Source of the DNA: Propionimicrobium sp. PCR01-08-3
Lineage (GTDB): Bacteria; Actinomycetota; Actinomycetes; Propionibacteriales; Propionibacteriaceae
Reading direction: 5' to 3'
NCBI RefSeq assembly: GCF_030286045.1
Contig: NZ_CP127390.1
Location: forward strand, 2,869,482 to 2,933,481
DNA length: 64,000 nucleotides
The notes under the pieces are model-generated. The model searched no databases and had not been told where the DNA came from. It saw only the letters and a list, made by a program, of their open reading frames with translations. A program made the position numbers and the translations under genes. Below are positions 1 through 64,000 of this stretch, piece after piece (positions within the stretch are counted from its first letter, which is position 1; each line of letters opens with the position of its first letter).

Positions 1-26
1 ACGCCAAGGATGGAGACCTACGATGA
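1..26 (+). CDS. C-terminal end of an upstream gene, probably metN (partial)
   Basis: A reading frame enters the window and stops at TGA 24-26, overlapping the metI ATG at 23-25 as ATGA. The visible tail reads AKDGDLR. In methionine transporters the ATPase gene metN normally precedes metI, so this is probably its last codons. Too little is visible to confirm it. Confidence 0.4.
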
Positions 27-685
27 CCGCCGGAAATCAGAATCTATGGCCCGTGCTGTTGGAAGCTCTCGGGCAGACTCTCCAAATGGTGATTGTCACC
101 CTCGGGATCGGCGGTATCGCCGGGCTTGTTCTCGGCATCGGGCTCTACACAACCCGACCCGGCAATCTTCTGTCGAACCGCCCGGTGCATTTCGTGCTGA
201 ATGTGCTCGTCAACGTGATCAGGCCGATTCCTTTCATCATTTTCATCTCGGCTCTGTTGCCGCTGACGATCAAGGTGACCGGAACCAGTTTCGGCCCGAC
301 CGCCGCGATCTTTCCGATGACCATCATGGCTACCGTGGCCACCTCGCGGATTGTCGAGCAGAATATCGTGGCCATCGATCCCGGACTCATCGAGGCGGCC
401 CGCGCCATGGGTGCCGGGCCGCTGTGGGTTATCGCCACCGTCATCGTCCCGGAGGCCCTCGGGCCGCTGATTCTCGGCTACACGTTCTTGTTCGTGAGCA
501 TCACCGATATGTCCGCGATGGCAGGTGCGGTCGCCGGCGGTGGCCTGGGCGACTTCGCGATCGTCTACGGCTACCAGCGTTATAACTTCGCGGTCACCTG
601 GATCGCTGTCGGCGTGATCATCATTGTCGTCCAGCTCGCGCAGCTGCTCGGCAATACCCTCGCACGCAAGGTGTTGCGGCGCTGA
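23..685 (+). CDS. metI: Methionine ABC transporter permease MetI
   Basis: This is the integral membrane subunit of the D/L-methionine importer (MetNIQ, methionine uptake transporter family). The 220 residues fit the family length, with about five hydrophobic segments and a typical EAA loop around residue 120 (EAARAMGAGPLWVIATVIVP) that docks on the ATPase. The C-terminal half carries the MAGAVAGGGLGDFAIVYGY stretch conserved in MetI. ATG at 23 overlaps the stop of the preceding gene, and a GGAG lies about ten bases upstream. No substrate-binding protein (metQ) follows; the next gene is convergent. MetQ must therefore lie upstream of the window or elsewhere. Confidence 0.93.
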   Translation: MTAGNQNLWPVLLEALGQTLQMVIVTLGIGGIAGLVLGIGLYTTRPGNLLSNRPVHFVLNVLVNVIRPIPFIIFISALLPLTIKVTGTSFGPTAAIFPMTIMATVATSRIVEQNIVAIDPGLIEAARAMGAGPLWVIATVIVPEALGPLILGYTFLFVSITDMSAMAGAVAGGGLGDFAIVYGYQRYNFAVTWIAVGVIIIVVQLAQLLGNTLARKVLRR

Positions 686-692
686 GCGTGCC

Positions 693-710
693 CGGACGAA
701 AACCCGTCCG
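693..710. terminator. Short hairpin between convergent genes
   Basis: CGGACG and CGTCCG (6-bp arms) flank a 6-base loop just after metI and before the end of the convergent oxidase gene. It has no T-tract, so its action as a bidirectional terminator is only a guess. The arms also contain the over-represented GGACG word, so it may be coincidental. Confidence 0.3.
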
Positions 711-712
711 CC

Positions 713-2077
713 TCAGAACTTCTTGCCGGGGTTCAGGATGCCGGACGGGTCCAGCACCTGCTTGATGCCGCGCTGCAGATCACGCACCCTCGGCCCGAGT
801 TCGGTATCGACGGCACTCAGCTTCTCCAACCCGATGCCGTGCTCTCCGGTGACCGTGCCACCGAGTTCACTCGCCAACGCCAGAACCCGCTCATGGGTCT
901 GATGCGCAACCCTGGTCTGCTCGGGATCGTCCGGGTCGAAGCAGATTACCGGGTGTAGGTTGCCGTCGCCGACGTGGCCTGCGGTGCCGATGGGAAGCCC
1001 GCAATCGGCGGAAAGCTCGTCAAGCCGAGTCATCAGTTCCGGCAGCCTGCTTCGCGGCACGGATACATCCTCGTTCAGGCTGTCGCCGCGCAACTCGTGC
1101 ATCGCCGGGTTGAGTAGCCTCCGCGCCTTGAGCAGCTCGTCCACCCGTTCGGGGTCGGTCGCGGTGTCGATCATCATGGCGCCGTGCTCGCGGGCGACCG
1201 AAACATAGTCGGCGATGTCGTCGGCGCCCTGAAGCTCGGAATCGGTGAGGACGAGCAGCCATCCCTTGGCGGCGGTCGGGAGGCCTGCCGCCGGGTCGTA
1301 GGCGACGGTGGCACCGATCACGGTCTCGTCCATGAACTCCAAGGTGCTGGGCCGGTGCGGGCGCACCATGATCTCGTTAGCCGCGTCCAGGGCAGCGTCG
1401 CGGGAGTCGAAGCTCGCGGTGATTCCTCTCACCGGACCGGGCGCCGGCAGCAGACCGACGGTGACCTCGGTGACCACGGCCAGGGTTCCCTCACAACCCA
1501 CGATCAGCGACGTGAGATCGAGCCCGCCCACCTTCTTGACGGTGGGCGGCGCGGTGCGCACCACATCGCCATTGGCAAGCACGATTTCAAGTGAGCGGAC
1601 CGCGTCGCGGGTGACACCGTACTTCACGCAGCGCATGCCGCCGGCGTTGGTGGCCACGTTCCCACCGATGGTGGATTCGGTGGCCGAAGCCGGGTCCGGT
1701 GCATAAAACAGGCCCCTCGCGGCGGCGGCAGCCGCCAGATCGGCGGTGACGACCCCCGGCTGCACAACTGCCACCAGATCGACGGGGTCGATGCGGACAA
1801 TCGCACTCATGGCTGTCAGATCGAGCAGGATCGAGCCGGGCAGCGCATTGGCTCCGCCGGCCAAACCGGTGAGCGCACCCTGGGGCACCACAGAGATGCC
1901 ATGCTCATACGCCATGCGCAGCACGGTCGAAACATCGTCCGTGCTTGTCGGACGCACCACTGCCAGCGGCATTCCCGGGGCGGGAGTCCCCGACCGGTCA
2001 TGGCATCGCGCCTGCAACGCCGCCGAGTCCGTGATCACTGCCTCCTCGCCCAACGACTCACGCAATTGCCTCAGCAT
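713..2077 (-). CDS. FAD-linked oxidase, glycolate/D-lactate dehydrogenase family (GlcD-like)
   Basis: A 454-aa flavoprotein of the FAD-binding type 4 (PCMH/VAO) family that oxidises 2-hydroxyacids such as glycolate or D-lactate. The FAD-binding half shows PQGALTGLAGGA near residue 65 and TIGGNVATNAGGMRCVKYG near 135. The C-terminal half carries GHVGDGNLHP and TGEHGIGLEK, the metal and substrate motifs of D-lactate dehydrogenases and GlcD. No partner GlcE/GlcF gene is adjacent, so it probably works alone. The exact substrate cannot be read from the sequence. The neighbours, metI (convergent) and a GNAT gene (divergent), give no metabolic context. Confidence 0.9.
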   Translation of the reverse strand: MLRQLRESLGEEAVITDSAALQARCHDRSGTPAPGMPLAVVRPTSTDDVSTVLRMAYEHGISVVPQGALTGLAGGANALPGSILLDLTAMSAIVRIDPVDLVAVVQPGVVTADLAAAAAARGLFYAPDPASATESTIGGNVATNAGGMRCVKYGVTRDAVRSLEIVLANGDVVRTAPPTVKKVGGLDLTSLIVGCEGTLAVVTEVTVGLLPAPGPVRGITASFDSRDAALDAANEIMVRPHRPSTLEFMDETVIGATVAYDPAAGLPTAAKGWLLVLTDSELQGADDIADYVSVAREHGAMMIDTATDPERVDELLKARRLLNPAMHELRGDSLNEDVSVPRSRLPELMTRLDELSADCGLPIGTAGHVGDGNLHPVICFDPDDPEQTRVAHQTHERVLALASELGGTVTGEHGIGLEKLSAVDTELGPRVRDLQRGIKQVLDPSGILNPGKKF

Positions 2078-2200
2078 TCATCGAACGTTACCCCGCTGCC
2101 GGGCGTGCCCCGATTGGTCGACAACCCGCGATACGGGGATTCGGATCGCGCAGGCTATCGTGGACAGTCTCGCTGATCACCTGCTTTGAATGTGGACCAC

Positions 2201-2686
2201 ATGAATACGACTTCGATACGGATCACTGCGACCACCGACGTCGAGGCTCTCATCGTGCCGCACCGGGCGTCCATGAAGGTCGCCTACGCCGGCTACTTCT
2301 GTACCCCATTCCCGGCCGATGACACGCTGCGCGACGAATGGCGGGTCTTACACGAAAGCGGCGCCACCACCTTGCTGGCCACCATTGATGGACGACCGGC
2401 CGGCGTGCTGGCCTGGCGAGTGGCGGACGGCGAAGGCTGGCTGCACCGGCTCTATGTGCATCCTGATTTTCAGGGGCAGGGGGTCGGACGCGCGCTGCAT
2501 GACCGTGCGCTGGCAAGTCTTCGCGAACTCGGCTGCACGCGGGCGAATCTGTGGGTGCTGGCGGTCAACAAGCCGGCGGTCGAACTCTATGAGCATTGGG
2601 GGTGGCGTCAGATTCCCGAACGGCCGCACTCACCATTCGGTCTGGACGAATGGCACTTCAGCTACGACCTCGGGCCCCAATCTTGA
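2201..2686 (+). CDS. GNAT family N-acetyltransferase
   Basis: A 161-aa single-domain acetyltransferase. The acetyl-CoA pyrophosphate loop is clear (RLYVHPDFQGQGVGRALHD, residues about 85-103), followed by NLWVLAVNKPAVELYEHWGW, the usual beta-5/alpha-4 region. The substrate is unknown. A TTG at 2186 would extend the frame by five codons, but ATG 2201 is the more likely start. The promoter would lie in the 120-bp gap shared with the divergent oxidase gene. Confidence 0.85.
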   Translation: MNTTSIRITATTDVEALIVPHRASMKVAYAGYFCTPFPADDTLRDEWRVLHESGATTLLATIDGRPAGVLAWRVADGEGWLHRLYVHPDFQGQGVGRALHDRALASLRELGCTRANLWVLAVNKPAVELYEHWGWRQIPERPHSPFGLDEWHFSYDLGPQS

Positions 2687-2875
2687 GGCGGTCGAGCGGC
2701 GGAATCGGGCGCCACGCGGGGCTGCCCCGAACAATCAACAGAAACTCACGCTAGGGTGGCAACCCGTCAACCTGAGCCATGTGATGAGCGCCCTGCAGGG
2801 GCCGCGAACCGATGGATTCGGGTTCACAACAGGAGCCTCGGCTCCCTGCCCGCGATCGCAACCGGAGGATGGACG

Positions 2876-3940
2876 ATGAACCGACGTGGCTGGGGCATCT
2901 CGTGCGCGGCAGCCTTGCTGCTGTGCGGGTGCGCCGCTCCACAGTCCGAAGAAACCGTGCAAACCGTCGACCCGCCCGCCGGCGGCGGCGAGACAACGGT
3001 CGTCATCTCGTCGGGTGAGGTGAGCTGCGAGGCTCCCGCGGACGATTCCGAAGCTCGCGGCCAAGCCGAACGGCTGGTCGCCGCCGAGCCCCGGTTCACC
3101 GCCGATGAGGCACATTTTTCGTTCGCGGTTCACGACTATGAAACCGGGGTGCTGTGCTCCTACCAACCGGCGGACGCGTACGAGACGGCGAGCATCATCA
3201 AGGTCGCAACCCTCGCGACGCTGCTATGGCAAATCGAGCAGAGTCCCGACCTGATGTTCGATGAAAACCTCCAAGCGCTCGCCGAGCAGGCCATCACCGT
3301 GTCAGACAATGACGCACAAGAAGAGCTTTGGCAGTTCATCGGCGGCGAGGCGGGCATCCGGGAGTTTCTCGATGCGGCGGGCATGACCGACACCCTCACC
3401 GATGGCGAAGGCACCTGGGGATTGACCATGACGACCGCGGACGACCAGTTGCGCCTGATGGACGGCATCGTCAACGCCGAGGTGATCTCGGCGTCCGACA
3501 GCGACTACCTGCTCGGCCTGATGCGCCAGATCGACACCGAGCAGGTTTGGGGTGTCAGCGAGGGAGCGCCGTTGGGGGCTTTGGTCGCGCTCAAGAACGG
3601 CTGGTTGGACGACCCCTCCGACGAGTGGGTCTCGGATCCCTCGCCCGAACAGCCCGCCGATGCCCCGACGGCAACTCCTGGTCAGCCCGATGAGGACGAG
3701 GACATGACTCCCCTCGACGAGGGGGAACCATATGAGGACGAGCCGTATGAGGACGACGAATCATACGGCGAGCAGATCGATCCGAACGCGACCTGGACGA
3801 ACAACTCGATCGGATATGTCTCCGGCATCGATCAGTCGTACTCATTGGTGATCCTGAGCGACGGCAATGCGACCGACGAACAGGGACGCGCCGTCGTCGG
3901 CTCGGTCTCCGAAACCGTGACACAAGCCCTGATCGGCTGA
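2876..3940 (+). CDS. Serine hydrolase lipoprotein, class A beta-lactamase-like fold
   Basis: A 354-aa exported lipoprotein. ATG 2876 follows GGAGG by a good distance; an in-frame GTG far upstream would bury the signal peptide. The signal ends in a lipobox (LLLCGC), so the protein should be anchored outside the membrane. The catalytic set of the beta-lactamase2/PBP-like superfamily is visible: SIIK (SxxK), SDN within VSDNDAQ, and KNG (ALKNGW) in the place of KTG. Between KNG and the next strand (NNSIGYVSG) lies an acidic, Pro-rich stretch of roughly 60 residues with repeated PYEDE units. Actinobacterial homologues are usually called serine hydrolases of unknown substrate; true beta-lactamase activity is uncertain. 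Confidence 0.85.
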   Translation: MNRRGWGISCAAALLLCGCAAPQSEETVQTVDPPAGGGETTVVISSGEVSCEAPADDSEARGQAERLVAAEPRFTADEAHFSFAVHDYETGVLCSYQPADAYETASIIKVATLATLLWQIEQSPDLMFDENLQALAEQAITVSDNDAQEELWQFIGGEAGIREFLDAAGMTDTLTDGEGTWGLTMTTADDQLRLMDGIVNAEVISASDSDYLLGLMRQIDTEQVWGVSEGAPLGALVALKNGWLDDPSDEWVSDPSPEQPADAPTATPGQPDEDEDMTPLDEGEPYEDEPYEDDESYGEQIDPNATWTNNSIGYVSGIDQSYSLVILSDGNATDEQGRAVVGSVSETVTQALIG

Positions 3941-3945
3941 TCGGG

Positions 3946-5037
3946 CTACCCGGGAAACAGCGGATTGTGCCCGGCGATGGGCCGGTCGTCCTCGGGCACC
4001 GGGCCGGGCGGGGTGCCGTCGCCAAAGGGAGTTCCGCCGAGCTCCTCGCGTCCGTGAGCGGTGAGCAGCCCCGACAGCTCAGGGCCCCGGGGCACGATCC
4101 CGGTCGGATTGATCTCGGCATGGACGATGTAATAGTGCTGCTTGATCTGCACGAAGTCGATGGTGTCGCCGAATCCGGGGGTCTGGTAGAGATCGCGAAG
4201 GTATGCCCAGAGCACCGGGATCTCGCTGAGTTTCGAACGGTTGCACTTGAAATGCCCGTGATAGACCGCGTCGAACCGCACCAAGGTGGTGAACAACCTG
4301 ACGTCGGCGAGCGTGATGTGATCGCCGACCAGGTAGCGCCTGGTCTCAAGCCTCTCGGTTATCACGTCGAGGGCCTTCCATAGCTCGTCATATGCCTTGT
4401 CATAGGCCTCTTGGCTGCCGGCGAAGCCGCAGCGGTAAACACCGTTGTTGATGGACGGGTAGACCAGCTTGTTGACGTCCTCGATCTCGTCGGCCAATTC
4501 GTCCGGATACAGGTCGGGCGCACCCGCGCGCTGATAGGCGCCCCATTCGCGGATGAAATCGATGGTCATCTGGTCGTAGTCGTTCGTGACGACCTTGCCG
4601 GAGGAGACCTCGACCATGGCAGGCACCGTGATGCCCCGCGGATAGTCCGGCACCCGGGCGAAGTAGGCGTCCTGAAGCCTGGGAATCCCCAGCACCGGGT
4701 CCACTCCATTGGGGTAGACGCCCGCATAGTTCCATGAGCGGACGTCATGGGTGGGCGCTGCCAGGCTGAGTGAGAACGCATCCTCCAGCCCCATCAACCG
4801 GCGGACGATGATGGCCCGGTTCGCCCACGGGCATGCCCTGGCCGCCATCAAGCGGTAGCGTCCCGGTTCGGCGGGCCACAGCATCTCACCTACCCGGCCG
4901 TCGGTTCCCGGCATCGGCCGGGGCGCTGATCCGTCCGGAACCGACGCTACGATGCGGTCACCGATGTAGCTGGCGTCGCGCACGAACTCGCCGTCGGTTG
5001 AGGCATTCTGCGCAGCACCTGCCCAATCCTCGGTCAC
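3946..5037 (-). CDS. Glutathionyl-hydroquinone reductase-like GST (Xi class, YqjG/ECM4 family)
   Basis: A 363-aa protein of the Xi-class glutathione transferase family, which reduces S-thiolated hydroquinones through a catalytic cysteine. The active-site motif is present as RACPWANRAIIVRRLMGLED near residue 87. The C-terminal helical domain has NNGVYRCGFAGSQEAYD and the conserved tail HYYIVHAEINPTGIVPRGPE. Actinobacteria of this type make mycothiol rather than glutathione, and mshA/mshB lie in this window, so the physiological thiol is probably mycothiol (inference). The gene converges on the serine hydrolase gene with only five bases between stops. Confidence 0.9.
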   Translation of the reverse strand: MTEDWAGAAQNASTDGEFVRDASYIGDRIVASVPDGSAPRPMPGTDGRVGEMLWPAEPGRYRLMAARACPWANRAIIVRRLMGLEDAFSLSLAAPTHDVRSWNYAGVYPNGVDPVLGIPRLQDAYFARVPDYPRGITVPAMVEVSSGKVVTNDYDQMTIDFIREWGAYQRAGAPDLYPDELADEIEDVNKLVYPSINNGVYRCGFAGSQEAYDKAYDELWKALDVITERLETRRYLVGDHITLADVRLFTTLVRFDAVYHGHFKCNRSKLSEIPVLWAYLRDLYQTPGFGDTIDFVQIKQHYYIVHAEINPTGIVPRGPELSGLLTAHGREELGGTPFGDGTPPGPVPEDDRPIAGHNPLFPG

Positions 5038-5497
5038 GATTTCCCTCCTCGGCTAGGTCGCCACCCAGCCTACGCACAGCGTTTTCGGACGGGTCGAATT
5101 TCGCCTATTTGGCAACGTGGCCCCAATTCTTAGAAAAGTCCAAACCCCGGGTAGATTCGCCGGGCCATAGTTGCACTTCTGCCGAGAATCCGTTAGCAGC
5201 GCTGTGGCTAGGCATTTTGTCGCCCTTACTGGCCGCGATAAGGGCCGGCGGCGAGCTGCCCGACCGAATTTTTAGTAACGGGCCCGCCGGTTGCGGTGCG
5301 CGGCGGAGGAGCCTTGTACCCGATTCGGGTGTGCAGTAGCGTCGCCGATCATGTGCCTGGGCGGCCCGGCGAACTGAGCGGAACCTCTCAATGGTTCTGC
5401 CGTCAGCGCTAATGCAGGCCGGTTGTCCGCCTTGCTGCAAGCGCGTGGGCACCGAGGCCAGCCGCATGCGAAAACCGAAAGAAGGGGTTACTCAACT
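5038..5497. other. Divergent promoter region before the betaine transporter operon
   Basis: No convincing gene lies in these 460 bases. It separates the GST-like gene (minus strand) from the osmolyte ABC operon (plus strand), so it must carry both promoters. An inverted repeat (GCCCTTA at 5222-5228, TAAGGGC at 5239-5245, 10-bp spacer) is a candidate regulator site. A GC-rich region at 5270-5310 could fold, but I recognise no known riboswitch. Confidence 0.5.
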
Positions 5498-6889
5498 GTG
5501 TCGGTGATCAAAGCGTCACATGTCTTTAAGGTCTTCGGCAGACGCGAAGACGAGATGGTCCGCCGCCTGAAGGCAGGTGCCGACCGCAAAGAGCTGCGTG
5601 CCTTGGGCACCGCGGCCGTCATCGACGTCAGCTTCGACGTTCAACCCGGCGAGATCTTCGTCGTCATGGGTCTGTCCGGCTCGGGCAAGTCGACATTGAT
5701 CCGCACCCTCAACGGCCTCTGGGCGCCCAGCTCGGGTCAGATCGAGGTGATGGGCAACGACATCTCGAAGATGAACGCGACGCAATTGCGTGAGGTGCGC
5801 CGCGACCACATCTCGATGGTCTTTCAGCACTTCGCACTGCTACCGCACCGGACCGTGCGAGAGAACGCCGCCTACGGGTTGGAGATTCAAGGAGTCGATG
5901 CCGCCGAGCGTACGGCCCGTGCTGACAAGTGGCTGAAAAGGGTCGGCCTGGGCGGTTGGGGAGACAAGTACCCCGGCGAGTTGTCCGGCGGCATGCAGCA
6001 GCGAGTGGGCCTGGCCCGCGCGTTGTGCGCCGAAACCGACATCTTGCTGATGGACGAAGCGTTCTCGGCGCTCGATCCGCTGATCCGCCGCGATATGCAG
6101 CAGCTGCTCATCACCTTGCAGCGGGAACTGCAGAAGACGATCGTCTTCATCACCCACGACCTCAACGAAGCCATGCTGCTCGGTGACCGGATCGCCGTGA
6201 TGCGCGACGGCAGGATCGTCCAGATCGGCACCGCGGAGGAAATCCTGACGGCGCCCGCCGACGACTATGTGGCCGAGTTCATTCAGGACGTCGACCGCAG
6301 CCGGGTGCTCACCGCCAGCTCGGTCATGCATCACCCGGCGGGAGTCGTGACTTCAACGACGGGGCCGCACCTGGCCATCCGAAACATGCGCGAGGCCGGT
6401 CTGTCGGGGCTGCTGGTGACCGATCGCAATGATGTGCTGCTCGGCATGATCACCGACTCGGACGCGGTCGAGGCCGCGCATGCCGGTAAGCAGACCGTGT
6501 ACGACATCATCCAGACCGCCGACATCCTGACCGTCCAGCCCGACATCTCGATCTCCGAGCTCTTCGCGCCCAGTGCGACATCGCGGGTGCCACTGTGCGT
6601 GGTCGACGAGAACAACAAGCTGCTCGGCGTCATCCCTCGTGTCGTCCTGCTGGACGCGATGTCGACCGACTCTCACTCCACGGGCCAGCTTCCGGCCGTC
6701 AACGGCGGCGCGAATGGGACTTCCGGAGACAGCGCCGAGACATCGGCCGTGGATGGCCCCGGGCCGGACGGCGAATCTGACACGTGGGGCGAGCCTCACC
6801 CCCAGCGGGCCGACGACAGTACCGCTGAAGACGTCGTCCACTCCGGCTCGGCAGCCGCGTCCCCCACCAAGAATCTTGTCCAGGAGTAA
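5498..6889 (+). CDS. Glycine betaine/L-proline ABC transporter ATP-binding protein (ProV/OpuAA type)
   Basis: A 463-aa ATPase energising osmoprotectant uptake. The nucleotide-binding domain has Walker A GLSGSGKST, signature LSGGMQQRVGLARAL, Walker B ILLMDEAFSALD and the H-loop (FITHDLNEAM). Two CBS domains follow (about residues 270-395), as in OpuA/ProV where they sense ionic strength or nucleotides. About 65 C-terminal residues are Ser/Gly/Asp-rich and probably disordered. The start is GTG 5498, preceded by AAAGAAGGGG; an upstream in-frame start would add residues not seen in the family. It is followed after three bases by the permease gene. Confidence 0.93.
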   Translation: MSVIKASHVFKVFGRREDEMVRRLKAGADRKELRALGTAAVIDVSFDVQPGEIFVVMGLSGSGKSTLIRTLNGLWAPSSGQIEVMGNDISKMNATQLREVRRDHISMVFQHFALLPHRTVRENAAYGLEIQGVDAAERTARADKWLKRVGLGGWGDKYPGELSGGMQQRVGLARALCAETDILLMDEAFSALDPLIRRDMQQLLITLQRELQKTIVFITHDLNEAMLLGDRIAVMRDGRIVQIGTAEEILTAPADDYVAEFIQDVDRSRVLTASSVMHHPAGVVTSTTGPHLAIRNMREAGLSGLLVTDRNDVLLGMITDSDAVEAAHAGKQTVYDIIQTADILTVQPDISISELFAPSATSRVPLCVVDENNKLLGVIPRVVLLDAMSTDSHSTGQLPAVNGGANGTSGDSAETSAVDGPGPDGESDTWGEPHPQRADDSTAEDVVHSGSAAASPTKNLVQE

Positions 6890-6892
6890 TTC

Positions 6893-7780
6893 ATGAATCT
6901 CGATCCCCGTCATCCGCGGATTCCACTCGGTGAATGGGTCGATACGTTCTTGGACTGGTTCCAAGTTCATTTCGACTGGTTCCTCGCCTTCACCTCCGCC
7001 ATCTTCAACACCATTTATGACGCCCTCTACGCGGTGCTCAGCTCGCCGGTCTTCTGGGTGATGATCGTCGTTTTCGCCGCCATCGCTTGGCTGGTGAGCG
7101 GATGGAAGATGGCCGTCTTCGCGGTCATCGGATTCTTCCTGATCAGGGCATTCGACCAATGGGACAACGCCATGTCGACCCTGTCGCTGGTCATCGTCGC
7201 GGTCTTCTTCGCGCTGCTGGCCGCCATCCCCCTGGGTATTCTCGCGGCCAAATCCGAAGGCTTCTCCAAGGTCATCAAACCGATTCTCGACTTCATGCAG
7301 TCGATGCCCGCGCTGGCCTATCTGGTGCCCGCCATCGTGATGTTCTCGGTCGGCATCGTCCCCGGGGCGATCGCGACGGTGATCTTCTCGCTGCCACCAG
7401 GGGTGCGGCTGACCGAACTCGGCATCCGGCAGGTTGACACCGAGGTGGTGGAGGCCGGGCAGGCATTCGGCGCCACGGGCCGTCACATTCTCGGACGCAT
7501 CCAGCTGCCGCTCGCGCTGCCCACGATCATGGCCGGTGTCAACCAGGTCATCATGCTGGCGCTGTCGATGGTGGTGCTGGCCGGTATGGCCGGTGCCGGT
7601 GGTCTCGGCGGTGCGGTGGTCGGCGCCATCAGCTCGCTCAATGTCGCGCTCGGCGTCGAGGCGGGCGTCGCGGTGGTCATCATCGCCGTCTACCTCGACC
7701 GGGTCACCGCGGTCTTCGGCAAGCATCGCAGCCCGCGGCGGTCGCTCTTCCGCCGCACCAAGGTTGCCGCCGCGGCCTGA
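6893..7780 (+). CDS. Glycine betaine/L-proline ABC transporter permease (ProW/OpuAB type)
   Basis: A 295-aa inner-membrane permease with an N-terminal extension containing amphipathic and aromatic stretches, then about six to seven transmembrane helices. The cytoplasmic EAA loop reads EAGQAFGATGRHILGRIQLP near residue 187. The neighbouring ATPase and binding-protein genes fix its role as the pore of an osmolyte importer. ATG 6893 follows CAGGAG, which overlaps the end of the ATPase gene, so translation is probably coupled. Confidence 0.93.
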   Translation: MNLDPRHPRIPLGEWVDTFLDWFQVHFDWFLAFTSAIFNTIYDALYAVLSSPVFWVMIVVFAAIAWLVSGWKMAVFAVIGFFLIRAFDQWDNAMSTLSLVIVAVFFALLAAIPLGILAAKSEGFSKVIKPILDFMQSMPALAYLVPAIVMFSVGIVPGAIATVIFSLPPGVRLTELGIRQVDTEVVEAGQAFGATGRHILGRIQLPLALPTIMAGVNQVIMLALSMVVLAGMAGAGGLGGAVVGAISSLNVALGVEAGVAVVIIAVYLDRVTAVFGKHRSPRRSLFRRTKVAAAA

Positions 7781-7880
7781 CGGGAGCTCGATGTATCGGG
7801 GATTCGTCCGGCTCACTCGCAGGTCGGCACTCCGAGATTTCAACTTTCGAAGAAGTACCCCAACAGGAAGGAATAGGTAG

Positions 7881-8888
7881 ATGACAAGCAAACCAAGACT
7901 CGCGGTGGGTGCTGCAATCGTCGCCTCGATGCTGGCTTTGAGCGCATGTGGCGCGTCCAACTCGGGATCCGGCTCCGGCGATGAGGGGTCCGCAGGCGCT
8001 CCACAGGGTGACCCGAAGTGGCTGCAGTGCACCCCGGGCGAGAATTCGGCGTCCATCGATGATCTTGCCTCCGACTCGGACAAAGAGATCACCATCGGCG
8101 CCTTCAACGGCTGGGACGAGTCGTTCGCGGTCGCGCACCTGACCAAGTACGTGCTGGAGGACGCCGGATACACCGTCGACATCCAGGCCTTCGACGCCGC
8201 ACCCGGATACACCGCGGTGGCCAACGGCGACATCGACTTCATCGTCGACGCCTGGTTGCCCATCACCCACGCCGACTACCTGGAGGAATACGGCGACAAG
8301 CTCGACGCCCAGGGCTGCTGGTATGACAACGCGAAACTGACGATCGCCGTCAATGAGGATTCGCCGGCACAGTCGATCGGCGACCTCAAGGACATGGGTG
8401 ACGAGTACGGCGGCGTGCTGTACGGCATCGAGTCCGGTGCCGGCCTGACCAAGACCACTGAGGAAAGCGCCATCCCCACCTACGGGCTGGACAACCTCGA
8501 GTTCCGCGTCTCGTCGACACCTGCCATGCTCGCCCAGTTGAAGAAGTCGACCGAGGCCGGCGAGAACGTGGCCGTGACGCTGTGGCGTCCGCATTGGGCC
8601 TACGATGCCTTCCCGGTGCGCGACCTCGAGGATCCCGAGGGTGCGATGGGTGATGCCGAGATTCTCTACACCTTCTCGACCAAGGGGTTTGCGGACGACA
8701 ATCCTGCCGTCGCTCAGCTGATGAACAACTTCGTCTTCGACGATGATCATCTGGCCAGCCTGGAGAACGTGATGTTCTCGGAGGACAACTTCAACGGCGA
8801 AGACAACGATGCCGCGGTCGCGCAGTGGGTGTCGGAGAATCCCGATTTCGTCGAGCAGTGGACCTCCGGCCAGCTCGCTGCCGCCTGA
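7881..8888 (+). CDS. Glycine betaine/proline-binding lipoprotein (ProX/OpuAC type)
   Basis: A 335-aa extracytoplasmic receptor of the same transporter. The signal peptide ends with lipobox LSAC (about residue 20), so it is membrane-anchored. The mature part matches the OpuAC family: FNGWDESFAV, DAWLPITHADYL and LWRPHWAYDAFPVRDLEDP provide the tryptophans and acidic residues of the quaternary-ammonium cage. The 100-bp gap from the permease, with AAGGAATAGG before the ATG, suggests it can be expressed at its own level. It ends next to a palindromic repeat. Confidence 0.93.
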   Translation: MTSKPRLAVGAAIVASMLALSACGASNSGSGSGDEGSAGAPQGDPKWLQCTPGENSASIDDLASDSDKEITIGAFNGWDESFAVAHLTKYVLEDAGYTVDIQAFDAAPGYTAVANGDIDFIVDAWLPITHADYLEEYGDKLDAQGCWYDNAKLTIAVNEDSPAQSIGDLKDMGDEYGGVLYGIESGAGLTKTTEESAIPTYGLDNLEFRVSSTPAMLAQLKKSTEAGENVAVTLWRPHWAYDAFPVRDLEDPEGAMGDAEILYTFSTKGFADDNPAVAQLMNNFVFDDDHLASLENVMFSEDNFNGEDNDAAVAQWVSENPDFVEQWTSGQLAAA

Positions 8889-8926
8889 TCTGGGCATCGG
8901 CAGCCGGCTTCCGGCGCTGACAAGCG

Positions 8927-8994
8927 CAGCCGCGCCCGATCTCTGAACACGCGCCCGGTCTATCCGGCGCAGCTTCAGATGTCGAGCGCGGCTG
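8927..8994. repeat. Dispersed GC-rich palindromic repeat, copy A
   Basis: Arms CAGCCGCGCCCGA (8927-8939) and TCGAGCGCGGCTG (8982-8994) are inverted with one mismatch. The interior holds TATCCGGCGCAGCTTCAGA (8961-8979), found identically at 43429-43447. It lies between the convergent ends of the binding-protein gene and the activase gene, where a hairpin could also act as a terminator. Confidence 0.65.
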
Positions 8995-9024
8995 TGCGTC
9001 TGCCCGCTTCGGACGGCGGATTGC

Positions 9025-12000
9025 TCAGCGACCTACCGGCGTGATGCCGATCGGGATCGGGCCCGAACCGCCGCAGCCATGGCCGCCCGCGCCTGCGCCG
9101 ACCAGCTTGTCGGTCACCTTCAGGTCCCGGGAGCCCGGCTCGAACTCCGAGTCTTCGTCGGTCCAGGTCGCCAGCACCCCGGCATTCTTCTGCGCGGTGG
9201 CCACCATCAGCTTGATGCGGTTCAGCTGGTTCACCTCGGAGGCACCCGGGTCGTAGTCGATCGACACCACATTGGCGGTCGGATGCTGACGCCTGAGCTC
9301 GGCGAAGATGCCGCGTCCGACAACGTGGTTCGGCAAACAGGCGAAGGGCTGCGCGCAGATGATGTTCGGCGCGCCGTGCTTGATCAGCTCGATCATCTCG
9401 CCGACCAGCAGCCAGCCCTCACCGGCCTGGGTGCCCAGCGAGATCACGTCCTCAGCGTTGTGGGCCAGCTGATCGATGGTCTCGGGCACGTCGAACTTGC
9501 CACCGGTGGCGGCCAGCGCCTTGCGCATCGGACGCTCGTACTGCTCGATCGCCCAGATGCCCAGCTTCTGGCCCCGGCGGCCCTTCTTGGAGCCCATGCC
9601 GAAGGTGTCCCACTTATAGTCGGCGGTGTACATGCCCTGCAGGAAGAACCCGGTCAGGCCGGGCAGCACGGCCTCGCAGCCTTCGTCCTCGATCACCCGG
9701 ACCGCGTCATTGTTGGCGTCCGGCTGAAACTTCACCAAGATCTCGCCGACCACGCCGACCCGGGGTTTGCGCGGAATGTCGAGCAGCGGCAGCTCGTCGA
9801 ACTCCTTGACTATTGTTTTGATCATCCAGGTGAAGCCGATCCGCCGGTTCAGCGTTTCGGAGAAGCCGCCGTTGGTGAAGAACTCGCGGGTGATGGCGTC
9901 CCAACGATGGTAGAGCGCCATCGCGGAGCCTTCGTCCCGCTCGTAGGGACGCACTCGCAGCAGCACATTCTGCAGCAGATCGCCGATCACCAGGCCCTGG
10001 ATGCCGTGGTGTACGAGCCCCGCCGACAGCTTGAAACCAGGGTTTGATTCCAGCCCCTGGGCGCTCACCGCGAGCACCGGAACCTGGGGATAACCAGCGT
10101 CCTTCAAGCCTTTACGCAGCATGCCGACGTAGTTCGTGGCGCGGCACATGCCGCCGGTCTGGGTGATCGCGACCGTCGAATTGTCGGGGTCGGCCCCGCC
10201 TTCGACGAATTTGTTGATCAGCTGACCGATCACCATGATCGCCGGGTAGCAGGCATCGTTGTTGACGTGCCGCAGACCGCACTCGATATCGGCGGTGGAA
10301 GCATGCTCCAGCACCTCGGCCTTGATGCCCGAGCGGCGCAGCACCGGCTCCAGCATCCGGAAGTGAATCGGCGCCATCTGCGGCACATAAACCGTGTGGG
10401 TCTCGCGCTCGGCCAGACCGTACACCGGGTTCGGGCCGGTCGTGTCGATCTCGGTGCTCGGATCGAAGGCCGGACGCTCCTTAGTCGCGGCCTGCAGCGA
10501 GCGCAGCCGGATCTTCGCAGCGCCGAGGTTGGAGACCTCATCGATCTTCAGCACGGTGTAGACGTCGCCGACCTTCTCCAGAATCTCCTGCACCTGGTCG
10601 GTGGTGATCGCGTCCACGCCGCAGCCGAAGCTGTTCAGCTGCACCAGGTTCAGATCGGGCTCGGTGCCCACCTGGGTGGCCGCCTCGTACAGCCGGGTGT
10701 GGTACGTCCACTGATCCCGGACGCGCAACGGGCGCTCCATCACGGTTTTCGTCATCCCTGCGGTCAGCGCGTCCTCGCTGAGCACCGCCATACCGAGCGT
10801 GGTGATCATCTCGGGCACGCCGTGGTTGATCTCCGGGTCGATGTGATACGGACGACCGGCCAGCACGATGCCGCGAATGCCCTTCTCACGCATGTATTGC
10901 AGGGCCCGGTCGCCTTCGGCCTTGATGTCTTCGTGCACCTTGTCGAGCTCGGCGTAGCCAGCCGCAACAGCGCCCTTGGCCTCGGCCAAGGTGACATTCC
11001 AGTCGGCGAAGATCTCGACCATCCGCTCGGCCAGCTTCTCCGGGTTGTCCAGGTTGATGAACGGATCGAGGAAGTTCACGTCCTCATCGCGCAGCCGCTC
11101 GACGTTCTTCTCCAGCACCTGCGGATAGAAGGCCACGATCGGGCAGTTGAAGTTGTTGTCGGCGTCCTCGAACTGCTTGCGCTCGTAGTTGACGCAAGGC
11201 ATGAAAATCGTCTTGATGCCCTTGTCGAGCAGCCATTCGATATGGCCGTGGGCGATCTTCGCCGGGTAGCAGACGTTCTCGGAAGGGATCGACTCCATGC
11301 CGGTCTGGAACAGATCGTGGGAGCTGCGTCCCGAGATCACCACCTTGAAACCGAGTTGGGTCAGAATCGTGAACCACAGCGGGTAGTCCTCATACATGCC
11401 GAGCGCGCGGGGGATGCCGATCTCGCCGCGGGTCGCCTTGGCGTCGGTGAGCCTGCGGTAGCCGAAGATGCGCTTGTACTTGAAGTCGTAGAGGTTCGGA
11501 ATCTCCGACTTCTTCGGACGGGCCTCCAGCGAAGCGCCCCGCTCGCACCGGTTGCCCGACACCAGCCGCGCGCCGTCGTCGAAATTGGTGATGGTCAGTT
11601 TGCAGTGGTTCTGGCATAGCTGGCAGGTGCGCTGCGAACTCTCCACCGTGAAACCGTCGAGATTGCGCTCCATCATGGCCGACACGGCGCCCGGCTCGTA
11701 GTGCATCTTCGCGGTCAGCGCGGCACCGTAGGCGCCCATCAGCCCGGCGATGTTCGGACGCACCACCTCGATGCCGGTCTGCAGCTCGAAAGCCCTCAGC
11801 ACGGCGTCGTTCAAGAAGGTGCCGCCCTGCACCACGACCTTGTCGCCGAGTTCGCCGGTATCGCGCAGCTTCATCACCTTGTAAAGCGCATTGCGGACGA
11901 CCGAGTAGCTCAGCCCCGCCGAGATGTCACCGATCGAGGCGCCCTCCTTTTGGGCCTGCTTGACCGACGAGTTCATGAACACGGTGCAGCGGCTGCCCAG

Positions 12001-13440
12001 GTCGACCGGCGCCGTCGAGGCCAGCCCCACCTTGGCGAAGTTCTGCACATCGGTGTTCATGGTCTGCGCGAAGGTCTGCAAGAACGATCCACAGCCCGCC
12101 GAGCAGGCCTCGTTGACCGCGATCGAGTCGACCGCGTCGTTACGGATCTTGATGAACTTCATGTCCTGCCCGCCGATGTCGAGCAGGCTGGTGACACCCG
12201 GGCAGACCTCGGACGCAGCGCGGTAGTGCGCCATCGTCTCGATCTCGCCCTCGTCCACGTGCAGGGCCGACTTGACCAGCTCTTCGCCATAGCCGGTGAC
12301 GCAGGAGCGTCCGATGAAGGCGCCCTCGGGCAGGGCGCCGATCACGGTCTTCGCGATATTGACGGCGGCCTTGACCGGGTCGCCCTCGTTCGAACCATAC
12401 GACGAATGGACGATGGTGCCCTCGGCGTCGAGCACGACCGACTTGATGGTGGTCGACCCGGCGTCGATGCCCAACCACACCGGCCCGCTCACCCCGTCGA
12501 GGGTGCCCTGCGGAATGCTCGCCTTGGCATGGCGCTCATCGAACTCCTGGCGCTCGGCGGCGTCCAAGAAGAGCGGACGCATGGTCTTGGTCGAGATCTG
12601 GATCTTGTTGGCGTTGGCCAGCTCATTGGCCAAGTGAGACAGGCTCAGTGCCGGGCCGTGGGCGCTGAACGCGGCACCCAGGGCGACGTAGAGCTGACCG
12701 TTGCCGGGGTTGACGAACTCGTCCACGTTGTCATGCAGGGCACGCACGAACGCGGCCCGCAGTTCGGACATGAAGTGCAGCGGGCCGCCGAGGAAGATCA
12801 CCTTGCCGCGGATCGGCCTGCCGCAGGCCAATCCGGCGACGGTCTGGGTGGCGACGGCCTGAAAGACCGAGGCTGCGATGTCGGAGTGCTCGGCGCCCTG
12901 GTTGATCAGCGGTTGGATGTCGGTCTTCGCGAAGACACCGCAGCGCGAGGCAATCGGGTAGAGGTTCTTGTAATCGGCAGCCAGATCATTGAGGCCGGTG
13001 GCGTCCACCTTCAACAGGGTGGCCATCTGGTCGATGAAGGCGCCCGTGCCCCCGGCGCAGGTGCCGTTCATCCGCTGCTCGGGGACGGGATGCAGGTAGG
13101 TGATCTTGGCGTCCTCGCCGCCGAGCTCGATCATCACGTCGACCTCGGGGTTGAGCCGCTCGATGGCCTCGGTGGAGGCGATGACCTCCTGCACGAACTG
13201 CACACCCATGGCCTTGGCGACGCCCAGGCCGCCCGAGCCGGTCATCGCGACGCACAGGGCGTCGGTGGGGAACTGCTTTTCGATGTCTCGCAGCAGCTTC
13301 GCCAATTCGCCGCGCACGTCGGCGTTGTGGCGGCGGTAGTCGCTGAACAGGATCTCGCTGCCGTTCGTGACCACGGCCTTGACCGTGGTCGAACCTACGT
13401 CGAGTCCCAAAGACAGTGTGCCGGTCATCTCGTCCTTCAT
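9025..13440 (-). CDS. Giant acyl-CoA dehydratase activase (BadF/HgdC-type ATPase pair plus DUF2229 and dehydratase-like region)
   Basis: A 1471-aa protein with two ASKHA ATPase domains of the (R)-2-hydroxyacyl-CoA dehydratase activator family. Domain 1 (about 5-270) has LGLDVGSTTVKAVV and NGTCAGGTGAFIDQMA; domain 2 (about 320-575) has LGIDAGSTTIKSVVLD, DIGGQDMKFIKI and NEACSAGCGSFLQTFA. In HgdC-type activators the Cys in the CAGG/CSAGCG motifs binds a bridging [4Fe-4S] cluster. A cysteine motif CQLCQNHC (about 633) opens the DUF2229/dehydratase-related region, with FMPCVNYE further on, and the tail has HGCGG. Such proteins occur in anaerobes and their substrate is unknown. The gene is divergent from a TetR gene. 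Confidence 0.88.
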   Translation of the reverse strand: MKDEMTGTLSLGLDVGSTTVKAVVTNGSEILFSDYRRHNADVRGELAKLLRDIEKQFPTDALCVAMTGSGGLGVAKAMGVQFVQEVIASTEAIERLNPEVDVMIELGGEDAKITYLHPVPEQRMNGTCAGGTGAFIDQMATLLKVDATGLNDLAADYKNLYPIASRCGVFAKTDIQPLINQGAEHSDIAASVFQAVATQTVAGLACGRPIRGKVIFLGGPLHFMSELRAAFVRALHDNVDEFVNPGNGQLYVALGAAFSAHGPALSLSHLANELANANKIQISTKTMRPLFLDAAERQEFDERHAKASIPQGTLDGVSGPVWLGIDAGSTTIKSVVLDAEGTIVHSSYGSNEGDPVKAAVNIAKTVIGALPEGAFIGRSCVTGYGEELVKSALHVDEGEIETMAHYRAASEVCPGVTSLLDIGGQDMKFIKIRNDAVDSIAVNEACSAGCGSFLQTFAQTMNTDVQNFAKVGLASTAPVDLGSRCTVFMNSSVKQAQKEGASIGDISAGLSYSVVRNALYKVMKLRDTGELGDKVVVQGGTFLNDAVLRAFELQTGIEVVRPNIAGLMGAYGAALTAKMHYEPGAVSAMMERNLDGFTVESSQRTCQLCQNHCKLTITNFDDGARLVSGNRCERGASLEARPKKSEIPNLYDFKYKRIFGYRRLTDAKATRGEIGIPRALGMYEDYPLWFTILTQLGFKVVISGRSSHDLFQTGMESIPSENVCYPAKIAHGHIEWLLDKGIKTIFMPCVNYERKQFEDADNNFNCPIVAFYPQVLEKNVERLRDEDVNFLDPFINLDNPEKLAERMVEIFADWNVTLAEAKGAVAAGYAELDKVHEDIKAEGDRALQYMREKGIRGIVLAGRPYHIDPEINHGVPEMITTLGMAVLSEDALTAGMTKTVMERPLRVRDQWTYHTRLYEAATQVGTEPDLNLVQLNSFGCGVDAITTDQVQEILEKVGDVYTVLKIDEVSNLGAAKIRLRSLQAATKERPAFDPSTEIDTTGPNPVYGLAERETHTVYVPQMAPIHFRMLEPVLRRSGIKAEVLEHASTADIECGLRHVNNDACYPAIMVIGQLINKFVEGGADPDNSTVAITQTGGMCRATNYVGMLRKGLKDAGYPQVPVLAVSAQGLESNPGFKLSAGLVHHGIQGLVIGDLLQNVLLRVRPYERDEGSAMALYHRWDAITREFFTNGGFSETLNRRIGFTWMIKTIVKEFDELPLLDIPRKPRVGVVGEILVKFQPDANNDAVRVIEDEGCEAVLPGLTGFFLQGMYTADYKWDTFGMGSKKGRRGQKLGIWAIEQYERPMRKALAATGGKFDVPETIDQLAHNAEDVISLGTQAGEGWLLVGEMIELIKHGAPNIICAQPFACLPNHVVGRGIFAELRRQHPTANVVSIDYDPGASEVNQLNRIKLMVATAQKNAGVLATWTDEDSEFEPGSRDLKVTDKLVGAGAGGHGCGGSGPIPIGITPVGR

Positions 13441-13519
13441 GAGCTCTGCCCCGATCTGTTCGGTTCAGCCCGAATCGCTGGATTCGGGCCGGACGATCAT
13501 CCGACCGGGACTGTGATGT

Positions 13520-13539
13520 AACAGAACGCTCATTCTGTT
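13520..13539. promoter_or_regulatory. Candidate TetR operator 1 upstream of the activase gene
   Basis: A perfect inverted repeat AACAGAA (13520-13526) and TTCTGTT (13533-13539) with a 6-bp spacer, about 80 bp upstream of the activase ATG. It lies in the region shared with the divergent TetR gene. Binding by that regulator is inferred from position and symmetry. Confidence 0.5.
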
Positions 13540-13559
13540 CGTGTAATAACGGTAACCCA

Positions 13560-13579
13560 CCGAACGATCGTTCTGTCGG
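13560..13579. promoter_or_regulatory. Candidate TetR operator 2 upstream of the activase gene
   Basis: The core GAACGATCGTTC (13562-13573) is a perfect 12-bp palindrome flanked by CC and TGTCGG. It shares GAACG and TTCTGT words with operator 1, 40 bp away. The two sites together look like a tandem operator. Confidence 0.5.
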
Positions 13580-13695
13580 GCGCCCCCCCAGATTGGATCC
13601 TTACTCCTACTCAGAGATTGGTTGAGGCGTCAATCACCCCGTCGCTTCCCCACGTCGCTTCTGGCCCGGCCCGATTCACCGCGCCCGTTCACATC

Positions 13696-13757
13696 GCGCG
13701 GTCGAAATGTTATGGCGCGGTCGAAATAGTGGCCGCGCGATGAGATTTCGACTGCGC
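13696..13757. repeat. Triple 13-bp repeat upstream of the TetR gene
   Basis: GCGCGGTCGAAAT occurs at 13696-13708 and 13715-13727. An inverted near-copy (ATTTCGACTGCGC) lies at 13745-13757. The cluster sits about 65-125 bp upstream of the TetR start. It resembles the GCGCCCGAAATC arms of the repeat at 27249-27306, so it may be a dispersed repeat rather than an operator. Confidence 0.55.
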
Positions 13758-13822
13758 GATGGCAGGTGCCACGCCGCCACCCGCCGTTCACCGCGGACGA
13801 CCCCAGGACTTATGGTTGAAGG

Positions 13823-14410
13823 GTGACTGATAGGCAAACCAGCAAGCAGGGCATCATCGAGGCTGCCGCCGCGCTGATTCGTACTCACGGGGTTCAGGGC
13901 ACCTCGGTCGCCCAGCTGGTCGCCGCCTCCGGAACCTCGGCCGGCGCGATCTATCACCACTTCAGCGGTAAGAACGCCGTGGTCGTCGAAGTCGCCCGCT
14001 CGGCGATAGCCATTCCGTTGGAGGCGCTGAACGAATACCTCGACCGCCCGGCTTCGCCCGCCCAGTTGGCGTCCTATGCCATGAGCGCGCTGGAGCTTGC
14101 TCCCCACCTGGGTGAACTGCTGGCGCAGCTCGGCGCCGGTGCGATCACGGACGACGAGTTGGGCCACCAGCTTCGAGCCGAGTTCTCGATGTTGCGCGAG
14201 GCGTTGGACCACACCATGCAGGTCTGGGCCACTCAGCACGACATTCCGGCCTCGAGGATCGAGGGCTACGGCCAGCTGCTCGTCGGACTGACCCTGGGAT
14301 ACGCGTCGCAGCGCGTCCTGGTCAACGGGTTCGACGAGGAGTCCTATCTGAAGCAGGCGGTCGCGCTCCTCCAGCTGCCCGAGGAGACTTCGGCTACCAC
14401 TCAGCGGTAG
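13823..14410 (+). CDS. TetR/AcrR family transcriptional regulator
   Basis: A 195-aa repressor. The N-terminal helix-turn-helix is clear: IIEAAAALIRTHGVQGTSVA then SGTSAGAIYHHFSGKNAVV (residues about 9-55). The C-terminal helical domain is of the YcdC/AcrR type and would bind an unknown ligand. GTG at 13823 is the likely start. It is divergent from the activase gene, with two palindromes between them, so it probably controls the activase and itself. Its last 17 bases overlap the end of the convergent flavoprotein gene. Confidence 0.9.
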   Translation: MTDRQTSKQGIIEAAAALIRTHGVQGTSVAQLVAASGTSAGAIYHHFSGKNAVVVEVARSAIAIPLEALNEYLDRPASPAQLASYAMSALELAPHLGELLAQLGAGAITDDELGHQLRAEFSMLREALDHTMQVWATQHDIPASRIEGYGQLLVGLTLGYASQRVLVNGFDEESYLKQAVALLQLPEETSATTQR

Positions 14411-16040
14411 CGATGGACGCGGCGGCTGCGCGTCCGGCAACCATGGCCTCGGCCAGCCCGACACCGGGGGCAGGATCGGCGGGCCCGGTCACCGAGGACG
14501 CCGAACTGCCGATCGCCCACAACCCGGGCATCGGGCGACCATCATCGAACAACGCCCGGGAGTACTCATCGGTCAGCAGACCACCCTTGGTTCCCAGGTC
14601 GGCCGGCACCACTCGGACAGCATAGAAGGGCGGTTTCGCGACCGCGCCCAGGCAGGGGTTGGGCGCATTCTTGCGGTCGCCCCGGTCCCGTTCCCAAGCC
14701 CTGGTCCCGCGATGAAAATCCTCGTCGGTGCCGGTTTCGCAGAGCGCATTGAAACGCACGGCGGTGGCGTGCAGGCCGGCGGCGTCCACCTTGATCTTGG
14801 TCGCGAGCTCGGGCAGGGTGCGCGCCGAGACCACCAGCCCGGAGTTCTCCGCAGCCCTCGGCAGCCTGCCCGGCTCGAGTTTTCCGAGCCGGTAGTGCTT
14901 GCGGTGATCGGCATCGATGACCAGCCAGAACGTGGCCTGCGGGCCCAGATCGTTGAATCGGGCATAGATCGCCCGGGCGACGTCGACCGGACGCCCTGCC
15001 TCGTTGGTGAAGCGCTGCCCCTGCTCGTCGACCAAGAATCCGTGCGGCCGCGCGAGCGCGCGTCCGGCAGCGGTGACCGATGGCGCACTGGGCGCCCACA
15101 AGCCCGGACGCCACCATGCATAGCCCATTCCGGCCAGCTGCAACCCCAGATCCTGCGCCCAGCCGAGCTGGCGCACCCCGGCGTCGCTCGCCTTGCCGAT
15201 CGTCCAATCGGGACGCGATGGTTTCGGCAAGAACTGCCGCCGCAACGCCGCATCGGCGCCGAATCCGCCGTCGGCGAGAATCACACCCCGCCCGGCGAAG
15301 ACCCGCACCTGGCGTCCGGCACGGTCGGCCACCACCCCGCTCACCCGGGCGTTGTCCGCCGCCATCAGCAATTCGCGCACCGGCGCCTGCCACCAGATGT
15401 TCACCTGCAGCCGCTGGCAGATCGCCAGCAGTCCCGCCTCCAACGCGGCCCGGCCCCGCGCCCAGCGACGTCCGGTGGCCAACTCCCCTACTCGCCGAAC
15501 CCCGCTTTCGAGCTTGTCGACCACGCCTTGGCTCGACCCGAAAGCGCTCCCCGGGAGAAACTCGGCCAGCTGCCCGATCGCCGTCAGGTCAACGGCGCCC
15601 GGACGAAGCACTCGTCCGCTCGCCAGCGCTCCGGGCACGTCCGGATAATAATCACCTGCCACATCGGGCTCGAGTTCGACGCCGAGATCGGCGAGCCAAC
15701 TCGCCAGCGCCGCCGTGCCGTTCAAGAACGCGTGCCTGCGAGGGGCACTGCTGCACGGTTCGAAGTCGCCGACCACGCGGTCGAAATAGTCGCGCGCCGT
15801 GGCGTAGTCATCACCGGGCAGCCCGTGGTGGCCGGGCAGCCACACCCTGCCGTCAGATCCGCCGCCCGGCCCGCCGAGTTTCCCGGACGGCTCCATGAGC
15901 AGCACTTCCAACCGGAGCTGGCGGCACGCGATCGCGGCACACAATGCGCCCGGCGAGCTGCCGACGATGACCACGTCGGTCATCAGGTCGGCCGCCGGAC
16001 GCGCGTTGGCCGCTACGGGCAAGTAGCTCGTCGCGCTCAC
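14394..16040 (-). CDS. FAD-dependent oxidoreductase, fumarate reductase/3-ketosteroid dehydrogenase family
   Basis: A 548-aa flavoprotein with a Rossmann FAD motif (VVIVGSSPGALCAAIACR, about residues 24-41) followed by LMEPSGKLGG. The C-terminal end has GLWAIGSSASSVTG and GVGLAEAMVAGRAAA, the second half of the FAD site in the FAD-binding-2 family. Sequence features are closest to KstD-like ketosteroid or enoyl dehydrogenases, but the substrate is not determinable. Its GTG overlaps the fadD stop as GTGA; an ATG 19 codons later is the alternative start. Co-transcription with fadD suggests action on an acyl-CoA or lipid-like compound. Confidence 0.82.
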   Translation of the reverse strand: MSATSYLPVAANARPAADLMTDVVIVGSSPGALCAAIACRQLRLEVLLMEPSGKLGGPGGGSDGRVWLPGHHGLPGDDYATARDYFDRVVGDFEPCSSAPRRHAFLNGTAALASWLADLGVELEPDVAGDYYPDVPGALASGRVLRPGAVDLTAIGQLAEFLPGSAFGSSQGVVDKLESGVRRVGELATGRRWARGRAALEAGLLAICQRLQVNIWWQAPVRELLMAADNARVSGVVADRAGRQVRVFAGRGVILADGGFGADAALRRQFLPKPSRPDWTIGKASDAGVRQLGWAQDLGLQLAGMGYAWWRPGLWAPSAPSVTAAGRALARPHGFLVDEQGQRFTNEAGRPVDVARAIYARFNDLGPQATFWLVIDADHRKHYRLGKLEPGRLPRAAENSGLVVSARTLPELATKIKVDAAGLHATAVRFNALCETGTDEDFHRGTRAWERDRGDRKNAPNPCLGAVAKPPFYAVRVVPADLGTKGGLLTDEYSRALFDDGRPMPGLWAIGSSASSVTGPADPAPGVGLAEAMVAGRAAAASIATAEW

Positions 16041-17776
16041 TTCTTCGCGATCTGCTTGCGGACCTCGGCCCGCAGCACCTTGCCGAGCATCGAGCGCGGC
16101 AGCTCGTCCACCTTCACGAAGTGCCGCGGCACCTTGTAGGCGGCCAGATTCTGTTTGGCCCAGGCGCGCAGCTGCTTGTCGTCCACCTCGAAATCGTCGT
16201 CGGTGACGATCGCCGCCGTCACCTCTTCGTCACCCCGGCCGGTCGGCATGCCGACCACCGCAGCGTCGATGATGTGCTCGTGGTGCTTCAGCTCCTCCTC
16301 GACCTCGCTCGGGCTGACGTTGAAGCCGCCGGTGATGATGATCTCTTTCTTGCGGTCCACGATGGTGGTGAAACCCTCGTCGTCGACGGTGACCACGTCG
16401 CCGGTGTGCAGCCAGCCATCCACCAGCGTCTCGGCGGTCGCATCCGCATCCCGCCAGTATCCCTGAAAGACCTGCGGCCCCTTGATCAGCAACTCGCCCG
16501 GCTCGCCGACCTCGACCTCGCGGGCTGCATCGTTCACGTCGACGACCTTCATCAGGGTCGACGGAAAGGGCACACCGATGGTTCCCGACAGCCGGGTCGG
16601 GAAGAACGGATTGCCGAGCGCGACCGGGGAGGCCTCGGTCAGCCCGTAGCCCTCGACCAGCAGCCCGCTCGACAGCGACTCCCACAGCTCCCGGGTGTCC
16701 TCGGGCAGCGCCATCGCACCCGAGATGCACCACCTGGCGCTGGCCAGCGACTGGCCCCGCTCGTGCGCCCCTTCGGCGGTGCGCTGGTAGAGGATCGGGA
16801 CGACGCAGTAGATCGTCGCCGGATGCTTGCGCCAGGCGTCCAAAATCATGTCCGCGTCGGGCTTGGGGAAGAGCACCTGCCGCGACTGCTTGAGCACGCC
16901 GAAAGTGGTGTGCATGGTGACGCCGAACGAGTGGAACATCGGCAACACCGCGTAGTTCGTCTCTTCCCTGGGCGTCGCCCCGAGCATCCAGGCCTCGCCC
17001 TGCCTGGCATTCGCATAGAGATTGAGATGGGTCAGCATCGCACCCTTGGCCCTGCCGGTGGTTCCGGAGGTGTATTGAATCGCGGCCAGATCATTGACGT
17101 CCGGACGCGGGAATCGCCTGGACAGTGGACGATGGTTGATCAGCTTCTCCCAGCTGATGGTGCCCTTGGCCCCGTTCGTCAAGGCATCCCGCTTCTTCTT
17201 GAGGGAGGGCACCGGCAGTCTGAGGGCCAACTGGAGAGGTTTCGGCATCGCCTTGACCAGGTTCACCGAGATGACGGTGGCCGGACGCGCATAGTTCGGC
17301 AGTTCGTCCAGCTTCTGGATCGCCGTGTCCATGCAGATCGCGACCCGCGCACCGTGGTCCTCGAAAAGCCGGCCGAGTTCGTGGGTGGTGTAGAGCGGAT
17401 TGTGTTCGATGACTACTGCACCGAGCCGGACCACCGCGTAGAACGCGATGAGGTGCTGGGGACAGTTCGGCAGCAGCAGCGCCACCCGATCTCCCGCTTT
17501 CACACCCAGCTGACGCAGACCCTCGGCAGCCCGAGCGACCCGGTCGCCCAGCTGACGGTAGGTCATCTCCGCACCGAAGAAATCGGTGGCCACATGGCTT
17601 CCACCCTCGTGAACGGCAGTTTCCAGCAGCGAACTGAGCGACTGGGTGGGCAGCTCGATCTCGGCAGGCACCCCGGGCTGGTAGTGCTTCGTCCAATAGG
17701 GGGAGCCGTCGGCGAGAGTCCTGCGCCACGGAGGAAGATCGGCTTGGGCGTCGGTTTCATGCAGATCGGTGGCCAT
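16037..17776 (-). CDS. Long-chain acyl-CoA synthetase (AMP-dependent ligase, FadD-like)
   Basis: A 579-aa member of the ANL superfamily that activates a carboxylic acid as acyl-AMP and then acyl-CoA. AMP-binding motif YTSGTTGRAKGAMLTH, the A5 motif GYGLTEASP, GWLHTGDVVTVDDEGFTTIV and the hinge DRKKEIIITGGFNVSPSEVE are all present. The length and spacing fit long-chain fatty acyl-CoA ligases. ATG 17776 is preferred over upstream in-frame starts because TGGGAGA lies about ten bases before it. It is translationally coupled to the flavoprotein gene. Confidence 0.9.
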   Translation of the reverse strand: MATDLHETDAQADLPPWRRTLADGSPYWTKHYQPGVPAEIELPTQSLSSLLETAVHEGGSHVATDFFGAEMTYRQLGDRVARAAEGLRQLGVKAGDRVALLLPNCPQHLIAFYAVVRLGAVVIEHNPLYTTHELGRLFEDHGARVAICMDTAIQKLDELPNYARPATVISVNLVKAMPKPLQLALRLPVPSLKKKRDALTNGAKGTISWEKLINHRPLSRRFPRPDVNDLAAIQYTSGTTGRAKGAMLTHLNLYANARQGEAWMLGATPREETNYAVLPMFHSFGVTMHTTFGVLKQSRQVLFPKPDADMILDAWRKHPATIYCVVPILYQRTAEGAHERGQSLASARWCISGAMALPEDTRELWESLSSGLLVEGYGLTEASPVALGNPFFPTRLSGTIGVPFPSTLMKVVDVNDAAREVEVGEPGELLIKGPQVFQGYWRDADATAETLVDGWLHTGDVVTVDDEGFTTIVDRKKEIIITGGFNVSPSEVEEELKHHEHIIDAAVVGMPTGRGDEEVTAAIVTDDDFEVDDKQLRAWAKQNLAAYKVPRHFVKVDELPRSMLGKVLRAEVRKQIAKK

Positions 17777-17837
17777 GTCTGGCATTCTCCCACAGCGTGC
17801 CCTCCGATGGCTCGCGTCCACGGCAGGTTGTATGCGC

Positions 17838-17924
17838 GTGCAAAAGCTTCCCCGATTGCATCGAAAGCGCCGCAATCATCGCGTAGTCCCTGGTGGATCG
17901 GCCCGATCGCGGAAGGTTCCGCAC
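17838..17924. repeat. 87-bp palindromic element, copy 1
   Basis: Left arm GTGCAAAAGCTTCCCCGAT (17838-17856) and right arm ATCGCGGAAGGTTCCGCAC (17906-17924) are imperfect inverted repeats. They enclose an interior unrelated to that of copy 2 at 30726-30812, which has the same 87-bp total length. The element sits in the divergent promoter region of fadD and prs. Confidence 0.65.
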
Positions 17925-18042
17925 GCGCTTCGCGTCGCAGCGGCGGCCACCTGATGAAGATTCAAGGGCGATGCACCGGCTGCGGCGAATCGCACTAGTG
18001 TGGGGTTCGTCGGCAACGCGAGGCTGGAAGGGGTCTCACCGC

Positions 18043-19023
18043 GTGAAGGACATCGTCGTATTTTCTGGTTCGGCCCACCACGAGTTGGCCAATCGTATTT
18101 GCGAACACCTGGACACCAGGCTGTGCCCGGTGCGCATCAGCCGGTTCAGCAACGACTGCCTCCAGGCGCAGCTGCTGACCAACGTGCGCCAGCGAGACGT
18201 CTACATCATTCAGCCGCTGGTGCCACCCACCCAGGAGCACCTGATGGAACTGCTCCTGATGATCGATGCTGCGAAACGTGCCTCCGCGGCACAGATCACC
18301 GCGGTGATTCCGCACTATTCCTACGCCCGCTCCGACAAGAAGGATGCCTCGCGTATCTCGCTCGGTGGCCGGCTGGTCGCGGACCTGCTCGTCACTGCAG
18401 GTGCCTCACGCGTGCTGACGATGCAGTTGCATTCGCCGCAGGTGCAGGGATTCTTCAGTTGCCCGGTCGACCAGTTGACTCCGCTCGGCGTGCTGGCCGA
18501 TCACTTCCGGGGCAGCGATCTTGCGGGCGGCGTGGTGGTCTCCCCCGACCTGGGCAACGCGAAGAACGCCACCCAGTTCGCGCGGCTGCTCGGGCTTCCG
18601 GTCGCTGCCGGCAGCAAACAGCGGCTGGGCGACGACAAGGTGGTGATCGATTCGATCGTCGGCGACGTGACCGGTCGCCACGCCATCGTGTTGGACGACG
18701 AGATCGCCACCGGCGGCTCGATCCTCGAGATCACCCAGCGGCTGAAAGATTTCGGTGCGCTGTCGGTGACCGTCGCCTGCACCCATGGTCTGTTTGCCGG
18801 ACGCGCCGTCGAGCGGCTGCGGGCCAACCAGTTCATCGACGATGTGGTGACCACGGATACCGTGCCGCCGCCCGACGGCTGGCCCGAGTTGACCATTTTG
18901 AGTGTTGCGCCGCTGTTCGCCGAGGCGATCGCCCGCATTCATCAAGGACGCTCGGTGAGCAAGCTGTTCAAGGGTGTCGATCCGGTCTATGCCCCACCGG
19001 CCGCTCCGGAAGGGCTCTTCTGA
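18043..19023 (+). CDS. prs: Ribose-phosphate pyrophosphokinase (PRPP synthetase)
   Basis: A 326-aa enzyme making PRPP from ribose 5-phosphate and ATP for nucleotide, His, Trp and NAD synthesis. The N-terminal half shows DIVVFSGSAHHELANRIC and the flexible-loop region IPHYSYARSDKKD. The PRPP-binding motif is IVLDDEIATGGSI (about residue 220). GTG 18043 with GGAAGGGG upstream fits the family start; the longer frame upstream is non-homologous. Divergence from common Prs signatures (VLDDEIATGGS where VDDMIDTAGT is usual) suggests a paralogous or divergent Prs branch. Confidence 0.9.
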   Translation: MKDIVVFSGSAHHELANRICEHLDTRLCPVRISRFSNDCLQAQLLTNVRQRDVYIIQPLVPPTQEHLMELLLMIDAAKRASAAQITAVIPHYSYARSDKKDASRISLGGRLVADLLVTAGASRVLTMQLHSPQVQGFFSCPVDQLTPLGVLADHFRGSDLAGGVVVSPDLGNAKNATQFARLLGLPVAAGSKQRLGDDKVVIDSIVGDVTGRHAIVLDDEIATGGSILEITQRLKDFGALSVTVACTHGLFAGRAVERLRANQFIDDVVTTDTVPPPDGWPELTILSVAPLFAEAIARIHQGRSVSKLFKGVDPVYAPPAAPEGLF

Positions 19024-19134
19024 GCGCTGCATGACACTGTCGGATGCGCGAGGTATGGCCCGCTAGTTGGCATCCATGAAGACGAGCTGCATGTGGAGCT
19101 GGGCGGCTGTTGGCATGAGCAGCTCCCGACGGAC

Positions 19135-20448
19135 CTAGATCTGGTAGTCGTCTTCGGATTGCGGATGGCCGCGCAGCAGATCGGCGGACGGCGCTGCCCG
19201 GCGCGCGGCTCTCGGCTGATCGACCATATCCAGCTCGGGGCTGGGCACCACGGCCGGCACCGGCGGCAGGGTGACCTCGAACCGCCAATAGCCTGCGGGT
19301 TTACTGATCGTGATGAAGCCGCCGGCCGCGCGGGCACGTTCTTCGATGCCGAGCAGCCCGAAGGACGGCCGGCTGGTCGACTGCTTCGAGTTGCGGGTGT
19401 GATTGGTGAACTCGGCGCACAGGGCGCCGTCGTGCGGAAAGACCCTGATCACACAGTCGCTCTTCGCAGGAGCATGCTGGACGATGTTGTTCACCGCCTC
19501 GACCGCAATCGCGGCCAGCGTCCTGCTTTGCAGGCTCGTCGGCGCGTCGATGTTCACATCCTGGGTAACCGTGAATCCAACGGCGGCGAGCCGATCGGCC
19601 TGGCCTTCTATCAGCGCAGCCAGAGCGTCCGCATCGATGATTTGGGGCTGGCCGGCACCGAGGCTGGGATCGGTCTGCCGCAACCCGCTCAGCAGCAGCC
19701 GGAGTTCATGCGCCGCGTCATTGCACGAGGTGGCGATCTGGGTGAATTCGTCGGCCAAGTCGGGTGAAGTATCCGGACGCATAGCGGCCATGTGGGCACG
19801 CATCGCCGCCTGCGATATCTTGTGCACCGCGTTGTCGTGCAGCTCGCGGGCCAGGTCGAGGCGAAGTTCTGCGAGGCGTTCTTCAGAGCGCAGGCGTTCG
19901 GCCTCCAGCTGCTCACGGGACGCTCGCATGATCAGTCCGGAACCCACGCTGAGCGCCAATAGTGTCGGTAGGATCGCCGCTGCGCTTCCGGACAGCGAGC
20001 GCCCGCCGCTCGCATGAATGACCATCACATAGAATCCGAGCGCGACCAGCGCAACAGTGATCAGCGCCGCATATCGCGACGAACGACGCACCAATGCGAA
20101 GATCGGGACGAATAGCGCCAGACCTGCGCCGGATACCTGGTCTGCCGGCAGAAACGCCGACGTCACCAGACCGAGGCCCACGATTCCGGCGCCGGCAACC
20201 GAAGATGTCCCGGATACGCCGGCACCGATCGCGAACAACCCGATGGTAATCCACTCCCACGGCTGCTCGGGCGCGTCGGCGATGCCGATGCCGAGCACCA
20301 GTGCCGCCAGGACCGGTTCGAGCCAACGTGTCTGAAGCGCGTCGGCAACCGTACGTAGCTTGCCTTGGCGGACTGCTCCGCGGATCGGCGAGATCAAACT
20401 AGAACCGCTCAGCTCCAGCAGGTCCAGGGGAACATACGGCAATACCAC
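19135..20448 (-). CDS. Membrane sensor histidine kinase (NarL/LuxR-type partner, HisKA_3)
   Basis: About 437 aa. The N-terminal third has five or so hydrophobic segments and no large extracellular domain. HisKA_3 has the phospho-acceptor in LARELHDNAVHKIS (His near residue 204), and the HATPase_c domain has the N-box AVEAVNNIVQHA and a G-box SFGLLGIEERARAAGG. The stop is TAG at 19135. The GTG at 20448 is only one possible start, since it overlaps the small peptide gene; a TTG near 20393 is an alternative. The LuxR-type regulator just upstream on the same strand is its obvious partner. The signal is unknown; the intervening peptide is a candidate. Confidence 0.87.
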   Translation of the reverse strand: MVLPYVPLDLLELSGSSLISPIRGAVRQGKLRTVADALQTRWLEPVLAALVLGIGIADAPEQPWEWITIGLFAIGAGVSGTSSVAGAGIVGLGLVTSAFLPADQVSGAGLALFVPIFALVRRSSRYAALITVALVALGFYVMVIHASGGRSLSGSAAAILPTLLALSVGSGLIMRASREQLEAERLRSEERLAELRLDLARELHDNAVHKISQAAMRAHMAAMRPDTSPDLADEFTQIATSCNDAAHELRLLLSGLRQTDPSLGAGQPQIIDADALAALIEGQADRLAAVGFTVTQDVNIDAPTSLQSRTLAAIAVEAVNNIVQHAPAKSDCVIRVFPHDGALCAEFTNHTRNSKQSTSRPSFGLLGIEERARAAGGFITISKPAGYWRFEVTLPPVPAVVPSPELDMVDQPRAARRAAPSADLLRGHPQSEDDYQI

Positions 20449-20531
20449 GGGTCACGCGTGAAGGTCGTGACGACCAGGGCGATGACGGCCGCGTATTTGG
20501 CAATCGCAGCAGCAGTGATCGACGCTTTCAT
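20409..20531 (-). CDS. Small 40-residue peptide between response regulator and histidine kinase
   Basis: ATG at 20531-20529 is preceded by a strong ribosome binding site (GGTGAGGAG at 20546-20538, six-base spacing). The product starts MKASITAAAIAKYAAVIALV, a positively charged and then hydrophobic segment like a short export signal or membrane anchor. It ends RDPWYCRMFPWTCWS, with two Cys, four aromatic residues and charges. The stop is TGA 20411-20409, and the gene overlaps the first possible start of the kinase gene in another frame. No homologue is recognised. Its position in the two-component operon suggests a signal peptide or kinase regulator; a leader peptide is the alternative. Confidence 0.6.
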   Translation of the reverse strand: MKASITAAAIAKYAAVIALVVTTFTRDPWYCRMFPWTCWS

Positions 20532-20562
20532 GGCAAACTCCTCACCAAAAATTAGGTTATCT

Positions 20563-20611
20563 ACAGGTTAGCCTGTTAAGCGTCCATTGCACCGCATCGA
20601 TTTAGATCGAT
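20563..20611 (-). promoter_or_regulatory. Paired palindromes upstream of the small peptide gene
   Basis: ACAGG (20563-20567) and CCTGT (20572-20576) form an inverted repeat with spacer TTAG. ATCGAT occurs at 20596-20601 and 20606-20611, also separated by a 4-base TTAG. They lie between the response-regulator stop and the peptide ribosome binding site, so they may be regulator-binding sites of an internal promoter. Confidence 0.35.
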
Positions 20612-20629
20612 TTCCCCGGCCTCGAGCCG

Positions 20630-21298
20630 TCAGGAACGCCGCTCGTCAATGAGCCCCCACTCGTAGGCGAGGGTCGCCAATTCGGCACGATTGCGTTTGC
20701 CGAGCCGCCCGAGCAGCCGGCTCACATAGGTCTTCACGGTGCTGGTCGAATATCCCATTCGCTTGCTGATCTGGGCATTGGTGAGCCCGAGGCCGACGAA
20801 TTGGACGAGTTCGATGTCGACGTACGACAGCTCGGCCGGGGGCTGCGAACGGACGCTGGCGCGAGCCAGCACCTGGCACACCAGTTGCGGCGAAATGAGT
20901 GCGTCCCCCGAGTAGGCGCTGCGCACCCCGTGCTGAATCAGTTCCGGACTGTCAGACTTCAGCAAGAAACCGGACGCGCCGGCCGACAGCGCGTCCATCA
21001 GCACATCGTCGCTGGCAAGCGCGGTGAAGCACAACACCTTGAGATTGAACGGCTCCTTGGTCAGCCGCCGGGTCGCTTCGATGCCGTTCAGCCGGGGCAT
21101 ATGGATGTCGACGATCGCCACGTCTGCATTCATGTCGCTCGCCAGTTGGATGGCTTCGACGCCGTCGCAGGCGATCCCGGCCAGGCACATCCCCCCGGCG
21201 GCGCCCAGGTAGGTGGCGACGGCCTTGCGCGCCAATGGATCGTCTTCGACCAGCAGCACCCGAATCTCGTGGTCGTCTGGCGGCGCGGTCGTGTTCAC
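20630..21298 (-). CDS. LuxR/NarL-family DNA-binding response regulator
   Basis: A 222-aa regulator. The receiver domain (about 12-125) has acidic pocket VEDDP, phospho-acceptor in VAIVDIHMPRLNG, Thr in FTALAS and Lys in FLLKSD. The C-terminal LuxR helix-turn-helix is GLTNAQISKRMGYSTSTVKT (about 178-197) followed by SRLLGRLGKRNRAEL. Phosphorylation by the kinase encoded downstream is inferred. The gene starts 59 bp after mshB on the same strand, so it may share that transcript. Confidence 0.92.
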   Translation of the reverse strand: MNTTAPPDDHEIRVLLVEDDPLARKAVATYLGAAGGMCLAGIACDGVEAIQLASDMNADVAIVDIHMPRLNGIEATRRLTKEPFNLKVLCFTALASDDVLMDALSAGASGFLLKSDSPELIQHGVRSAYSGDALISPQLVCQVLARASVRSQPPAELSYVDIELVQFVGLGLTNAQISKRMGYSTSTVKTYVSRLLGRLGKRNRAELATLAYEWGLIDERRS

Positions 21299-21357
21299 CA
21301 GATGACCATAGCTGTTTCTTGTCAGAACAAGGCATCAGGATCAGCTAAGTCGCCGCG

Positions 21358-22125
21358 CTATTGACGGACGAGCCGAAGGCCCGCTGTCAGAGGCAACCCC
21401 TGGTGTTGGCCCCCGACGTGGACGATGTGGTCGTCCACCACGCTCAGCTGGGTCGCGTGGCAGCGCAAGGCGGCGATCACGGTCTGCTTCTGGTCGGCGA
21501 GGTCGTATCGCTCGAAGCCTTCGGAGTCGTCGTCGGATGCCACCTCGACCAATGGCAGCCCGGACGCCCGGGCGGCGGCCACCGCCAGATCGTGGGCCCG
21601 GACGTGATCGGGATGCCCATAGCTGCCCGCCTTGTCGTATCCCACGATCACGGTGGGCCGCACGTGCTCGATCAGGGCCAGCAGATCGGCAACCTCGTCG
21701 TCCAGATCGGACGCCGTAAACGTCTCGGGATCATCGATATCGGCCGGGCCGGCCAGCCCTTCGCGTACCCAGCGCATCCCCGAGTCGTGATAATGCCTGG
21801 GCGCCAGCCCCCCGGCGCGGGCCGGAGGTGTGCCGAGCAGATAATGCTCCGTTATTCCAAGCGTCTCAGTAGCACAGGCGAGCTCCCGCTCACGGACCCG
21901 GATCAGCTCACCGGACGTCGTTTCGGCAGGCAGCACGCCCGCGACGATCTCGCCCTGCTCACCCCTGCTACAGGTCAGCAGCACGACCGGCACGCCGTGG
22001 CCGGTCAGCCACGACAACAACGAGCCGGTCTGCACGGTTTCGTCGTCCGGATGCGCGTGGACGAACAGTGGCTTCACTGAGACAGCCTCACTAGCAGAGG
22101 CAAGAAGTTCCAAAGGAGTACTCAC
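21358..22125 (-). CDS. mshB: Mycothiol deacetylase MshB (GlcNAc-Ins deacetylase)
   Basis: A 255-aa zinc-dependent PIG-L family deacetylase removing the acetyl group from GlcNAc-inositol, the second committed step of mycothiol synthesis. Zn-binding motif AHPDDE (about residue 24) and the second motif YGHPDHVRAHD are present, with CSRGEQGE and YHDSGM as in MshB. The ATG overlaps the mshA stop by four bases, and this fusion-like operon order supports MshB over the related Mca amidase. Confidence 0.88.
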   Translation of the reverse strand: MSTPLELLASASEAVSVKPLFVHAHPDDETVQTGSLLSWLTGHGVPVVLLTCSRGEQGEIVAGVLPAETTSGELIRVRERELACATETLGITEHYLLGTPPARAGGLAPRHYHDSGMRWVREGLAGPADIDDPETFTASDLDDEVADLLALIEHVRPTVIVGYDKAGSYGHPDHVRAHDLAVAAARASGLPLVEVASDDDSEGFERYDLADQKQTVIAALRCHATQLSVVDDHIVHVGGQHQGLPLTAGLRLVRQ

Positions 22126-23372
22126 CGCACCAGCTCCTCGAGATAGCGGGCCTCCAGTTCACGGGCCACGTGCGACCAGGTATGTTGCAGCGCGAACGTG
22201 CGACCGGCCTGAGAAAACATCGCACGGTATTCGGCCTCGTCGGTGAATCTGCGCACGGCTTCGGCCCACACCTCGGGATCTCTGCTCGATAACAGCAGAC
22301 CGGTCTCGCCATCGATCACCGACTCGGGCATGCCGCCGTTGCGGCTTGCCACCACCGGCACACCCGAGGCGGAGGCCTCCAGGTTGATCAGCCCATAGGT
22401 CTCGGAGCGGCTCGGATTCAGCAATGCGCACGCCCCCCGCATCATGGTCGCCAATTCGTCGCGGTCTTGCGAGCCGAGATAGGTGACCTCATCGGTGAGC
22501 CCGAGGGAATCCACCAACTCGCGCAGTTGGCTCGCGTACCACGAGAAATCGGCGGAAGTCTCTCCTGCGATGACCAGCCTCGGACGATGCCCCTCGGGCA
22601 GTGCGGCCAGCGTCCGGACGGCCAGGTCTGGCCCCTTGAGCGGCTGCAATCGGGCAGCGAAGAAGAGATAACAGCCATCCCACGCCCAATGCGGCTCGGC
22701 CGGACGTAGCGGGCGGAATTGCTCGGTGTCGACGCCCGGATAGACCACCGTGACCAGATCCGGGCCGGCGCCGAGCCGATCGATAATCGTCCGTCTTTCT
22801 GCCTCGCTCACCGCGATGATCAGATCGGACTGTTGGGCCACCTGTTGCTCGCCGGCGTTGCGTCCGGACGATTCCGGCTGCTCCCCCTCGTCAAGCGAAC
22901 TGCCCGCAGGAGCGGCGACCGAGTGAAAGCTTTGCAGATGCGGCACGCCCATAGCCCGGGCGATCGGGAGGGCGGCCACCCCGGAGAACCAATGGTGGGA
23001 GTGAATGATGTCGGCCTGATGCCCCGCGCGTAAGAACCATCCGCTCAGGGCTTCGGAGAATGGCTCGATCAGTACTTCCTGCTCGCTCTTGGCAACCGGA
23101 CGCGCAGGTCCGGCGTCCAGATTGAAGAGCGTCACCCCTGGGCGAAGCTCGACACTGGCAGGCGCGCCGGGATCATCGCGCCTGGTCAGCAAACTCACCC
23201 GGTGCCCACGACGGGCCAGCGCAAGCGCCGAATTGAGAGCGACGACGTTCATGCCGCCCGCGTCCGCCGACCCCGGTGAGGCTGTCGGCGAGGTGTGCAT
23301 CGAGACCATCGCGACATGCAAGGACCTGGGTGCGTCGTCGGTCAGATCAGCGCTGGTCACTTGAATACTCAA
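22122..23372 (-). CDS. mshA: D-inositol-3-phosphate glycosyltransferase MshA
   Basis: A 416-aa GT4 retaining glycosyltransferase joining UDP-GlcNAc and inositol 3-phosphate, the first step of mycothiol synthesis. The N-terminal motif SMHTSPTASPGSADAGGMNV is diagnostic of MshA. SFHSVAAPAGSS, the UDP-sugar site region FFAARLQPLKGPDLAV and the ALLNPSRSETYGLINLEA acceptor/donor motif are visible. It overlaps mshB. Its promoter lies in the region shared with the divergent mutarotase gene. Confidence 0.92.
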   Translation of the reverse strand: MSIQVTSADLTDDAPRSLHVAMVSMHTSPTASPGSADAGGMNVVALNSALALARRGHRVSLLTRRDDPGAPASVELRPGVTLFNLDAGPARPVAKSEQEVLIEPFSEALSGWFLRAGHQADIIHSHHWFSGVAALPIARAMGVPHLQSFHSVAAPAGSSLDEGEQPESSGRNAGEQQVAQQSDLIIAVSEAERRTIIDRLGAGPDLVTVVYPGVDTEQFRPLRPAEPHWAWDGCYLFFAARLQPLKGPDLAVRTLAALPEGHRPRLVIAGETSADFSWYASQLRELVDSLGLTDEVTYLGSQDRDELATMMRGACALLNPSRSETYGLINLEASASGVPVVASRNGGMPESVIDGETGLLLSSRDPEVWAEAVRRFTDEAEYRAMFSQAGRTFALQHTWSHVARELEARYLEELVR

Positions 23373-23619
23373 TCACGAATTGCCTCGAACGTCTTCTCCG
23401 GTCCATGTCGCACGCGGTCCTCGTTGGTCATGGACCTCACCTATCGCCGCTCGGATCAGGCCTCTGATTGCGTTGCCGGACGACTCTCCGCATTATGGCG
23501 TATCCACCTTCGAACCACCACCAGGGTGTGTGCTCCAGGCATCGCCGGCACGGCGGTGATCTGGGAAATTGGCCATTCGAGGTGACGAACCTCGGCGGAG
23601 CAACGTAGGTTATGGATTC

Positions 23620-24492
23620 ATGACCGATATTGAGCTACCCGAGGGCATCACGCCCATCGACGCTCCACTGGCCGGAATCAAGGTTGATACCGGTGCGGCT
23701 AGCGGCGTCATCTATTTCAACGGAGCACACATCGCCTCATGGACGCCCGCTGGTGAGCGTCCGGTGATCTGGCTCAGCGACAAGGCCCGATTCGAGCCGG
23801 GCACCGCGATTCGCGGTGGCGTGCCGCTGCTCTGGCCGTGGTTCGGCGCGGGCGCCGACGGCTCGCGCGACCCGATGCACGGTGTGGCACGGATCTCGGA
23901 ATGGAAATTGGTGCAGGCCAAGGTCAGTCCTGCGGGCACCGCCACTCTTGTTCTGTGTCTGGATGCCGGAGGCGTGGACGAAGCACTGGCAGCCGAACTG
24001 CCCACGGATTTCCGCCTCGAACTCCACATTGTGATGGGACAGACGCTGACCGTGCAGCTGATGGCCTTCGCCGGAGATACCGCCCTCGAGTTCGAGAACG
24101 GCCTGCACAGCTACTTCGCGGTCGGCGACATTCGTAAGACCCGCGTGGAGGGGCTCGATGGGGCGGCTTACAGCGACCGTCTCACCGACTGCTGCCAGAC
24201 TCAGCAGGACGCAGTCACCTTCGGCGGCGAAACCGATCGCATCTATGAGTCGACCGAATCGCTGCGGATCGTCGATGAGGAGTGGGATCGCACTCTGCTG
24301 ATCGAGAAGGTCGGCTCGGCCCAGTCGGTGATCTGGAATCCGTGGGTAGACAAGGCCCGGGCCACCGCTGATCTCGGCGACGACGAGTGGTCTCACTTCA
24401 TCTGCGCCGAGGCCGTCAATGTGCGCGACCAATCGATTCGCGTCGAACCAGGCTCCAGCTACCTGACCAGCCAGACGATCTCGATCGCCTGA
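23620..24492 (+). CDS. D-hexose-6-phosphate mutarotase (aldose 1-epimerase family, YeaD-like)
   Basis: A 290-aa beta-sandwich enzyme interconverting anomers of glucose 6-phosphate. GGVPLLWPWFG, DPMHGVARISEWKL and FENGLHSYFAVGDIRKTRVE match the YeaD/YMR099c subfamily, with the active-site His in MHG and HSYF. Late in the protein, VIWNPWVDKA and FICAEAVN supply the catalytic Glu. ATG 23620 is the start; upstream in-frame codons are not family-like. It is divergent from mshA. Confidence 0.9.
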   Translation: MTDIELPEGITPIDAPLAGIKVDTGAASGVIYFNGAHIASWTPAGERPVIWLSDKARFEPGTAIRGGVPLLWPWFGAGADGSRDPMHGVARISEWKLVQAKVSPAGTATLVLCLDAGGVDEALAAELPTDFRLELHIVMGQTLTVQLMAFAGDTALEFENGLHSYFAVGDIRKTRVEGLDGAAYSDRLTDCCQTQQDAVTFGGETDRIYESTESLRIVDEEWDRTLLIEKVGSAQSVIWNPWVDKARATADLGDDEWSHFICAEAVNVRDQSIRVEPGSSYLTSQTISIA

Positions 24493-24506
24493 ACGCCGAC
24501 GAAGGG

Positions 24507-25115
24507 TCAGCGTCCGTAACCCTGGGGATACTGCTGCTGCCCCCACCCTTGCTGCGGCCCTCGCTGACCGGGCGGCTGCTGGCCCGGGTATGCGTAGCCG
24601 GGCCCCGGTTGAGCAGGCGGGTAGGCCTGCCCCGGGTAGCCCTGAGGCTGACCGGGTTGCACTGGCTGGTTCAGCTGCGGAGGCTGGCCGGACAGCGGCG
24701 GCGGGGTCGCGCCGGCATTCTGCTGCGCGTTCGGGTTCTGGGACGATTGGCCGTATTCGGGGCCGGGCTGCGGAATCTTGTCGCCGGGGATCTTCGAGTC
24801 TTCGATCGACTGCGGCGTGGCGCCGTCTTCGCCTTCTTCGATTGCGACCGCCTTCACTGCGGTGCCGATCGCGGTCACCCCTGCTCCGAATCGATCGGAC
24901 TGGAAGACATCGATCGAGTAGCCGATGATCGCGTTCGTCGAACGCTGCTGGCCTTGCTGCACCATCATCCGGATCGCCTGCTCGCGAGCGAGATAGACCA
25001 TCTCCGCCGGACCCATGTCGGGGCGCATCTGCTGCTGAGCGCCAACCCCGAATACCTCACCGAGAACAGCCTCGATCCGGTATCCCGGAATCTGGCTCAT
25101 CGTGACCACCAACAT
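24507..25115 (-). CDS. YbjQ/UPF0145-like heavy-metal-binding-type protein with Gln/Pro-rich tail
   Basis: A 202-aa protein. The first about 105 residues match the YbjQ family (IPGYRIEAVLGEVFGVGAQ, AREQAIRMMVQQ, TNAIIGYSIDVFQ, AIGTAVKA), a homopentameric fold of unknown function. The remaining about 95 residues are a low-complexity tail of Gln, Pro, Gly and Tyr with repeated GYPGQ-like units, probably disordered and possibly phase- or surface-interactive. It lies between the mutarotase gene (convergent) and nadE (divergent). Confidence 0.85.
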   Translation of the reverse strand: MLVVTMSQIPGYRIEAVLGEVFGVGAQQQMRPDMGPAEMVYLAREQAIRMMVQQGQQRSTNAIIGYSIDVFQSDRFGAGVTAIGTAVKAVAIEEGEDGATPQSIEDSKIPGDKIPQPGPEYGQSSQNPNAQQNAGATPPPLSGQPPQLNQPVQPGQPQGYPGQAYPPAQPGPGYAYPGQQPPGQRGPQQGWGQQQYPQGYGR

Positions 25116-25187
25116 GGCCCCAAGATTAGTGCTCTCTGGTCAACGTTTGATGCCGGTCCGGCGTAGGCCTGGATTAGGCTTTCAAGC

Positions 25188-27230
<2,043 letters not shown>

Positions 27231-27248
27231 CGCTGCCGGCACAGGGCC

Positions 27249-27306
27249 GCGCCCGAAATCTGCTCCCGCGCCCGAGATCCCTGGCGCGGCTGTCGATTTC
27301 GGGCGC
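27249..27306. repeat. Dispersed GC-rich palindromic repeat, copy B
   Basis: Perfect 12-bp arms GCGCCCGAAATC (27249-27260) and GATTTCGGGCGC (27295-27306), with an additional direct near-copy GCGCCCGAGATC at 27268-27279. It lies directly after nadE and before lpdA, and a stable hairpin here may also act as a terminator. The arms resemble the repeat cluster before the TetR gene at 13.7 kb. Confidence 0.6.
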
Positions 27307-27371
27307 TGCTGTCGTTGAGTAATCACGAACCGGCAGTGATTCCGCAACGTAGCGAGGCCAATCCCGTAACA

Positions 27372-28787
27372 ATGGATGCCATGGCGACTGTGGTGATCAT
27401 CGGCGGCGGACCGGGCGGCTACGAGGCGGCGATGGTCGCCGCTCAACTGGGCGGTCAGGTCACGCTGATCACCGAGGAGGGTTTGGGCGGGTCGGCCGTG
27501 CTGACCGATGTGGTGCCGTCCAAGTCGCTGATCGCGACCGCCGAGGTGATGACCAGGGTGCGGCACGGCCGCGAACTCGGACTGGTGCCCGGCGATCGGT
27601 CGCTCAATGAGCTGCATCAGGCGGTCCGGGTCGATCTGGCCGGCATCAACCAGCGCCTGCTGGGGCTCGCCGCCGCGCAGAGCCACGACATCAATGAGGC
27701 GCTGGCCGCCCAAGGTGTGCGCCTGATCACCGGACGAGGCAAGCTGCTCAGCACCGAGCGGGTCGTGGCGTCCACCCCGGATGGGGACGAAGAGTTGCCC
27801 GCGGACTTCACCTTGATCTCGGTGGGGACGCGTCCGCGTGAACTGCCGGACGCCAAGCCCGATGGCGAACGGATTCTCACCTGGAAGCAGCTCTACAACC
27901 TCACCGAGTTGCCCGAGCGGCTGATCGTGGTCGGATCGGGCGTGACCGGCGCCGAGTTCGCGGGCGCCTACAACCAACTCGGCGTCGACGTGGTGCTGGT
28001 GTCGTCCCGCGACCAGGTGCTGCCCAGCGAGGATCGCGATGCGGCGAAGGTCATCCAGGATGTCTTCGAGAGCTCGGGCATGACGATCATGTCCCGCTCG
28101 CGCGCGCAGTCGGCGCGCCGCGATGGCGATCGGGTGATCCTGACACTGGCGGACGGACGCACGGTCGAAGGCAGTCATCTGCTGATGGCGGTCGGATCTA
28201 TCCCCAATACCGAGAATCTCGGCCTGTCCGAAACCGGTGTCACGCTGAAATCCGGCGGCCATATCGAGGTCGACCGGATGTCGCGCACCACTGCCCGGGG
28301 TGTGTACGCCGCCGGTGACTGCACCGGGGTCTTCCCGCTGGCGTCGGTGGCCGCCATGCAGGGACGCATTGCCATGTGGCATGCGCTGGGCGACGCGGTG
28401 CAACCGCTGGATCTGCGCTCGGTCGCGTCCAATGTGTTCACCGCACCCGAGATCGCGACCGTCGGCATCACTCAGCAGCAGATTGATGCCGGCGCACTCA
28501 AGGTGCGCTCGGTCACGCTGCCGTTGGCCGGCAATGCGCGGGCGAAGATGCAGGGCCATTACGCCGGTTTCATCAAGATTTTCTGCCTTCCGACTACGGG
28601 AATCATCGTCGGTGGGGTGATCGTGGCACCCGGTGCGAGCGAGCTGATCTATTCCCTTTCGCTGTGCGTGTCGGCCAGACTCACCGTCGATCAGGCCGCC
28701 CGGGCGTTCGCGGTTTTCCCCTCGCTCTCGGGCTCGATCTCGGAGGCCGGACGCCAGCTGCACAGCGTGAACGAAGACGCGCTGTAG
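27372..28787 (+). CDS. lpdA: LpdA-type NAD(P)H-quinone reductase (dihydrolipoamide dehydrogenase family, no redox Cys)
   Basis: A 471-aa flavoprotein disulfide reductase-family member. FAD motif VVIIGGGPGGYEAAMVAAQLG opens the protein and a second Rossmann motif VVGSGVTGAEFAGAY binds NAD(P)H; ARGVYAAGDCTG is the second FAD motif. The usual CxxxxC active-site motif is replaced by GGSAVLTDVVPSK, so it cannot be a lipoamide dehydrogenase. Mycobacterium tuberculosis LpdA likewise lacks the pair and reduces quinones. ATG 27372 is chosen; ATG 27381 is equally possible. Confidence 0.87.
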   Translation: MDAMATVVIIGGGPGGYEAAMVAAQLGGQVTLITEEGLGGSAVLTDVVPSKSLIATAEVMTRVRHGRELGLVPGDRSLNELHQAVRVDLAGINQRLLGLAAAQSHDINEALAAQGVRLITGRGKLLSTERVVASTPDGDEELPADFTLISVGTRPRELPDAKPDGERILTWKQLYNLTELPERLIVVGSGVTGAEFAGAYNQLGVDVVLVSSRDQVLPSEDRDAAKVIQDVFESSGMTIMSRSRAQSARRDGDRVILTLADGRTVEGSHLLMAVGSIPNTENLGLSETGVTLKSGGHIEVDRMSRTTARGVYAAGDCTGVFPLASVAAMQGRIAMWHALGDAVQPLDLRSVASNVFTAPEIATVGITQQQIDAGALKVRSVTLPLAGNARAKMQGHYAGFIKIFCLPTTGIIVGGVIVAPGASELIYSLSLCVSARLTVDQAARAFAVFPSLSGSISEAGRQLHSVNEDAL

Positions 28788-29139
28788 GCGTCCATCCGGG
28801 CCATCGCTGAATCGTTGGCTGTCAGCCCGTCCGGATCGCCTGCCGCCCTGGTTGCCGTCGCTCGCCGGAAGGAAGAGATAGGCTCGCTTCCCGGCAACCA
28901 GCTCGTCCGGCTCGGCAACCGATTTTGACTTGGCACTAATGGCAAGCGGGAATCACAAGGGCACTGAAAGCCAGCGGGCCGAGCTGTGGAAACCGGTTGC
29001 CACGCGGCCACTTACCCGAGATTGACCCATTCGTTTAGGGTTTCTTTTCGCGCATGCACGTCGATAAAGCTTGATCGAGGCTTGTCCCCGATTCGGCACT
29101 TAGCGCAGATCGACGTGCCCCGAAAGGAAACAGTCGCCT
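28788..29139. other. Intergenic promoter region of the MFS exporter gene
   Basis: No gene is supported in these 352 bases between lpdA and the MFS gene. The region holds four copies of the word GGTTGCC or its complement (see the separate entry). The last 100 bp are comparatively AT-rich and include AAAGGAAA before the MFS start, so the promoter is probably there. Confidence 0.5.
28850..29001. promoter_or_regulatory. Cluster of four GGTTGCC/GGCAACC words
   Basis: GGTTGCC occurs at 28850-28856 and 28995-29001, and its complement GGCAACC at 28893-28899 and 28914-28920. The first and second form an inverted pair extended to 8 bp (GGTTGCCG/CGGCAACC), as do the third and fourth. This spacing would suit multiple sites for a dimeric regulator of the downstream exporter. 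Confidence 0.4.
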
Positions 29140-30690
29140 GTGTCTGCTGACACTCTCGCTTCGCTGCCCCCGACCCCAGACCCGAACGTCGAGTCTGCGA
29201 ACGACCGAAGCACTGGAGGACTCTCGGAGTCCCACACTCCACCCACTGCGGTCCATACCAGCGGGCCAGCACCGACTGAAACCATCAGCCGCAACCTCGC
29301 CGGCTCTATCACGGCGACCGCCATCTTGGCCTTCCTCGGGCTGCTGCTCGAGACCGTGGTCGGCGTGCTCTTCCCCGCGCTGATGGAAACCTTCGGCATC
29401 GGGATGGGCGCGGTCTCCTGGATGACCACCGGCTACCTGCTGGTGGTCTCGCTGACCATGCCGCTTTCCGGTTTTCTGCAGCGCCGCTTCACCGCCCGCT
29501 CGCTGTTCATGACGGCAGCCCTGGTGGTGTTCGCCGGAGCGATCATCGCCGCCACCGCCCAGATCTACCCGGTGCTGCTGGCCGGACGAATTCTGCAAGG
29601 TGTCGGTACCGGCATCTCCACCCCGCTGATGTTCTCCATCATCATGATGCAGGCGCCGCGAGCCAAGGTAGGCATGCTGATGGGTGTCGGAGCCTTGGTG
29701 CTCGGCTCTGCCCCCGCTCTCGGCCCAACGCTGGGTGGGGTCATCGGGACGATGGCCGGCTGGCGGGTCGTCTTCTGGATGACGCTGCCGTTGTTGGCGG
29801 TCGCGGCGGTCGTGGGCTGGCGCAGTATTCAACAGGTCACCCCGACAAGCAAGGCCCCGCTCGCATTCGGGCAGTTGATTCTGCTTGCCATCGGCCTGAT
29901 CGGGCTGGTGCTCGGTATCGAGCAGCTCGGTTCGCTACTGAGTGGCGGCACCCAGGCAGCCGTGCTTCAGGTGGTCGTTTCGATCGCACTGGTCGTGCTC
30001 GGCCTGGCCTCGCTGGCCTGGTTCGCGATGGCCGCCAGGCGGTCGTCCAACCCGCTTCTTCAGCTCAGCGTGCTGCGCGACCGCGGCTATACCTGGAGCT
30101 TGCTGGCCTTCTGCTGCCTGCAGTTCGTGGCGCTCGGACTGGGCTATCTGCTTCCCAACTATGTGCAGCTCGCTCTCGGACGCACCTCGCTGGTCGGCGG
30201 TCTGCTGGTGCTGCCCGGTGCCATCGTCGGTGCGGCACTTGCCCCGGTCGCGGGCTCGCTGTTCGACAAGTTCGGCGCGAAACTGCCGATCACCATCGGC
30301 GTCGTCACAGCACTGGTGGCGACCGTGGCGATGGCCCTGTTTGGGGTCAAGGCAGGCGTCGTGGGACTGAGCGCGTTCTACCTGGTGTTCATGTTCGGCT
30401 TCGCGCTGTGCTTCGCGAATTCCCAGACCAACGGCATGGCCAAGGTGCGCCGCGAGCTCACTCCAGACGCCACCGCCATGATGAGCACCTGCCAGCAGTT
30501 CGCTGCTGCGGTCGCGATGACCGTGCTGTCGACCATCATCGCGGTGAACCAGACCGGCCTGGCCCCCGGAAGCACCGAGTTCCAGGCGGGTACGACGTCG
30601 GGAGCAGGTATCGCGTTCTGGGTAATCGTCGCCCTCGTCGCGGCGGCGCTGGCCGCCGAGTTGCGGGCATTCGCCTCTCGGAAGGCCTGA
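29140..30690 (+). CDS. MFS multidrug exporter, DHA2 (14-TM) family
   Basis: A 516-aa proton-driven exporter with about 14 hydrophobic segments after a 45-residue hydrophilic N-terminus. Motif A-like FLQRRFTARSLFM and motif C-like GVGALVLGSAPALGPTLGGV (about residue 185-204) mark a drug:H+ antiporter. LETVVGVLFPALMETFG is the usual first-helix motif D1 region. The start is GTG 29140 after CGAAAGGAAA. The substrate is unknown. An 87-bp palindromic element follows the stop. Confidence 0.9.
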   Translation: MSADTLASLPPTPDPNVESANDRSTGGLSESHTPPTAVHTSGPAPTETISRNLAGSITATAILAFLGLLLETVVGVLFPALMETFGIGMGAVSWMTTGYLLVVSLTMPLSGFLQRRFTARSLFMTAALVVFAGAIIAATAQIYPVLLAGRILQGVGTGISTPLMFSIIMMQAPRAKVGMLMGVGALVLGSAPALGPTLGGVIGTMAGWRVVFWMTLPLLAVAAVVGWRSIQQVTPTSKAPLAFGQLILLAIGLIGLVLGIEQLGSLLSGGTQAAVLQVVVSIALVVLGLASLAWFAMAARRSSNPLLQLSVLRDRGYTWSLLAFCCLQFVALGLGYLLPNYVQLALGRTSLVGGLLVLPGAIVGAALAPVAGSLFDKFGAKLPITIGVVTALVATVAMALFGVKAGVVGLSAFYLVFMFGFALCFANSQTNGMAKVRRELTPDATAMMSTCQQFAAAVAMTVLSTIIAVNQTGLAPGSTEFQAGTTSGAGIAFWVIVALVAAALAAELRAFASRKA

Positions 30691-30725
30691 GTAGCTGCCT
30701 TCCGGCAACTCACGACTGGTTTCTC

Positions 30726-30812
30726 GTGCAGAACCTTCCGCGATTATCCGCCACCGGCCACCATTCGGCCTGTTGTATCGATCCACGTCATCGATCGCGG
30801 AAGGTTTTGCAC
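30726..30812. repeat. 87-bp palindromic element, copy 2
   Basis: GTGCAGAACCTTCCGCGAT (30726-30744) and ATCGCGGAAGGTTTTGCAC (30794-30812) are inverted with 18 of 19 positions complementary. The total length equals that of copy 1 at 17838-17924, but the interior differs. It separates the MFS stop from the ilvE start and could terminate the exporter transcript. Confidence 0.7.
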
Positions 30813-30870
30813 ACTGCTCCGGTTTGACACAGTCCGATCTCCCCGCGTGCACGCCACTAAACTCGCCCTC

Positions 30871-31947
30871 ATGGCAGCATTCGACGTTGATCCTTCCGTT
30901 CCCCGCACCCCCGCAGCCGACATCGCGGCTGCCCTGCAGGATCCCGGCTTCGGACGCTACTTCGTCGATCACATGGCGATCGCCACCTGGACGCGTGGTC
31001 AGGGCTGGCACGACGAGAAGCTGGCGGCCACCGGGCCGATCCCGCTGCATCCGGCGCTGGCCGGTTTGCATTACGGTCAGGAGATCTTCGAGGGCCTGAA
31101 GGCCTTCCGGCACGCGGACGATTCGGTCTGGCTGTTCCGGCCCGAGAAGAACGCGGCCCGCTTCGCCCACTCCGCCACACGTATGGAGATGCCCGCGCTT
31201 CCCGAGGGCGATTTTCTCGATTCGGTCAACCAGCTGGTCGCCCTCAATCTCGACTGGGTGCCCGAGCCCGAGGGCGAGAAGAGCCTGTATCTGCGTCCGT
31301 TCATGTTCGCCTCGGAGTCGCTGATCGGTGTGCGCGCGTCGAACGAATACACCTATGTCTGCTTGGGCATGCCGGTGTCGCCCTTCTATCCCGAGCCGCT
31401 CACCTTGTGGGTGCCACCGATCTACTCGCGCTCGATGGCGGGCGGCACCGGCGACGCCAAGTGCGGCGGCAACTACGGGGCGTCCATGATCGCCGAGGAC
31501 GAGGCGCACCGCAATGGTTGTGGGCAGGTGCTCTGGCTGGATTCCGCGACCCGGACGCTGGTCGAAGAGGGCGGGACGATGAATTTCCTCGTCATCACCG
31601 CTTCCGGAGAGCTGGTGACCCCCGAACTGAACGGCAAGATCCTCGCCGGCGTCACCCGCGACTCGCTGCTGACGTTGGCCGAAAGCCACGGATTGCGGCC
31701 GGTCGAGCGTCCGCTGCCGTTTACCGAACTGTGCGAGGGCATCGAATCCGGACGCATCACCGAGGCGATGGCCTGTGGCACCGCTGCAGTGGTCAGCCCG
31801 GTGGTGGGCCTGAAGTCTCCCGATCTCGACCTCGTGGTCGGCGACGGGACGCCCGGCGAGAAGACCCTGGAATTGCGTTCTCACCTGACCGGAATCCAAT
31901 ACGGCACCGAGCCCGATCCGCACGGCTGGCTGCGCCGGGTCAGCTGA
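30871..31947 (+). CDS. ilvE: Branched-chain amino acid aminotransferase
   Basis: A 358-aa PLP enzyme (class IV fold) for the last step of Leu, Ile and Val synthesis. The PLP-binding Lys lies in TGDAKCGGNYGAS (about residue 198), and HYGQEIFEGLKAFR near the N-terminus and EEGGTMNFLVI are family signatures. The length fits the long actinobacterial IlvE. ATG 30871 is the start. Its end overlaps the convergent AlkD-like gene by eight bases. Confidence 0.93.
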   Translation: MAAFDVDPSVPRTPAADIAAALQDPGFGRYFVDHMAIATWTRGQGWHDEKLAATGPIPLHPALAGLHYGQEIFEGLKAFRHADDSVWLFRPEKNAARFAHSATRMEMPALPEGDFLDSVNQLVALNLDWVPEPEGEKSLYLRPFMFASESLIGVRASNEYTYVCLGMPVSPFYPEPLTLWVPPIYSRSMAGGTGDAKCGGNYGASMIAEDEAHRNGCGQVLWLDSATRTLVEEGGTMNFLVITASGELVTPELNGKILAGVTRDSLLTLAESHGLRPVERPLPFTELCEGIESGRITEAMACGTAAVVSPVVGLKSPDLDLVVGDGTPGEKTLELRSHLTGIQYGTEPDPHGWLRRVS

Positions 31948-32713
31948 GGTATTTGCTCGCTTCCCGGATGCTGAGTGGTGCCATCCGGCTGCGATGCCGC
32001 TCGACGAAATCGCGCACCCAAACCGGATCGGTTTTGCTGAAGTCGCGCAATGCCCAGCCGATCGCCTTGGTGATGAAGAATTCGGTCTGGCCGAGGTTGT
32101 TGACGATGATGCGCTCGAGCAGTTCGGTATCGGTCTTTTCGTGCCGGACGAGCTGATGATCGATCGCCAGCCGGCGCAGCCAGAAATTCTCGTCCACGCT
32201 CCAGGCCAGCAGCGTTTCGTTGACCTCCGGATATCGCAATGCGATGTTGCCGACGACTCTGTCCAAACAGTCCACACTGTCCCACCACGATTTCTGGACG
32301 ACCAGTTCGCGAATGCGTGGGATGTCGTCCGGCGTCAATAACGCGTTCATCCGAATCAGGTAATCTGCCGCCAGATACTGGAATTCCCGCTCGGGTTGCT
32401 GCCAGCAGGCCGCAACAAATCCCCAATCGACGGGCGCTTTTCCGAGTTCCTTCAAGAACTCGCGAGCGAGTTTCTTGCGCTGTGGGGTGGCAATTCCGAG
32501 AAACGGGAACTGGTCGCGCATATACGCGCTCATCTGAACGGCCTTCTCTGGATCGGCGGCTGCCCGAAGGGTCTCGAAAATGTCCATCGCGTTCGTTTTT
32601 ATCAACGCATCAATGTAAGCCTGATTGTCCCGGCGGGCGCGTCCAATTGCGCTCTCGCCGCCGAGTGCAACCACGAGTTCCGGGCGAACATCCTTCCACT
32701 TCGTCGTCGCCAT
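31940..32713 (-). CDS. AlkD-like DNA alkylation repair protein
   Basis: A 257-aa all-helical HEAT-repeat protein of the AlkD family, which includes a base-excision glycosylase for cationic N3/N7-alkyl purines. Signatures are YMRDQFPFLGIATPQRK, WWDSVDCLD and LRRLAIDHQL, with ETEFF-like FITKAIGWALRDFSK. The catalytic Asp and Trp of AlkD appear in KSWWDSVD. The gene converges on ilvE with an eight-base overlap. Confidence 0.9.
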   Translation of the reverse strand: MATTKWKDVRPELVVALGGESAIGRARRDNQAYIDALIKTNAMDIFETLRAAADPEKAVQMSAYMRDQFPFLGIATPQRKKLAREFLKELGKAPVDWGFVAACWQQPEREFQYLAADYLIRMNALLTPDDIPRIRELVVQKSWWDSVDCLDRVVGNIALRYPEVNETLLAWSVDENFWLRRLAIDHQLVRHEKTDTELLERIIVNNLGQTEFFITKAIGWALRDFSKTDPVWVRDFVERHRSRMAPLSIREASKYLS

Positions 32714-32879
32714 GAAAGAAGTGTAGGGGCTTCCTAGTCAAGCCACAGCTCGGCAAAGACAAGATCAAGAGGCATAACGACTTCGGCCACAGGTTGCCGC
32801 TTACCTTGGACCAGGAATCGCGTCCGCCCCTAGGCTTGGTGCAGTTCGCTACAGCGAGCGCGCCGACGGGAGGATTGAG

Positions 32880-35138
32880 ATGGGCAACGAGCAGGCACAG
32901 ACAACCCCCGTCAGAATCGGCGTCCTCACCAGCGGCGGCGACGCGCAGGGCATGAACGCGGCGGTACGCGCGGTCGTCCGCACCGCATTGAGCCGGGGCG
33001 CCGAAGTCTTCGCGATCTTCGAGGGCTACCAGGGCATGATCGACGGCGGCGACGGTATCCGCCCGTTCGGCTGGGACGATGTCGGCTCGATCCTGGCCAA
33101 GGGCGGCACCGTCATCGGCACCTTCCGGAGCACCGAGTTCCGCACCCGCGAGGGCCGGCTGAAGGCCGTCGCAAATCTGGTGGATCGCGGGATCGACCGG
33201 TTGATCGTGATCGGCGGCGACGGCTCTCTGACCGGGCTCGACATGCTGCGCCAAGAGTGGCCCTCCCTGCTGGACGAACTCGTCGCAAGTGACCGGATCA
33301 GTGCAGAACAAGCCTCCCGGCACGCCGATCTGATCATCGCCGGTCTGGTCGGCTCTATCGACAATGACCTTGTCGGAGTGGATTCGACGATCGGCGCCGA
33401 CACCGCACTGCATCGCATCATGGAGGCCATCGATGCCCTGTCGAGCACCGCGGCAAGCCACCAGCGCAGCTTCGTCCTCGAGGTCATGGGACGCCATTGC
33501 GGCTACCTGGCATTGGCCGCCGCCATCGTCGGCGGTTGCGACTACGTGCTGATCCCCGAGAACCCACCCGAGCAGGGCTGGGAGGACGAGATGTGCGAGA
33601 TCTTGCGCACCGCCCGTGCCCGCGGCAGGCGCGATTCGATCGTGGTGGTCGCCGAGGGCGCCACCGACCGCCACGGCAACCCGATCAAGAGCGAGTACGT
33701 CCGTCAGGTCATCGAGGACCACCTGCACGAGGCCACCCGCACCACGATCCTCGGGCACGTGCAGCGCGGCGGCACCCCCAGCGCCTACGACCGTTGGACG
33801 CCCACCTGGCTCGGCGCCGAGGCCGTCGACGAGGTGCTCAGCCCGTCGAAGCCCGGCGAGGCGAAAGTGATCGGCATTCTGGGCAACGGTGTCGTCCGGC
33901 TGCCGCTGGCCACCGCCATCGAGAACACCCAGCAGGTGCCGGAACTGATCTCGTCCGGCGACTATAAGGCCGCCATGGACGCCCGGGGGCCCTCGTTCAA
34001 CGAACTCGATTCGATCTTCGCCGAATTGTCGAAGCCCCAACGGTACGCGGCACCCGACGGCTCGAAGCGCATCGGTATCGTGCACGCCGGCGGGCTGGCC
34101 CCGGGCATGAATACCGCTGCCGCCATTGCGGTGCGGCTAGGCATTTCACGCGGATTCTCGATGGTCGGCATCCAGAACGGATTCGACGGTCTGCGCAAGG
34201 GCGAGGCCCGCGATCTCGGCTGGGACGATGTCGAGGGCTGGATCGGTACCGGCGGTGCCGAACTGGGGTTGCGGCGAGGCGTGCCAGCGGCAGAGGACCT
34301 CTATCAGATCAGCCGCTCCCTGGAGAATCTGCACATCGACGCGCTGCTGGTGATCGGCGGCTGGAACGCCTACCAGGCGGCAAACCTGCTGCATTCGGAG
34401 CGCACCCGCTACCCCGCATTCCAGGTCCCGATCGTGGCGGTGCCGGCGTCCATCGACAACAATCTGCCCGGCACCGAGCTCGCCATCGGCGCCGACACCG
34501 CGCTGAACATCAACGCGAGCTCGATCGACATGATCAAGATGAGCGGGGCGGCCACCACCCGCGCCTTCATCGTCGAGACCATGGGACGCTACTGCGGATT
34601 CCAGGCCCTGATGAGCGGACTGGCCGGGGGCGCCGAGCGGGTCTACCTCAACGAGGAAGGCATCGAGTTGGATGCCTTGGCCGCCGACGTGACGTGGTTG
34701 CAGAAGAGTTTCGCGACCGGACGAAAGCTCTTCCTCGCGATACGCAACGAGCGGGCGTCCACCTCGTACACGACCGAGTTCATCGGGCAGATGCTGGAGG
34801 GCGCGAGCAAGGGCGAATACGACGTGCGGACCCACATCATCGGCCATGTTCAGCAAGGCGGCGAGCCCACTCCCGCCGACCGCCTGCTGGCTGCGCGCCT
34901 TGTCAGCGAGGCATTGAACCAACTCGCTGCCGCCTTCGCCGCCGGAAGACCGGTCGGTTCCTATGTGGGACTCACCTCCTCCGAGATCCGAACCTGGCCG
35001 CTCTCGCACATGATGGATTTCATGGACGCCACCTATCGCCGTCCGCTCGATCAGTGGTGGCTGCAGCTTCGCCCGGTGATGCAAGCCGTCACCGAGGAGA
35101 TCACGAAGGTGAAGCACACGGGCCGAGCAGACAATTAG
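32880..35138 (+). CDS. Fused double-domain 6-phosphofructokinase (eukaryotic PFK-1 type)
   Basis: A 752-aa tandem PFK. The N-half is catalytic: IGVLTSGGDAQGMNAAVRAV, VIGGDGSLTG (residues 110-119, Gly after GGD as in ATP-dependent enzymes), GSIDND (158-163, catalytic Asp) and VMGRHCGYLAL. The C-half (from about 398) keeps the fold but has GGWNAY in place of GGDG and SIDNNLPGTE in place of IDND, so it has probably lost catalysis and become regulatory. This is the plan of animal and fungal PFK-1, and long stretches of both halves match that family closely. ATG 32880 follows GGGAGGA. Allosteric control is inferred from the family. Confidence 0.92.
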   Translation: MGNEQAQTTPVRIGVLTSGGDAQGMNAAVRAVVRTALSRGAEVFAIFEGYQGMIDGGDGIRPFGWDDVGSILAKGGTVIGTFRSTEFRTREGRLKAVANLVDRGIDRLIVIGGDGSLTGLDMLRQEWPSLLDELVASDRISAEQASRHADLIIAGLVGSIDNDLVGVDSTIGADTALHRIMEAIDALSSTAASHQRSFVLEVMGRHCGYLALAAAIVGGCDYVLIPENPPEQGWEDEMCEILRTARARGRRDSIVVVAEGATDRHGNPIKSEYVRQVIEDHLHEATRTTILGHVQRGGTPSAYDRWTPTWLGAEAVDEVLSPSKPGEAKVIGILGNGVVRLPLATAIENTQQVPELISSGDYKAAMDARGPSFNELDSIFAELSKPQRYAAPDGSKRIGIVHAGGLAPGMNTAAAIAVRLGISRGFSMVGIQNGFDGLRKGEARDLGWDDVEGWIGTGGAELGLRRGVPAAEDLYQISRSLENLHIDALLVIGGWNAYQAANLLHSERTRYPAFQVPIVAVPASIDNNLPGTELAIGADTALNINASSIDMIKMSGAATTRAFIVETMGRYCGFQALMSGLAGGAERVYLNEEGIELDALAADVTWLQKSFATGRKLFLAIRNERASTSYTTEFIGQMLEGASKGEYDVRTHIIGHVQQGGEPTPADRLLAARLVSEALNQLAAAFAAGRPVGSYVGLTSSEIRTWPLSHMMDFMDATYRRPLDQWWLQLRPVMQAVTEEITKVKHTGRADN

Positions 35139-35334
35139 CCGGGCCGAGCTCAGGAATCACGCAGTTGCGGAGCGAATCCGCATCTTCAGCCCAAAGCGGT
35201 AGCCGAGTATTCGATTATCTAACTCGACAGCTAGAGCCAAATAGAGGACCCGATCGACACCGTGGTACCGGCAATCTCGATCGCTCTATGCGTGTCTCTT
35301 CCAGAACTACTAGACAGCCGAATAGAGTCCTCGC

Positions 35335-36519
35335 ATGGACCCGATCCGCAACCCCTACGCCCCCGGCGCCGGGCAGCGCCCGCCCGAACTCGCCGGCCGC
35401 GACGAGCAGCTGCGAGCCTTCGACGTCGTCCTGGAGCGCATCGCGCGGGGCCGCCCCGAGCGATCGGTCATTCTGACCGGACTGCGTGGTGTGGGCAAGA
35501 CCGTGCTGCTCAATGCCCTCCGGTCATCCGCGGTGCGGGCCGGGTGGGGCACCGGCAAGTTCGAAGCGCGCCCTGACCAGGGCATTCGTCGTCCGCTCGG
35601 GGCCGCGCTGCATACCGCGGTGCGCGAACTGGCCCACCCGGACGCCAACACCACGCTGGGCACCATCCGCTCCTTCATCGAGCGGGACGCGGGCCCACGC
35701 GCCAAGCTCGCCGAGCGCTGGAACCCCGGGATTCAGGTACCACCCACCCCGGGACGCGCCGACTCCGGCGACATCGAGATCGACCTGGTCGAACTGTTCA
35801 CCGACGTCGGCGGGCTCGCCGCCGACAAGGGAGTGGGCGTGGCGGTGTGCATCGACGAGATGCAAGATCTGCGCGCCGACGATCTCTCGGCGCTGTGCGC
35901 GGCATGCCACGAGATCAGCCAGCAACGGCTGCCGCTGATCATCGTCGGCGCGGGATTGCCCCATCTGCCGACCGCGCTGAGCGCGTCCAAGAGCTACTCG
36001 GAACGGCTATTCAGGTACCTGCGTATCGATCGGCTTGATCGGGAGGCGGCCGACCGCGCCCTGCAGATGCCCGCCGAGGACGAAGAGGCAAGCTTCGACG
36101 ACGAGGCCCTGGCAGCCATGTATCAGGTGACCAGCGGCTACCCCTACTTCATTCAGGCCTATGGCAAGGTCACCTGGGATCTGGCGCCCGCCTCGCCGAT
36201 CACCGCCGACGACATCACGGTGGCGACCCCCGAGGCCGAAGCCGAGTTGGCGGTCGGGTTCTTCGGCAGCCGCTACGAGCGGGCGACACCTGCCGAGCGC
36301 GAATACCTGCGGGCAATGGCCGAGATCGCCGATCCCGACAGCTCGACCGAGGGCGTCCCCACGAGCGCGGTAGCCGAAAAGCTGGACCGCACCCCTCAAT
36401 CACTCTCCCCCGCCCGCGATGCGTTGCTGAAGAAAGGTCTGGTCTATGCCTGCGAGCGCGGCCAGGTGGCCTTCACCGTTCCCCATTTCGGACGCTATCT
36501 GCGCAGCCAGCTCGCGTAG
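35335..36519 (+). CDS. AAA-family ATPase (Orc1/archaeal ATPase-like)
   Basis: A 394-aa ATPase. Walker A GLRGVGKTVLLNA (about residue 47) and Walker B VAVCIDEMQDL are followed by a sensor-like region QRLPLIIVGAGLPHLP. The segment YQVTSGYPYFIQAYGK resembles the lid of AAA proteins of the ATPase_2/Orc1-Cdc6 group. The C-terminus has a winged-helix-like region (TSAVAEKLDRTPQSLSPARD). Homologues are common in actinobacteria and usually unassigned. It stands alone between the PFK and CBM48 genes. Confidence 0.8.
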   Translation: MDPIRNPYAPGAGQRPPELAGRDEQLRAFDVVLERIARGRPERSVILTGLRGVGKTVLLNALRSSAVRAGWGTGKFEARPDQGIRRPLGAALHTAVRELAHPDANTTLGTIRSFIERDAGPRAKLAERWNPGIQVPPTPGRADSGDIEIDLVELFTDVGGLAADKGVGVAVCIDEMQDLRADDLSALCAACHEISQQRLPLIIVGAGLPHLPTALSASKSYSERLFRYLRIDRLDREAADRALQMPAEDEEASFDDEALAAMYQVTSGYPYFIQAYGKVTWDLAPASPITADDITVATPEAEAELAVGFFGSRYERATPAEREYLRAMAEIADPDSSTEGVPTSAVAEKLDRTPQSLSPARDALLKKGLVYACERGQVAFTVPHFGRYLRSQLA

Positions 36520-36863
36520 TACCCGCGGGATTCTCAATTATTGGGTTCAGTTATGCAGCTATAGTCTGCAAAAACGTACCCAATAAGTCCGGTCCCTCAG
36601 ATTTCGGCTGGGCCAACCACGGGCTGCTCTGCAACGGCCCCGTTGAACCCCTCCACGAAGACGCTCGGACCAGCTCGTCCATCTCACCTGCCGGAGTCGC
36701 CACGCAACGGCTCTCACTTCGCATAACGTTCGGATAACAGGGCGACAGCGGGGCAGATGTTGCGCGAATGACGTTACCGATGAGACCAGAGTCCGGGAGC
36801 GTTCACGTAGCGGCAACTCCCCGAAACGCTCTGGCCGAACCGATGAAAGGGTGAGCTCCGAAG
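36520..36863. other. Intergenic region with possible structured leader
   Basis: No gene is supported here. The part from 36790 to 36860 can pair GAGCGTT with AACGCTC (7 bp) and has a nested GGGAG/CTCCC option; this could be a structured 5' leader of the CBM48 gene. I recognise no known riboswitch class. An inverted repeat at 36538-36586 is listed separately. Confidence 0.4.
36538..36586. terminator. Long-loop inverted repeat after the AAA ATPase gene
   Basis: TTATTGGGT (36538-36546) and ACCCAATAA (36578-36586) are perfect 9-bp arms with a 31-base AT-rich loop, 19 bases after the stop codon. The stem may end transcription of the ATPase gene, though no T-run follows. It may instead be a regulatory site. 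Confidence 0.4.
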
Positions 36864-37139
36864 GTGATCCGCAGGCAGCCGCGTAGCGATGCAGTCGCCG
36901 TGACGTTTATCTTGCCCGCGTCCCACCCGAATGCGCCGGTGAGCGTAGTGGGCGACTTCAACGAATGGCAGCCGTCACGTCACCCGATGATCAAGCGCCC
37001 TGACGGCAGCTTGAGCACGACGATTCTTTTTTCGGCAGGAAGTACTGTTCATTTCCGTTACCTCGGCTGTGACGGGGTCTGGTTCGATGATCCGGACGCA
37101 GATTCCATCGATAACCAAGGTGGCTTCATCCGTGTTTGA
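36864..37139 (+). CDS. Stand-alone CBM48 (isoamylase N-terminal, glycogen-binding) protein
   Basis: A 91-aa protein that is only a carbohydrate-binding module 48/AMPK-type glycogen-binding domain: VTFILPASHPNAPVSVVGDF, then NEWQP, and FRYLGCDGVWFDDPDADSI. This domain normally forms the N-terminus of glycogen branching and debranching enzymes. Here it is separate and starts at GTG 36864 with a weak ribosome binding site. It lies three genes from a GH13 enzyme, so it could tether an enzyme to glycogen; this is inference. Confidence 0.85.
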   Translation: MIRRQPRSDAVAVTFILPASHPNAPVSVVGDFNEWQPSRHPMIKRPDGSLSTTILFSAGSTVHFRYLGCDGVWFDDPDADSIDNQGGFIRV

Positions 37140-37155
37140 GAGAGGACGATCGATC

Positions 37156-37452
37156 ATGGCAAATTTGGAGTTCCGTAACAATGAGGCGGGATTCCGCTAC
37201 GAGGCGCTCGAGGGAGGCGAACTGGTCAGCCAGATCGACTACACCGTCGACGGCGATGTCATGACCTTCACCCACACCGGCACCCCGCCGCAGCATCGAG
37301 GCCGTCAGCTCGCCGACAAGCTGACCCGGTGGGCATTGGACGATGTTCGCGCCCGCGGACGCAAGATAGTGCCGTTGTGCCCCTTCACCGCCTCATTCGT
37401 GTCGCAGCACTCCCCCGATTACGACGACATCGTGGTGCAGCGCCTGCACTAG
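37156..37452 (+). CDS. YjdJ-type GNAT N-acetyltransferase
   Basis: A 98-aa minimal GNAT domain of the YjdJ/GTLF3B group. TFTHTGTPPQHRGRQLADKL carries the acetyl-CoA loop and PLCPFTASFVSQH is the characteristic C-terminal motif. The real start is ATG 37156, preceded by GAGAGG. Function is unknown; eukaryotic and bacterial members may acetylate small thiols or amines. Its stop overlaps the convergent GH13 gene by four bases. Confidence 0.88.
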   Translation: MANLEFRNNEAGFRYEALEGGELVSQIDYTVDGDVMTFTHTGTPPQHRGRQLADKLTRWALDDVRARGRKIVPLCPFTASFVSQHSPDYDDIVVQRLH

Positions 37453-38693
37453 CCGAACCGGAAGCATTCGCCTTCGGGTCCGCTGATGACCACCTGTGGC
37501 TCTTGTGCCACATCGAGCTCGACCTGCAGCCAGTGCTCGTCGGCGTGCACCCGGTAGCTGAATCGCTCGTTCGTGAGTTCCAGTTTTTCGTGCCGGGCGT
37601 CCACCAGCCACGGGTTGCGGCGGCGCAAGGCGATCAGTGCGCGGTATTGATCGAGCAGCCACGGCACCGGGAGCTGCCAATCGGACGGATCGGCGGGCAG
37701 TTCCGGGCGAACCTCGTCGTCGCCGCCCGGACGATCATATTTGGTGCCGGGCATACCGGCCTCGTCCCCGTAGTAGACCGAGGGCATGCCGCCGACGGTG
37801 CACATCACGGCCATCGCGAGCACCGCAGCGTCGGCCCCCACCATCGTGGTGATGCGAGTGACGTCGTGATTGCTCAGGAAGGTGAGCGGACGCAGAATGT
37901 CGAGCAACTCATCGTGCCTGGTTAGCGTCCAATCGAGTTCGAAGAAGTTCGCGTCATTGAGGCTGCTCCAGGTCGACTTCCACAGTTCATAGGCGGTGAT
38001 CGATTCGAGGGTCGAGGTCTTGAGCCAATCGGATTCGAAGTGAATCACCTCGCCCAAGAAGAGCGCGTGCGGATAGTCGGCCCGGATCTCGGGCAACAGG
38101 CCCGCCCAAAACTCGGGATCAACCGCGTAGGCCGCGTCCAGACGCCAGCCGTCGATGCCGCGCGACAGCCAGTGCCGCATCACGTCGGCGACCAGTTTGT
38201 GCACGCCCGGGCTTTGATGGTTGAGACGGACGAGATCGTCGCTGCCCTCGAAGTTCAGCCTGGTCGGCGGGTCGGCCGAATAGTCGATGAAGAACCAGTC
38301 CGAGGCCGGTGAATCCGGGGATCCAAGAGCCTCGCGAAGCGCCGGGAAATCCTGGCTGACATGGTTGAACACGCCATCCAGCACGATTTTGATACCGCGT
38401 TGATGACAGGCACCCACCAGGGCGTCAAAGTCTTCGTCGTCCCCCAGCCTGGGATCGATCGTGAAGTAGTCGAGGGTGTCATAGCCATGTGATTTGGACG
38501 CGAAGATGGGCCCGAGCAGCAGCCCGTTGCAGCCCAGCGAGAGCAGATGATCGAGCCAGGCCTCCAGTCGCGGCAGCCGGTGAACGGGTGCCGATCCGGC
38601 TTCGAAGCTCTCCGGAGCGTGCAGCGCTCCGGTCATGCCGAGCGGATAAACGGCGTACCAGATTGCTGTTTGCGTCCAACCAGGGGCGGACAT
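37449..38693 (-). CDS. Alpha-amylase family (GH13) glycoside hydrolase
   Basis: A 414-aa TIM-barrel enzyme acting on alpha-glucans or alpha-glucosides. The four conserved regions are DGVFNH, GWRLDAAY (nucleophile Asp), GEVI (acid/base Glu) and FLSNHD (transition-state Asp). It has no signal peptide, so it is cytoplasmic. The start at 38693 has AAGGAGG five bases before it. The lack of a CBM48 domain is notable given the stand-alone one nearby. The substrate is unknown; maltodextrin or glycogen turnover is plausible. Confidence 0.9.
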   Translation of the reverse strand: MSAPGWTQTAIWYAVYPLGMTGALHAPESFEAGSAPVHRLPRLEAWLDHLLSLGCNGLLLGPIFASKSHGYDTLDYFTIDPRLGDDEDFDALVGACHQRGIKIVLDGVFNHVSQDFPALREALGSPDSPASDWFFIDYSADPPTRLNFEGSDDLVRLNHQSPGVHKLVADVMRHWLSRGIDGWRLDAAYAVDPEFWAGLLPEIRADYPHALFLGEVIHFESDWLKTSTLESITAYELWKSTWSSLNDANFFELDWTLTRHDELLDILRPLTFLSNHDVTRITTMVGADAAVLAMAVMCTVGGMPSVYYGDEAGMPGTKYDRPGGDDEVRPELPADPSDWQLPVPWLLDQYRALIALRRRNPWLVDARHEKLELTNERFSYRVHADEHWLQVELDVAQEPQVVISGPEGECFRFG

Positions 38694-38896
38694 GGCAGCC
38701 TCCTTCGTCATGCGATCCTGGACCCGTATTCAAGGTCTTCCGCCCACTGATGCGACGGACACCCGCGTGCCTCGACCGAACCTATCCGCACAACCTCTGA
38801 TCGCCCAATCGTGCGCGAGCCGGTGAATGCAGGCCGATAGCTATGAGCATATTCGGGTTGTCGCCGCGCCGCCGTCAGAACTTTGAGCGCGTCTCT

Positions 38897-38913
38897 AGTG
38901 AGTAAGGCTCACT
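38897..38913. promoter_or_regulatory. Candidate operator of the TetR gene at 38.9 kb
   Basis: AGTGAG (38897-38902) and CTCACT (38908-38913) are inverted with a 5-bp spacer. They end 18 bp before the TetR ATG, where a repressor would block its own transcription. This is a typical size and spacing for a TetR dimer site. Binding is inferred. Confidence 0.5.
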
Positions 38914-38931
38914 TGTGCCTACGATGTGGCC

Positions 38932-39567
38932 ATGAGCAGGACAGACCGCAGTCCACGCCGGCGTCTCGACCCCACAACCAGACAGGCAGACATGCTGAGC
39001 GCCGCGGCCGAGGCCTTCGCGTCCCAGCCTTATGAGCACGTCTCGATGGCCGAGGTGGCCGCGCAGGCGAATGCGTCCGAGGCGCTGCTGTACCGGTATT
39101 TCGGCTCGAAGCCCAGGCTCTATGCCGAGGTGCTGCGCGCCGCGGCTGCCGAGATCGTTGCCCGCCAGAAAGCGAGCGTCCGCGCTTTGGGCCGGGCCGC
39201 AGCCATCCGCGACAAGCTAACCGTCGTTGTCAATGGCTATCTCGACTATCTGGCAGGTGCGACGCCGCAGTGGTCGTCCGCGATCGTCAGCGCGCGCGCA
39301 GACCCTGCCGAGCTCGCCGACCTGCGCGATCAGTTGCGCGAGGAAAGGCTCGCCGAGTTGCGCGAGCTCATCGATCTCTCGGGCGTCAGTGACTACGCGA
39401 TCTATGGCTTCCTCGGCTTTCTGGACGCGGCATGTCTGGTCTGGATCGAACGTGGTCAACGTGTCACCGATCGACCGCAACTCGGCACGGCCGCGGTGAA
39501 CGCGTTGCTCGCGTCCACTCCCGAAGTGCATCTCGACTCCGGACGACATAGCAAGTTCCGCAGATAG
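38932..39567 (+). CDS. TetR family transcriptional regulator
   Basis: A 211-aa repressor with an N-terminal helix-turn-helix: RQADMLSAAAEAFASQPYEH, VSMAEVAAQANASEALLYRY and FGSKPRLYAEVL. ATG 38932 is chosen; GTG two codons earlier is possible. The C-terminal ligand domain is not recognisable. The upstream palindrome and the divergent GH13 promoter suggest it controls itself and possibly GH13. A PfkB kinase gene follows after 21 bases and may be co-transcribed. Confidence 0.88.
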   Translation: MSRTDRSPRRRLDPTTRQADMLSAAAEAFASQPYEHVSMAEVAAQANASEALLYRYFGSKPRLYAEVLRAAAAEIVARQKASVRALGRAAAIRDKLTVVVNGYLDYLAGATPQWSSAIVSARADPAELADLRDQLREERLAELRELIDLSGVSDYAIYGFLGFLDAACLVWIERGQRVTDRPQLGTAAVNALLASTPEVHLDSGRHSKFRR

Positions 39568-39588
39568 TGCCTTGACTACGATGGGCAC

Positions 39589-40626
39589 GTGCAACCCGTG
39601 ATCGTCTGCGTCGGACTCACCACCATTGATTTTGCCCAGGTGGTGGACGCGCTGCCCGCGCCCAACGCCAAGATAATCGCGAACGATGCCTGGTTCGATG
39701 TGGGTGGGCCCGCGGCGAACGCGGCCCGGATCGCGAGCCGGGAGGGTTGCCGGGTGAAGTTGGTGACTGCGCTCGGCGACTCCACCTTGGCCGCCCTGGC
39801 CCGCGAGCGGCTGGCGAGCATCGAGATCATCGACATCGCGCCGCCCACCCATCAGATTCCGGTCTCCACCATCTTCATCACTCCCGATGGGGGACGCTCG
39901 GTGGTCTCCCGAAACGCCGCGGGATTGAGTATTTCGGCAAGAGCCCCGAACCATGAACCAGGGGCGAATGCCGGCAACGCCCGCGCGAACAGCACACCAC
40001 ACCACACTCCCGCCGAACCTGAAAATCCAGCCACCGAGGTAGTGATAAGCCACGAGACACCAGCGAACGCCGGCGAACCCAGCCCGCATGCCAGCGCAGG
40101 ACACAGCGCAGCAGGGCGCACCCGGCCCGCACCGTCCACCAAGTCCTCAGAAATCACCTTGCCCGGCCCTAACGTTCTCGACGGCGCCGACGTCGTGCTG
40201 CACGACGGGCATCTTCTGGACGCATCACTCGCGCTTGCTGCGAATCCCGCGTCCATTCACGTGCTCGACGGCGGCTCCTGGAAACCCGGGCTGGAGGATC
40301 TGCTGCCCATGCTCGACATCGCGGTCGTCTCGTCCGATTTCGCGCTCCCCGGCAGCGATCCCGAGCATGCGCTGAGCGATCTCGCCGCATTGGGCATCCC
40401 CAGGCTGGCACGCAGCCGCGGCGGCAAGCCGCTACAGGCGATGATCGGTGAGCAGCTGGCGGAGTTCCCGGTTCCCGAGGTCGAAGTGGTCGACAGCACC
40501 GGCGCAGGTGACGTGCTGCACGGTTCACTGATCGCCCAGCTGGCGAGCGGGACGGATTTCACCGCCGCACTGCGGCAGGCGATCGTCCAAGCGTCGGAGT
40601 CGGTCACCCACTATCGCGTCCTGTGA
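39589..40626 (+). CDS. PfkB/ribokinase-family sugar kinase with a large inserted segment
   Basis: A 345-aa carbohydrate kinase. The N-terminal lid and substrate region (DVGGPAANAARIASREG) and the C-terminal signature DSTGAGDVLHGSLIAQL, with the catalytic Asp in GAGD, identify the family. Residues about 114-190 are an Ala/Pro/His/Asn-rich low-complexity segment where relatives run straight from DGGRSVVSRN to LPGPNVLDGADVV. Without it the length would be usual. The substrate cannot be told. The start is GTG 39589. Confidence 0.85.
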   Translation: MQPVIVCVGLTTIDFAQVVDALPAPNAKIIANDAWFDVGGPAANAARIASREGCRVKLVTALGDSTLAALARERLASIEIIDIAPPTHQIPVSTIFITPDGGRSVVSRNAAGLSISARAPNHEPGANAGNARANSTPHHTPAEPENPATEVVISHETPANAGEPSPHASAGHSAAGRTRPAPSTKSSEITLPGPNVLDGADVVLHDGHLLDASLALAANPASIHVLDGGSWKPGLEDLLPMLDIAVVSSDFALPGSDPEHALSDLAALGIPRLARSRGGKPLQAMIGEQLAEFPVPEVEVVDSTGAGDVLHGSLIAQLASGTDFTAALRQAIVQASESVTHYRVL

Positions 40627-40628
40627 CG

Positions 40629-41789
40629 CTAGGACGACCAGCCGCCGGTGCCGAAGAGGTAGCCCCACCAGCAGATCAACGCCAGGTCCGCCGACAGCAG
40701 CAGGATGCGCAGCACCGTCCAGGCCGACCTGCCGCCCGATGACTTCGGACGCCAGCTGAACAATACGCCGAGCAGACCGAAGAGTGGGAACCACAAGAGC
40801 ACGGCCCGGTTCACCGACATGAACCAGCCGGAGCAGCTGAGCACGAGCACATTGATCGCCACCCAGGTGAACTCGGCCCAGCGGCGCCTCAGCAGACACC
40901 ACGCCGCGGTCAAATAGCCGAGCGCTACTGAGACGATCTCAAACCGGAACATGATCGGTACTTCCGGACGCCCCGGCCAGTACGATTCGGCCGTCAGCGG
41001 GAGGGTTTGCTGCAGTGCCGCCCACGGCGTCGAGAGGTTGCGCTGCCACCCTTCGCCCTGCGCCGAATACCAGGCCGTCCATGAACCGGTCAGTTGGTGC
41101 AAGAAGATCACATAGCCGACCAGCACGGCTGCCGGCAGCAACAGCCAGCAGCAGTCCTTTACCTTGTGCGCGAAGGGCCTGCCACGCCTGGTCAGCGCCA
41201 TGATGCCCAGCGCCGCGATCAGGAAGAGCCCGGAGATACGCAACGTGCAGCCGAGCGCCGCCAGCGCCCCGGCCTGCGTCCAGCGTGTGGCCAGGCCGCG
41301 TTCCCAGGCCCAGAAGGCGGCAGCGCAAAAGAACGGCTCGGTGTAGGGGACGGCGGTGAAGAGAGTCATCGGTGCCAACAGCCACAAGCAGGCCATCGGT
41401 GCTCCGCCGATGCGGTACAACGCCCATGCCGCCAAGCCGGATGCCAGTTGCGCGGCCACCGCGGTGCCGACCGCGATGGGCAGGCCGAGCTTACCCAAAC
41501 CGGCCATCAGCAGCGGCAGCCCCGGAAAGAACGCGACGTCGAGCGGATCGGCGTAGCCGTGCCGCGCGATCGCCTGGTAGTGCTCGACATCCCAATGGGT
41601 CAGCACCTGGGTCAGCGATGCGCCGGTGCTGGCCATCAGATAGGCGGCGACACCGAACAGCAAGCCGCGCGTGACCAGCCAGCAGATGATCACCGGACGA
41701 GCGCTGCCCGGCCTCCCGCGGGCTGGTCTCGACGCGCCCGTCGATCTCACGCCGGCCGACTTCGTGTCGCTCGATTTTGTGTCGGTCAT
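40629..41789 (-). CDS. PIG-V-like polytopic membrane mannosyltransferase
   Basis: A 386-aa membrane protein with about nine to ten transmembrane segments, resembling the PIG-V/GPI mannosyltransferase II-like actinobacterial family. The first luminal loop carries the signature HWDVEHYQAIARHGY followed by AFFPGLPLL. Such GT-C enzymes use polyprenyl-phosphate mannose. The gene overlaps the preceding GT87 gene by four bases, so the two probably act in the same lipoglycan or glycoprotein pathway. Confidence 0.85.
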   Translation of the reverse strand: MTDTKSSDTKSAGVRSTGASRPARGRPGSARPVIICWLVTRGLLFGVAAYLMASTGASLTQVLTHWDVEHYQAIARHGYADPLDVAFFPGLPLLMAGLGKLGLPIAVGTAVAAQLASGLAAWALYRIGGAPMACLWLLAPMTLFTAVPYTEPFFCAAAFWAWERGLATRWTQAGALAALGCTLRISGLFLIAALGIMALTRRGRPFAHKVKDCCWLLLPAAVLVGYVIFLHQLTGSWTAWYSAQGEGWQRNLSTPWAALQQTLPLTAESYWPGRPEVPIMFRFEIVSVALGYLTAAWCLLRRRWAEFTWVAINVLVLSCSGWFMSVNRAVLLWFPLFGLLGVLFSWRPKSSGGRSAWTVLRILLLSADLALICWWGYLFGTGGWSS

Positions 41790-43327
41790 TCGCCCGGCTC
41801 GGTTCGGCGGGGTTCCCCGGCCCCCAGTTCTTGAGCATCTCTCGGCGGCCTGCCCTCAGGATCTAGATCTTCTTCCGCGTCTTCGTCGTCCGCCCAGCGC
41901 GCTTGCCTGGCCCGTGTCCTGCGGGCGGCCCGGTCCTGGACGGCCACCAGCCACGGCGCGTCCGAGGCGTGATTGACCACCCCGCCGAGCGGGTCGTCCA
42001 CCATCGGCAAACGGACCGGATCGGACCACGGCATCCGGATATCATCGATCACCCGCAGACCGATCCACAGCTGCACCCCGATGCGGACGATGACAGCGAG
42101 CCAGTAGATCCACTCCCAGTCGGTACCGATGCCGAACTTGCCCTCCAGGAATCCCCAGATCGCCAGGTAGTAGAGCGCCTCGCCTGCCGTCCAGACGCCC
42201 ACGTCGACGGCTTTCGGACGCGCCAGGACGATGACGGGCAACAGCCACAGGGCGTACTGCGGCGAATAGACCTTGTTGAAGATCAGGAAGCACAGCAACA
42301 GAAGCAGCACGATCTGGGCGAGCCGTGGACGCCGGGGAGCGTTCAGCACCAGCCAGCAGATGCCGATGCCGCCGAGCGCCATGCAGACAAACGACAGCGC
42401 CGTCACCTGGGGAATCTCCAGCCCGGCCAGGGTCAGCACGTACCAGATGGATCCGAGATCGGAACCCCGGTCGGCGTTCAGCGTCCAGAACTGCGACCAC
42501 CCTTGCCAGGCGAAGATCATCACCGGCACGTTCACCACGGTCCAAGCGATGACCGCACCGAGCCAAGCCTGCACGATCGGCCGATAGCGGTCGGCGCGCA
42601 CACAGATGACGGTGATCGCGATCAAGATCAGCACGGGATAGAACTTGGCCGCAAACGCCAACCCGAGCACCACACCCGCCCAGAACGGACGCTTGCGTCC
42701 CCACACCAGCAGGCCGATCGAGGTCAGCATCACCGCCAGCATGTCCCAGTTGATCAGGCCGTTCAGCATGACGATCGGGGAGGCGGCAATCAGCAGCGCG
42801 TCCCATGTCCGCGCCGGCCCGGCGTAGTCGCCCTCGGGCGAATCCTGGCCGATCGCGAGATGCGCACGCACGGTCACCAAGAAGCAGATGAACAGCAGGA
42901 CGGCGTTCACCTGAAAGAAGATCTGGGACGCAGCCAGCTGCTCGTCCATCGTCGCCCCGGGCGCGATAACCGCTCCGAGCCCTCGGGTGATCATCCTGGC
43001 CAGAGCGACAAAGCCTCCGGTGAGCACCGGATACTCAAGCGATATATCGGTGTATATGCCGGACCCTAGAGAAAGGTCGCGGTTGAGGTAGAGCGTCGGA
43101 ATGTCGCTGTAGCACAGCCGCATGAAGGCGTTCGGAAATTCGTCTCCGGGCAGCGGACGACAGGGCACCTGCCGCCAGGTCACGATCAGCCAGCTGAGGG
43201 TGGCGGCGATGAAGGCGAAGAATGCCGGATTGAACCAGATGCCCGCCCGGCTTGCCCGCCTGCCGACCGGTCCGCCGGTGCGGGAAGTGAAATCGACTGG
43301 TTCGCTCACCCGGCCATTGTGCCGCAT
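41786..43327 (-). CDS. GT87-family (DUF2029) membrane mannosyltransferase
   Basis: A 513-aa polytopic GT-C glycosyltransferase of the actinobacterial alpha-mannosyltransferase type (lipomannan/PIM branch). About ten to twelve transmembrane helices are present; the acidic loop after the first segment contains DEFPNAFMRLCYSDIPTLY and TDISLEYPVLTGG. FAAKFYPVLIL and NKVYSPQYALWLLPV are typical later motifs. The start is uncertain: ATG 43327 or a nearby GTG. It is the first gene of a two-gene overlapping unit. Confidence 0.85.
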   Translation of the reverse strand: MRHNGRVSEPVDFTSRTGGPVGRRASRAGIWFNPAFFAFIAATLSWLIVTWRQVPCRPLPGDEFPNAFMRLCYSDIPTLYLNRDLSLGSGIYTDISLEYPVLTGGFVALARMITRGLGAVIAPGATMDEQLAASQIFFQVNAVLLFICFLVTVRAHLAIGQDSPEGDYAGPARTWDALLIAASPIVMLNGLINWDMLAVMLTSIGLLVWGRKRPFWAGVVLGLAFAAKFYPVLILIAITVICVRADRYRPIVQAWLGAVIAWTVVNVPVMIFAWQGWSQFWTLNADRGSDLGSIWYVLTLAGLEIPQVTALSFVCMALGGIGICWLVLNAPRRPRLAQIVLLLLLCFLIFNKVYSPQYALWLLPVIVLARPKAVDVGVWTAGEALYYLAIWGFLEGKFGIGTDWEWIYWLAVIVRIGVQLWIGLRVIDDIRMPWSDPVRLPMVDDPLGGVVNHASDAPWLVAVQDRAARRTRARQARWADDEDAEEDLDPEGRPPRDAQELGAGEPRRTEPGE

Positions 43328-43412
43328 GCCGCCAATGAGCGTGGTCCGGCCATCGCACGGATAACGGCCCAATGCGGCGTCACATCACCTTATACGCACT
43401 AACTATGAGCGT

Positions 43413-43457
43413 GCGCCCGGTATACGTATATCCGGCGCAGCTTCAGACTTCGGGCGC
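43413..43457. repeat. Dispersed GC-rich palindromic repeat, copy C
   Basis: Short arms GCGCCCG (43413-43419) and CGGGCGC (43451-43457) flank TATCCGGCGCAGCTTCAGA (43429-43447), identical to copy A at 8961-8979. The left side also matches (GCGCCCGGT), with a four-base expansion before the core. It lies in the gap between the PBP stop and the GT87 start. Confidence 0.65.
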
Positions 43458-43642
43458 GGATGCGGGCGACACGCAGTCGCCACTGATGATGACGGTCGTG
43501 GTTACGGTTCATCGTCGCCGCCCCCGGATCTCCCGCAGTCACCGACGACCGACCTGAGGTTCGTGCCCTCGCGTTCGCATAGACCGCGTCGATGCCGTTT
43601 CGCGGGCGCCTTTGTCGGGGCCTACCTACTCGCTGTGCACGA

Positions 43643-45889
43643 TCAGCCGCCCGGAGTAGCTGGCGCTACTGCAGGCGTCCCTGTTGGTGGAGCCGGAGAA
43701 TCGCCGCCGCCCTCGTCACCGGTTCCGTCACCAGTATCGGACCCGGGCGTTTCCGGCGGCTCCTCACTCGCCGGGGCCTCGGTCGTGGCGGTTTCGGTCG
43801 GCGCTGCGGTGGTGGCCGGAGCGGACGGCGTGTTTACCGGCAGGCTGTTCTGCACCGTCGGCTGGATATTGGCCGGCGGATCGAAGGGCACCGCATCCAT
43901 GCCTTCGGTGGCCACCGACATGTAGGCCGCCCAGACGTCGGTCGGATATCCCGCCCCGTAGAACGCGCTTCGCCACGCCGGGTTGTAGACGTCGAGGTTG
44001 CCGTTGCCGTCATCGCCGGCCACCATCACGACAGCCGTTGCGATCTGCTTGGTGTATCCGGCGAGCCACGCCGAACGGGTAATCTGCGCGGTAGCGCCAT
44101 CCTGCCCGGCCGCGACGCCCTCGGTGCCCGTCTTGCCGGCCACGTCGCGTCCACCGACGGCGGTACGTTGCGCAGCCTCAGCCGAACCAGCAAGGCCATA
44201 GGTGAGGTCGCGGGCGACTGCGTCCTCAATGGCTTGCGTGCCCTCGGTGTTGCCGCTGTAGACGACGTTGCCGGACGCATCTGTCACCTGAGCGACAATG
44301 TGGGTTTCGTTACGCACACCGTTGTTCGCGAGCGTCGCGTAGCCGGTCGCGTTCTCCAGCGCGCTGACCTCACCCTCGCCCAGGACCATGCGGTTGAGCT
44401 GCGGAGCCCAGGAGTCGTGCTCCACCAGGCCCGCATCGGTCGCCGCCCGGACGAGTTCTTCGGTGCCGTTCGGGATCTTGCCGACCAGGTCGACGAAGGC
44501 GGTGTTCACCGAATCACGGATCGCGGTCTGCAAGGTGATCGTCCCGTATTGCGCGCCGGAATCGTTGTGCACCGGAACCGAATCGCCCGGCGGAGTATAG
44601 GTCGAGCCCTGCAAGGTCGAGCTCAGCCCGAATCCGTTGCGCAGGCCCGCGACCGCACCCCACACCTTGAAGGTGGACGCCGCGTACCGCGGTGTGGTCG
44701 CCCAGTTGCGCGAATCGGAGACATAGTCGGCACCGCCATAGAGCGCGACGATGCCTCCGGTACTCACATCGAGAGACGCGAGCCCCGTATGCAGGCCGTT
44801 CGGGTCGGGCTCCACCCAGTTGCCGTTCTCGTCAACCGACCCGCGGGCGTTCTCGACCGCGGTCTGCACGGTCGAGTCGACCGCGTCGATCGCCGCCTGC
44901 TGCATTCGCGCATCGACAGTGGTGACGATCGAGAGGCCGCCACCGTTGATCTGTTCGGGAGTGAAACCCTTGCTCTCGAGCTCGTTGACGGCCATATCGA
45001 TCAGAAAACCATTGGGGCCGCCGTACACGTCGCTGGTGGCTATGTCCGGGAATTCCGGCAGTTGCCCGTAGAACTGGTCGTGCTCCTCCTGGGTGATCGA
45101 ACCCATCGGGTCGAGCATGCCGTCCAGCACGTAGTTATAGCGGTCGAGCAGCTGCTGGGCGGCCTCGTCCCCGTTGGCGGGGTCGAGGGCCGACGGCGTG
45201 TTCACCATCGCCGCCAGCGCCGCGGATTGCCCGACCGTAAGATCGCCCGCGTCCACCTGGAAGTAAGCCTGCGCCGCCGCCTGGATGCCGTACGCGCCGC
45301 GTCCGAAGTAGATGGTGTTGAGGTAGCCCTCCAGAACCTCTTCCTTCGACTCGGCCTTGTTCATCTTCATGGCCAGCGCGAGCTCGTTGAACTTGCGGGA
45401 GAAGGTCTGTTCGCTGGTCAGATAGCGGATCTTGATGTATTGCTGGGTGATCGTCGAGCCGCCGCCGGTGATCTCCTGGTTCGTCACCAGCCCCCAGACG
45501 GCACGCGCGAGGCCCTTGAAATCGACGCCCTGGTTCGTCCAGAAGGTGCGGTCCTCGGCAGCGACCGCCGCGTCCTTGATCGATTGCGGCATCTCGCCGT
45601 AGTCGATATTGGTGCGGTTCTGAATGGCTAGTGAGCCCATCTCACTGGTGCCGTCGTTGAAGTAGATCTTGCTGGTCTGGGTGCCGAAATCGGCATTCGG
45701 GTCGGGCAACTCGGCCTTCTCATAGATGATGATGCCCACGATGCTGACGACCAGGAGTACCGATAGCACGACAATGCCGGCGATCTTGGCGATGTGGCCT
45801 GCTCGTCCACTCTTCTTGACCCTGCTGGCGCCCTTGCCAGATTTCGGACGATCAGACCCGCGTTTGGGCGATTTTGCCTTGTCAGCCAT
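43643..45889 (-). CDS. ponA: Bifunctional penicillin-binding protein (transglycosylase-transpeptidase)
   Basis: A 748-aa class A PBP polymerising and cross-linking peptidoglycan. One N-terminal membrane anchor (about residues 34-55) follows a basic tail. The GT51 domain has AAEDRTFW and GGSTITQQYIK; the transpeptidase has SxxK in YAASTFKVWG, SVN in RDSVNTAF and KTG in VAGKTGTEG. The last about 80 residues are Pro/Thr/Glu-rich. The start ATG 45889 lies inside the end of the DUF5318 gene, so the two are coupled. The symbol is by similarity. Confidence 0.93.
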   Translation of the reverse strand: MADKAKSPKRGSDRPKSGKGASRVKKSGRAGHIAKIAGIVVLSVLLVVSIVGIIIYEKAELPDPNADFGTQTSKIYFNDGTSEMGSLAIQNRTNIDYGEMPQSIKDAAVAAEDRTFWTNQGVDFKGLARAVWGLVTNQEITGGGSTITQQYIKIRYLTSEQTFSRKFNELALAMKMNKAESKEEVLEGYLNTIYFGRGAYGIQAAAQAYFQVDAGDLTVGQSAALAAMVNTPSALDPANGDEAAQQLLDRYNYVLDGMLDPMGSITQEEHDQFYGQLPEFPDIATSDVYGGPNGFLIDMAVNELESKGFTPEQINGGGLSIVTTVDARMQQAAIDAVDSTVQTAVENARGSVDENGNWVEPDPNGLHTGLASLDVSTGGIVALYGGADYVSDSRNWATTPRYAASTFKVWGAVAGLRNGFGLSSTLQGSTYTPPGDSVPVHNDSGAQYGTITLQTAIRDSVNTAFVDLVGKIPNGTEELVRAATDAGLVEHDSWAPQLNRMVLGEGEVSALENATGYATLANNGVRNETHIVAQVTDASGNVVYSGNTEGTQAIEDAVARDLTYGLAGSAEAAQRTAVGGRDVAGKTGTEGVAAGQDGATAQITRSAWLAGYTKQIATAVVMVAGDDGNGNLDVYNPAWRSAFYGAGYPTDVWAAYMSVATEGMDAVPFDPPANIQPTVQNSLPVNTPSAPATTAAPTETATTEAPASEEPPETPGSDTGDGTGDEGGGDSPAPPTGTPAVAPATPGG

Positions 45890-46316
45890 AGATGTCCTCA
45901 ACTGTCTTCTGTCTACGAGGCGGACGGCGCCAGTGGCCATCACCCAGTACGAATGTCTCTATTAGATGATTCCATCCGCAGTCGGGGCAAACCTCAACGA
46001 CACGAACCTTGAATTCGCCGAATTCGTCCTGCATTTCGGCGAGTTCCTCGTCCGATTTGATGCGGCCGGAGAACTGTCCCAGCTGGTCGCCGAAAACATA
46101 GTTCAACAAGGTGAGCCGATCGGAGACGCACACCGGACAATCGCGTCCGGCCGGATAGCCATGATGCAGAGCCGATCGAACGAGAATAGGGTCGGCATCA
46201 CAAGGGTCAAGGCCTTGAAGCAGGGCCTGCGGATGACGCATTGCTTCGAGGGTCGCCCGGCGCTGCAGGGCATGGCTCATCTGTTCGCGCTGCGTGCGGA
46301 AACGTCGTGGAGCCAT
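45882..46316 (-). CDS. DUF5318 zinc-ribbon-like protein next to ponA
   Basis: A 144-aa protein with two Cys pairs, CPVC and CPDCGW, likely a zinc ribbon, in a setting typical of DUF5318. In mycobacteria the same family lies next to ponA1, so linkage with the PBP gene is conserved. Its last bases overlap the PBP start by eight bases, indicating coupled translation. A role in cell-wall growth is inferred from context only. Confidence 0.82.
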   Translation of the reverse strand: MAPRRFRTQREQMSHALQRRATLEAMRHPQALLQGLDPCDADPILVRSALHHGYPAGRDCPVCVSDRLTLLNYVFGDQLGQFSGRIKSDEELAEMQDEFGEFKVRVVEVCPDCGWNHLIETFVLGDGHWRRPPRRQKTVEDIYG

Positions 46317-46348
46317 GACCACCAGGGTAAACCGGCAGGTCAACCTAA

Positions 46349-46567
46349 CCGCCGCTCACGAGACCGCTGAAACCACTCAAGGGAACGCCGGCACGTCGCA
46401 CCGTTCGTGGCGTCGAGTTGGAGCAGTGGCAATATGACATCTCCTCCGGTGCCAGGCTTTGGTACTGCGTCGACCACACTGCCCACGTGGTCTGGCTGAC
46501 GAATGCGGTCGCAGGGCATCCCAACGCGACCGCCTCCAAGAACAAGCGATCACCGCGCAATCGATAG
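46349..46567 (+). pseudogene. 5'-truncated remnant of a small toxin-like gene
   Basis: A 72-codon open stretch without a usable start, ending in TAG 46565-46567. It reads GVELEQWQYDISSGARLWYC then VDHTAHVVWLTNAVAGHPNA. This Trp/Tyr pattern with a WxT...GHP end resembles the C-terminal half of small actinobacterial RelE/ParE-type toxins, as I recall the family. A stop codon immediately precedes the first codon, so the N-terminal half and any antitoxin are lost. It lies just before tRNA-Ala. Confidence 0.5.
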
Positions 46568-46568
46568 T

Positions 46569-46598
46569 TTGGTTCTGAGCGTCGGCCGCTAGTAGTAT
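46569..46598 (+). promoter_or_regulatory. Candidate sigma-A promoter of tRNA-Ala
   Basis: TTGGTT (46569-46574) and TAGTAT (46593-46598) are separated by 18 bp, and the tRNA begins 31 bp after the -10 hexamer. Elements and spacing fit a housekeeping promoter. No other good candidate is near. Confidence 0.5.
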
Positions 46599-46629
46599 GA
46601 GCGGGCCTACGCGGGTCAGCGCAGGCGTT

Positions 46630-46702
46630 GGGGCATTAGCTCAGATGGTAGAGCGACGGCTTTGCAAGCCGTAGGTCAGGGGTTCGAGCCCCCTATGCTC
46701 CA
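46630..46702 (+). tRNA. tRNA-Ala (anticodon TGC)
   Basis: A 73-nt cloverleaf: acceptor GGGGCAT paired with ATGCTCC, D-stem GCTC/GAGC, anticodon arm ACGGC-TTTGCAA-GCCGT with TGC, T-arm AGGGG-TTCGAGC-CCCCT, discriminator A. CCA is not encoded. It reads GCA and, by wobble, other Ala codons. Confidence 0.97.
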
Positions 46703-46762
46703 CAATTTCAGACGTAGTCGAACTCCTGACGGGTTTGGCGCGGCCAGGAGTAATGTTTGGTC

Positions 46763-47290
46763 ATGAAGGCCAACGCTGCTCTCCAGATCATCTTCGCGTT
46801 CTTTCTCGGCCTCGTAGTGGTCGCGTTCGTCGGCATCGCGGTGAACACGTTCTATCCGCGGCCGGAGTACCCCAATCCCACGACTCCTGCCGCCGAGACG
46901 GCGTACCAGGACGCAAGCGATCAGTGGTATCTCATCACCAGCATCATCTTGCTGATATGCGCAACAGCGATCTTGGCGATCTCGCTATTTCTGCCCGAGA
47001 AACAGGGCGTGCTGTCCAATGGACTGCTACTCGGTGGGATTTTCACCATGCTTTACGCCGTGGGAGTGAGCTTTTCCGCAGAGACGAGCTACGTCCGGCT
47101 CGCGGTCATGGCGGTGGCGCTCGCAGTGACGATCGGGATCGGATACCTCAAGTTCGTGCGCAGACGCGGGCCCGCCGTGGCCGCTGCCGCCACGAGTGAG
47201 CTCGCCTCCGGTCAGGTGGGGGAACTGGACGCACGCCTCTCCGCCGTCGAGCACAAGCTCGACGCGCTCGGCCGTGCCCTGGATGGCTGA
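46763..47290 (+). CDS. Small integral membrane protein of unknown function
   Basis: About 176 aa with four hydrophobic segments (AALQIIFAFFLGLVVVAFVG, YLITSIILLICATAILAI, GLLLGGIFTMLYAVGVSF and YVRLAVMAVALAVTIGIGYL) and a C-terminal coiled-coil-like tail (ELDARLSAVEHKLDALGRAL). I do not recognise a named family. A TTG at 46757 has better spacing from AGGAG than ATG 46763, so the start is uncertain. It is a free-standing gene after tRNA-Ala. Confidence 0.8.
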   Translation: MKANAALQIIFAFFLGLVVVAFVGIAVNTFYPRPEYPNPTTPAAETAYQDASDQWYLITSIILLICATAILAISLFLPEKQGVLSNGLLLGGIFTMLYAVGVSFSAETSYVRLAVMAVALAVTIGIGYLKFVRRRGPAVAAAATSELASGQVGELDARLSAVEHKLDALGRALDG

Positions 47291-47492
47291 GAAATCTCCC
47301 GTACGGGTGCCGAGTCTCCGCAATTTGTTCCACGGCAACGCTATGTCGCGCGCCCGGGCCCCTGCCGGCTATTTCTTGCAGGCCGAGAGGAGACACAGTC
47401 AACATGGCCTGCCCATCAGCGTCCGATTCGACTATTGAACTCGGTTGAACTCGATGACTCACCGCATCCAGCCAAGCGGAACCGGCGAGCGA

Positions 47493-48368
47493 TCAGGTCG
47501 TCCGAATGCTCAATTGGCGGGCTCGCACCTGACAGATGCGCCGCACGGCCGCCGCGAACCGGGCAGGATCATCAAAGACATCACTCGCCGCGAACCGCAC
47601 TGCCTGCCAGCCTCTGATCGCCAACTCCTTGTCACGGCGGCGATCCCGCACGAAAGCCCGCTCGTCGCCGTGGTACGTGCGTCCATCGATCTCGAAAACG
47701 AGCTTGAGTTCTTCGAACGCGATGTCCGCGATCGCCGACGACATGATCGCCAGGTTCGCCTTCCAGCCTCGTATCCCCGCAGCATTCAAGGCCTCATGAC
47801 CGACCCGCTCCGCCGGCGACCACGGCTGACTTGCCGATTTGGCGAGAACTTTCGCCCGTCGCCGGTTACCGGGACGCCACGGAATGGCAGCCAAAGCGGC
47901 CTTCATTTCGTCGAGCCGGACCCGGCAACGCAAGCCGGTATCCACGATCGAAGAACCGAACACCGGAATCAGATCCACCACGGTCAGTGCCGCGCTGCTG
48001 ACTCGGACCCCCTGATCCGACTTGATCAACTCGACCGGTATCGACCTGCGCGTTACCCGTAGCCAACCCCGGGAGTGCAACCGCGCAGAGGCGGTTTCGA
48101 TCACCCGGCACTCGCTCTCGCGCAGCAGCCCGTGCAAGACCGCGGCCGCCCGGCCGACGATCACTGCATCAGGATCGGCCTGCATCACAGCACGCACCCT
48201 GATTCTCAGACTCGCTGCTTCTCCAGAGTGCGCGTAGATCGCGGGCAGCATCCGCGTGATCTCGCCCTTCTTCACCGCCCAGTTGATCTGTCCCCGCAGG
48301 TGGGGTGACCGGGCACGGCTGACCACTCCTCCGGTGGCAGCCAACGCTCTCAATAGGTCCGCATGCAC
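47493..48368 (-). CDS. DUF559/Vsr-like endonuclease-fold protein with AbiEi-like N-terminus
   Basis: A 291-aa protein common in actinobacteria. The C-terminal 100 residues form a DUF559 restriction-like domain: ADIAFEELKLVFEIDGRTYH, then DKELAIRGWQAVRF. The D...ExDG pattern matches the PD-(D/E)xK nuclease core. The N-terminal part (INWAVKKGEITRMLPAIYAH) resembles the type IV TA antitoxin AbiEi wing domain. Its role is unknown; a host nuclease or transcription regulator are options. No partner toxin gene is adjacent. Confidence 0.8.
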   Translation of the reverse strand: MHADLLRALAATGGVVSRARSPHLRGQINWAVKKGEITRMLPAIYAHSGEAASLRIRVRAVMQADPDAVIVGRAAAVLHGLLRESECRVIETASARLHSRGWLRVTRRSIPVELIKSDQGVRVSSAALTVVDLIPVFGSSIVDTGLRCRVRLDEMKAALAAIPWRPGNRRRAKVLAKSASQPWSPAERVGHEALNAAGIRGWKANLAIMSSAIADIAFEELKLVFEIDGRTYHGDERAFVRDRRRDKELAIRGWQAVRFAASDVFDDPARFAAAVRRICQVRARQLSIRTT

Positions 48369-48570
48369 GCCTCAAGGATTGGCAAATCGGGGCCGAACCG
48401 TTCAAAAAAACGAGGCCCTGTGGATAACCGAGTGAGTTGAGAGCTCGCGCTTGATGCTCTGGGACCCCAACGCGCCTGAGTGCACGCCAAATGCACAATT
48501 CACGGGAGCCAGCGACCCCAAAACGAAATCTGGCGCACAACCAAGCGCGCTGGTTTCCTTCGAGACCCGG

Positions 48571-49863
48571 TCAGCTCTTGGGAATGCTGTAGTTGCGAAA
48601 CGCCGGAACCAGCAACGCGATCAAGATCATGCCGACGACGACGAGCAGGCCGCCGCCTCCGGTCGTCCACGCCGGGCCCACGACATCAGACGCGGCACCA
48701 TGCAAAACATCGGCAAGTCTGGGGCCACCCGCGACCACCACGATGAAGACGCCCTGCATGCGCCCACGCACCGCGTCGTCGGTCGCGCTGAGCAGGATCG
48801 ATTGCCGGAACGCCGCCGACACCATGTCTGAGGCGCCGCCGACCACCAGCATGCCCAGCGCAATTCCCAGCGCCACGTTCATCGACCATCCGGCCAGCCC
48901 GACAGCAAGCCCCATCAGCGCCATCGAGCCACCCCATGCCGCGACGGCCCACAGCACCGCCGCTCCCTGCTTATGGACGCGCGACACCCAGCCCCCGAAG
49001 ATTCCGCCCAGCACCGCACCGGCGGGCATCGCCGCATAGAGCAGCGCGAACTCGAGCCCGCCAGTGACCGGGCCACCGAACGAGACGTGCGCGATCTCGG
49101 GGAACAAGGCCCGCGGCATGCCGAAGATCATCGCGATCAGGTCGACGGCGAAACTCACCAGCAACACCTTGTGCCCGCTCAGATAGATCAGACCGTCGAT
49201 CACCGAACGCAGCCCGGGCGCGCCTACCACACCGTCGACCGGCATCGGCTTCAGCCGCCACACCGCATAAAGCGTTGCCAGCAACGTGATCGTGTCGATC
49301 AGGTAGAGCCAGGAATACCCGAGCACCGGAATCAGCGCACCGCCGACCAGCGGACCGGCAATGGCTCCCACCGATGTCACCGTCATGTTCAAGGCGTTGG
49401 CGGCCGGCAACTGCGCGGCGGGGACGAGCTTGGGCAGGATCGCTGTGCGAGTCGGCTGGTTGACGGCGAAGAAGGCCTGTTGCAGCGCGAAAATACCCAG
49501 CAGCAGCCAGACATTGCCGAGGCCGAGAGCCGCCTGCACCCAGAACATCGCGGAGGTGGCGATCAGCCCGAAAGTGGTGACCTCCAGCAGCCGGCGCCGG
49601 TCCATGGCATCGGCGAGCGCGCCGCCCCACAGCCCCATCACCACCAGAGGCACCAGTCCGAAGATTCCGGTCAGGCCGACCATCCCGGACGAGCCGGTGA
49701 TCGCGTAGATCTGGGCCGGCACCGCCACCACCGTCAGCTGGGCGCCGATCACCGTCACGATGTTGGCGGTCCACAATCGCCGGAAATCGGCCGAAGCCAG
49801 TGGACGAGTGTCCGCGAAAACCCCGCGCAATCGGCCCACCGGTCGTGGCTCAGGTTCTGGCAC
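48571..49863 (-). CDS. MFS exporter, EntS/DitE-like (12-TM)
   Basis: A 430-aa major facilitator with about twelve transmembrane helices. Motif A-like GGALADAMDRRRLLEVTTFG (residues around 80-100) and PTRTAILPKLVPAAQLPAAN are typical of the EntS/macrolide-efflux group. The substrate is unknown. The start is GTG 49863, before FADTRPLAS; a longer frame upstream lacks family similarity. It is a single gene. Confidence 0.87.
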   Translation of the reverse strand: MPEPEPRPVGRLRGVFADTRPLASADFRRLWTANIVTVIGAQLTVVAVPAQIYAITGSSGMVGLTGIFGLVPLVVMGLWGGALADAMDRRRLLEVTTFGLIATSAMFWVQAALGLGNVWLLLGIFALQQAFFAVNQPTRTAILPKLVPAAQLPAANALNMTVTSVGAIAGPLVGGALIPVLGYSWLYLIDTITLLATLYAVWRLKPMPVDGVVGAPGLRSVIDGLIYLSGHKVLLVSFAVDLIAMIFGMPRALFPEIAHVSFGGPVTGGLEFALLYAAMPAGAVLGGIFGGWVSRVHKQGAAVLWAVAAWGGSMALMGLAVGLAGWSMNVALGIALGMLVVGGASDMVSAAFRQSILLSATDDAVRGRMQGVFIVVVAGGPRLADVLHGAASDVVGPAWTTGGGGLLVVVGMILIALLVPAFRNYSIPKS

Positions 49864-50197
49864 GCCCGCCAGGCTACTCCCACTCGGGCATGCGCCCCGG
49901 AAGCATTCCGAGACCGGCTTCGTGTGCTGGGCGATGATCTCCCACCCGAACATGCGCGAGCACATTGGTATCGATGGCTCAATCTTTGCGGTGCCGCCCA
50001 GCGACACGGCGCCGGGCCCTATTCCTTTCGTGGCCGGCGCTCACTCGCGCGTCCGTTCAAAAGGACCGCAAGCTGAGACAACCGGACGCATGAAGGTCTT
50101 GGTCGGTGATTGCCGAAAAACCATCCGAAATCACGCCACTACGGGACCATGCCCATGATCATCCCGCAGCGGCCCCCACAGAATTAAAAGCCACGCT

Positions 50198-50491
50198 CTA
50201 TAACCCCATATCGGCGGAAATTTTGGAGATCTCGCGGGCAAGATCGATGTCGCGGCCGGTGATGCCGCCGACATCGTGACTGCTCAACGAGATCGACACC
50301 TCGGGATAGGTCAAGGTGACGTCCGGGTGGTGTTGGCGCCGTTCGGCGGCGGCGCCGATGCGGTTGACGAACTCCAGCCCGGTGGCGAAGTCGCCGGTAT
50401 CGAAATGGGCACGCAGAGTGTCGCCGTCCTGGTGCCAATCCTTGAGGCTGGCTGCGGCCACTTGTGTGGGCGTTAGTTGGGAATCACTCAT
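50198..50491 (-). CDS. 4a-hydroxytetrahydrobiopterin dehydratase (PCD/DCoH)
   Basis: A 97-aa single-domain pterin-4a-carbinolamine dehydratase. The core reads FVNRIGAAAERRQHHPDVTL and VSISLSSHDVGGITGRDIDLA, containing the conserved HHP and TxxDxxLA residues of the active site. It would dehydrate carbinolamine formed by an aromatic amino acid hydroxylase or act in molybdopterin metabolism. No partner hydroxylase is in the window. Confidence 0.93.
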   Translation of the reverse strand: MSDSQLTPTQVAAASLKDWHQDGDTLRAHFDTGDFATGLEFVNRIGAAAERRQHHPDVTLTYPEVSISLSSHDVGGITGRDIDLAREISKISADMGL

Positions 50492-50993
50492 TCATCAACG
50501 ATGCCACAAACATGCGAGCCAAGACGAGACCCCGGTGGACGAAGAAGCAGCCATCGAGCAGTAACGCGCTTGCGTGCATGCCAGATAACTTCCAGAAGCC
50601 CGCCAGGGACGCGATGCGCGCATTTGGAGGACACTGAAGCGCGTTAAGCGGTCGAGCGGTGGGACCGCGGCTTATGTCGAGCGGTGGAACCGCGGCTTAT
50701 CCAGCGACGCCACGGAGAGACTTACCGTCCGGCGTCTGTCTCGAAGTGAAACCCAACCGTTCCAGGTGCGAACCGAACGACTCCGGGATACTTAGACTCG
50801 CAAGAATCGGGAATCGAACAGGTTCCAATAAGCGGACGCGACTCGGCTATTAAGGACCCGGCACGAAATATCGAGACCGCCGCTTGCCCGACCGTCTTCC
50901 AGGCTTTTCGGCTATTCGGGCGGGCTCGCCTCGACTCGTCCAGGGACGCGTAGGCTGGAGACGTCATGTCGGCATCTAGGCCGAGGAGGTCAG
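50492..50993. other. Intergenic region upstream of the class I aldolase gene
   Basis: About 500 bases without a supported gene. It contains a 25-bp tandem repeat (listed separately) and, just before the aldolase ATG, the ribosome binding site GCCGAGGAGGTC. The middle part is less GC-rich, but no clear promoter hexamers stand out. It is unusually long for this window. Confidence 0.5.
50651..50700. repeat. Tandem 25-bp repeat, two units
   Basis: Units 50651-50675 and 50676-50700 start GTCGAGCGGTGG and end ACCGCGGCTTAT, differing at one base (G to A at unit position 13). Each unit contains an inverted pair GCGGTGGxACCGC, so each could form a short hairpin or a repressor site. It lies about 300 bp before the aldolase start. 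Confidence 0.65.
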
Positions 50994-51881
50994 ATGAATA
51001 CACAGCAAGTCGAGCGAATGGGCGCCGGGCACGGGTTTATCGCAGCCCTCGATCAAAGCGGCGGCAGCACGCCAAAGGCACTCCGGCTCTACGGGATTGA
51101 TGAAGACAAGTATTCCGGCGAGGACGAGATGTTCGATCTCGTGCACGCGATGCGCGAGCGAATCGTCACCAGCCCCGCGTTCGGTGGCGATCACATTCTC
51201 GGGGCGATCTTGTTCGAGAAGACGATGGACCGCCAATTCGCCGGGCAGCCCGCGGCCGACTACCTGTGGGAGACCAAGCACGTCGTTCCCATTCTCAAGA
51301 TCGACAAGGGGCTGGCCGAGCAGGCTGATGGCGTCCAGTTGATGAAGCCCAACCCCGGTTTGGCCGACCTGCTGGTGCGCGCCAAGGCCGCTCATATTTT
51401 CGGGACGAAGATGCGCTCGGTCATCGGCTCGGCGAATCCCGCGGGCATCGCCCAGAATGTGGCTCAGCAATTCGAAACGGCCCACCAGATCGCCGAGGCC
51501 GGGCTGGTGCCGATTATCGAGCCCGAGGTCACCATCTCCGCGCCCGACAAGGAGCAGAGCGAGCAGATTCTGTTGGACGAGATCACCAAGCGACTGGACG
51601 CAGAGTCCTTCCCGCTACCGGTGATGTTCAAATTGAGCATCCCGACGGTGGACGATTTCTACGCCCCGCTGATCGCCAACCCGGCGGTGCTTCGCGTGGT
51701 TGCGCTATCCGGCGGATACAGCCGCGACGAGGCCAACGAACGGCTCACCCGCAACCATGGACTGATCGCCAGCTTCTCCCGCGCCCTGACCGAGGGGCTG
51801 TCGGTCTCGCAAAACGACGACGAATTCAATGCGACGCTGTCCGCGTCCATAGATTCGATCTATCAGGCGTCGCTGACCTGA
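50994..51881 (+). CDS. fda: Class I fructose-bisphosphate aldolase
   Basis: A 295-aa Schiff-base aldolase cleaving fructose 1,6-bisphosphate. MGAGHGFIAALDQSGGSTPK, GIDEDKYSGEDEMFDLVHAM and VPIIEPEV are family motifs, and the Lys in KLSIPTVDD is a Schiff-base candidate. It is close to the Staphylococcus aureus class I enzyme. Gram-positive bacteria with this gene often also have a class II aldolase; none is seen here. Start ATG 50994 follows GAGGAGGTC. Confidence 0.93.
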   Translation: MNTQQVERMGAGHGFIAALDQSGGSTPKALRLYGIDEDKYSGEDEMFDLVHAMRERIVTSPAFGGDHILGAILFEKTMDRQFAGQPAADYLWETKHVVPILKIDKGLAEQADGVQLMKPNPGLADLLVRAKAAHIFGTKMRSVIGSANPAGIAQNVAQQFETAHQIAEAGLVPIIEPEVTISAPDKEQSEQILLDEITKRLDAESFPLPVMFKLSIPTVDDFYAPLIANPAVLRVVALSGGYSRDEANERLTRNHGLIASFSRALTEGLSVSQNDDEFNATLSASIDSIYQASLT

Positions 51882-52261
51882 GCCGTCAGTGCCGGCACAT
51901 GCTGGACCGCGATCTTGCCGACCGGGTGCAGCTTACGCAGACCGGCACCGAATCGTTGTAGCAGCGCCGTCAGTGCCTCAACATCACCCTTGCGCTGGCA
52001 GGCCCAGAGAACCGGATAGCCATTCGCGACCCGCAACTGGATGCCTGCCAGCCCGAGATAAAGTTCGGTGGCCGCCGCATCCAATTCGCCGTTGTCATCG
52101 ACGGCGTCGAACAGTGTCGCGATCGCAAAAACCAGGTAGCCGTCGACGTAACCGGAGAAGTCGAACGTCTCGACACCGTCGGGCGCGGTTACGGCGTAGA
52201 CCGCACCCGGCGGCAGGCCAGTGATGGCGCGCTGGTAATCGGACTGATTGAGCATCGGCAT
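51863..52261 (-). CDS. Hypothetical protein, 132 aa
   Basis: No recognised family. The protein begins [19 protein letters not shown] and is moderately acidic, with an ILRVANGYP-like core [15 protein letters not shown] and a probable alpha/beta fold. ATG 52261 is preferred over upstream in-frame starts, which overlap the divergent gene. The end overlaps the aldolase stop by 19 bp, so the two genes converge. Codon use looks normal for the window, which supports it as real, but function is unknown. Confidence 0.6.
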
Positions 52262-52340
52262 GGTGACAGTCTCAACCAGGAGAGGGTCGGCCGACTTCGG
52301 AAAGCCAGGTTCCGGCGACCCGACAAGTACGCTTCCTCTC

Positions 52341-52703
52341 ATGAAAACGGACGAAAAGACCCTCAAGCGGATTTACCACATGCCGTTCTCGTCGGTCTAT
52401 CCGCTCTATCAGGCGAAGGTGGAGAAAAAGGGCCGCACCAAGGAAGAACTCGATCGGGTTCTCACCTGGCTGACCGGTTTCAGCGACGCAGAACTCAATG
52501 AGCACCTCGCGAATCAGACGACCTTCGAGGACCTGTTTGCCGACGCCCGCCTTAACGCCAACGCCTCATTGATCACCGGTGTGGTCTGCGGGGTGCGGGT
52601 CGAGGAGATCGAGGACCCGGTGATGCGCAAGGCCCGTTACATGGACAAGCTCGTCGACGAGTTGGCCAAAGGCAAGGCCATCGAAAAGATCCTGCGGTCT
52701 TAG
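52341..52703 (+). CDS. DUF2200 family protein
   Basis: A 120-aa protein. [20 protein letters not shown], then [18 protein letters not shown] is characteristic of DUF2200, a family of small proteins of unknown function in many bacteria. The end [20 protein letters not shown] is also typical. ATG 52341 is the start. It is divergent from the hypothetical gene, with 79 bp between. Confidence 0.88.
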
Positions 52704-52809
52704 ATGTCGTGCGTGTGGACAAGCCCGCCGCTTGCTCCGGGTAGCATGTCCGGAAGGTGCGTCGGGAAGTCTGGTCGACACGAACTGTTGCCGACCCGAG
52801 AGATCTCCC

Positions 52810-54090
52810 ATGTCACACGCTCCGCAGCCCCCGACACGAACCGGCGCGCCTTCCTCCTCAGCACCTTCGGGCTCCGGCCTTCTTCACCGTGTGGGCTCTT
52901 TCTTACGTAGGGAGACCGTGGGCGGCATATTGCTGGTCGTCTTCGCAGCCGCCGCATTGGTTTGGGCGAATTCGCCTTGGGCCGCCGGCTACTTCTGGCT
53001 ACGAGATCTCGAGGTCGGCTACGAGCCTTGGCATCTGAAGTTGACTCTTGGGGCGTGGGCAGCCGATGGGCTACTCGCCGTGTTCTTCTTTCTCGTGGGT
53101 CTCGAGCTCAAACGTGAGATGGTCATCGGCGGCCTGCGCAGATTCAGTACCGCGATCGTGCCGGTCGTGGCTGCCGTCGGCGGTGTTGCGGTTCCCGCTG
53201 CGATCTACTTGGGCGTCGCATCCGGGTCGCCGGAGATGAGTCGCGGCTGGGCCATCCCGACGGCCACCGATATCGCGTTTGCGGTTGCCGTGCTCGCGCT
53301 AATCGGTTCTCATCTGCCGGGCGCGTTACGGATCTTCTTGCTCACCTTGGCTGTGATGGACGACCTGATAGCCATCACCATCATCGCGATCTTCTACACC
53401 GAGACCATCGCAATCGCCGCGCTGCTCGGGGCACTTGTCGCGGTTGCCATCTACGGGACGCTAGCTCAGCGCTACCGGCAGTTCTTTCGGCTGCGTCCAG
53501 CGGCCGCCTGGCTGGTACTGCTGCCGGTCGGCATCATCGCCTGGGCGCTGCTGCATGCATCGGGTGTCCATGCGACCATCGCGGGCGTCCTGCTGGGTTT
53601 CACCATCCCGGTTCGCCCGGCAGCCGGCGAGAGTGGCATGCGATCCGGGCTGGCAGAAGTCTTCGAGCATCGGTTTCGTCCGTTGTCAGCCGGTGTTGCA
53701 GTTCCGGTTTTCGCATTCTTCTCGACAGGGGTTGCCGTCGGAGGCGTCGAAGGTTTCCGTTCGGCGCTAGGTGACCCGGTCCTGATCGGGATCGTGCTCG
53801 GCCTGTTCGTTGGAAAGCCGATCGGCATCACATTCGCAACCTGGCTCGTGACCAGGTTCCGGCAGATCAATCTCGACCCGTCGTTGAGCTGGGTCGACAT
53901 CGCCGGCGTAGGGGTCCTCGCCGGTATCGGCTTCACGGTTTCGCTGCTGGTCACCGATCTCAGCTTTGTCGTCGGATCAGACCACCACGACCATGCCAAG
54001 GTGGCCATCCTCACCGCGTCACTCACCGCCGCCCTCGCCGGATCGACCACCCTGGGCATCCGCAACCGGCACTACCGTCAGGTGGCCTGA
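52810..54090 (+). CDS. nhaA: Na+/H+ antiporter NhaA
   Basis: A 426-aa secondary antiporter with about 11-12 transmembrane segments exchanging Na+ or Li+ for protons. The conserved segments [34 protein letters not shown] and the key twin aspartates in [10 protein letters not shown] (Asp163/Asp164 in E. coli) are present. ATG 52810 is the start. A hydrophilic N-terminus of about 35 residues precedes the first helix. A short sequence duplication crosses its stop. Confidence 0.93.
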
Positions 54091-54107
54091 AAACAGGTGG
54101 CCTGAAA
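54079..54107. repeat. Tandem 15-bp duplication across the nhaA stop
   Basis: CAGGTGGCCTGAAA occurs at 54079-54092 and again at 54094-54107. The first copy contains the nhaA stop TGA. It looks like a small replication-slippage duplication. Confidence 0.7.
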
Positions 54108-54154
54108 CATACATCAGAGTATTGCGCGTAGCCGTCCACCAATAGACTCAGCGC

Positions 54155-54571
54155 ATGGCGAAAACGCACCCGCATATTGAGGCGCCCACTGTCGATCAGC
54201 TTCGCCAGGTGATCGAGGGGCGGCCGGAGAATATCGTCGCGACCTACCTCGCGCTACACGAGGTCGTCCGCACGGTGCTGCCGGATGTTCGCTTTTCGGT
54301 CGACACCGTCGACGCCGAGATCGGTTACGGGGCGCACCAGTACGGCTACAACGGCTGGGGCCTGGGCGCCCTGACGCCATTCGGCAAGTGGGTATCGCTC
54401 ACCCTGTTGCAGGGTTCGCAGCTGGACGACCCCGCCCGCCTGCTCACCGGCACCGCGGTCATGCGTCACATCAAGCTTTCGAAACCGGACGCAGTCGCCG
54501 AGCAACGCGAACCGATCGCCGCCCTGCTGCACTCCGCTGCACAACTTTACGAAGCAGACGGACGTTCCTGA
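54155..54571 (+). CDS. DUF1801 family protein
   Basis: A 138-aa cytoplasmic protein of the DUF1801/YdhG-like fold: ENIVATYLALHEVVRTVLPD, VRFSVDTVDAEIGYGAHQYG and FGKWVSLTLLQGSQLDDP. The function of this fold is unknown; related proteins include iron chaperone-like frataxin analogues. The gene converges on the MarR-type gene with a 25-bp overlap. Confidence 0.82.
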   Translation: MAKTHPHIEAPTVDQLRQVIEGRPENIVATYLALHEVVRTVLPDVRFSVDTVDAEIGYGAHQYGYNGWGLGALTPFGKWVSLTLLQGSQLDDPARLLTGTAVMRHIKLSKPDAVAEQREPIAALLHSAAQLYEADGRS

Positions 54572-55086
54572 TTCTTGAGCTCCCGCCACTCCTCGAGAAT
54601 CTCGGGGAACCTTCGTGCCAGATAGGCGTAGAAATCGGCCATCTCGGCCACCCGCTTGCCGGCCGCGGTGTCCGGACCCAACTCGGCCGGAATCTCGCGG
54701 ACCAATTCCTGGATCTCGCCATACATCGTCGCCCTGCTCAACGTGACCGTGTACCACGCCGGATTGAGCGTGTAGATGCGGCGTCTGGTGGCCGGCAGCG
54801 ATCCCACTCGGACGAGTTGTGTCGAGCGTAAGTACTGAATGGCTCCCGAGACTGCTGCCGGGCTGACGCCCAAGGTCTGTGCGATTTGATCAGCCGTCAG
54901 GTCACCGCTCTCGCTGGTCACAAACGTCATCAATACCCTCGCAGGCATTCGCGGGAATCCAGCCTCTTCCAACAACCCTGCGAGCTGATCTCCATAGTCA
55001 CGGACAGATGTGCTGGTCACAGGCTGAGAACCCTTCGCCGAAACCGAGTCCGGCGTCCGCTCAGGCTTCCCGGATGTATTGCTCAC
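54547..55086 (-). CDS. MarR/GbsR-type transcriptional regulator
   Basis: A 179-aa winged-helix regulator. MPARVLMTFVTSESGDLTAD, then QIAQTLGVSPAAVSGAIQYL (helix-turn-helix at about residue 68-87) and STQLVRVGSLPATRRRIYTL (wing). The C-terminus is long and helical (ILEEWRELKNQER), as in GbsR-like proteins. GTG 55086 overlaps the permease stop as GTGA. As the third gene of the exporter operon it probably represses it through the palindrome at 57630-57677. Confidence 0.87.
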   Translation of the reverse strand: MSNTSGKPERTPDSVSAKGSQPVTSTSVRDYGDQLAGLLEEAGFPRMPARVLMTFVTSESGDLTADQIAQTLGVSPAAVSGAIQYLRSTQLVRVGSLPATRRRIYTLNPAWYTVTLSRATMYGEIQELVREIPAELGPDTAAGKRVAEMADFYAYLARRFPEILEEWRELKNQERPSAS

Positions 55087-56699
55087 AGGCTGAGGTCCCT
55101 TCTTCGATAGCAGGCGATCGCCAACCCAGCCAGTGCAACGGCAGCAATCACCATTATGATCGCACCGCCCCACCTCGGATCGGTGGTGGTCACCAGCGGA
55201 GTGTGCACAAAAGGCGACAGCGCGATTGCCTGGGCAGGCAGCCCGAGGCGTCCGCCCAGTTCGGCGAGCACCACACCGGCCCCGAGAACGGCCCAGGCGA
55301 ATGCGCTGGTCAGTCGAGGGGCAACCGCAAACACCACACCGATGAGTCCGAGGTGAAGCGCGGCCGCCGGCAACTGGACGAAGCTGGCCCCGAGCACCTG
55401 CCAGATGGTGATCCAGCCCATGCCCTGGGCTAGATAGACACAGGTGGCGCCGCACCATGCGGCCAGCAGTACCAACCCGATTGAAACCAGTCCGGTCACC
55501 AAAACCGAGGCAAGCCAGCGTGTGGGGTCGATGGCTGCGCCGCGAATCAATTCAGCATTTCCCGTGGCCTCTTCGCGTCTGGCACGCAGCACGGCCAGCA
55601 CGCCGGCGATCGCCCCGCATTCGCCGACCAACACCATGACGTAGCTGAGCAGCACATCGTAGAGCGGACCCTCGGTACCGACCAGCGACTCGATCAGTTG
55701 CCGGACGACGGGGTCGTCCCCGCCCTTCCATGCCAGCGCCGCCAGGGCTGCCGCGAACCCACCGACCGCGAAGCCCGCCAACGACATTCCGATCAAGGTA
55801 CCGCGCTGCAACCGCAGGCTGAGCCCGAGCGTCGAGCGGAGCGTCCGGCCGCCGTGAGCGGGGCCTGGCCGTGGCCTCACCAGTGAGGCCCCGAATTCGC
55901 GTTGCCGCTCGACGAGCGCCGCCACGATTCCGCATGCCACGGTGACAGCGATCATCGCCATAACCGGCGCCAGATCGAGACTCCCATAGGGGTTCGCGAG
56001 CTGCACCAGGGTAAACGGTGTCAGCCATCCCCACACCCCGGGATCTGCCACCAAGGTGAGTGGGTCGACTTCGGCATTGACATCAGCAACCACTCGGACG
56101 AGGAAGAGCATGGCGACCAAGCCTGCGCCCAACCCGGACGCCAGGCGAGCGGTGGAAGCGAGCTGGCCGCAGAGCGCACCAACGGCTATGAATAGCAACC
56201 CCACGGATGCGCATACCCCGCCCGCGCGGAGCGAACCGGCTACGTCGGCTCCCCCGGCGATCAGCCCGGCCACCAGGCCGAACGCAACGACTGCAGTGCC
56301 GATCGTCCCGGAGATGAAAGCGGCCGACAGGCCGGCGACGCGTCCGGTCGCGCAAGCCCGCAGCAGCTCCCGGGTGCCATCGTCCTCTTCGGCGCGTCCG
56401 TGCCGGATCGCGAAAATGATCCCGAAGATCGCGAAGATCGTGGCGAAGATGACGCCGTAGGTATAGAAGAGGAATGCTCCCTCGCCCGGCCCCATGGGCA
56501 GGCCTCGTCCGATGAGCAAGACCGGGCTATTGATCGCGGCCTGCAACGCCGCGGCACGCTGAGCTTCGTCACCGTATCCGGATGAGATATTGGACGCACA
56601 GATCAGCGCCCCTGCCGCTACGCCGAGCGTCCAGATTGTGAGCCAGAGCCTGTCCTTCTTCAATGCGGCCCTTGCGAGCATCGTGGTCCCGGTGATCAC
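55083..56699 (-). CDS. ABC exporter permease, about 12 transmembrane segments
   Basis: A 538-aa permease with roughly 12 hydrophobic segments in two halves. Its size matches the duplicated ABC-2 type permeases of actinobacterial antibiotic exporters (tetronasin type). Charged cytoplasmic linkers such as FAIRHGRAEEDDGTRELL and VLRARREEATGNAELIRGAA occur at equivalent places in the two halves. It overlaps the ATPase stop (ATGA) and the regulator start. The substrate is unknown. Confidence 0.88.
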   Translation of the reverse strand: MITGTTMLARAALKKDRLWLTIWTLGVAAGALICASNISSGYGDEAQRAAALQAAINSPVLLIGRGLPMGPGEGAFLFYTYGVIFATIFAIFGIIFAIRHGRAEEDDGTRELLRACATGRVAGLSAAFISGTIGTAVVAFGLVAGLIAGGADVAGSLRAGGVCASVGLLFIAVGALCGQLASTARLASGLGAGLVAMLFLVRVVADVNAEVDPLTLVADPGVWGWLTPFTLVQLANPYGSLDLAPVMAMIAVTVACGIVAALVERQREFGASLVRPRPGPAHGGRTLRSTLGLSLRLQRGTLIGMSLAGFAVGGFAAALAALAWKGGDDPVVRQLIESLVGTEGPLYDVLLSYVMVLVGECGAIAGVLAVLRARREEATGNAELIRGAAIDPTRWLASVLVTGLVSIGLVLLAAWCGATCVYLAQGMGWITIWQVLGASFVQLPAAALHLGLIGVVFAVAPRLTSAFAWAVLGAGVVLAELGGRLGLPAQAIALSPFVHTPLVTTTDPRWGGAIIMVIAAVALAGLAIACYRRRDLSL

Positions 56700-57622
56700 G
56701 GCAAGGTCCCGGCGGTCGTGGCTTGCCCGGCCGCATCGTCGCCGTAATGGCGCAGGAATGCCTGCTCCAGCGAGGAGCGTTGCGCCGTGAATCCGGTTAC
56801 CTCGGCATCGGCCAATAGCCGCAGCACTTCAGCGGTTCGGCCGGGTTCGACGGTGAATCGAATCGTCCCGGCATCATCTCGGACGTCATCCGCAATTTCC
56901 CTGAGCTGCGCGAGCTTATCGGGCTGCAGCGGGTCGGTGATCACGTATTCGGTGTGTGCGAGGTGGCCGACCTCGTCCAGGGTGCCGGTCTCGACCCGCC
57001 GGCCGCGGCGGATGATCGAGAGCCGATCGGCCACCTGTTCGACTTCGGCGAGAATATGGCTGGAGAGCAACACGGAGGAGCCTTCGCCCGTCACTCGCAT
57101 GACCTCGGATTGGAACCGCTGGGCCATCAGAGGGTCAAGACCAGAGGTCGGCTCGTCCAAGATATATAGCTCCGCCTGGTGGGCGAACGCAGCTATCAGA
57201 ACCACCTTTTGACGATTGCCTTTGGAGTAGCTGCGGATGCGCTTGGTGGGATCGAAGTCGAATTCTTCGATCAGCCGCTCCCGCGCGGAACGGCGGACTG
57301 ATCCTCCTCTTAACCGGATCAAGAGGTCTATGGCCTCACCGCCCGTGAGCGCGGGCCAGAGGTTCACCTCACCGGGAACATACGCAAGTCGACGGTGCAG
57401 GTCGGCAGGATGCCGCCACGGATGGGCGCCGAATAGTTGCGCATGACCACTACTCGGGCGATACAAGCCCAGCAGAATCCGGATCGTCGTGGTCTTCCCC
57501 GCACCGTTCGGCCCCAGGAACCCGTGGACCTCGCCCTCGGCGACGTCGAGATCCAGTCCATCGAGTGCTTTCACCGCCCCGAACGACTTGCTGACGTTCT
57601 CAAGCCGGATCACATCTGTCAT
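56696..57622 (-). CDS. ABC exporter ATP-binding protein (DrrA-like)
   Basis: A 308-aa ATPase of the drug-resistance ABC exporter group. Walker A FLGPNGAGKTTTIRILLG, signature-like SYSKGNRQKVVLIAAF (SKGNRQK in place of the usual LSGGQ), Walker B YILDEPTSGLDP and the H-loop SSHILAE are present. The about 60 C-terminal residues form the regulatory extension seen in DrrA types. ATG 57622 is only seven bases from the 48-bp palindrome and has no ribosome binding site, so the transcript may be leaderless or very short-leadered. Confidence 0.92.
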   Translation of the reverse strand: MTDVIRLENVSKSFGAVKALDGLDLDVAEGEVHGFLGPNGAGKTTTIRILLGLYRPSSGHAQLFGAHPWRHPADLHRRLAYVPGEVNLWPALTGGEAIDLLIRLRGGSVRRSARERLIEEFDFDPTKRIRSYSKGNRQKVVLIAAFAHQAELYILDEPTSGLDPLMAQRFQSEVMRVTGEGSSVLLSSHILAEVEQVADRLSIIRRGRRVETGTLDEVGHLAHTEYVITDPLQPDKLAQLREIADDVRDDAGTIRFTVEPGRTAEVLRLLADAEVTGFTAQRSSLEQAFLRHYGDDAAGQATTAGTLP

Positions 57623-57629
57623 GCGTAAC

Positions 57630-57677
57630 AGACTACTACACGTAATTCACGAATGCGTGAATTACGTGTAGTAGTCT
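57630..57677. promoter_or_regulatory. 48-bp palindrome directly upstream of the ABC exporter operon
   Basis: Arms 57630-57651 and 57656-57677 are perfect 22-bp inverted repeats separated by AATG. Each arm also contains a semi-palindromic CGTAATTCACG core. It begins seven bases upstream of the exporter ATG and ends eight bases before the stop of the upstream gene. Its size suits two regulator dimers, probably the MarR-type protein encoded in the operon. It could also end the preceding transcript, but lacks a T-tract. Confidence 0.65.
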
Positions 57678-57684
57678 GCAGGCC

Positions 57685-58791
57685 TCAGTAGCGGAAGGTG
57701 GCCATCGGCTGCGCCGGCTCGTCCCCATCACTCAGCAGGCGCAGGCTCCCCGAGTTTTGGAGCACGTCGAAAATCGCGGCGTCGACGAAGGCCGCTGTCT
57801 CCGGATCGCTCAGCCGAGACAGATCCTCGGGAAGATAGAGCGTATCCACGCGTCCCTCGGTGGCAGCCCGGCAGATCTCCGCCAGATCCAGCGAACCACG
57901 ACCGGAATGAACCTGAGCGAGCGCCTGTTCGCGTGCGGCAGTCTCCCGCTCCCGAGAGCTCTCCGCGAGAATCGCCCAGGCGTCCGAGCGCAGCTTGTCC
58001 GGTTGGGTGTGCTCCGGATTGCCCGCGATCACGGCGTCCTGAATCGCCGGATACCGGCTGACCTTGCGGAAGATCGGCAGATACTCGGCGACCGAGGCGA
58101 GCACCAGGGGCTGCGAACGAGCAGTGCCGAGTTCTTGGTCCACTCCCTTGGCGACCGCCGTGATGAACTTCTCGGTCAGCAGCCGATCGGTGTCGCCGTT
58201 GTCTCCGTGGCCGTGATACCCGACCGCTCCCGGCCCGGCCGACCGCACCTGCAACTCAGGCTCCGGAAGCTCGTCGATCACGTCATCGAAGGTTGCGGGG
58301 ATGGCGCCCAGGTCAAGCTGATCGATCGAGTTTCGGGTGGAGTTGAACAGCCGGACGCCGTTCTTCGCGAGCGCCAGAACATAGCACCTGCCACCGGTGG
58401 CCAGGACCGCCGCAATCGGTGTCAGGTGAAAACGCTCGCCCACGGTGACATGGGCGTCCACCTCGACCGGCACGCGCACCGCCCGGAAGAATCCGGGCGC
58501 GACGAAGATGATGAGTCCCCTGCTTTGCAGGCGCCAATAGGTCGTGTCGCGGACGAGCTCCTCGACCGGTTCGAGCAAATCGTCGGCCTGGTCACCCAGC
58601 ACTCCCACGACGTTCAGCTCGGCGCGGGCTTGTTTGAGCAGGTTCTTGAGCTCGGTTCCTGACTTCGATGCCCTGGTGTCGGCGACCTCGGTTGGCACCG
58701 TGAAGGTGATCTTCGGGCCGGCTCCCGCACCGGCCTCCCAGACGTCGGAAAAGTCGAGTTGATCTACCTTGCCCTGCGAGTTTGCGCTCAT
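57685..58791 (-). CDS. Bacterial archaeo-eukaryotic release factor (baeRF)-family protein
   Basis: A 368-aa protein of the baeRF superfamily, bacterial relatives of eRF1/aRF1. TELKNLLKQARAELN, WRLQSRGLIIFVAPGFFRA, RFHLTPIAAVLATGGRCYVL and EKFITAVAKGVDQEL follow the order seen in family members. Members lack the GGQ hydrolysis loop in most groups, and none is seen here; a GHGDNGDTD stretch lies in the equivalent area. The start ATG 58791 is preceded by AGGAGGTC. The family is linked to ribosome rescue or conflict systems, but function is not proven. Confidence 0.82.
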   Translation of the reverse strand: MSANSQGKVDQLDFSDVWEAGAGAGPKITFTVPTEVADTRASKSGTELKNLLKQARAELNVVGVLGDQADDLLEPVEELVRDTTYWRLQSRGLIIFVAPGFFRAVRVPVEVDAHVTVGERFHLTPIAAVLATGGRCYVLALAKNGVRLFNSTRNSIDQLDLGAIPATFDDVIDELPEPELQVRSAGPGAVGYHGHGDNGDTDRLLTEKFITAVAKGVDQELGTARSQPLVLASVAEYLPIFRKVSRYPAIQDAVIAGNPEHTQPDKLRSDAWAILAESSRERETAAREQALAQVHSGRGSLDLAEICRAATEGRVDTLYLPEDLSRLSDPETAAFVDAAIFDVLQNSGSLRLLSDGDEPAQPMATFRY

Positions 58792-59073
58792 TCGATGACC
58801 TCCTCTGTGCTCGACCCCGCCTGCGTCTCTTACCACGTCCCGCAGGCAAGATCACGACATTCGACTGTCTCTCCACACAACCAGACGAAGCCCCGGAATT
58901 CCAACGAATGCCGATAGTTTCCGGTACTTCCGGGTTTCTGCAACGCGCCTCATATTGCTAGCGGCGAACGTCGGACGAACGTCCCGCAGATCGCGTACCA
59001 CAAGCCCTTTCCCGGTGCGCCAAGTCGCTGACGAGCCGCTGCTCCTCGTCACGCCTCGACACCGCTGGCGAAA

Positions 59074-62000
59074 ATGTCAGGACGCCCTCGTAGGCTTGCC
59101 GTTGTGAAACGACCCGACGGACCACCTGGCCTTGCGACCCCCAGTACCTGGGGTCTCGGGCTTGCGTATGCCCGCGAAGGTCGCGTGAACGTCATGCACC
59201 ATGACCGCGTCCACCATGGCATCACTGCGCGTTGCAAAGGCTCCCACAACCGCAACTACACCGTCCACGTCTCGTATTCGCTGGCTTTGGATGGCGAATT
59301 GGATTCGCTGAACGGTTCGTGCAGTTGCCCGGTCGCCTATAACTGCAAGCACTGCGTGGCAGTGGTCTGCGCCGAGCTCGGCCTTGCCGGCCCACATCGC
59401 GGCAGGCCACCATTTTCCGGTCACCCGGGTGGGCGGACGCAAGAGTTGCTGACCAGGCAGCAATCGGCCGTCTCCGAATTGAATCCGGACGACGCGGGTT
59501 CCGCTGCCAACGTCCTTGAGATACCGCAGTGGCGCAGGACTTTGGACCGTATCTTCGTGCCTGTTGCAGATCAGCAGCGCTCCGATCGTCAGCCGCTCGG
59601 GCTGTTGTTCACCTTCCGGCCCGACACGGCCCCCGGCGAGCAATCGCCGGAGCAGTCGCGGTATGCGTCGACTGCTTTTGGACGCAGGCTGACCGAGCTC
59701 GGCCACAGCTATCCCGGCAGGCCTGGGTTCGTCCACGTGGTGCCGCTGCGCGCCGGCAAGCGGCAACAGTGGGTGCGCTCCGGAATTTCCTGGATGCGGT
59801 TGCGCACCGGTGACGCACATGATGCCGATCCGGGGCAGCTCGATGCGCTCAATGAGTTGCGCCGGCTGTATACCGATGTCGAGTCGTACATCGGAACACA
59901 AGACGTCATGGCGCTCGAGCGGATCAATCATCCGGCCTTGTGGAGCGTCCTTCGCGAGGTTCAGGACGCCGGAATCGCGCTGGTCGAGGAGGGCTCGCAC
60001 CGGCCGGTCACGCTCGAACCCGATCCGGCTCAGGCCGAGATCGAGATCCATCAGGACGATGCGGGCGATCTCAATGTGCAGGCCACCATGCGACACCCGA
60101 GCCTCGGCGAGAATGCTTCGTCCACCAAGCTCGGCGATCCGCCGCATGGCCTGGCCTGGCGCGACGACGCGGGCGTCCATTTGGCAAAGTTCGAGCAGCC
60201 GGCCGACCGGTCCTGGAAACAACTGGCCGCCGAGGGCGACAAGATCAACATTCCGGCCGGTGATTACGAGGACTTCGTTCAGACCGTGTTGCCGCGCATC
60301 TCGCGGGTGGGCTGGGCCTCGCCGGACAAGAGCTTCAATCCGCCGCCACCACCGGCCCCGCGGCTGCATCTCGAGTTGGGTGTTGCTTCGGTCGAGGCCG
60401 GCAATTCCAAGGCGGGCAACCTCAAGCCGAAAGCACACCTGCATTGGGGTTGGCATTACCGCGACGAGCAGGGACGCGGCAGAGGTCCGCTGCCATTGCA
60501 GGGCGCTCTGCGTGACCCGATGCGCGATACCGATGAGGAGGGACGCATTGCCGGCGCGGTTGCGTCCGAACTCAGCGATATCCCGGCGGCGCTGGCCCGC
60601 GGCATCAGCCCGCACGGCCGTCCTGGCTACGTCGGCGGCCTCGGCAAACAGACGCCGACGCCAGGCCGGGCCGAATTCGCCATCCCCGCCGATGGTGTCG
60701 TGCTCAACACTGATACGCCCGCTGGCAGTGCTACCACCGGGCCGAGCGACACTCTGCCGCCGGGGCTGCGCCAGGACGCCGATCTCGTCGGCTTCGACGT
60801 GGTTAAGTTGGTCGACGATGTGCTTCCGCGCCTCGAAGAACTAGGAGTGGTCATCGAGACCGCCGAGCTTCCCGATTTCCAGGAGACCACCGGAGCCAGA
60901 ATCCAGATCGGGCTGAGTAATGAACCCAGTACCAATGACTGGCTCGACCTGAACATCGCTGTCGTCGTCAGCGGCCACGAGCTGCCCATCTCAACCCTGA
61001 TCACCTCGCTCACTACGGGTGATGAGGCGCTGTTTCTGCCCGACGGCAACTATCTCAAGCTGGACGATCCCGATCTCGACCGGCTGAAGGAACTGTTGAA
61101 AGAGGCGTCCGAGCTCGGGGATCAGCGCCGTGATGGCGTTCGCGTGCCCAAGGTTCGGCTGTCGTGGTGGGAAGAGCTGCTCTCGCTCGGCATCGTGCAG
61201 ACCCAGGCCAACGCGTGGTTTCAGGCGGTGCGCCGATCGATCGACAATCCGCCCGCTCCCGCCGAACTGCCGGCGGGCCTGGACGCGAGGCTTCGCCCCT
61301 ACCAGCTCGAAGGCTTCCGCTGGCTGGCCCATTTGCGCCGGTCCGGGCTGGGTGGCGTGCTGGCCGATGACATGGGCCTGGGCAAGACCGTGCAGGCGCT
61401 CGCGATGATCCTGGACGAACGGGAGCACCCCAGCCTGCCCGAGGCGGACGATGACCGCATCCCCGATGAGAAGGTCGTCGATCTGGCCGCCTACCGGGCC
61501 AAGGGCAAGAGCGGAGGACCCGGCCACGAGACCCAGGCAGACGGCCACGCCGGGCTATCCGAAAACCCCTCTGCGTCCGATGATCCTCTCGCCAGTTCCG
61601 GGACCACCGTCCCGGCAGCCCTGCGCGGCAGTCAGGTGCAAACCGACGTTCCAGTAACGAGCGGTTCGGATGAGTCGCCTGCCATTGAAAGCGCCAGGGC
61701 AGCTGCCTCTCCGAATTCTCCTGGCAGCCAGCCTGGTGATCCTCGAGTGTCAACCGAACACGGGGCAATTGGTTGGGCCGATGAGCCCCACCTCGCGCCT
61801 TGGCTGGTGGTGGCGCCTACTTCCGTGGTGCCGAACTGGGCGTCCGAGGCGAGAAAGTTCGCACCCGATCTCGATGTCGTGATGATCGAGGCGACCCAGA
61901 CCCGCCGGGGCGTCCCGCTGAGCGAGATCGCGGCCGAGGCCGATGTGGTGATCACCTCGTACGCGCTGCTGCGGCTGGAGGCCGACGACTACGCGGCCGA

Positions 62001-63066
62001 ACGCTGGGCGGGCATGATCGCCGACGAGGCCCAGAACGCGAAGAACCATGCCTCCAAGGTGTTCGCGGCCGTGAAAGGTGTCGGCGCGCCGGTTACCTAC
62101 GCAGTCACCGGCACCCCGATGGAGAACAATCTGAACGAGCTATGGGCGATGTTCACCCTGACCGCGCCGGGTTTGCTGGGCAGCCCGAAGCAGTTCCGGG
62201 AGAGCTTCCAGCGTCCGATCGAGAAGCAGGCGGACGAGGCTCGCGAGTTGATGTCGGTGCTGCGCCGCCGGATCGCGCCCTTCTTGTTGCGCCGGACGAA
62301 GAGCCAGGTCGCGCTCGATCTGCCGCCGAAGCAGGAGCAGGTCATCTCGGTGGAGCTGACGCCCGCGCACCGGCGCATCTACGACCGGCAATTGCAGCGC
62401 GAACGCCAGCGTGTGCTTCAGTTGACGGACGACATCGAGCACAACCAGATCGAGGTGCTGGCCGCTCTCACCCGGTTGCGCCAGCTGGCCATTGATCCGA
62501 GCTTGGTCGATCAGGGGGACAAAGAGTCGAAGGCGCCTTCCTCGAAATTGGACGCCCTGGTGCCGCTGCTTCAGGAGGCGGCCGGTGAGGGCCACCGGGT
62601 GCTGGTGTTCAGCCAATTCACCCGCTATCTGCGCAAGATCGCGGCGCGGCTCGATCACGAGAAGCTCGCCTATTCGTATCTGGACGGCACCACTCCGCAC
62701 CGCCGCCAGGTGATCGATGGCTTCACCTCGGGCGACGATCCGGTCTTCTTGATCAGCCTGAAGGCCGGCGGCGCGGGCATCAACCTGACCCAGGCCGACT
62801 ATGCGATTCTCGCCGACCCCTGGTGGAATCCGGCGGTCGAGAATCAGGCCGTCGACCGTACGCACCGGATCGGCCAGACCAAGCCGGTGCATGTCTACCG
62901 GATGGTCTCCAAGGACACCATCGAGGAGAAAGTGGTCGCCCTGCAGGACGCGAAACGCGAACTCATTTCAGGAGTGCTGGGCTCGGACGACGACTTCGAG
63001 GCGACGCGAGGCAGAGAACGGGGCAACCGCCTGACCGCCGAGGACGTCCGTCTCCTGCTGGAGTGA
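59074..63066 (+). CDS. SWIM-domain SNF2-family helicase/ATPase
   Basis: A 1330-aa DEAD/DEAH-type SNF2 ATPase. An N-terminal SWIM zinc finger (CSCPVAYNCKHC, about residue 84-95) is followed by a long region of unknown function, then SNF2_N with LADDMGLGKTVQALAMI (about 766), DEAQNAKN and GTPMENNLNELW, and helicase-C with VLVFSQFTRYL and QAVDRTHRIGQTKPVHVYRM. Residues about 784-900, between motif I and the next helicase motif, are a low-complexity insert of about 120 residues. The start is uncertain: ATG 59074 or GTG 59104. The likely role is DNA translocation in repair or transcription. Confidence 0.9.
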   Translation: MSGRPRRLAVVKRPDGPPGLATPSTWGLGLAYAREGRVNVMHHDRVHHGITARCKGSHNRNYTVHVSYSLALDGELDSLNGSCSCPVAYNCKHCVAVVCAELGLAGPHRGRPPFSGHPGGRTQELLTRQQSAVSELNPDDAGSAANVLEIPQWRRTLDRIFVPVADQQRSDRQPLGLLFTFRPDTAPGEQSPEQSRYASTAFGRRLTELGHSYPGRPGFVHVVPLRAGKRQQWVRSGISWMRLRTGDAHDADPGQLDALNELRRLYTDVESYIGTQDVMALERINHPALWSVLREVQDAGIALVEEGSHRPVTLEPDPAQAEIEIHQDDAGDLNVQATMRHPSLGENASSTKLGDPPHGLAWRDDAGVHLAKFEQPADRSWKQLAAEGDKINIPAGDYEDFVQTVLPRISRVGWASPDKSFNPPPPPAPRLHLELGVASVEAGNSKAGNLKPKAHLHWGWHYRDEQGRGRGPLPLQGALRDPMRDTDEEGRIAGAVASELSDIPAALARGISPHGRPGYVGGLGKQTPTPGRAEFAIPADGVVLNTDTPAGSATTGPSDTLPPGLRQDADLVGFDVVKLVDDVLPRLEELGVVIETAELPDFQETTGARIQIGLSNEPSTNDWLDLNIAVVVSGHELPISTLITSLTTGDEALFLPDGNYLKLDDPDLDRLKELLKEASELGDQRRDGVRVPKVRLSWWEELLSLGIVQTQANAWFQAVRRSIDNPPAPAELPAGLDARLRPYQLEGFRWLAHLRRSGLGGVLADDMGLGKTVQALAMILDEREHPSLPEADDDRIPDEKVVDLAAYRAKGKSGGPGHETQADGHAGLSENPSASDDPLASSGTTVPAALRGSQVQTDVPVTSGSDESPAIESARAAASPNSPGSQPGDPRVSTEHGAIGWADEPHLAPWLVVAPTSVVPNWASEARKFAPDLDVVMIEATQTRRGVPLSEIAAEADVVITSYALLRLEADDYAAERWAGMIADEAQNAKNHASKVFAAVKGVGAPVTYAVTGTPMENNLNELWAMFTLTAPGLLGSPKQFRESFQRPIEKQADEARELMSVLRRRIAPFLLRRTKSQVALDLPPKQEQVISVELTPAHRRIYDRQLQRERQRVLQLTDDIEHNQIEVLAALTRLRQLAIDPSLVDQGDKESKAPSSKLDALVPLLQEAAGEGHRVLVFSQFTRYLRKIAARLDHEKLAYSYLDGTTPHRRQVIDGFTSGDDPVFLISLKAGGAGINLTQADYAILADPWWNPAVENQAVDRTHRIGQTKPVHVYRMVSKDTIEEKVVALQDAKRELISGVLGSDDDFEATRGRERGNRLTAEDVRLLLE

Positions 63067-63190
63067 TGCAAACGGACGACTGCGTAGCTGGTTATCGACC
63101 TACACGTGCCCGTCGCATCCCGGCATCTTGGCCTCAGCTAGTCCAGAAGGACGTACCGGCCCGGTTTGGCGTCCTGGCAGGATCACCTGA

Positions 63191-63976
63191 CTAACCGACC
63201 AGCCAATCGCTGATTGCGTCAGCCAGCGGCTGGGGATCGACCATGAAGTCGTACTCTTCCCACGGCTGCTCCACGACCGTTGACACGGGCAACTCGCGAG
63301 CGAGGTACTTCACCTGCTCGCTCGGCGGCCGTCCCTCCGCGTCATGCGATAGCCAGATCGTGACAGTGCCTGGATTCGCCTCGCGTGCACTTGCCAGCCA
63401 ATCGAGTTCCTGGATCGATTCCGGAGTGGGCGTCCAACGCGCGTCATCGTACGGCTGACGTTTGCTTTCGCATTCTCGCCAGGCCTGCTCGATACGATCG
63501 CGAACGTCTTGCCTATCGCTCAGGCCACGAGCCAGGAGCTCGTAGGCCTCATCAGGAAAGACACCTTCAGCAATTCGAGGGTCCGTCCACACATCAACGT
63601 CTGCCTGCGCGGGCTCCGCCGGATTCGCCAGTCCATCGGCGATTCTCTCCAGTCGTCGGGTATCAGCATTGTTCACGACGTGAAACCCCTCGTCCCTCGT
63701 CGAGGTTGAAATCGGGTCAATCAGCAGAGCCTTGTTGACGTCGTGGTCGGCTGCGAATCGGGCTGCGACGCTGCACCCGGTACCGCGGGCAATCACTATT
63801 GCCGGGATTGATGGCAGTTCGGACTTGATCAGTTTGAGAGAGTCGGCCGCTTGGGCCAATGCAAGGATCGAGTTCACCGCCGCGACCGGAGCCACGATTG
63901 CGTCCGGTAGGTGTTCAGAAAGGACGCCCAGACCCCAGCGGCCCAATTGCGGATCGACAAGGAGTAGCGAGTTCAT
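63191..63976 (-). CDS. Putative alpha/beta-hydrolase-like protein
   Basis: A 261-aa protein with an alpha/beta pattern. The stretch AIVIARGTGCSVAARFAADH sits where a nucleophile elbow would be, and TVTIWLSHDAEGRPPSEQ near the C-terminus resembles a late beta-strand/loop. No convincing catalytic triad can be named, and the nucleophile would be Cys in GTGCS rather than Ser. It lies at the window edge in the minus direction, with its full start (ATG 63976) inside. No family assignment is secure. Confidence 0.55.
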   Translation of the reverse strand: MNSLLLVDPQLGRWGLGVLSEHLPDAIVAPVAAVNSILALAQAADSLKLIKSELPSIPAIVIARGTGCSVAARFAADHDVNKALLIDPISTSTRDEGFHVVNNADTRRLERIADGLANPAEPAQADVDVWTDPRIAEGVFPDEAYELLARGLSDRQDVRDRIEQAWRECESKRQPYDDARWTPTPESIQELDWLASAREANPGTVTIWLSHDAEGRPPSEQVKYLARELPVSTVVEQPWEEYDFMVDPQPLADAISDWLVG

Positions 63977-64000
63977 GCTCGCATCCTTACACGATGCGGC

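Follow-up and report, generated by a model that had tools for sequence, protein, structure and literature searches.

A short Cys-loop peptide gene between a LuxR-type response regulator and a HisKA_3 kinase in Propionibacteriaceae: a possible signal for the neighboring kinase

The peptide gene and its genomic neighborhood

The window, that is, the whole stretch of 64,000 nucleotides from Propionimicrobium sp. PCR01-08-3 that was analyzed, contains a small gene that is absent from the annotation (Table 1). Its product, MKASITAAAIAKYAAVIALVVTTFTRDPWYCRMFPWTCWS, followed by a stop codon, consists of an N-terminal hydrophobic leader, a C-terminal Cys-loop core and a two-residue tail, and is encoded in a single copy in this genome (tblastn, E ≤ 10). 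What a sequence-only reading had claimed for the locus, namely, an ORF led by a ribosome-binding site (RBS), its placement between a LuxR-type regulator and a kinase, and a Trp-containing C-terminus with two Cys, was confirmed: the RBS lies at a six-base spacing from the ATG, Response_reg and GerE domains are encoded upstream and HisKA_3 downstream on the same strand, and the core contains both Cys, with three Trp codons close to the end. The small ORF is real.

The peptide of the window matches no family in Pfam (threshold 0.01), NCBIfam (1) or PHROGs (1). Among three other members of the family described below that were compared with NCBIfam, two have no match and one hits a LysR model with E = 0.1, far under the cut-off of that model; two other members have no match in PHROGs, and a core profile of the family retrieves none of the PDB chains at E ≤ 10. 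Among the matches listed for open-licence PMC papers, no published description of this Cys-loop peptide family was found.

Six hydrophobic 19-residue segments lie within the first 174 residues of the kinase (Kyte-Doolittle), and HisKA_3 is its sole Pfam domain (E ≤ 0.01), which bears out the earlier description of a multi-helix kinase with no obvious sensing domain; HisKA_3 is present in all 17 kinases scanned from the kinase alignment. The listed GTG start of the kinase lies within the peptide gene, and the actual start may be a different one. The conserved part of the kinase starts near residue 42, at WLEP, and the stop codon of the peptide lies 11 bases ahead of an in-frame TTG of the kinase.

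The neighbors in the window are an AMP-binding enzyme, PRPP synthetase, PIG-L, GT4 and aldose epimerase. The best models for the PIG-L and GT4 proteins are MshB and MshA (mycothiol), both below the cut-off; ORFs of similar size adjoin the kinase-regulator pair in the same-genus genome G005. Nine neighbors at loci of another genus, labeled g34 here, include ABC ATPases with two ABC domains each, phosphoglucomutase and abhydrolases, the rest being EamA transporters, a class-V aminotransferase and one protein without a family. Among the neighbors scanned, those in the window and these nine, there is no dedicated peptidase or exporter for the peptide, in agreement with the lack of an adjacent peptidase or transporter gene noted in the sequence-only reading; such a lack is expected if general secretion suffices.

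Table 1. Features at the peptide locus (positions in the window)
Feature	Position	Strand	Evidence or remark
HisKA_3 sensor kinase	19135-20448	-	Pfam; downstream of the peptide gene
Weak terminator-like stem	20421-20405		over the end of the peptide ORF
Peptide gene, 40 codons (40 aa)	20409-20531	-	translated ORF, absent from the annotation
Cys-loop core CRMFPWTC and tail WS (codons 31-40)	20412-20441	-	C-terminal part of the peptide
RBS GGTGAGGAG	20538-20546	-	six bases between RBS and ATG at 20531
Inverted repeat ATCGAT-CTAA-ATCGAT	20596-20611	-	where the G007 repeat stands
LuxR/NarL-type response regulator	20630-21298	-	Pfam Response_reg + GerE; upstream of the peptide gene
PIG-L and GT4 proteins	21358-23372		best models MshB and MshA, below the cut-off

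The same-genus ortholog and selection

A search with the peptide in 57 genomes, including its own, gave some match at E ≤ 10 in 29 of them, and 30 loci were fetched; among these loci, a peptide match with both the regulator and the kinase alongside is found only in the own genome, G005 and G007. The latter two genomes carry an identical peptide, 55% identical to that of the window, at the same place, between a regulator that is 75% identical and a kinase that is 63-66% identical to their counterparts in the window. The other same-genus genomes (G001-G004 and G006) have no regulator at E ≤ 1e-40 and no peptide match beside such a pair. The G005 kinase (L062:4486-6893) is split into two parts, between which an ISAs1-family transposase gene lies (4887-6101, plus strand), and the peptide and the regulator of this genome are intact; G007, which is near-identical to G005 in the stretch compared, has a continuous kinase.

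The comparison of dN/dS that had been suggested as a check was run for the window and G007 (Nei-Gojobori). For the peptide, dN is 0.318 and dS 1.152 over 39 codons, giving a ratio of 0.28, compared with 0.25 for the regulator (dN 0.203, dS 0.808) and 0.23 for the kinase (dN 0.249, dS 1.071). The differences between the two peptide genes are distributed over the three codon positions as 12, 9 and 18. The ratio of the peptide resembles those of the regulator and the kinase, which, coming from one pair of 39 codons, is weak evidence.

Distribution of the peptide family in Propionibacteriaceae

A search with the regulator in 198 family genomes at E ≤ 1e-40 returned 36 rows, which come from 30 genomes, and an identity of at least 45% defines 20 loci in 19 genomes. 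The Cys-loop motif is present at 17 of these 20 loci, with an intact ORF and a start of its own in 15; in the first copy of G160 (L066) and in G068 (L068), the motif and an RBS-led ATG are in different frames. The three loci that lack the motif are G074 and two G064 regulators that flank a single kinase. The conservation of the ORF between regulator and kinase, which had been proposed as a test of the gene, accordingly holds for most of the loci and fails at these three and at the two with broken frames. Among the 16 rows with less than 45% identity, 12 were fetched (L051-L061 and L078) and 4 were not; of the fetched ones, G169 alone contains a family member, at a distance of about 5 kb from the regulator in question.

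Searches with a peptide profile, which are independent of the kinase, found G156, G157, G161 and G028 in the first round, G023, G152, G154 and G197 in the second, and the second copy of G160, G080 and G169 in the third. A kinase homolog is found beside every member discovered in this way except for G080, where a GerE-type regulator is present and there is no kinase before the contig end; in G161, the kinase homolog is a fragment at a contig end, and that of G023 is located about 1 kb downstream of the peptide. The regulators or kinases that accompany these additional members are more distant ones. The counts from these rounds rest on fetched loci only. Hits that are weaker and lack these neighbors were dropped before counting, namely, L093, L095-L101, L103, L104 and L106-L108, which lie outside the training set and have no pair, in the first round (30 loci fetched), L165, L166, L168-L175 and L177 in the second, and L213-L216 and L218 in the third; at L172, the loop pattern is present and the kinase-regulator pair is absent.

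In total, 25 distinct intact members were identified in 26 Propionibacteriaceae genomes, in addition to the two frame-broken loci, and Cys-loop peptides adjoin related kinases or regulators in the genera labeled g1, g34, g17, g9, g12, g22 and g35. Where the regulator and the kinase are far apart (L065, L067, L072, L073, L075, L077 and L144), the peptide gene still precedes the kinase on the same strand. The order in g12 is peptide, divergent ORF, kinase, regulator, and the peptide of G152 is on the other strand, in a convergent arrangement. Leaders and gene order vary across the family; the constant neighbor is a related kinase and/or LuxR-type regulator.

Some of the loci show additional features. 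At L138 and L141 (g12), the divergent ORF between the peptide and the kinase is small and has a hydrophobic start. An opposite-strand ORF of 121-123 amino acids lies between the regulator and the kinase at L072, L073, L075 and L076, and that of L072 has no Pfam match. A TAGACT hexamer located about 7-12 bases before the kinase start was noticed by eye in L063, L064, L066, L068 and L075. Hexamers of this type at such a spacing occur with leaderless actinobacterial transcripts, and a separate promoter for the kinase is possible at these loci.

In the tree of 27 kinases, the peptide-less G064 groups with peptide-bearing kinases at a weak support of 0.65, and the branch of G074 leaves close to the base of the g34-type group; G064 has likely lost the peptide. 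The kinases of g12 and g22 stand far apart from the g34 type and are still accompanied by the peptide.

Chance occurrence of the motif and spread beyond the family

In the 64-kb window, the loop pattern C..[FILMVY]P..C, allowed up to six further residues before the stop, has a single match, which is the peptide ORF. The 28 fetched loci (341 kb) contain 17 matches, of which 15 are family peptides, one of these being the frame-broken G160 copy; some of these loci had served to design the pattern, so that the controls and the profile discoveries provide the fairer test. A single match, at L057, beside another regulator and without a start codon, is found in the 39.8 kb around 11 other regulators, and none in 82.7 kb of chance peptide matches, which makes one match with no start codon in the 122.5 kb of both control sets. 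One match, the known G069 member, also falls within the 86.5 kb that surround copies of the upstream element described below.

In the search for members outside of the family, 72 of 396 phylum genomes gave a hit at E ≤ 0.1 and 13 of 325 class genomes at E ≤ 0.03; by tblastn, neither the 29 new loci read from the former nor the 13 from the latter have a window-type regulator or kinase alongside. A kinase profile (E ≤ 1e-45, six scored candidates per genome) recovered, out of 296 class genomes, the own genome only. At these thresholds and in these samples, the system does not extend beyond Propionibacteriaceae. Even in this family, 28 of 197 genomes have a peptide-profile match (E ≤ 0.05), with five matches located away from such regulator or kinase genes, and the sampled genomes without a match far outnumber those with one.

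The Cys-loop motif and the leaders

The two Cys are present in all 25 intact members and are both invariant in the 20-row core alignment. The loop spacing is C-x6-C in 22 members, x7 in G144 and x8 in G079 and G169, and the fifth loop position is occupied by Pro in 23 of the 25, with F in G005/G007 and R in G086. The loop is followed by a tail of 1-9 residues. The sequence outside the core varies widely between members.

The leaders fall into two groups. The first group is Sec-like: Lys/Arg close to the N-terminus are followed by a hydrophobic run and then by a linker that is neutral or acidic; this layout is clear in the g12 members, G023, G152 and G197, and looser in G028, G080, G169, G005/G007 and the window. 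The sequence GVPSAAA-EDNPGRSSILCRIMPWFCDWS in G023 is an example, and this leader looks cleavable. The second group, which consists of the remaining g34 members, G144 and G148, begins acidic or neutral, has a linker charge of +2 to +5 and, judging from these sequences, would fit Sec export badly. At L072, L075, L077 and in other g34/g17 members, the basic linker before the ring comes with no visible exporter.

The upstream element

A conserved 12-mer, CSRAAGTTGAYC (at most one mismatch), is present upstream of the peptide start in most of the relatives, namely, at 13 of 17 loci, with an expectation of 0.012 per locus that was computed from the rest of the same loci, for an element derived from some of the loci counted. 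It is located 172-276 bases before the Cys core, with exact copies in G063, G068, G069, G144 (two) and G148, and is absent from the window (best match with 3 mismatches), G070, G093 and G079. The element is not strongly enriched genome-wide because the number of exact copies per genome is 3 to 9 versus 0 to 6 for the reversed control (15 genomes).

At some loci, inspection by eye shows that the element is half of an inverted repeat, for example, GTCAACTTTCGG-N13-CCGAAAGTTGAC in G068. An inverted repeat in G007, TCAATCAAC-CAAA-GTTGATTGA, that is, ATCAAC-CAAA-GTTGAT, was also found by eye, and a different repeat stands at this place in the window (Table 1). The repeat in the window is a candidate site to which the regulator may bind.

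A possible signaling function and its alternatives

A role of the peptide as a signal is possible because an exported-looking Cys-loop family recurs beside related kinases. For export, ring closure, binding, the direction of control and the output, we infer the following course of events. The N-terminal leader would take the peptide to the membrane, for the window type presumably via the Sec route. Outside the cell, the two Cys would close an eight-residue ring, C-x-x-hydrophobic-P-x-x-C, through a putative disulfide bond, and the ring with its short tail, whether released or staying near the membrane, would be the ligand of the adjacent six-helix kinase. The kinase would phosphorylate the LuxR-type regulator that is encoded with it, phosphorylation of the regulator by the kinase being the established chemistry of such pairs, and the regulator would probably act at the inverted repeat that precedes the peptide gene, resulting in feedback on signal production. 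That the exported, disulfide-closed peptide is the ligand of the adjacent kinase appears to be the most plausible reading, with a probability of roughly 0.6.

The sequence-only reading had envisaged a secreted or membrane peptide sensed by the kinase, or else a small kinase regulator; the conservation of the peptide beside regulators and kinases in most relatives supports this suggestion, and the kinase presumably senses the peptide instead of only being encoded next to it. A broader proposition is that of a new class of actinobacterial pheromones that would be defined by a C-terminal eight-membered Cys-Pro disulfide ring, export without dedicated machinery, a six-helix HisKA_3 reader found, in the genomes searched, only in Propionibacteriaceae, autoregulation via a GTTGAY-type operator and diverging specificities; we hold this proposition tentatively, at slightly less than even odds. 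Several observations count against the signal model: the poor fit of the second group of leaders to Sec and the lack of an exporter among the neighbors scanned, the divergent ORF between the peptide and the kinase in g12 and the other-strand peptide in G152, the missing kinase in G080 and the kinase fragment in G161, both at contig ends, and the absence of the motif from 3 of 20 regulator loci along with the disagreement of frames in 2.

The main rival to signal reading is a membrane-tethered kinase regulator, whereby the peptide would remain anchored by its leader, with the Cys-loop outside, and would modulate the kinase of the same cell like MgrB does with PhoQ; in a variant of this scheme, the two Cys might serve for redox sensing. 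The window peptide, with its hydrophobic run and an exposed end of 10 to 16 residues, could be bitopic, and the best matches of the two next genes to MshB and MshA, below the cut-off, are a weak hint of a redox theme. However, some members, such as G023, have cleavable-looking leaders, the linker on the supposed outer side is basic in most g34 members, and there are no mycothiol-like genes among the nine g34 neighbors scanned; overall, we consider tethering rather unlikely.

An antimicrobial or self-acting peptide, with the production or immunity controlled by the neighboring pair, seems improbable. Short hydrophobic Cys-loop peptides are common among antimicrobials, and the high variability of the sequence outside the core is compatible with such a function, but no immunity, modification or export genes are found among the neighbors scanned (the window and the nine in g34), and, in the loci read, the peptide tracks the kinase or the regulator rather than other genes. 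Still more remote is a leader (attenuator) ORF, in which translation through the Trp/Cys codons would set the expression of the kinase and the product itself would have no role. The short distance from the peptide stop to the kinase TTG (11 bases, in frame) and the three Trp codons near the end could be accommodated by attenuation, as could the weak terminator-like stem, although 2 such sites compare with 1.0 ± 1.1 in shuffles. Nevertheless, we rate it low because the two Cys and a Pro are conserved at the protein level across the 25 members, many of these have Sec-like leaders, and neither the divergent ORF that separates peptide and kinase in g12 nor the convergent layout of G152 fits.

Comparison with known peptide-kinase systems

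Firmicutes provide well-known examples of ribosomal peptides that signal through kinases, and the peptide described here may act as a chemical signal to the neighboring kinase. In Actinobacteria, according to a 2016 review, quorum sensing has been reported for only 25 of 342 genera, with experimental evidence in nine, and a table in this review enters AI-2 for Propionibacterium. The question is directly testable because the compact peptide-kinase-regulator unit has a short, synthesizable peptide, and the 25 natural variants would allow the study of ligand-receptor co-change.

The ComQXPA system of Bacillus (ComX-ComP-ComA) includes a short peptide gene before a multi-helix kinase, a LuxR-type regulator and a Trp near the end of the peptide. 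The present system resembles it in having the peptide gene directly ahead of a multi-helix HisKA_3 kinase, a GerE regulator and a Trp near the peptide end, but differs in the two Cys and the Pro, the lack of a modified Trp and the Sec-like leader of many members. Membership in ComQXPA was rejected given that no ComQ-like isoprenyl transferase is found beside the peptide, among the neighbors in the window or the nine g34 neighbors scanned.

In the Agr system (AgrD-AgrB-AgrC-AgrA), a short peptide with a ring-forming end is likewise encoded with a multi-helix kinase, but the regulator here has Response_reg and GerE domains rather than LytTR. A disulfide is expected here, not the thiolactone of Agr, because two Cys are present in all 25 intact members. 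AgrB (PF04647) was matched in 0 of 11 genomes at E ≤ 0.01, with hits in 3 of 14 control genomes, none of them over the cut-off, so that this search has no positive control; with the GerE regulator and, subject to this limit, the lack of an AgrB match, membership in Agr was rejected as well. The double-glycine pheromones of streptococci (CSP/BlpC type) are also encoded with a two-component pair, the regulator being of the GerE type here, and no C39-type transporter is found among the neighbors in the window and the nine in g34 that were scanned.

MgrB, as described in PMC10576120, is a small inhibitor of PhoQ in enterobacteria that has a hydrophobic stretch and, at its outer C-terminal end, two Cys (positions 28 and 39) followed by a further C-terminal segment. 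By that description, the two cases would share a small protein with a hydrophobic stretch, two Cys at the outer C-terminal end and a single kinase target; in contrast, the Cys here form an x6 loop in 22 of 25 members, near the very end of the peptide, and the leader is highly variable and, in some members, cleavable-looking.
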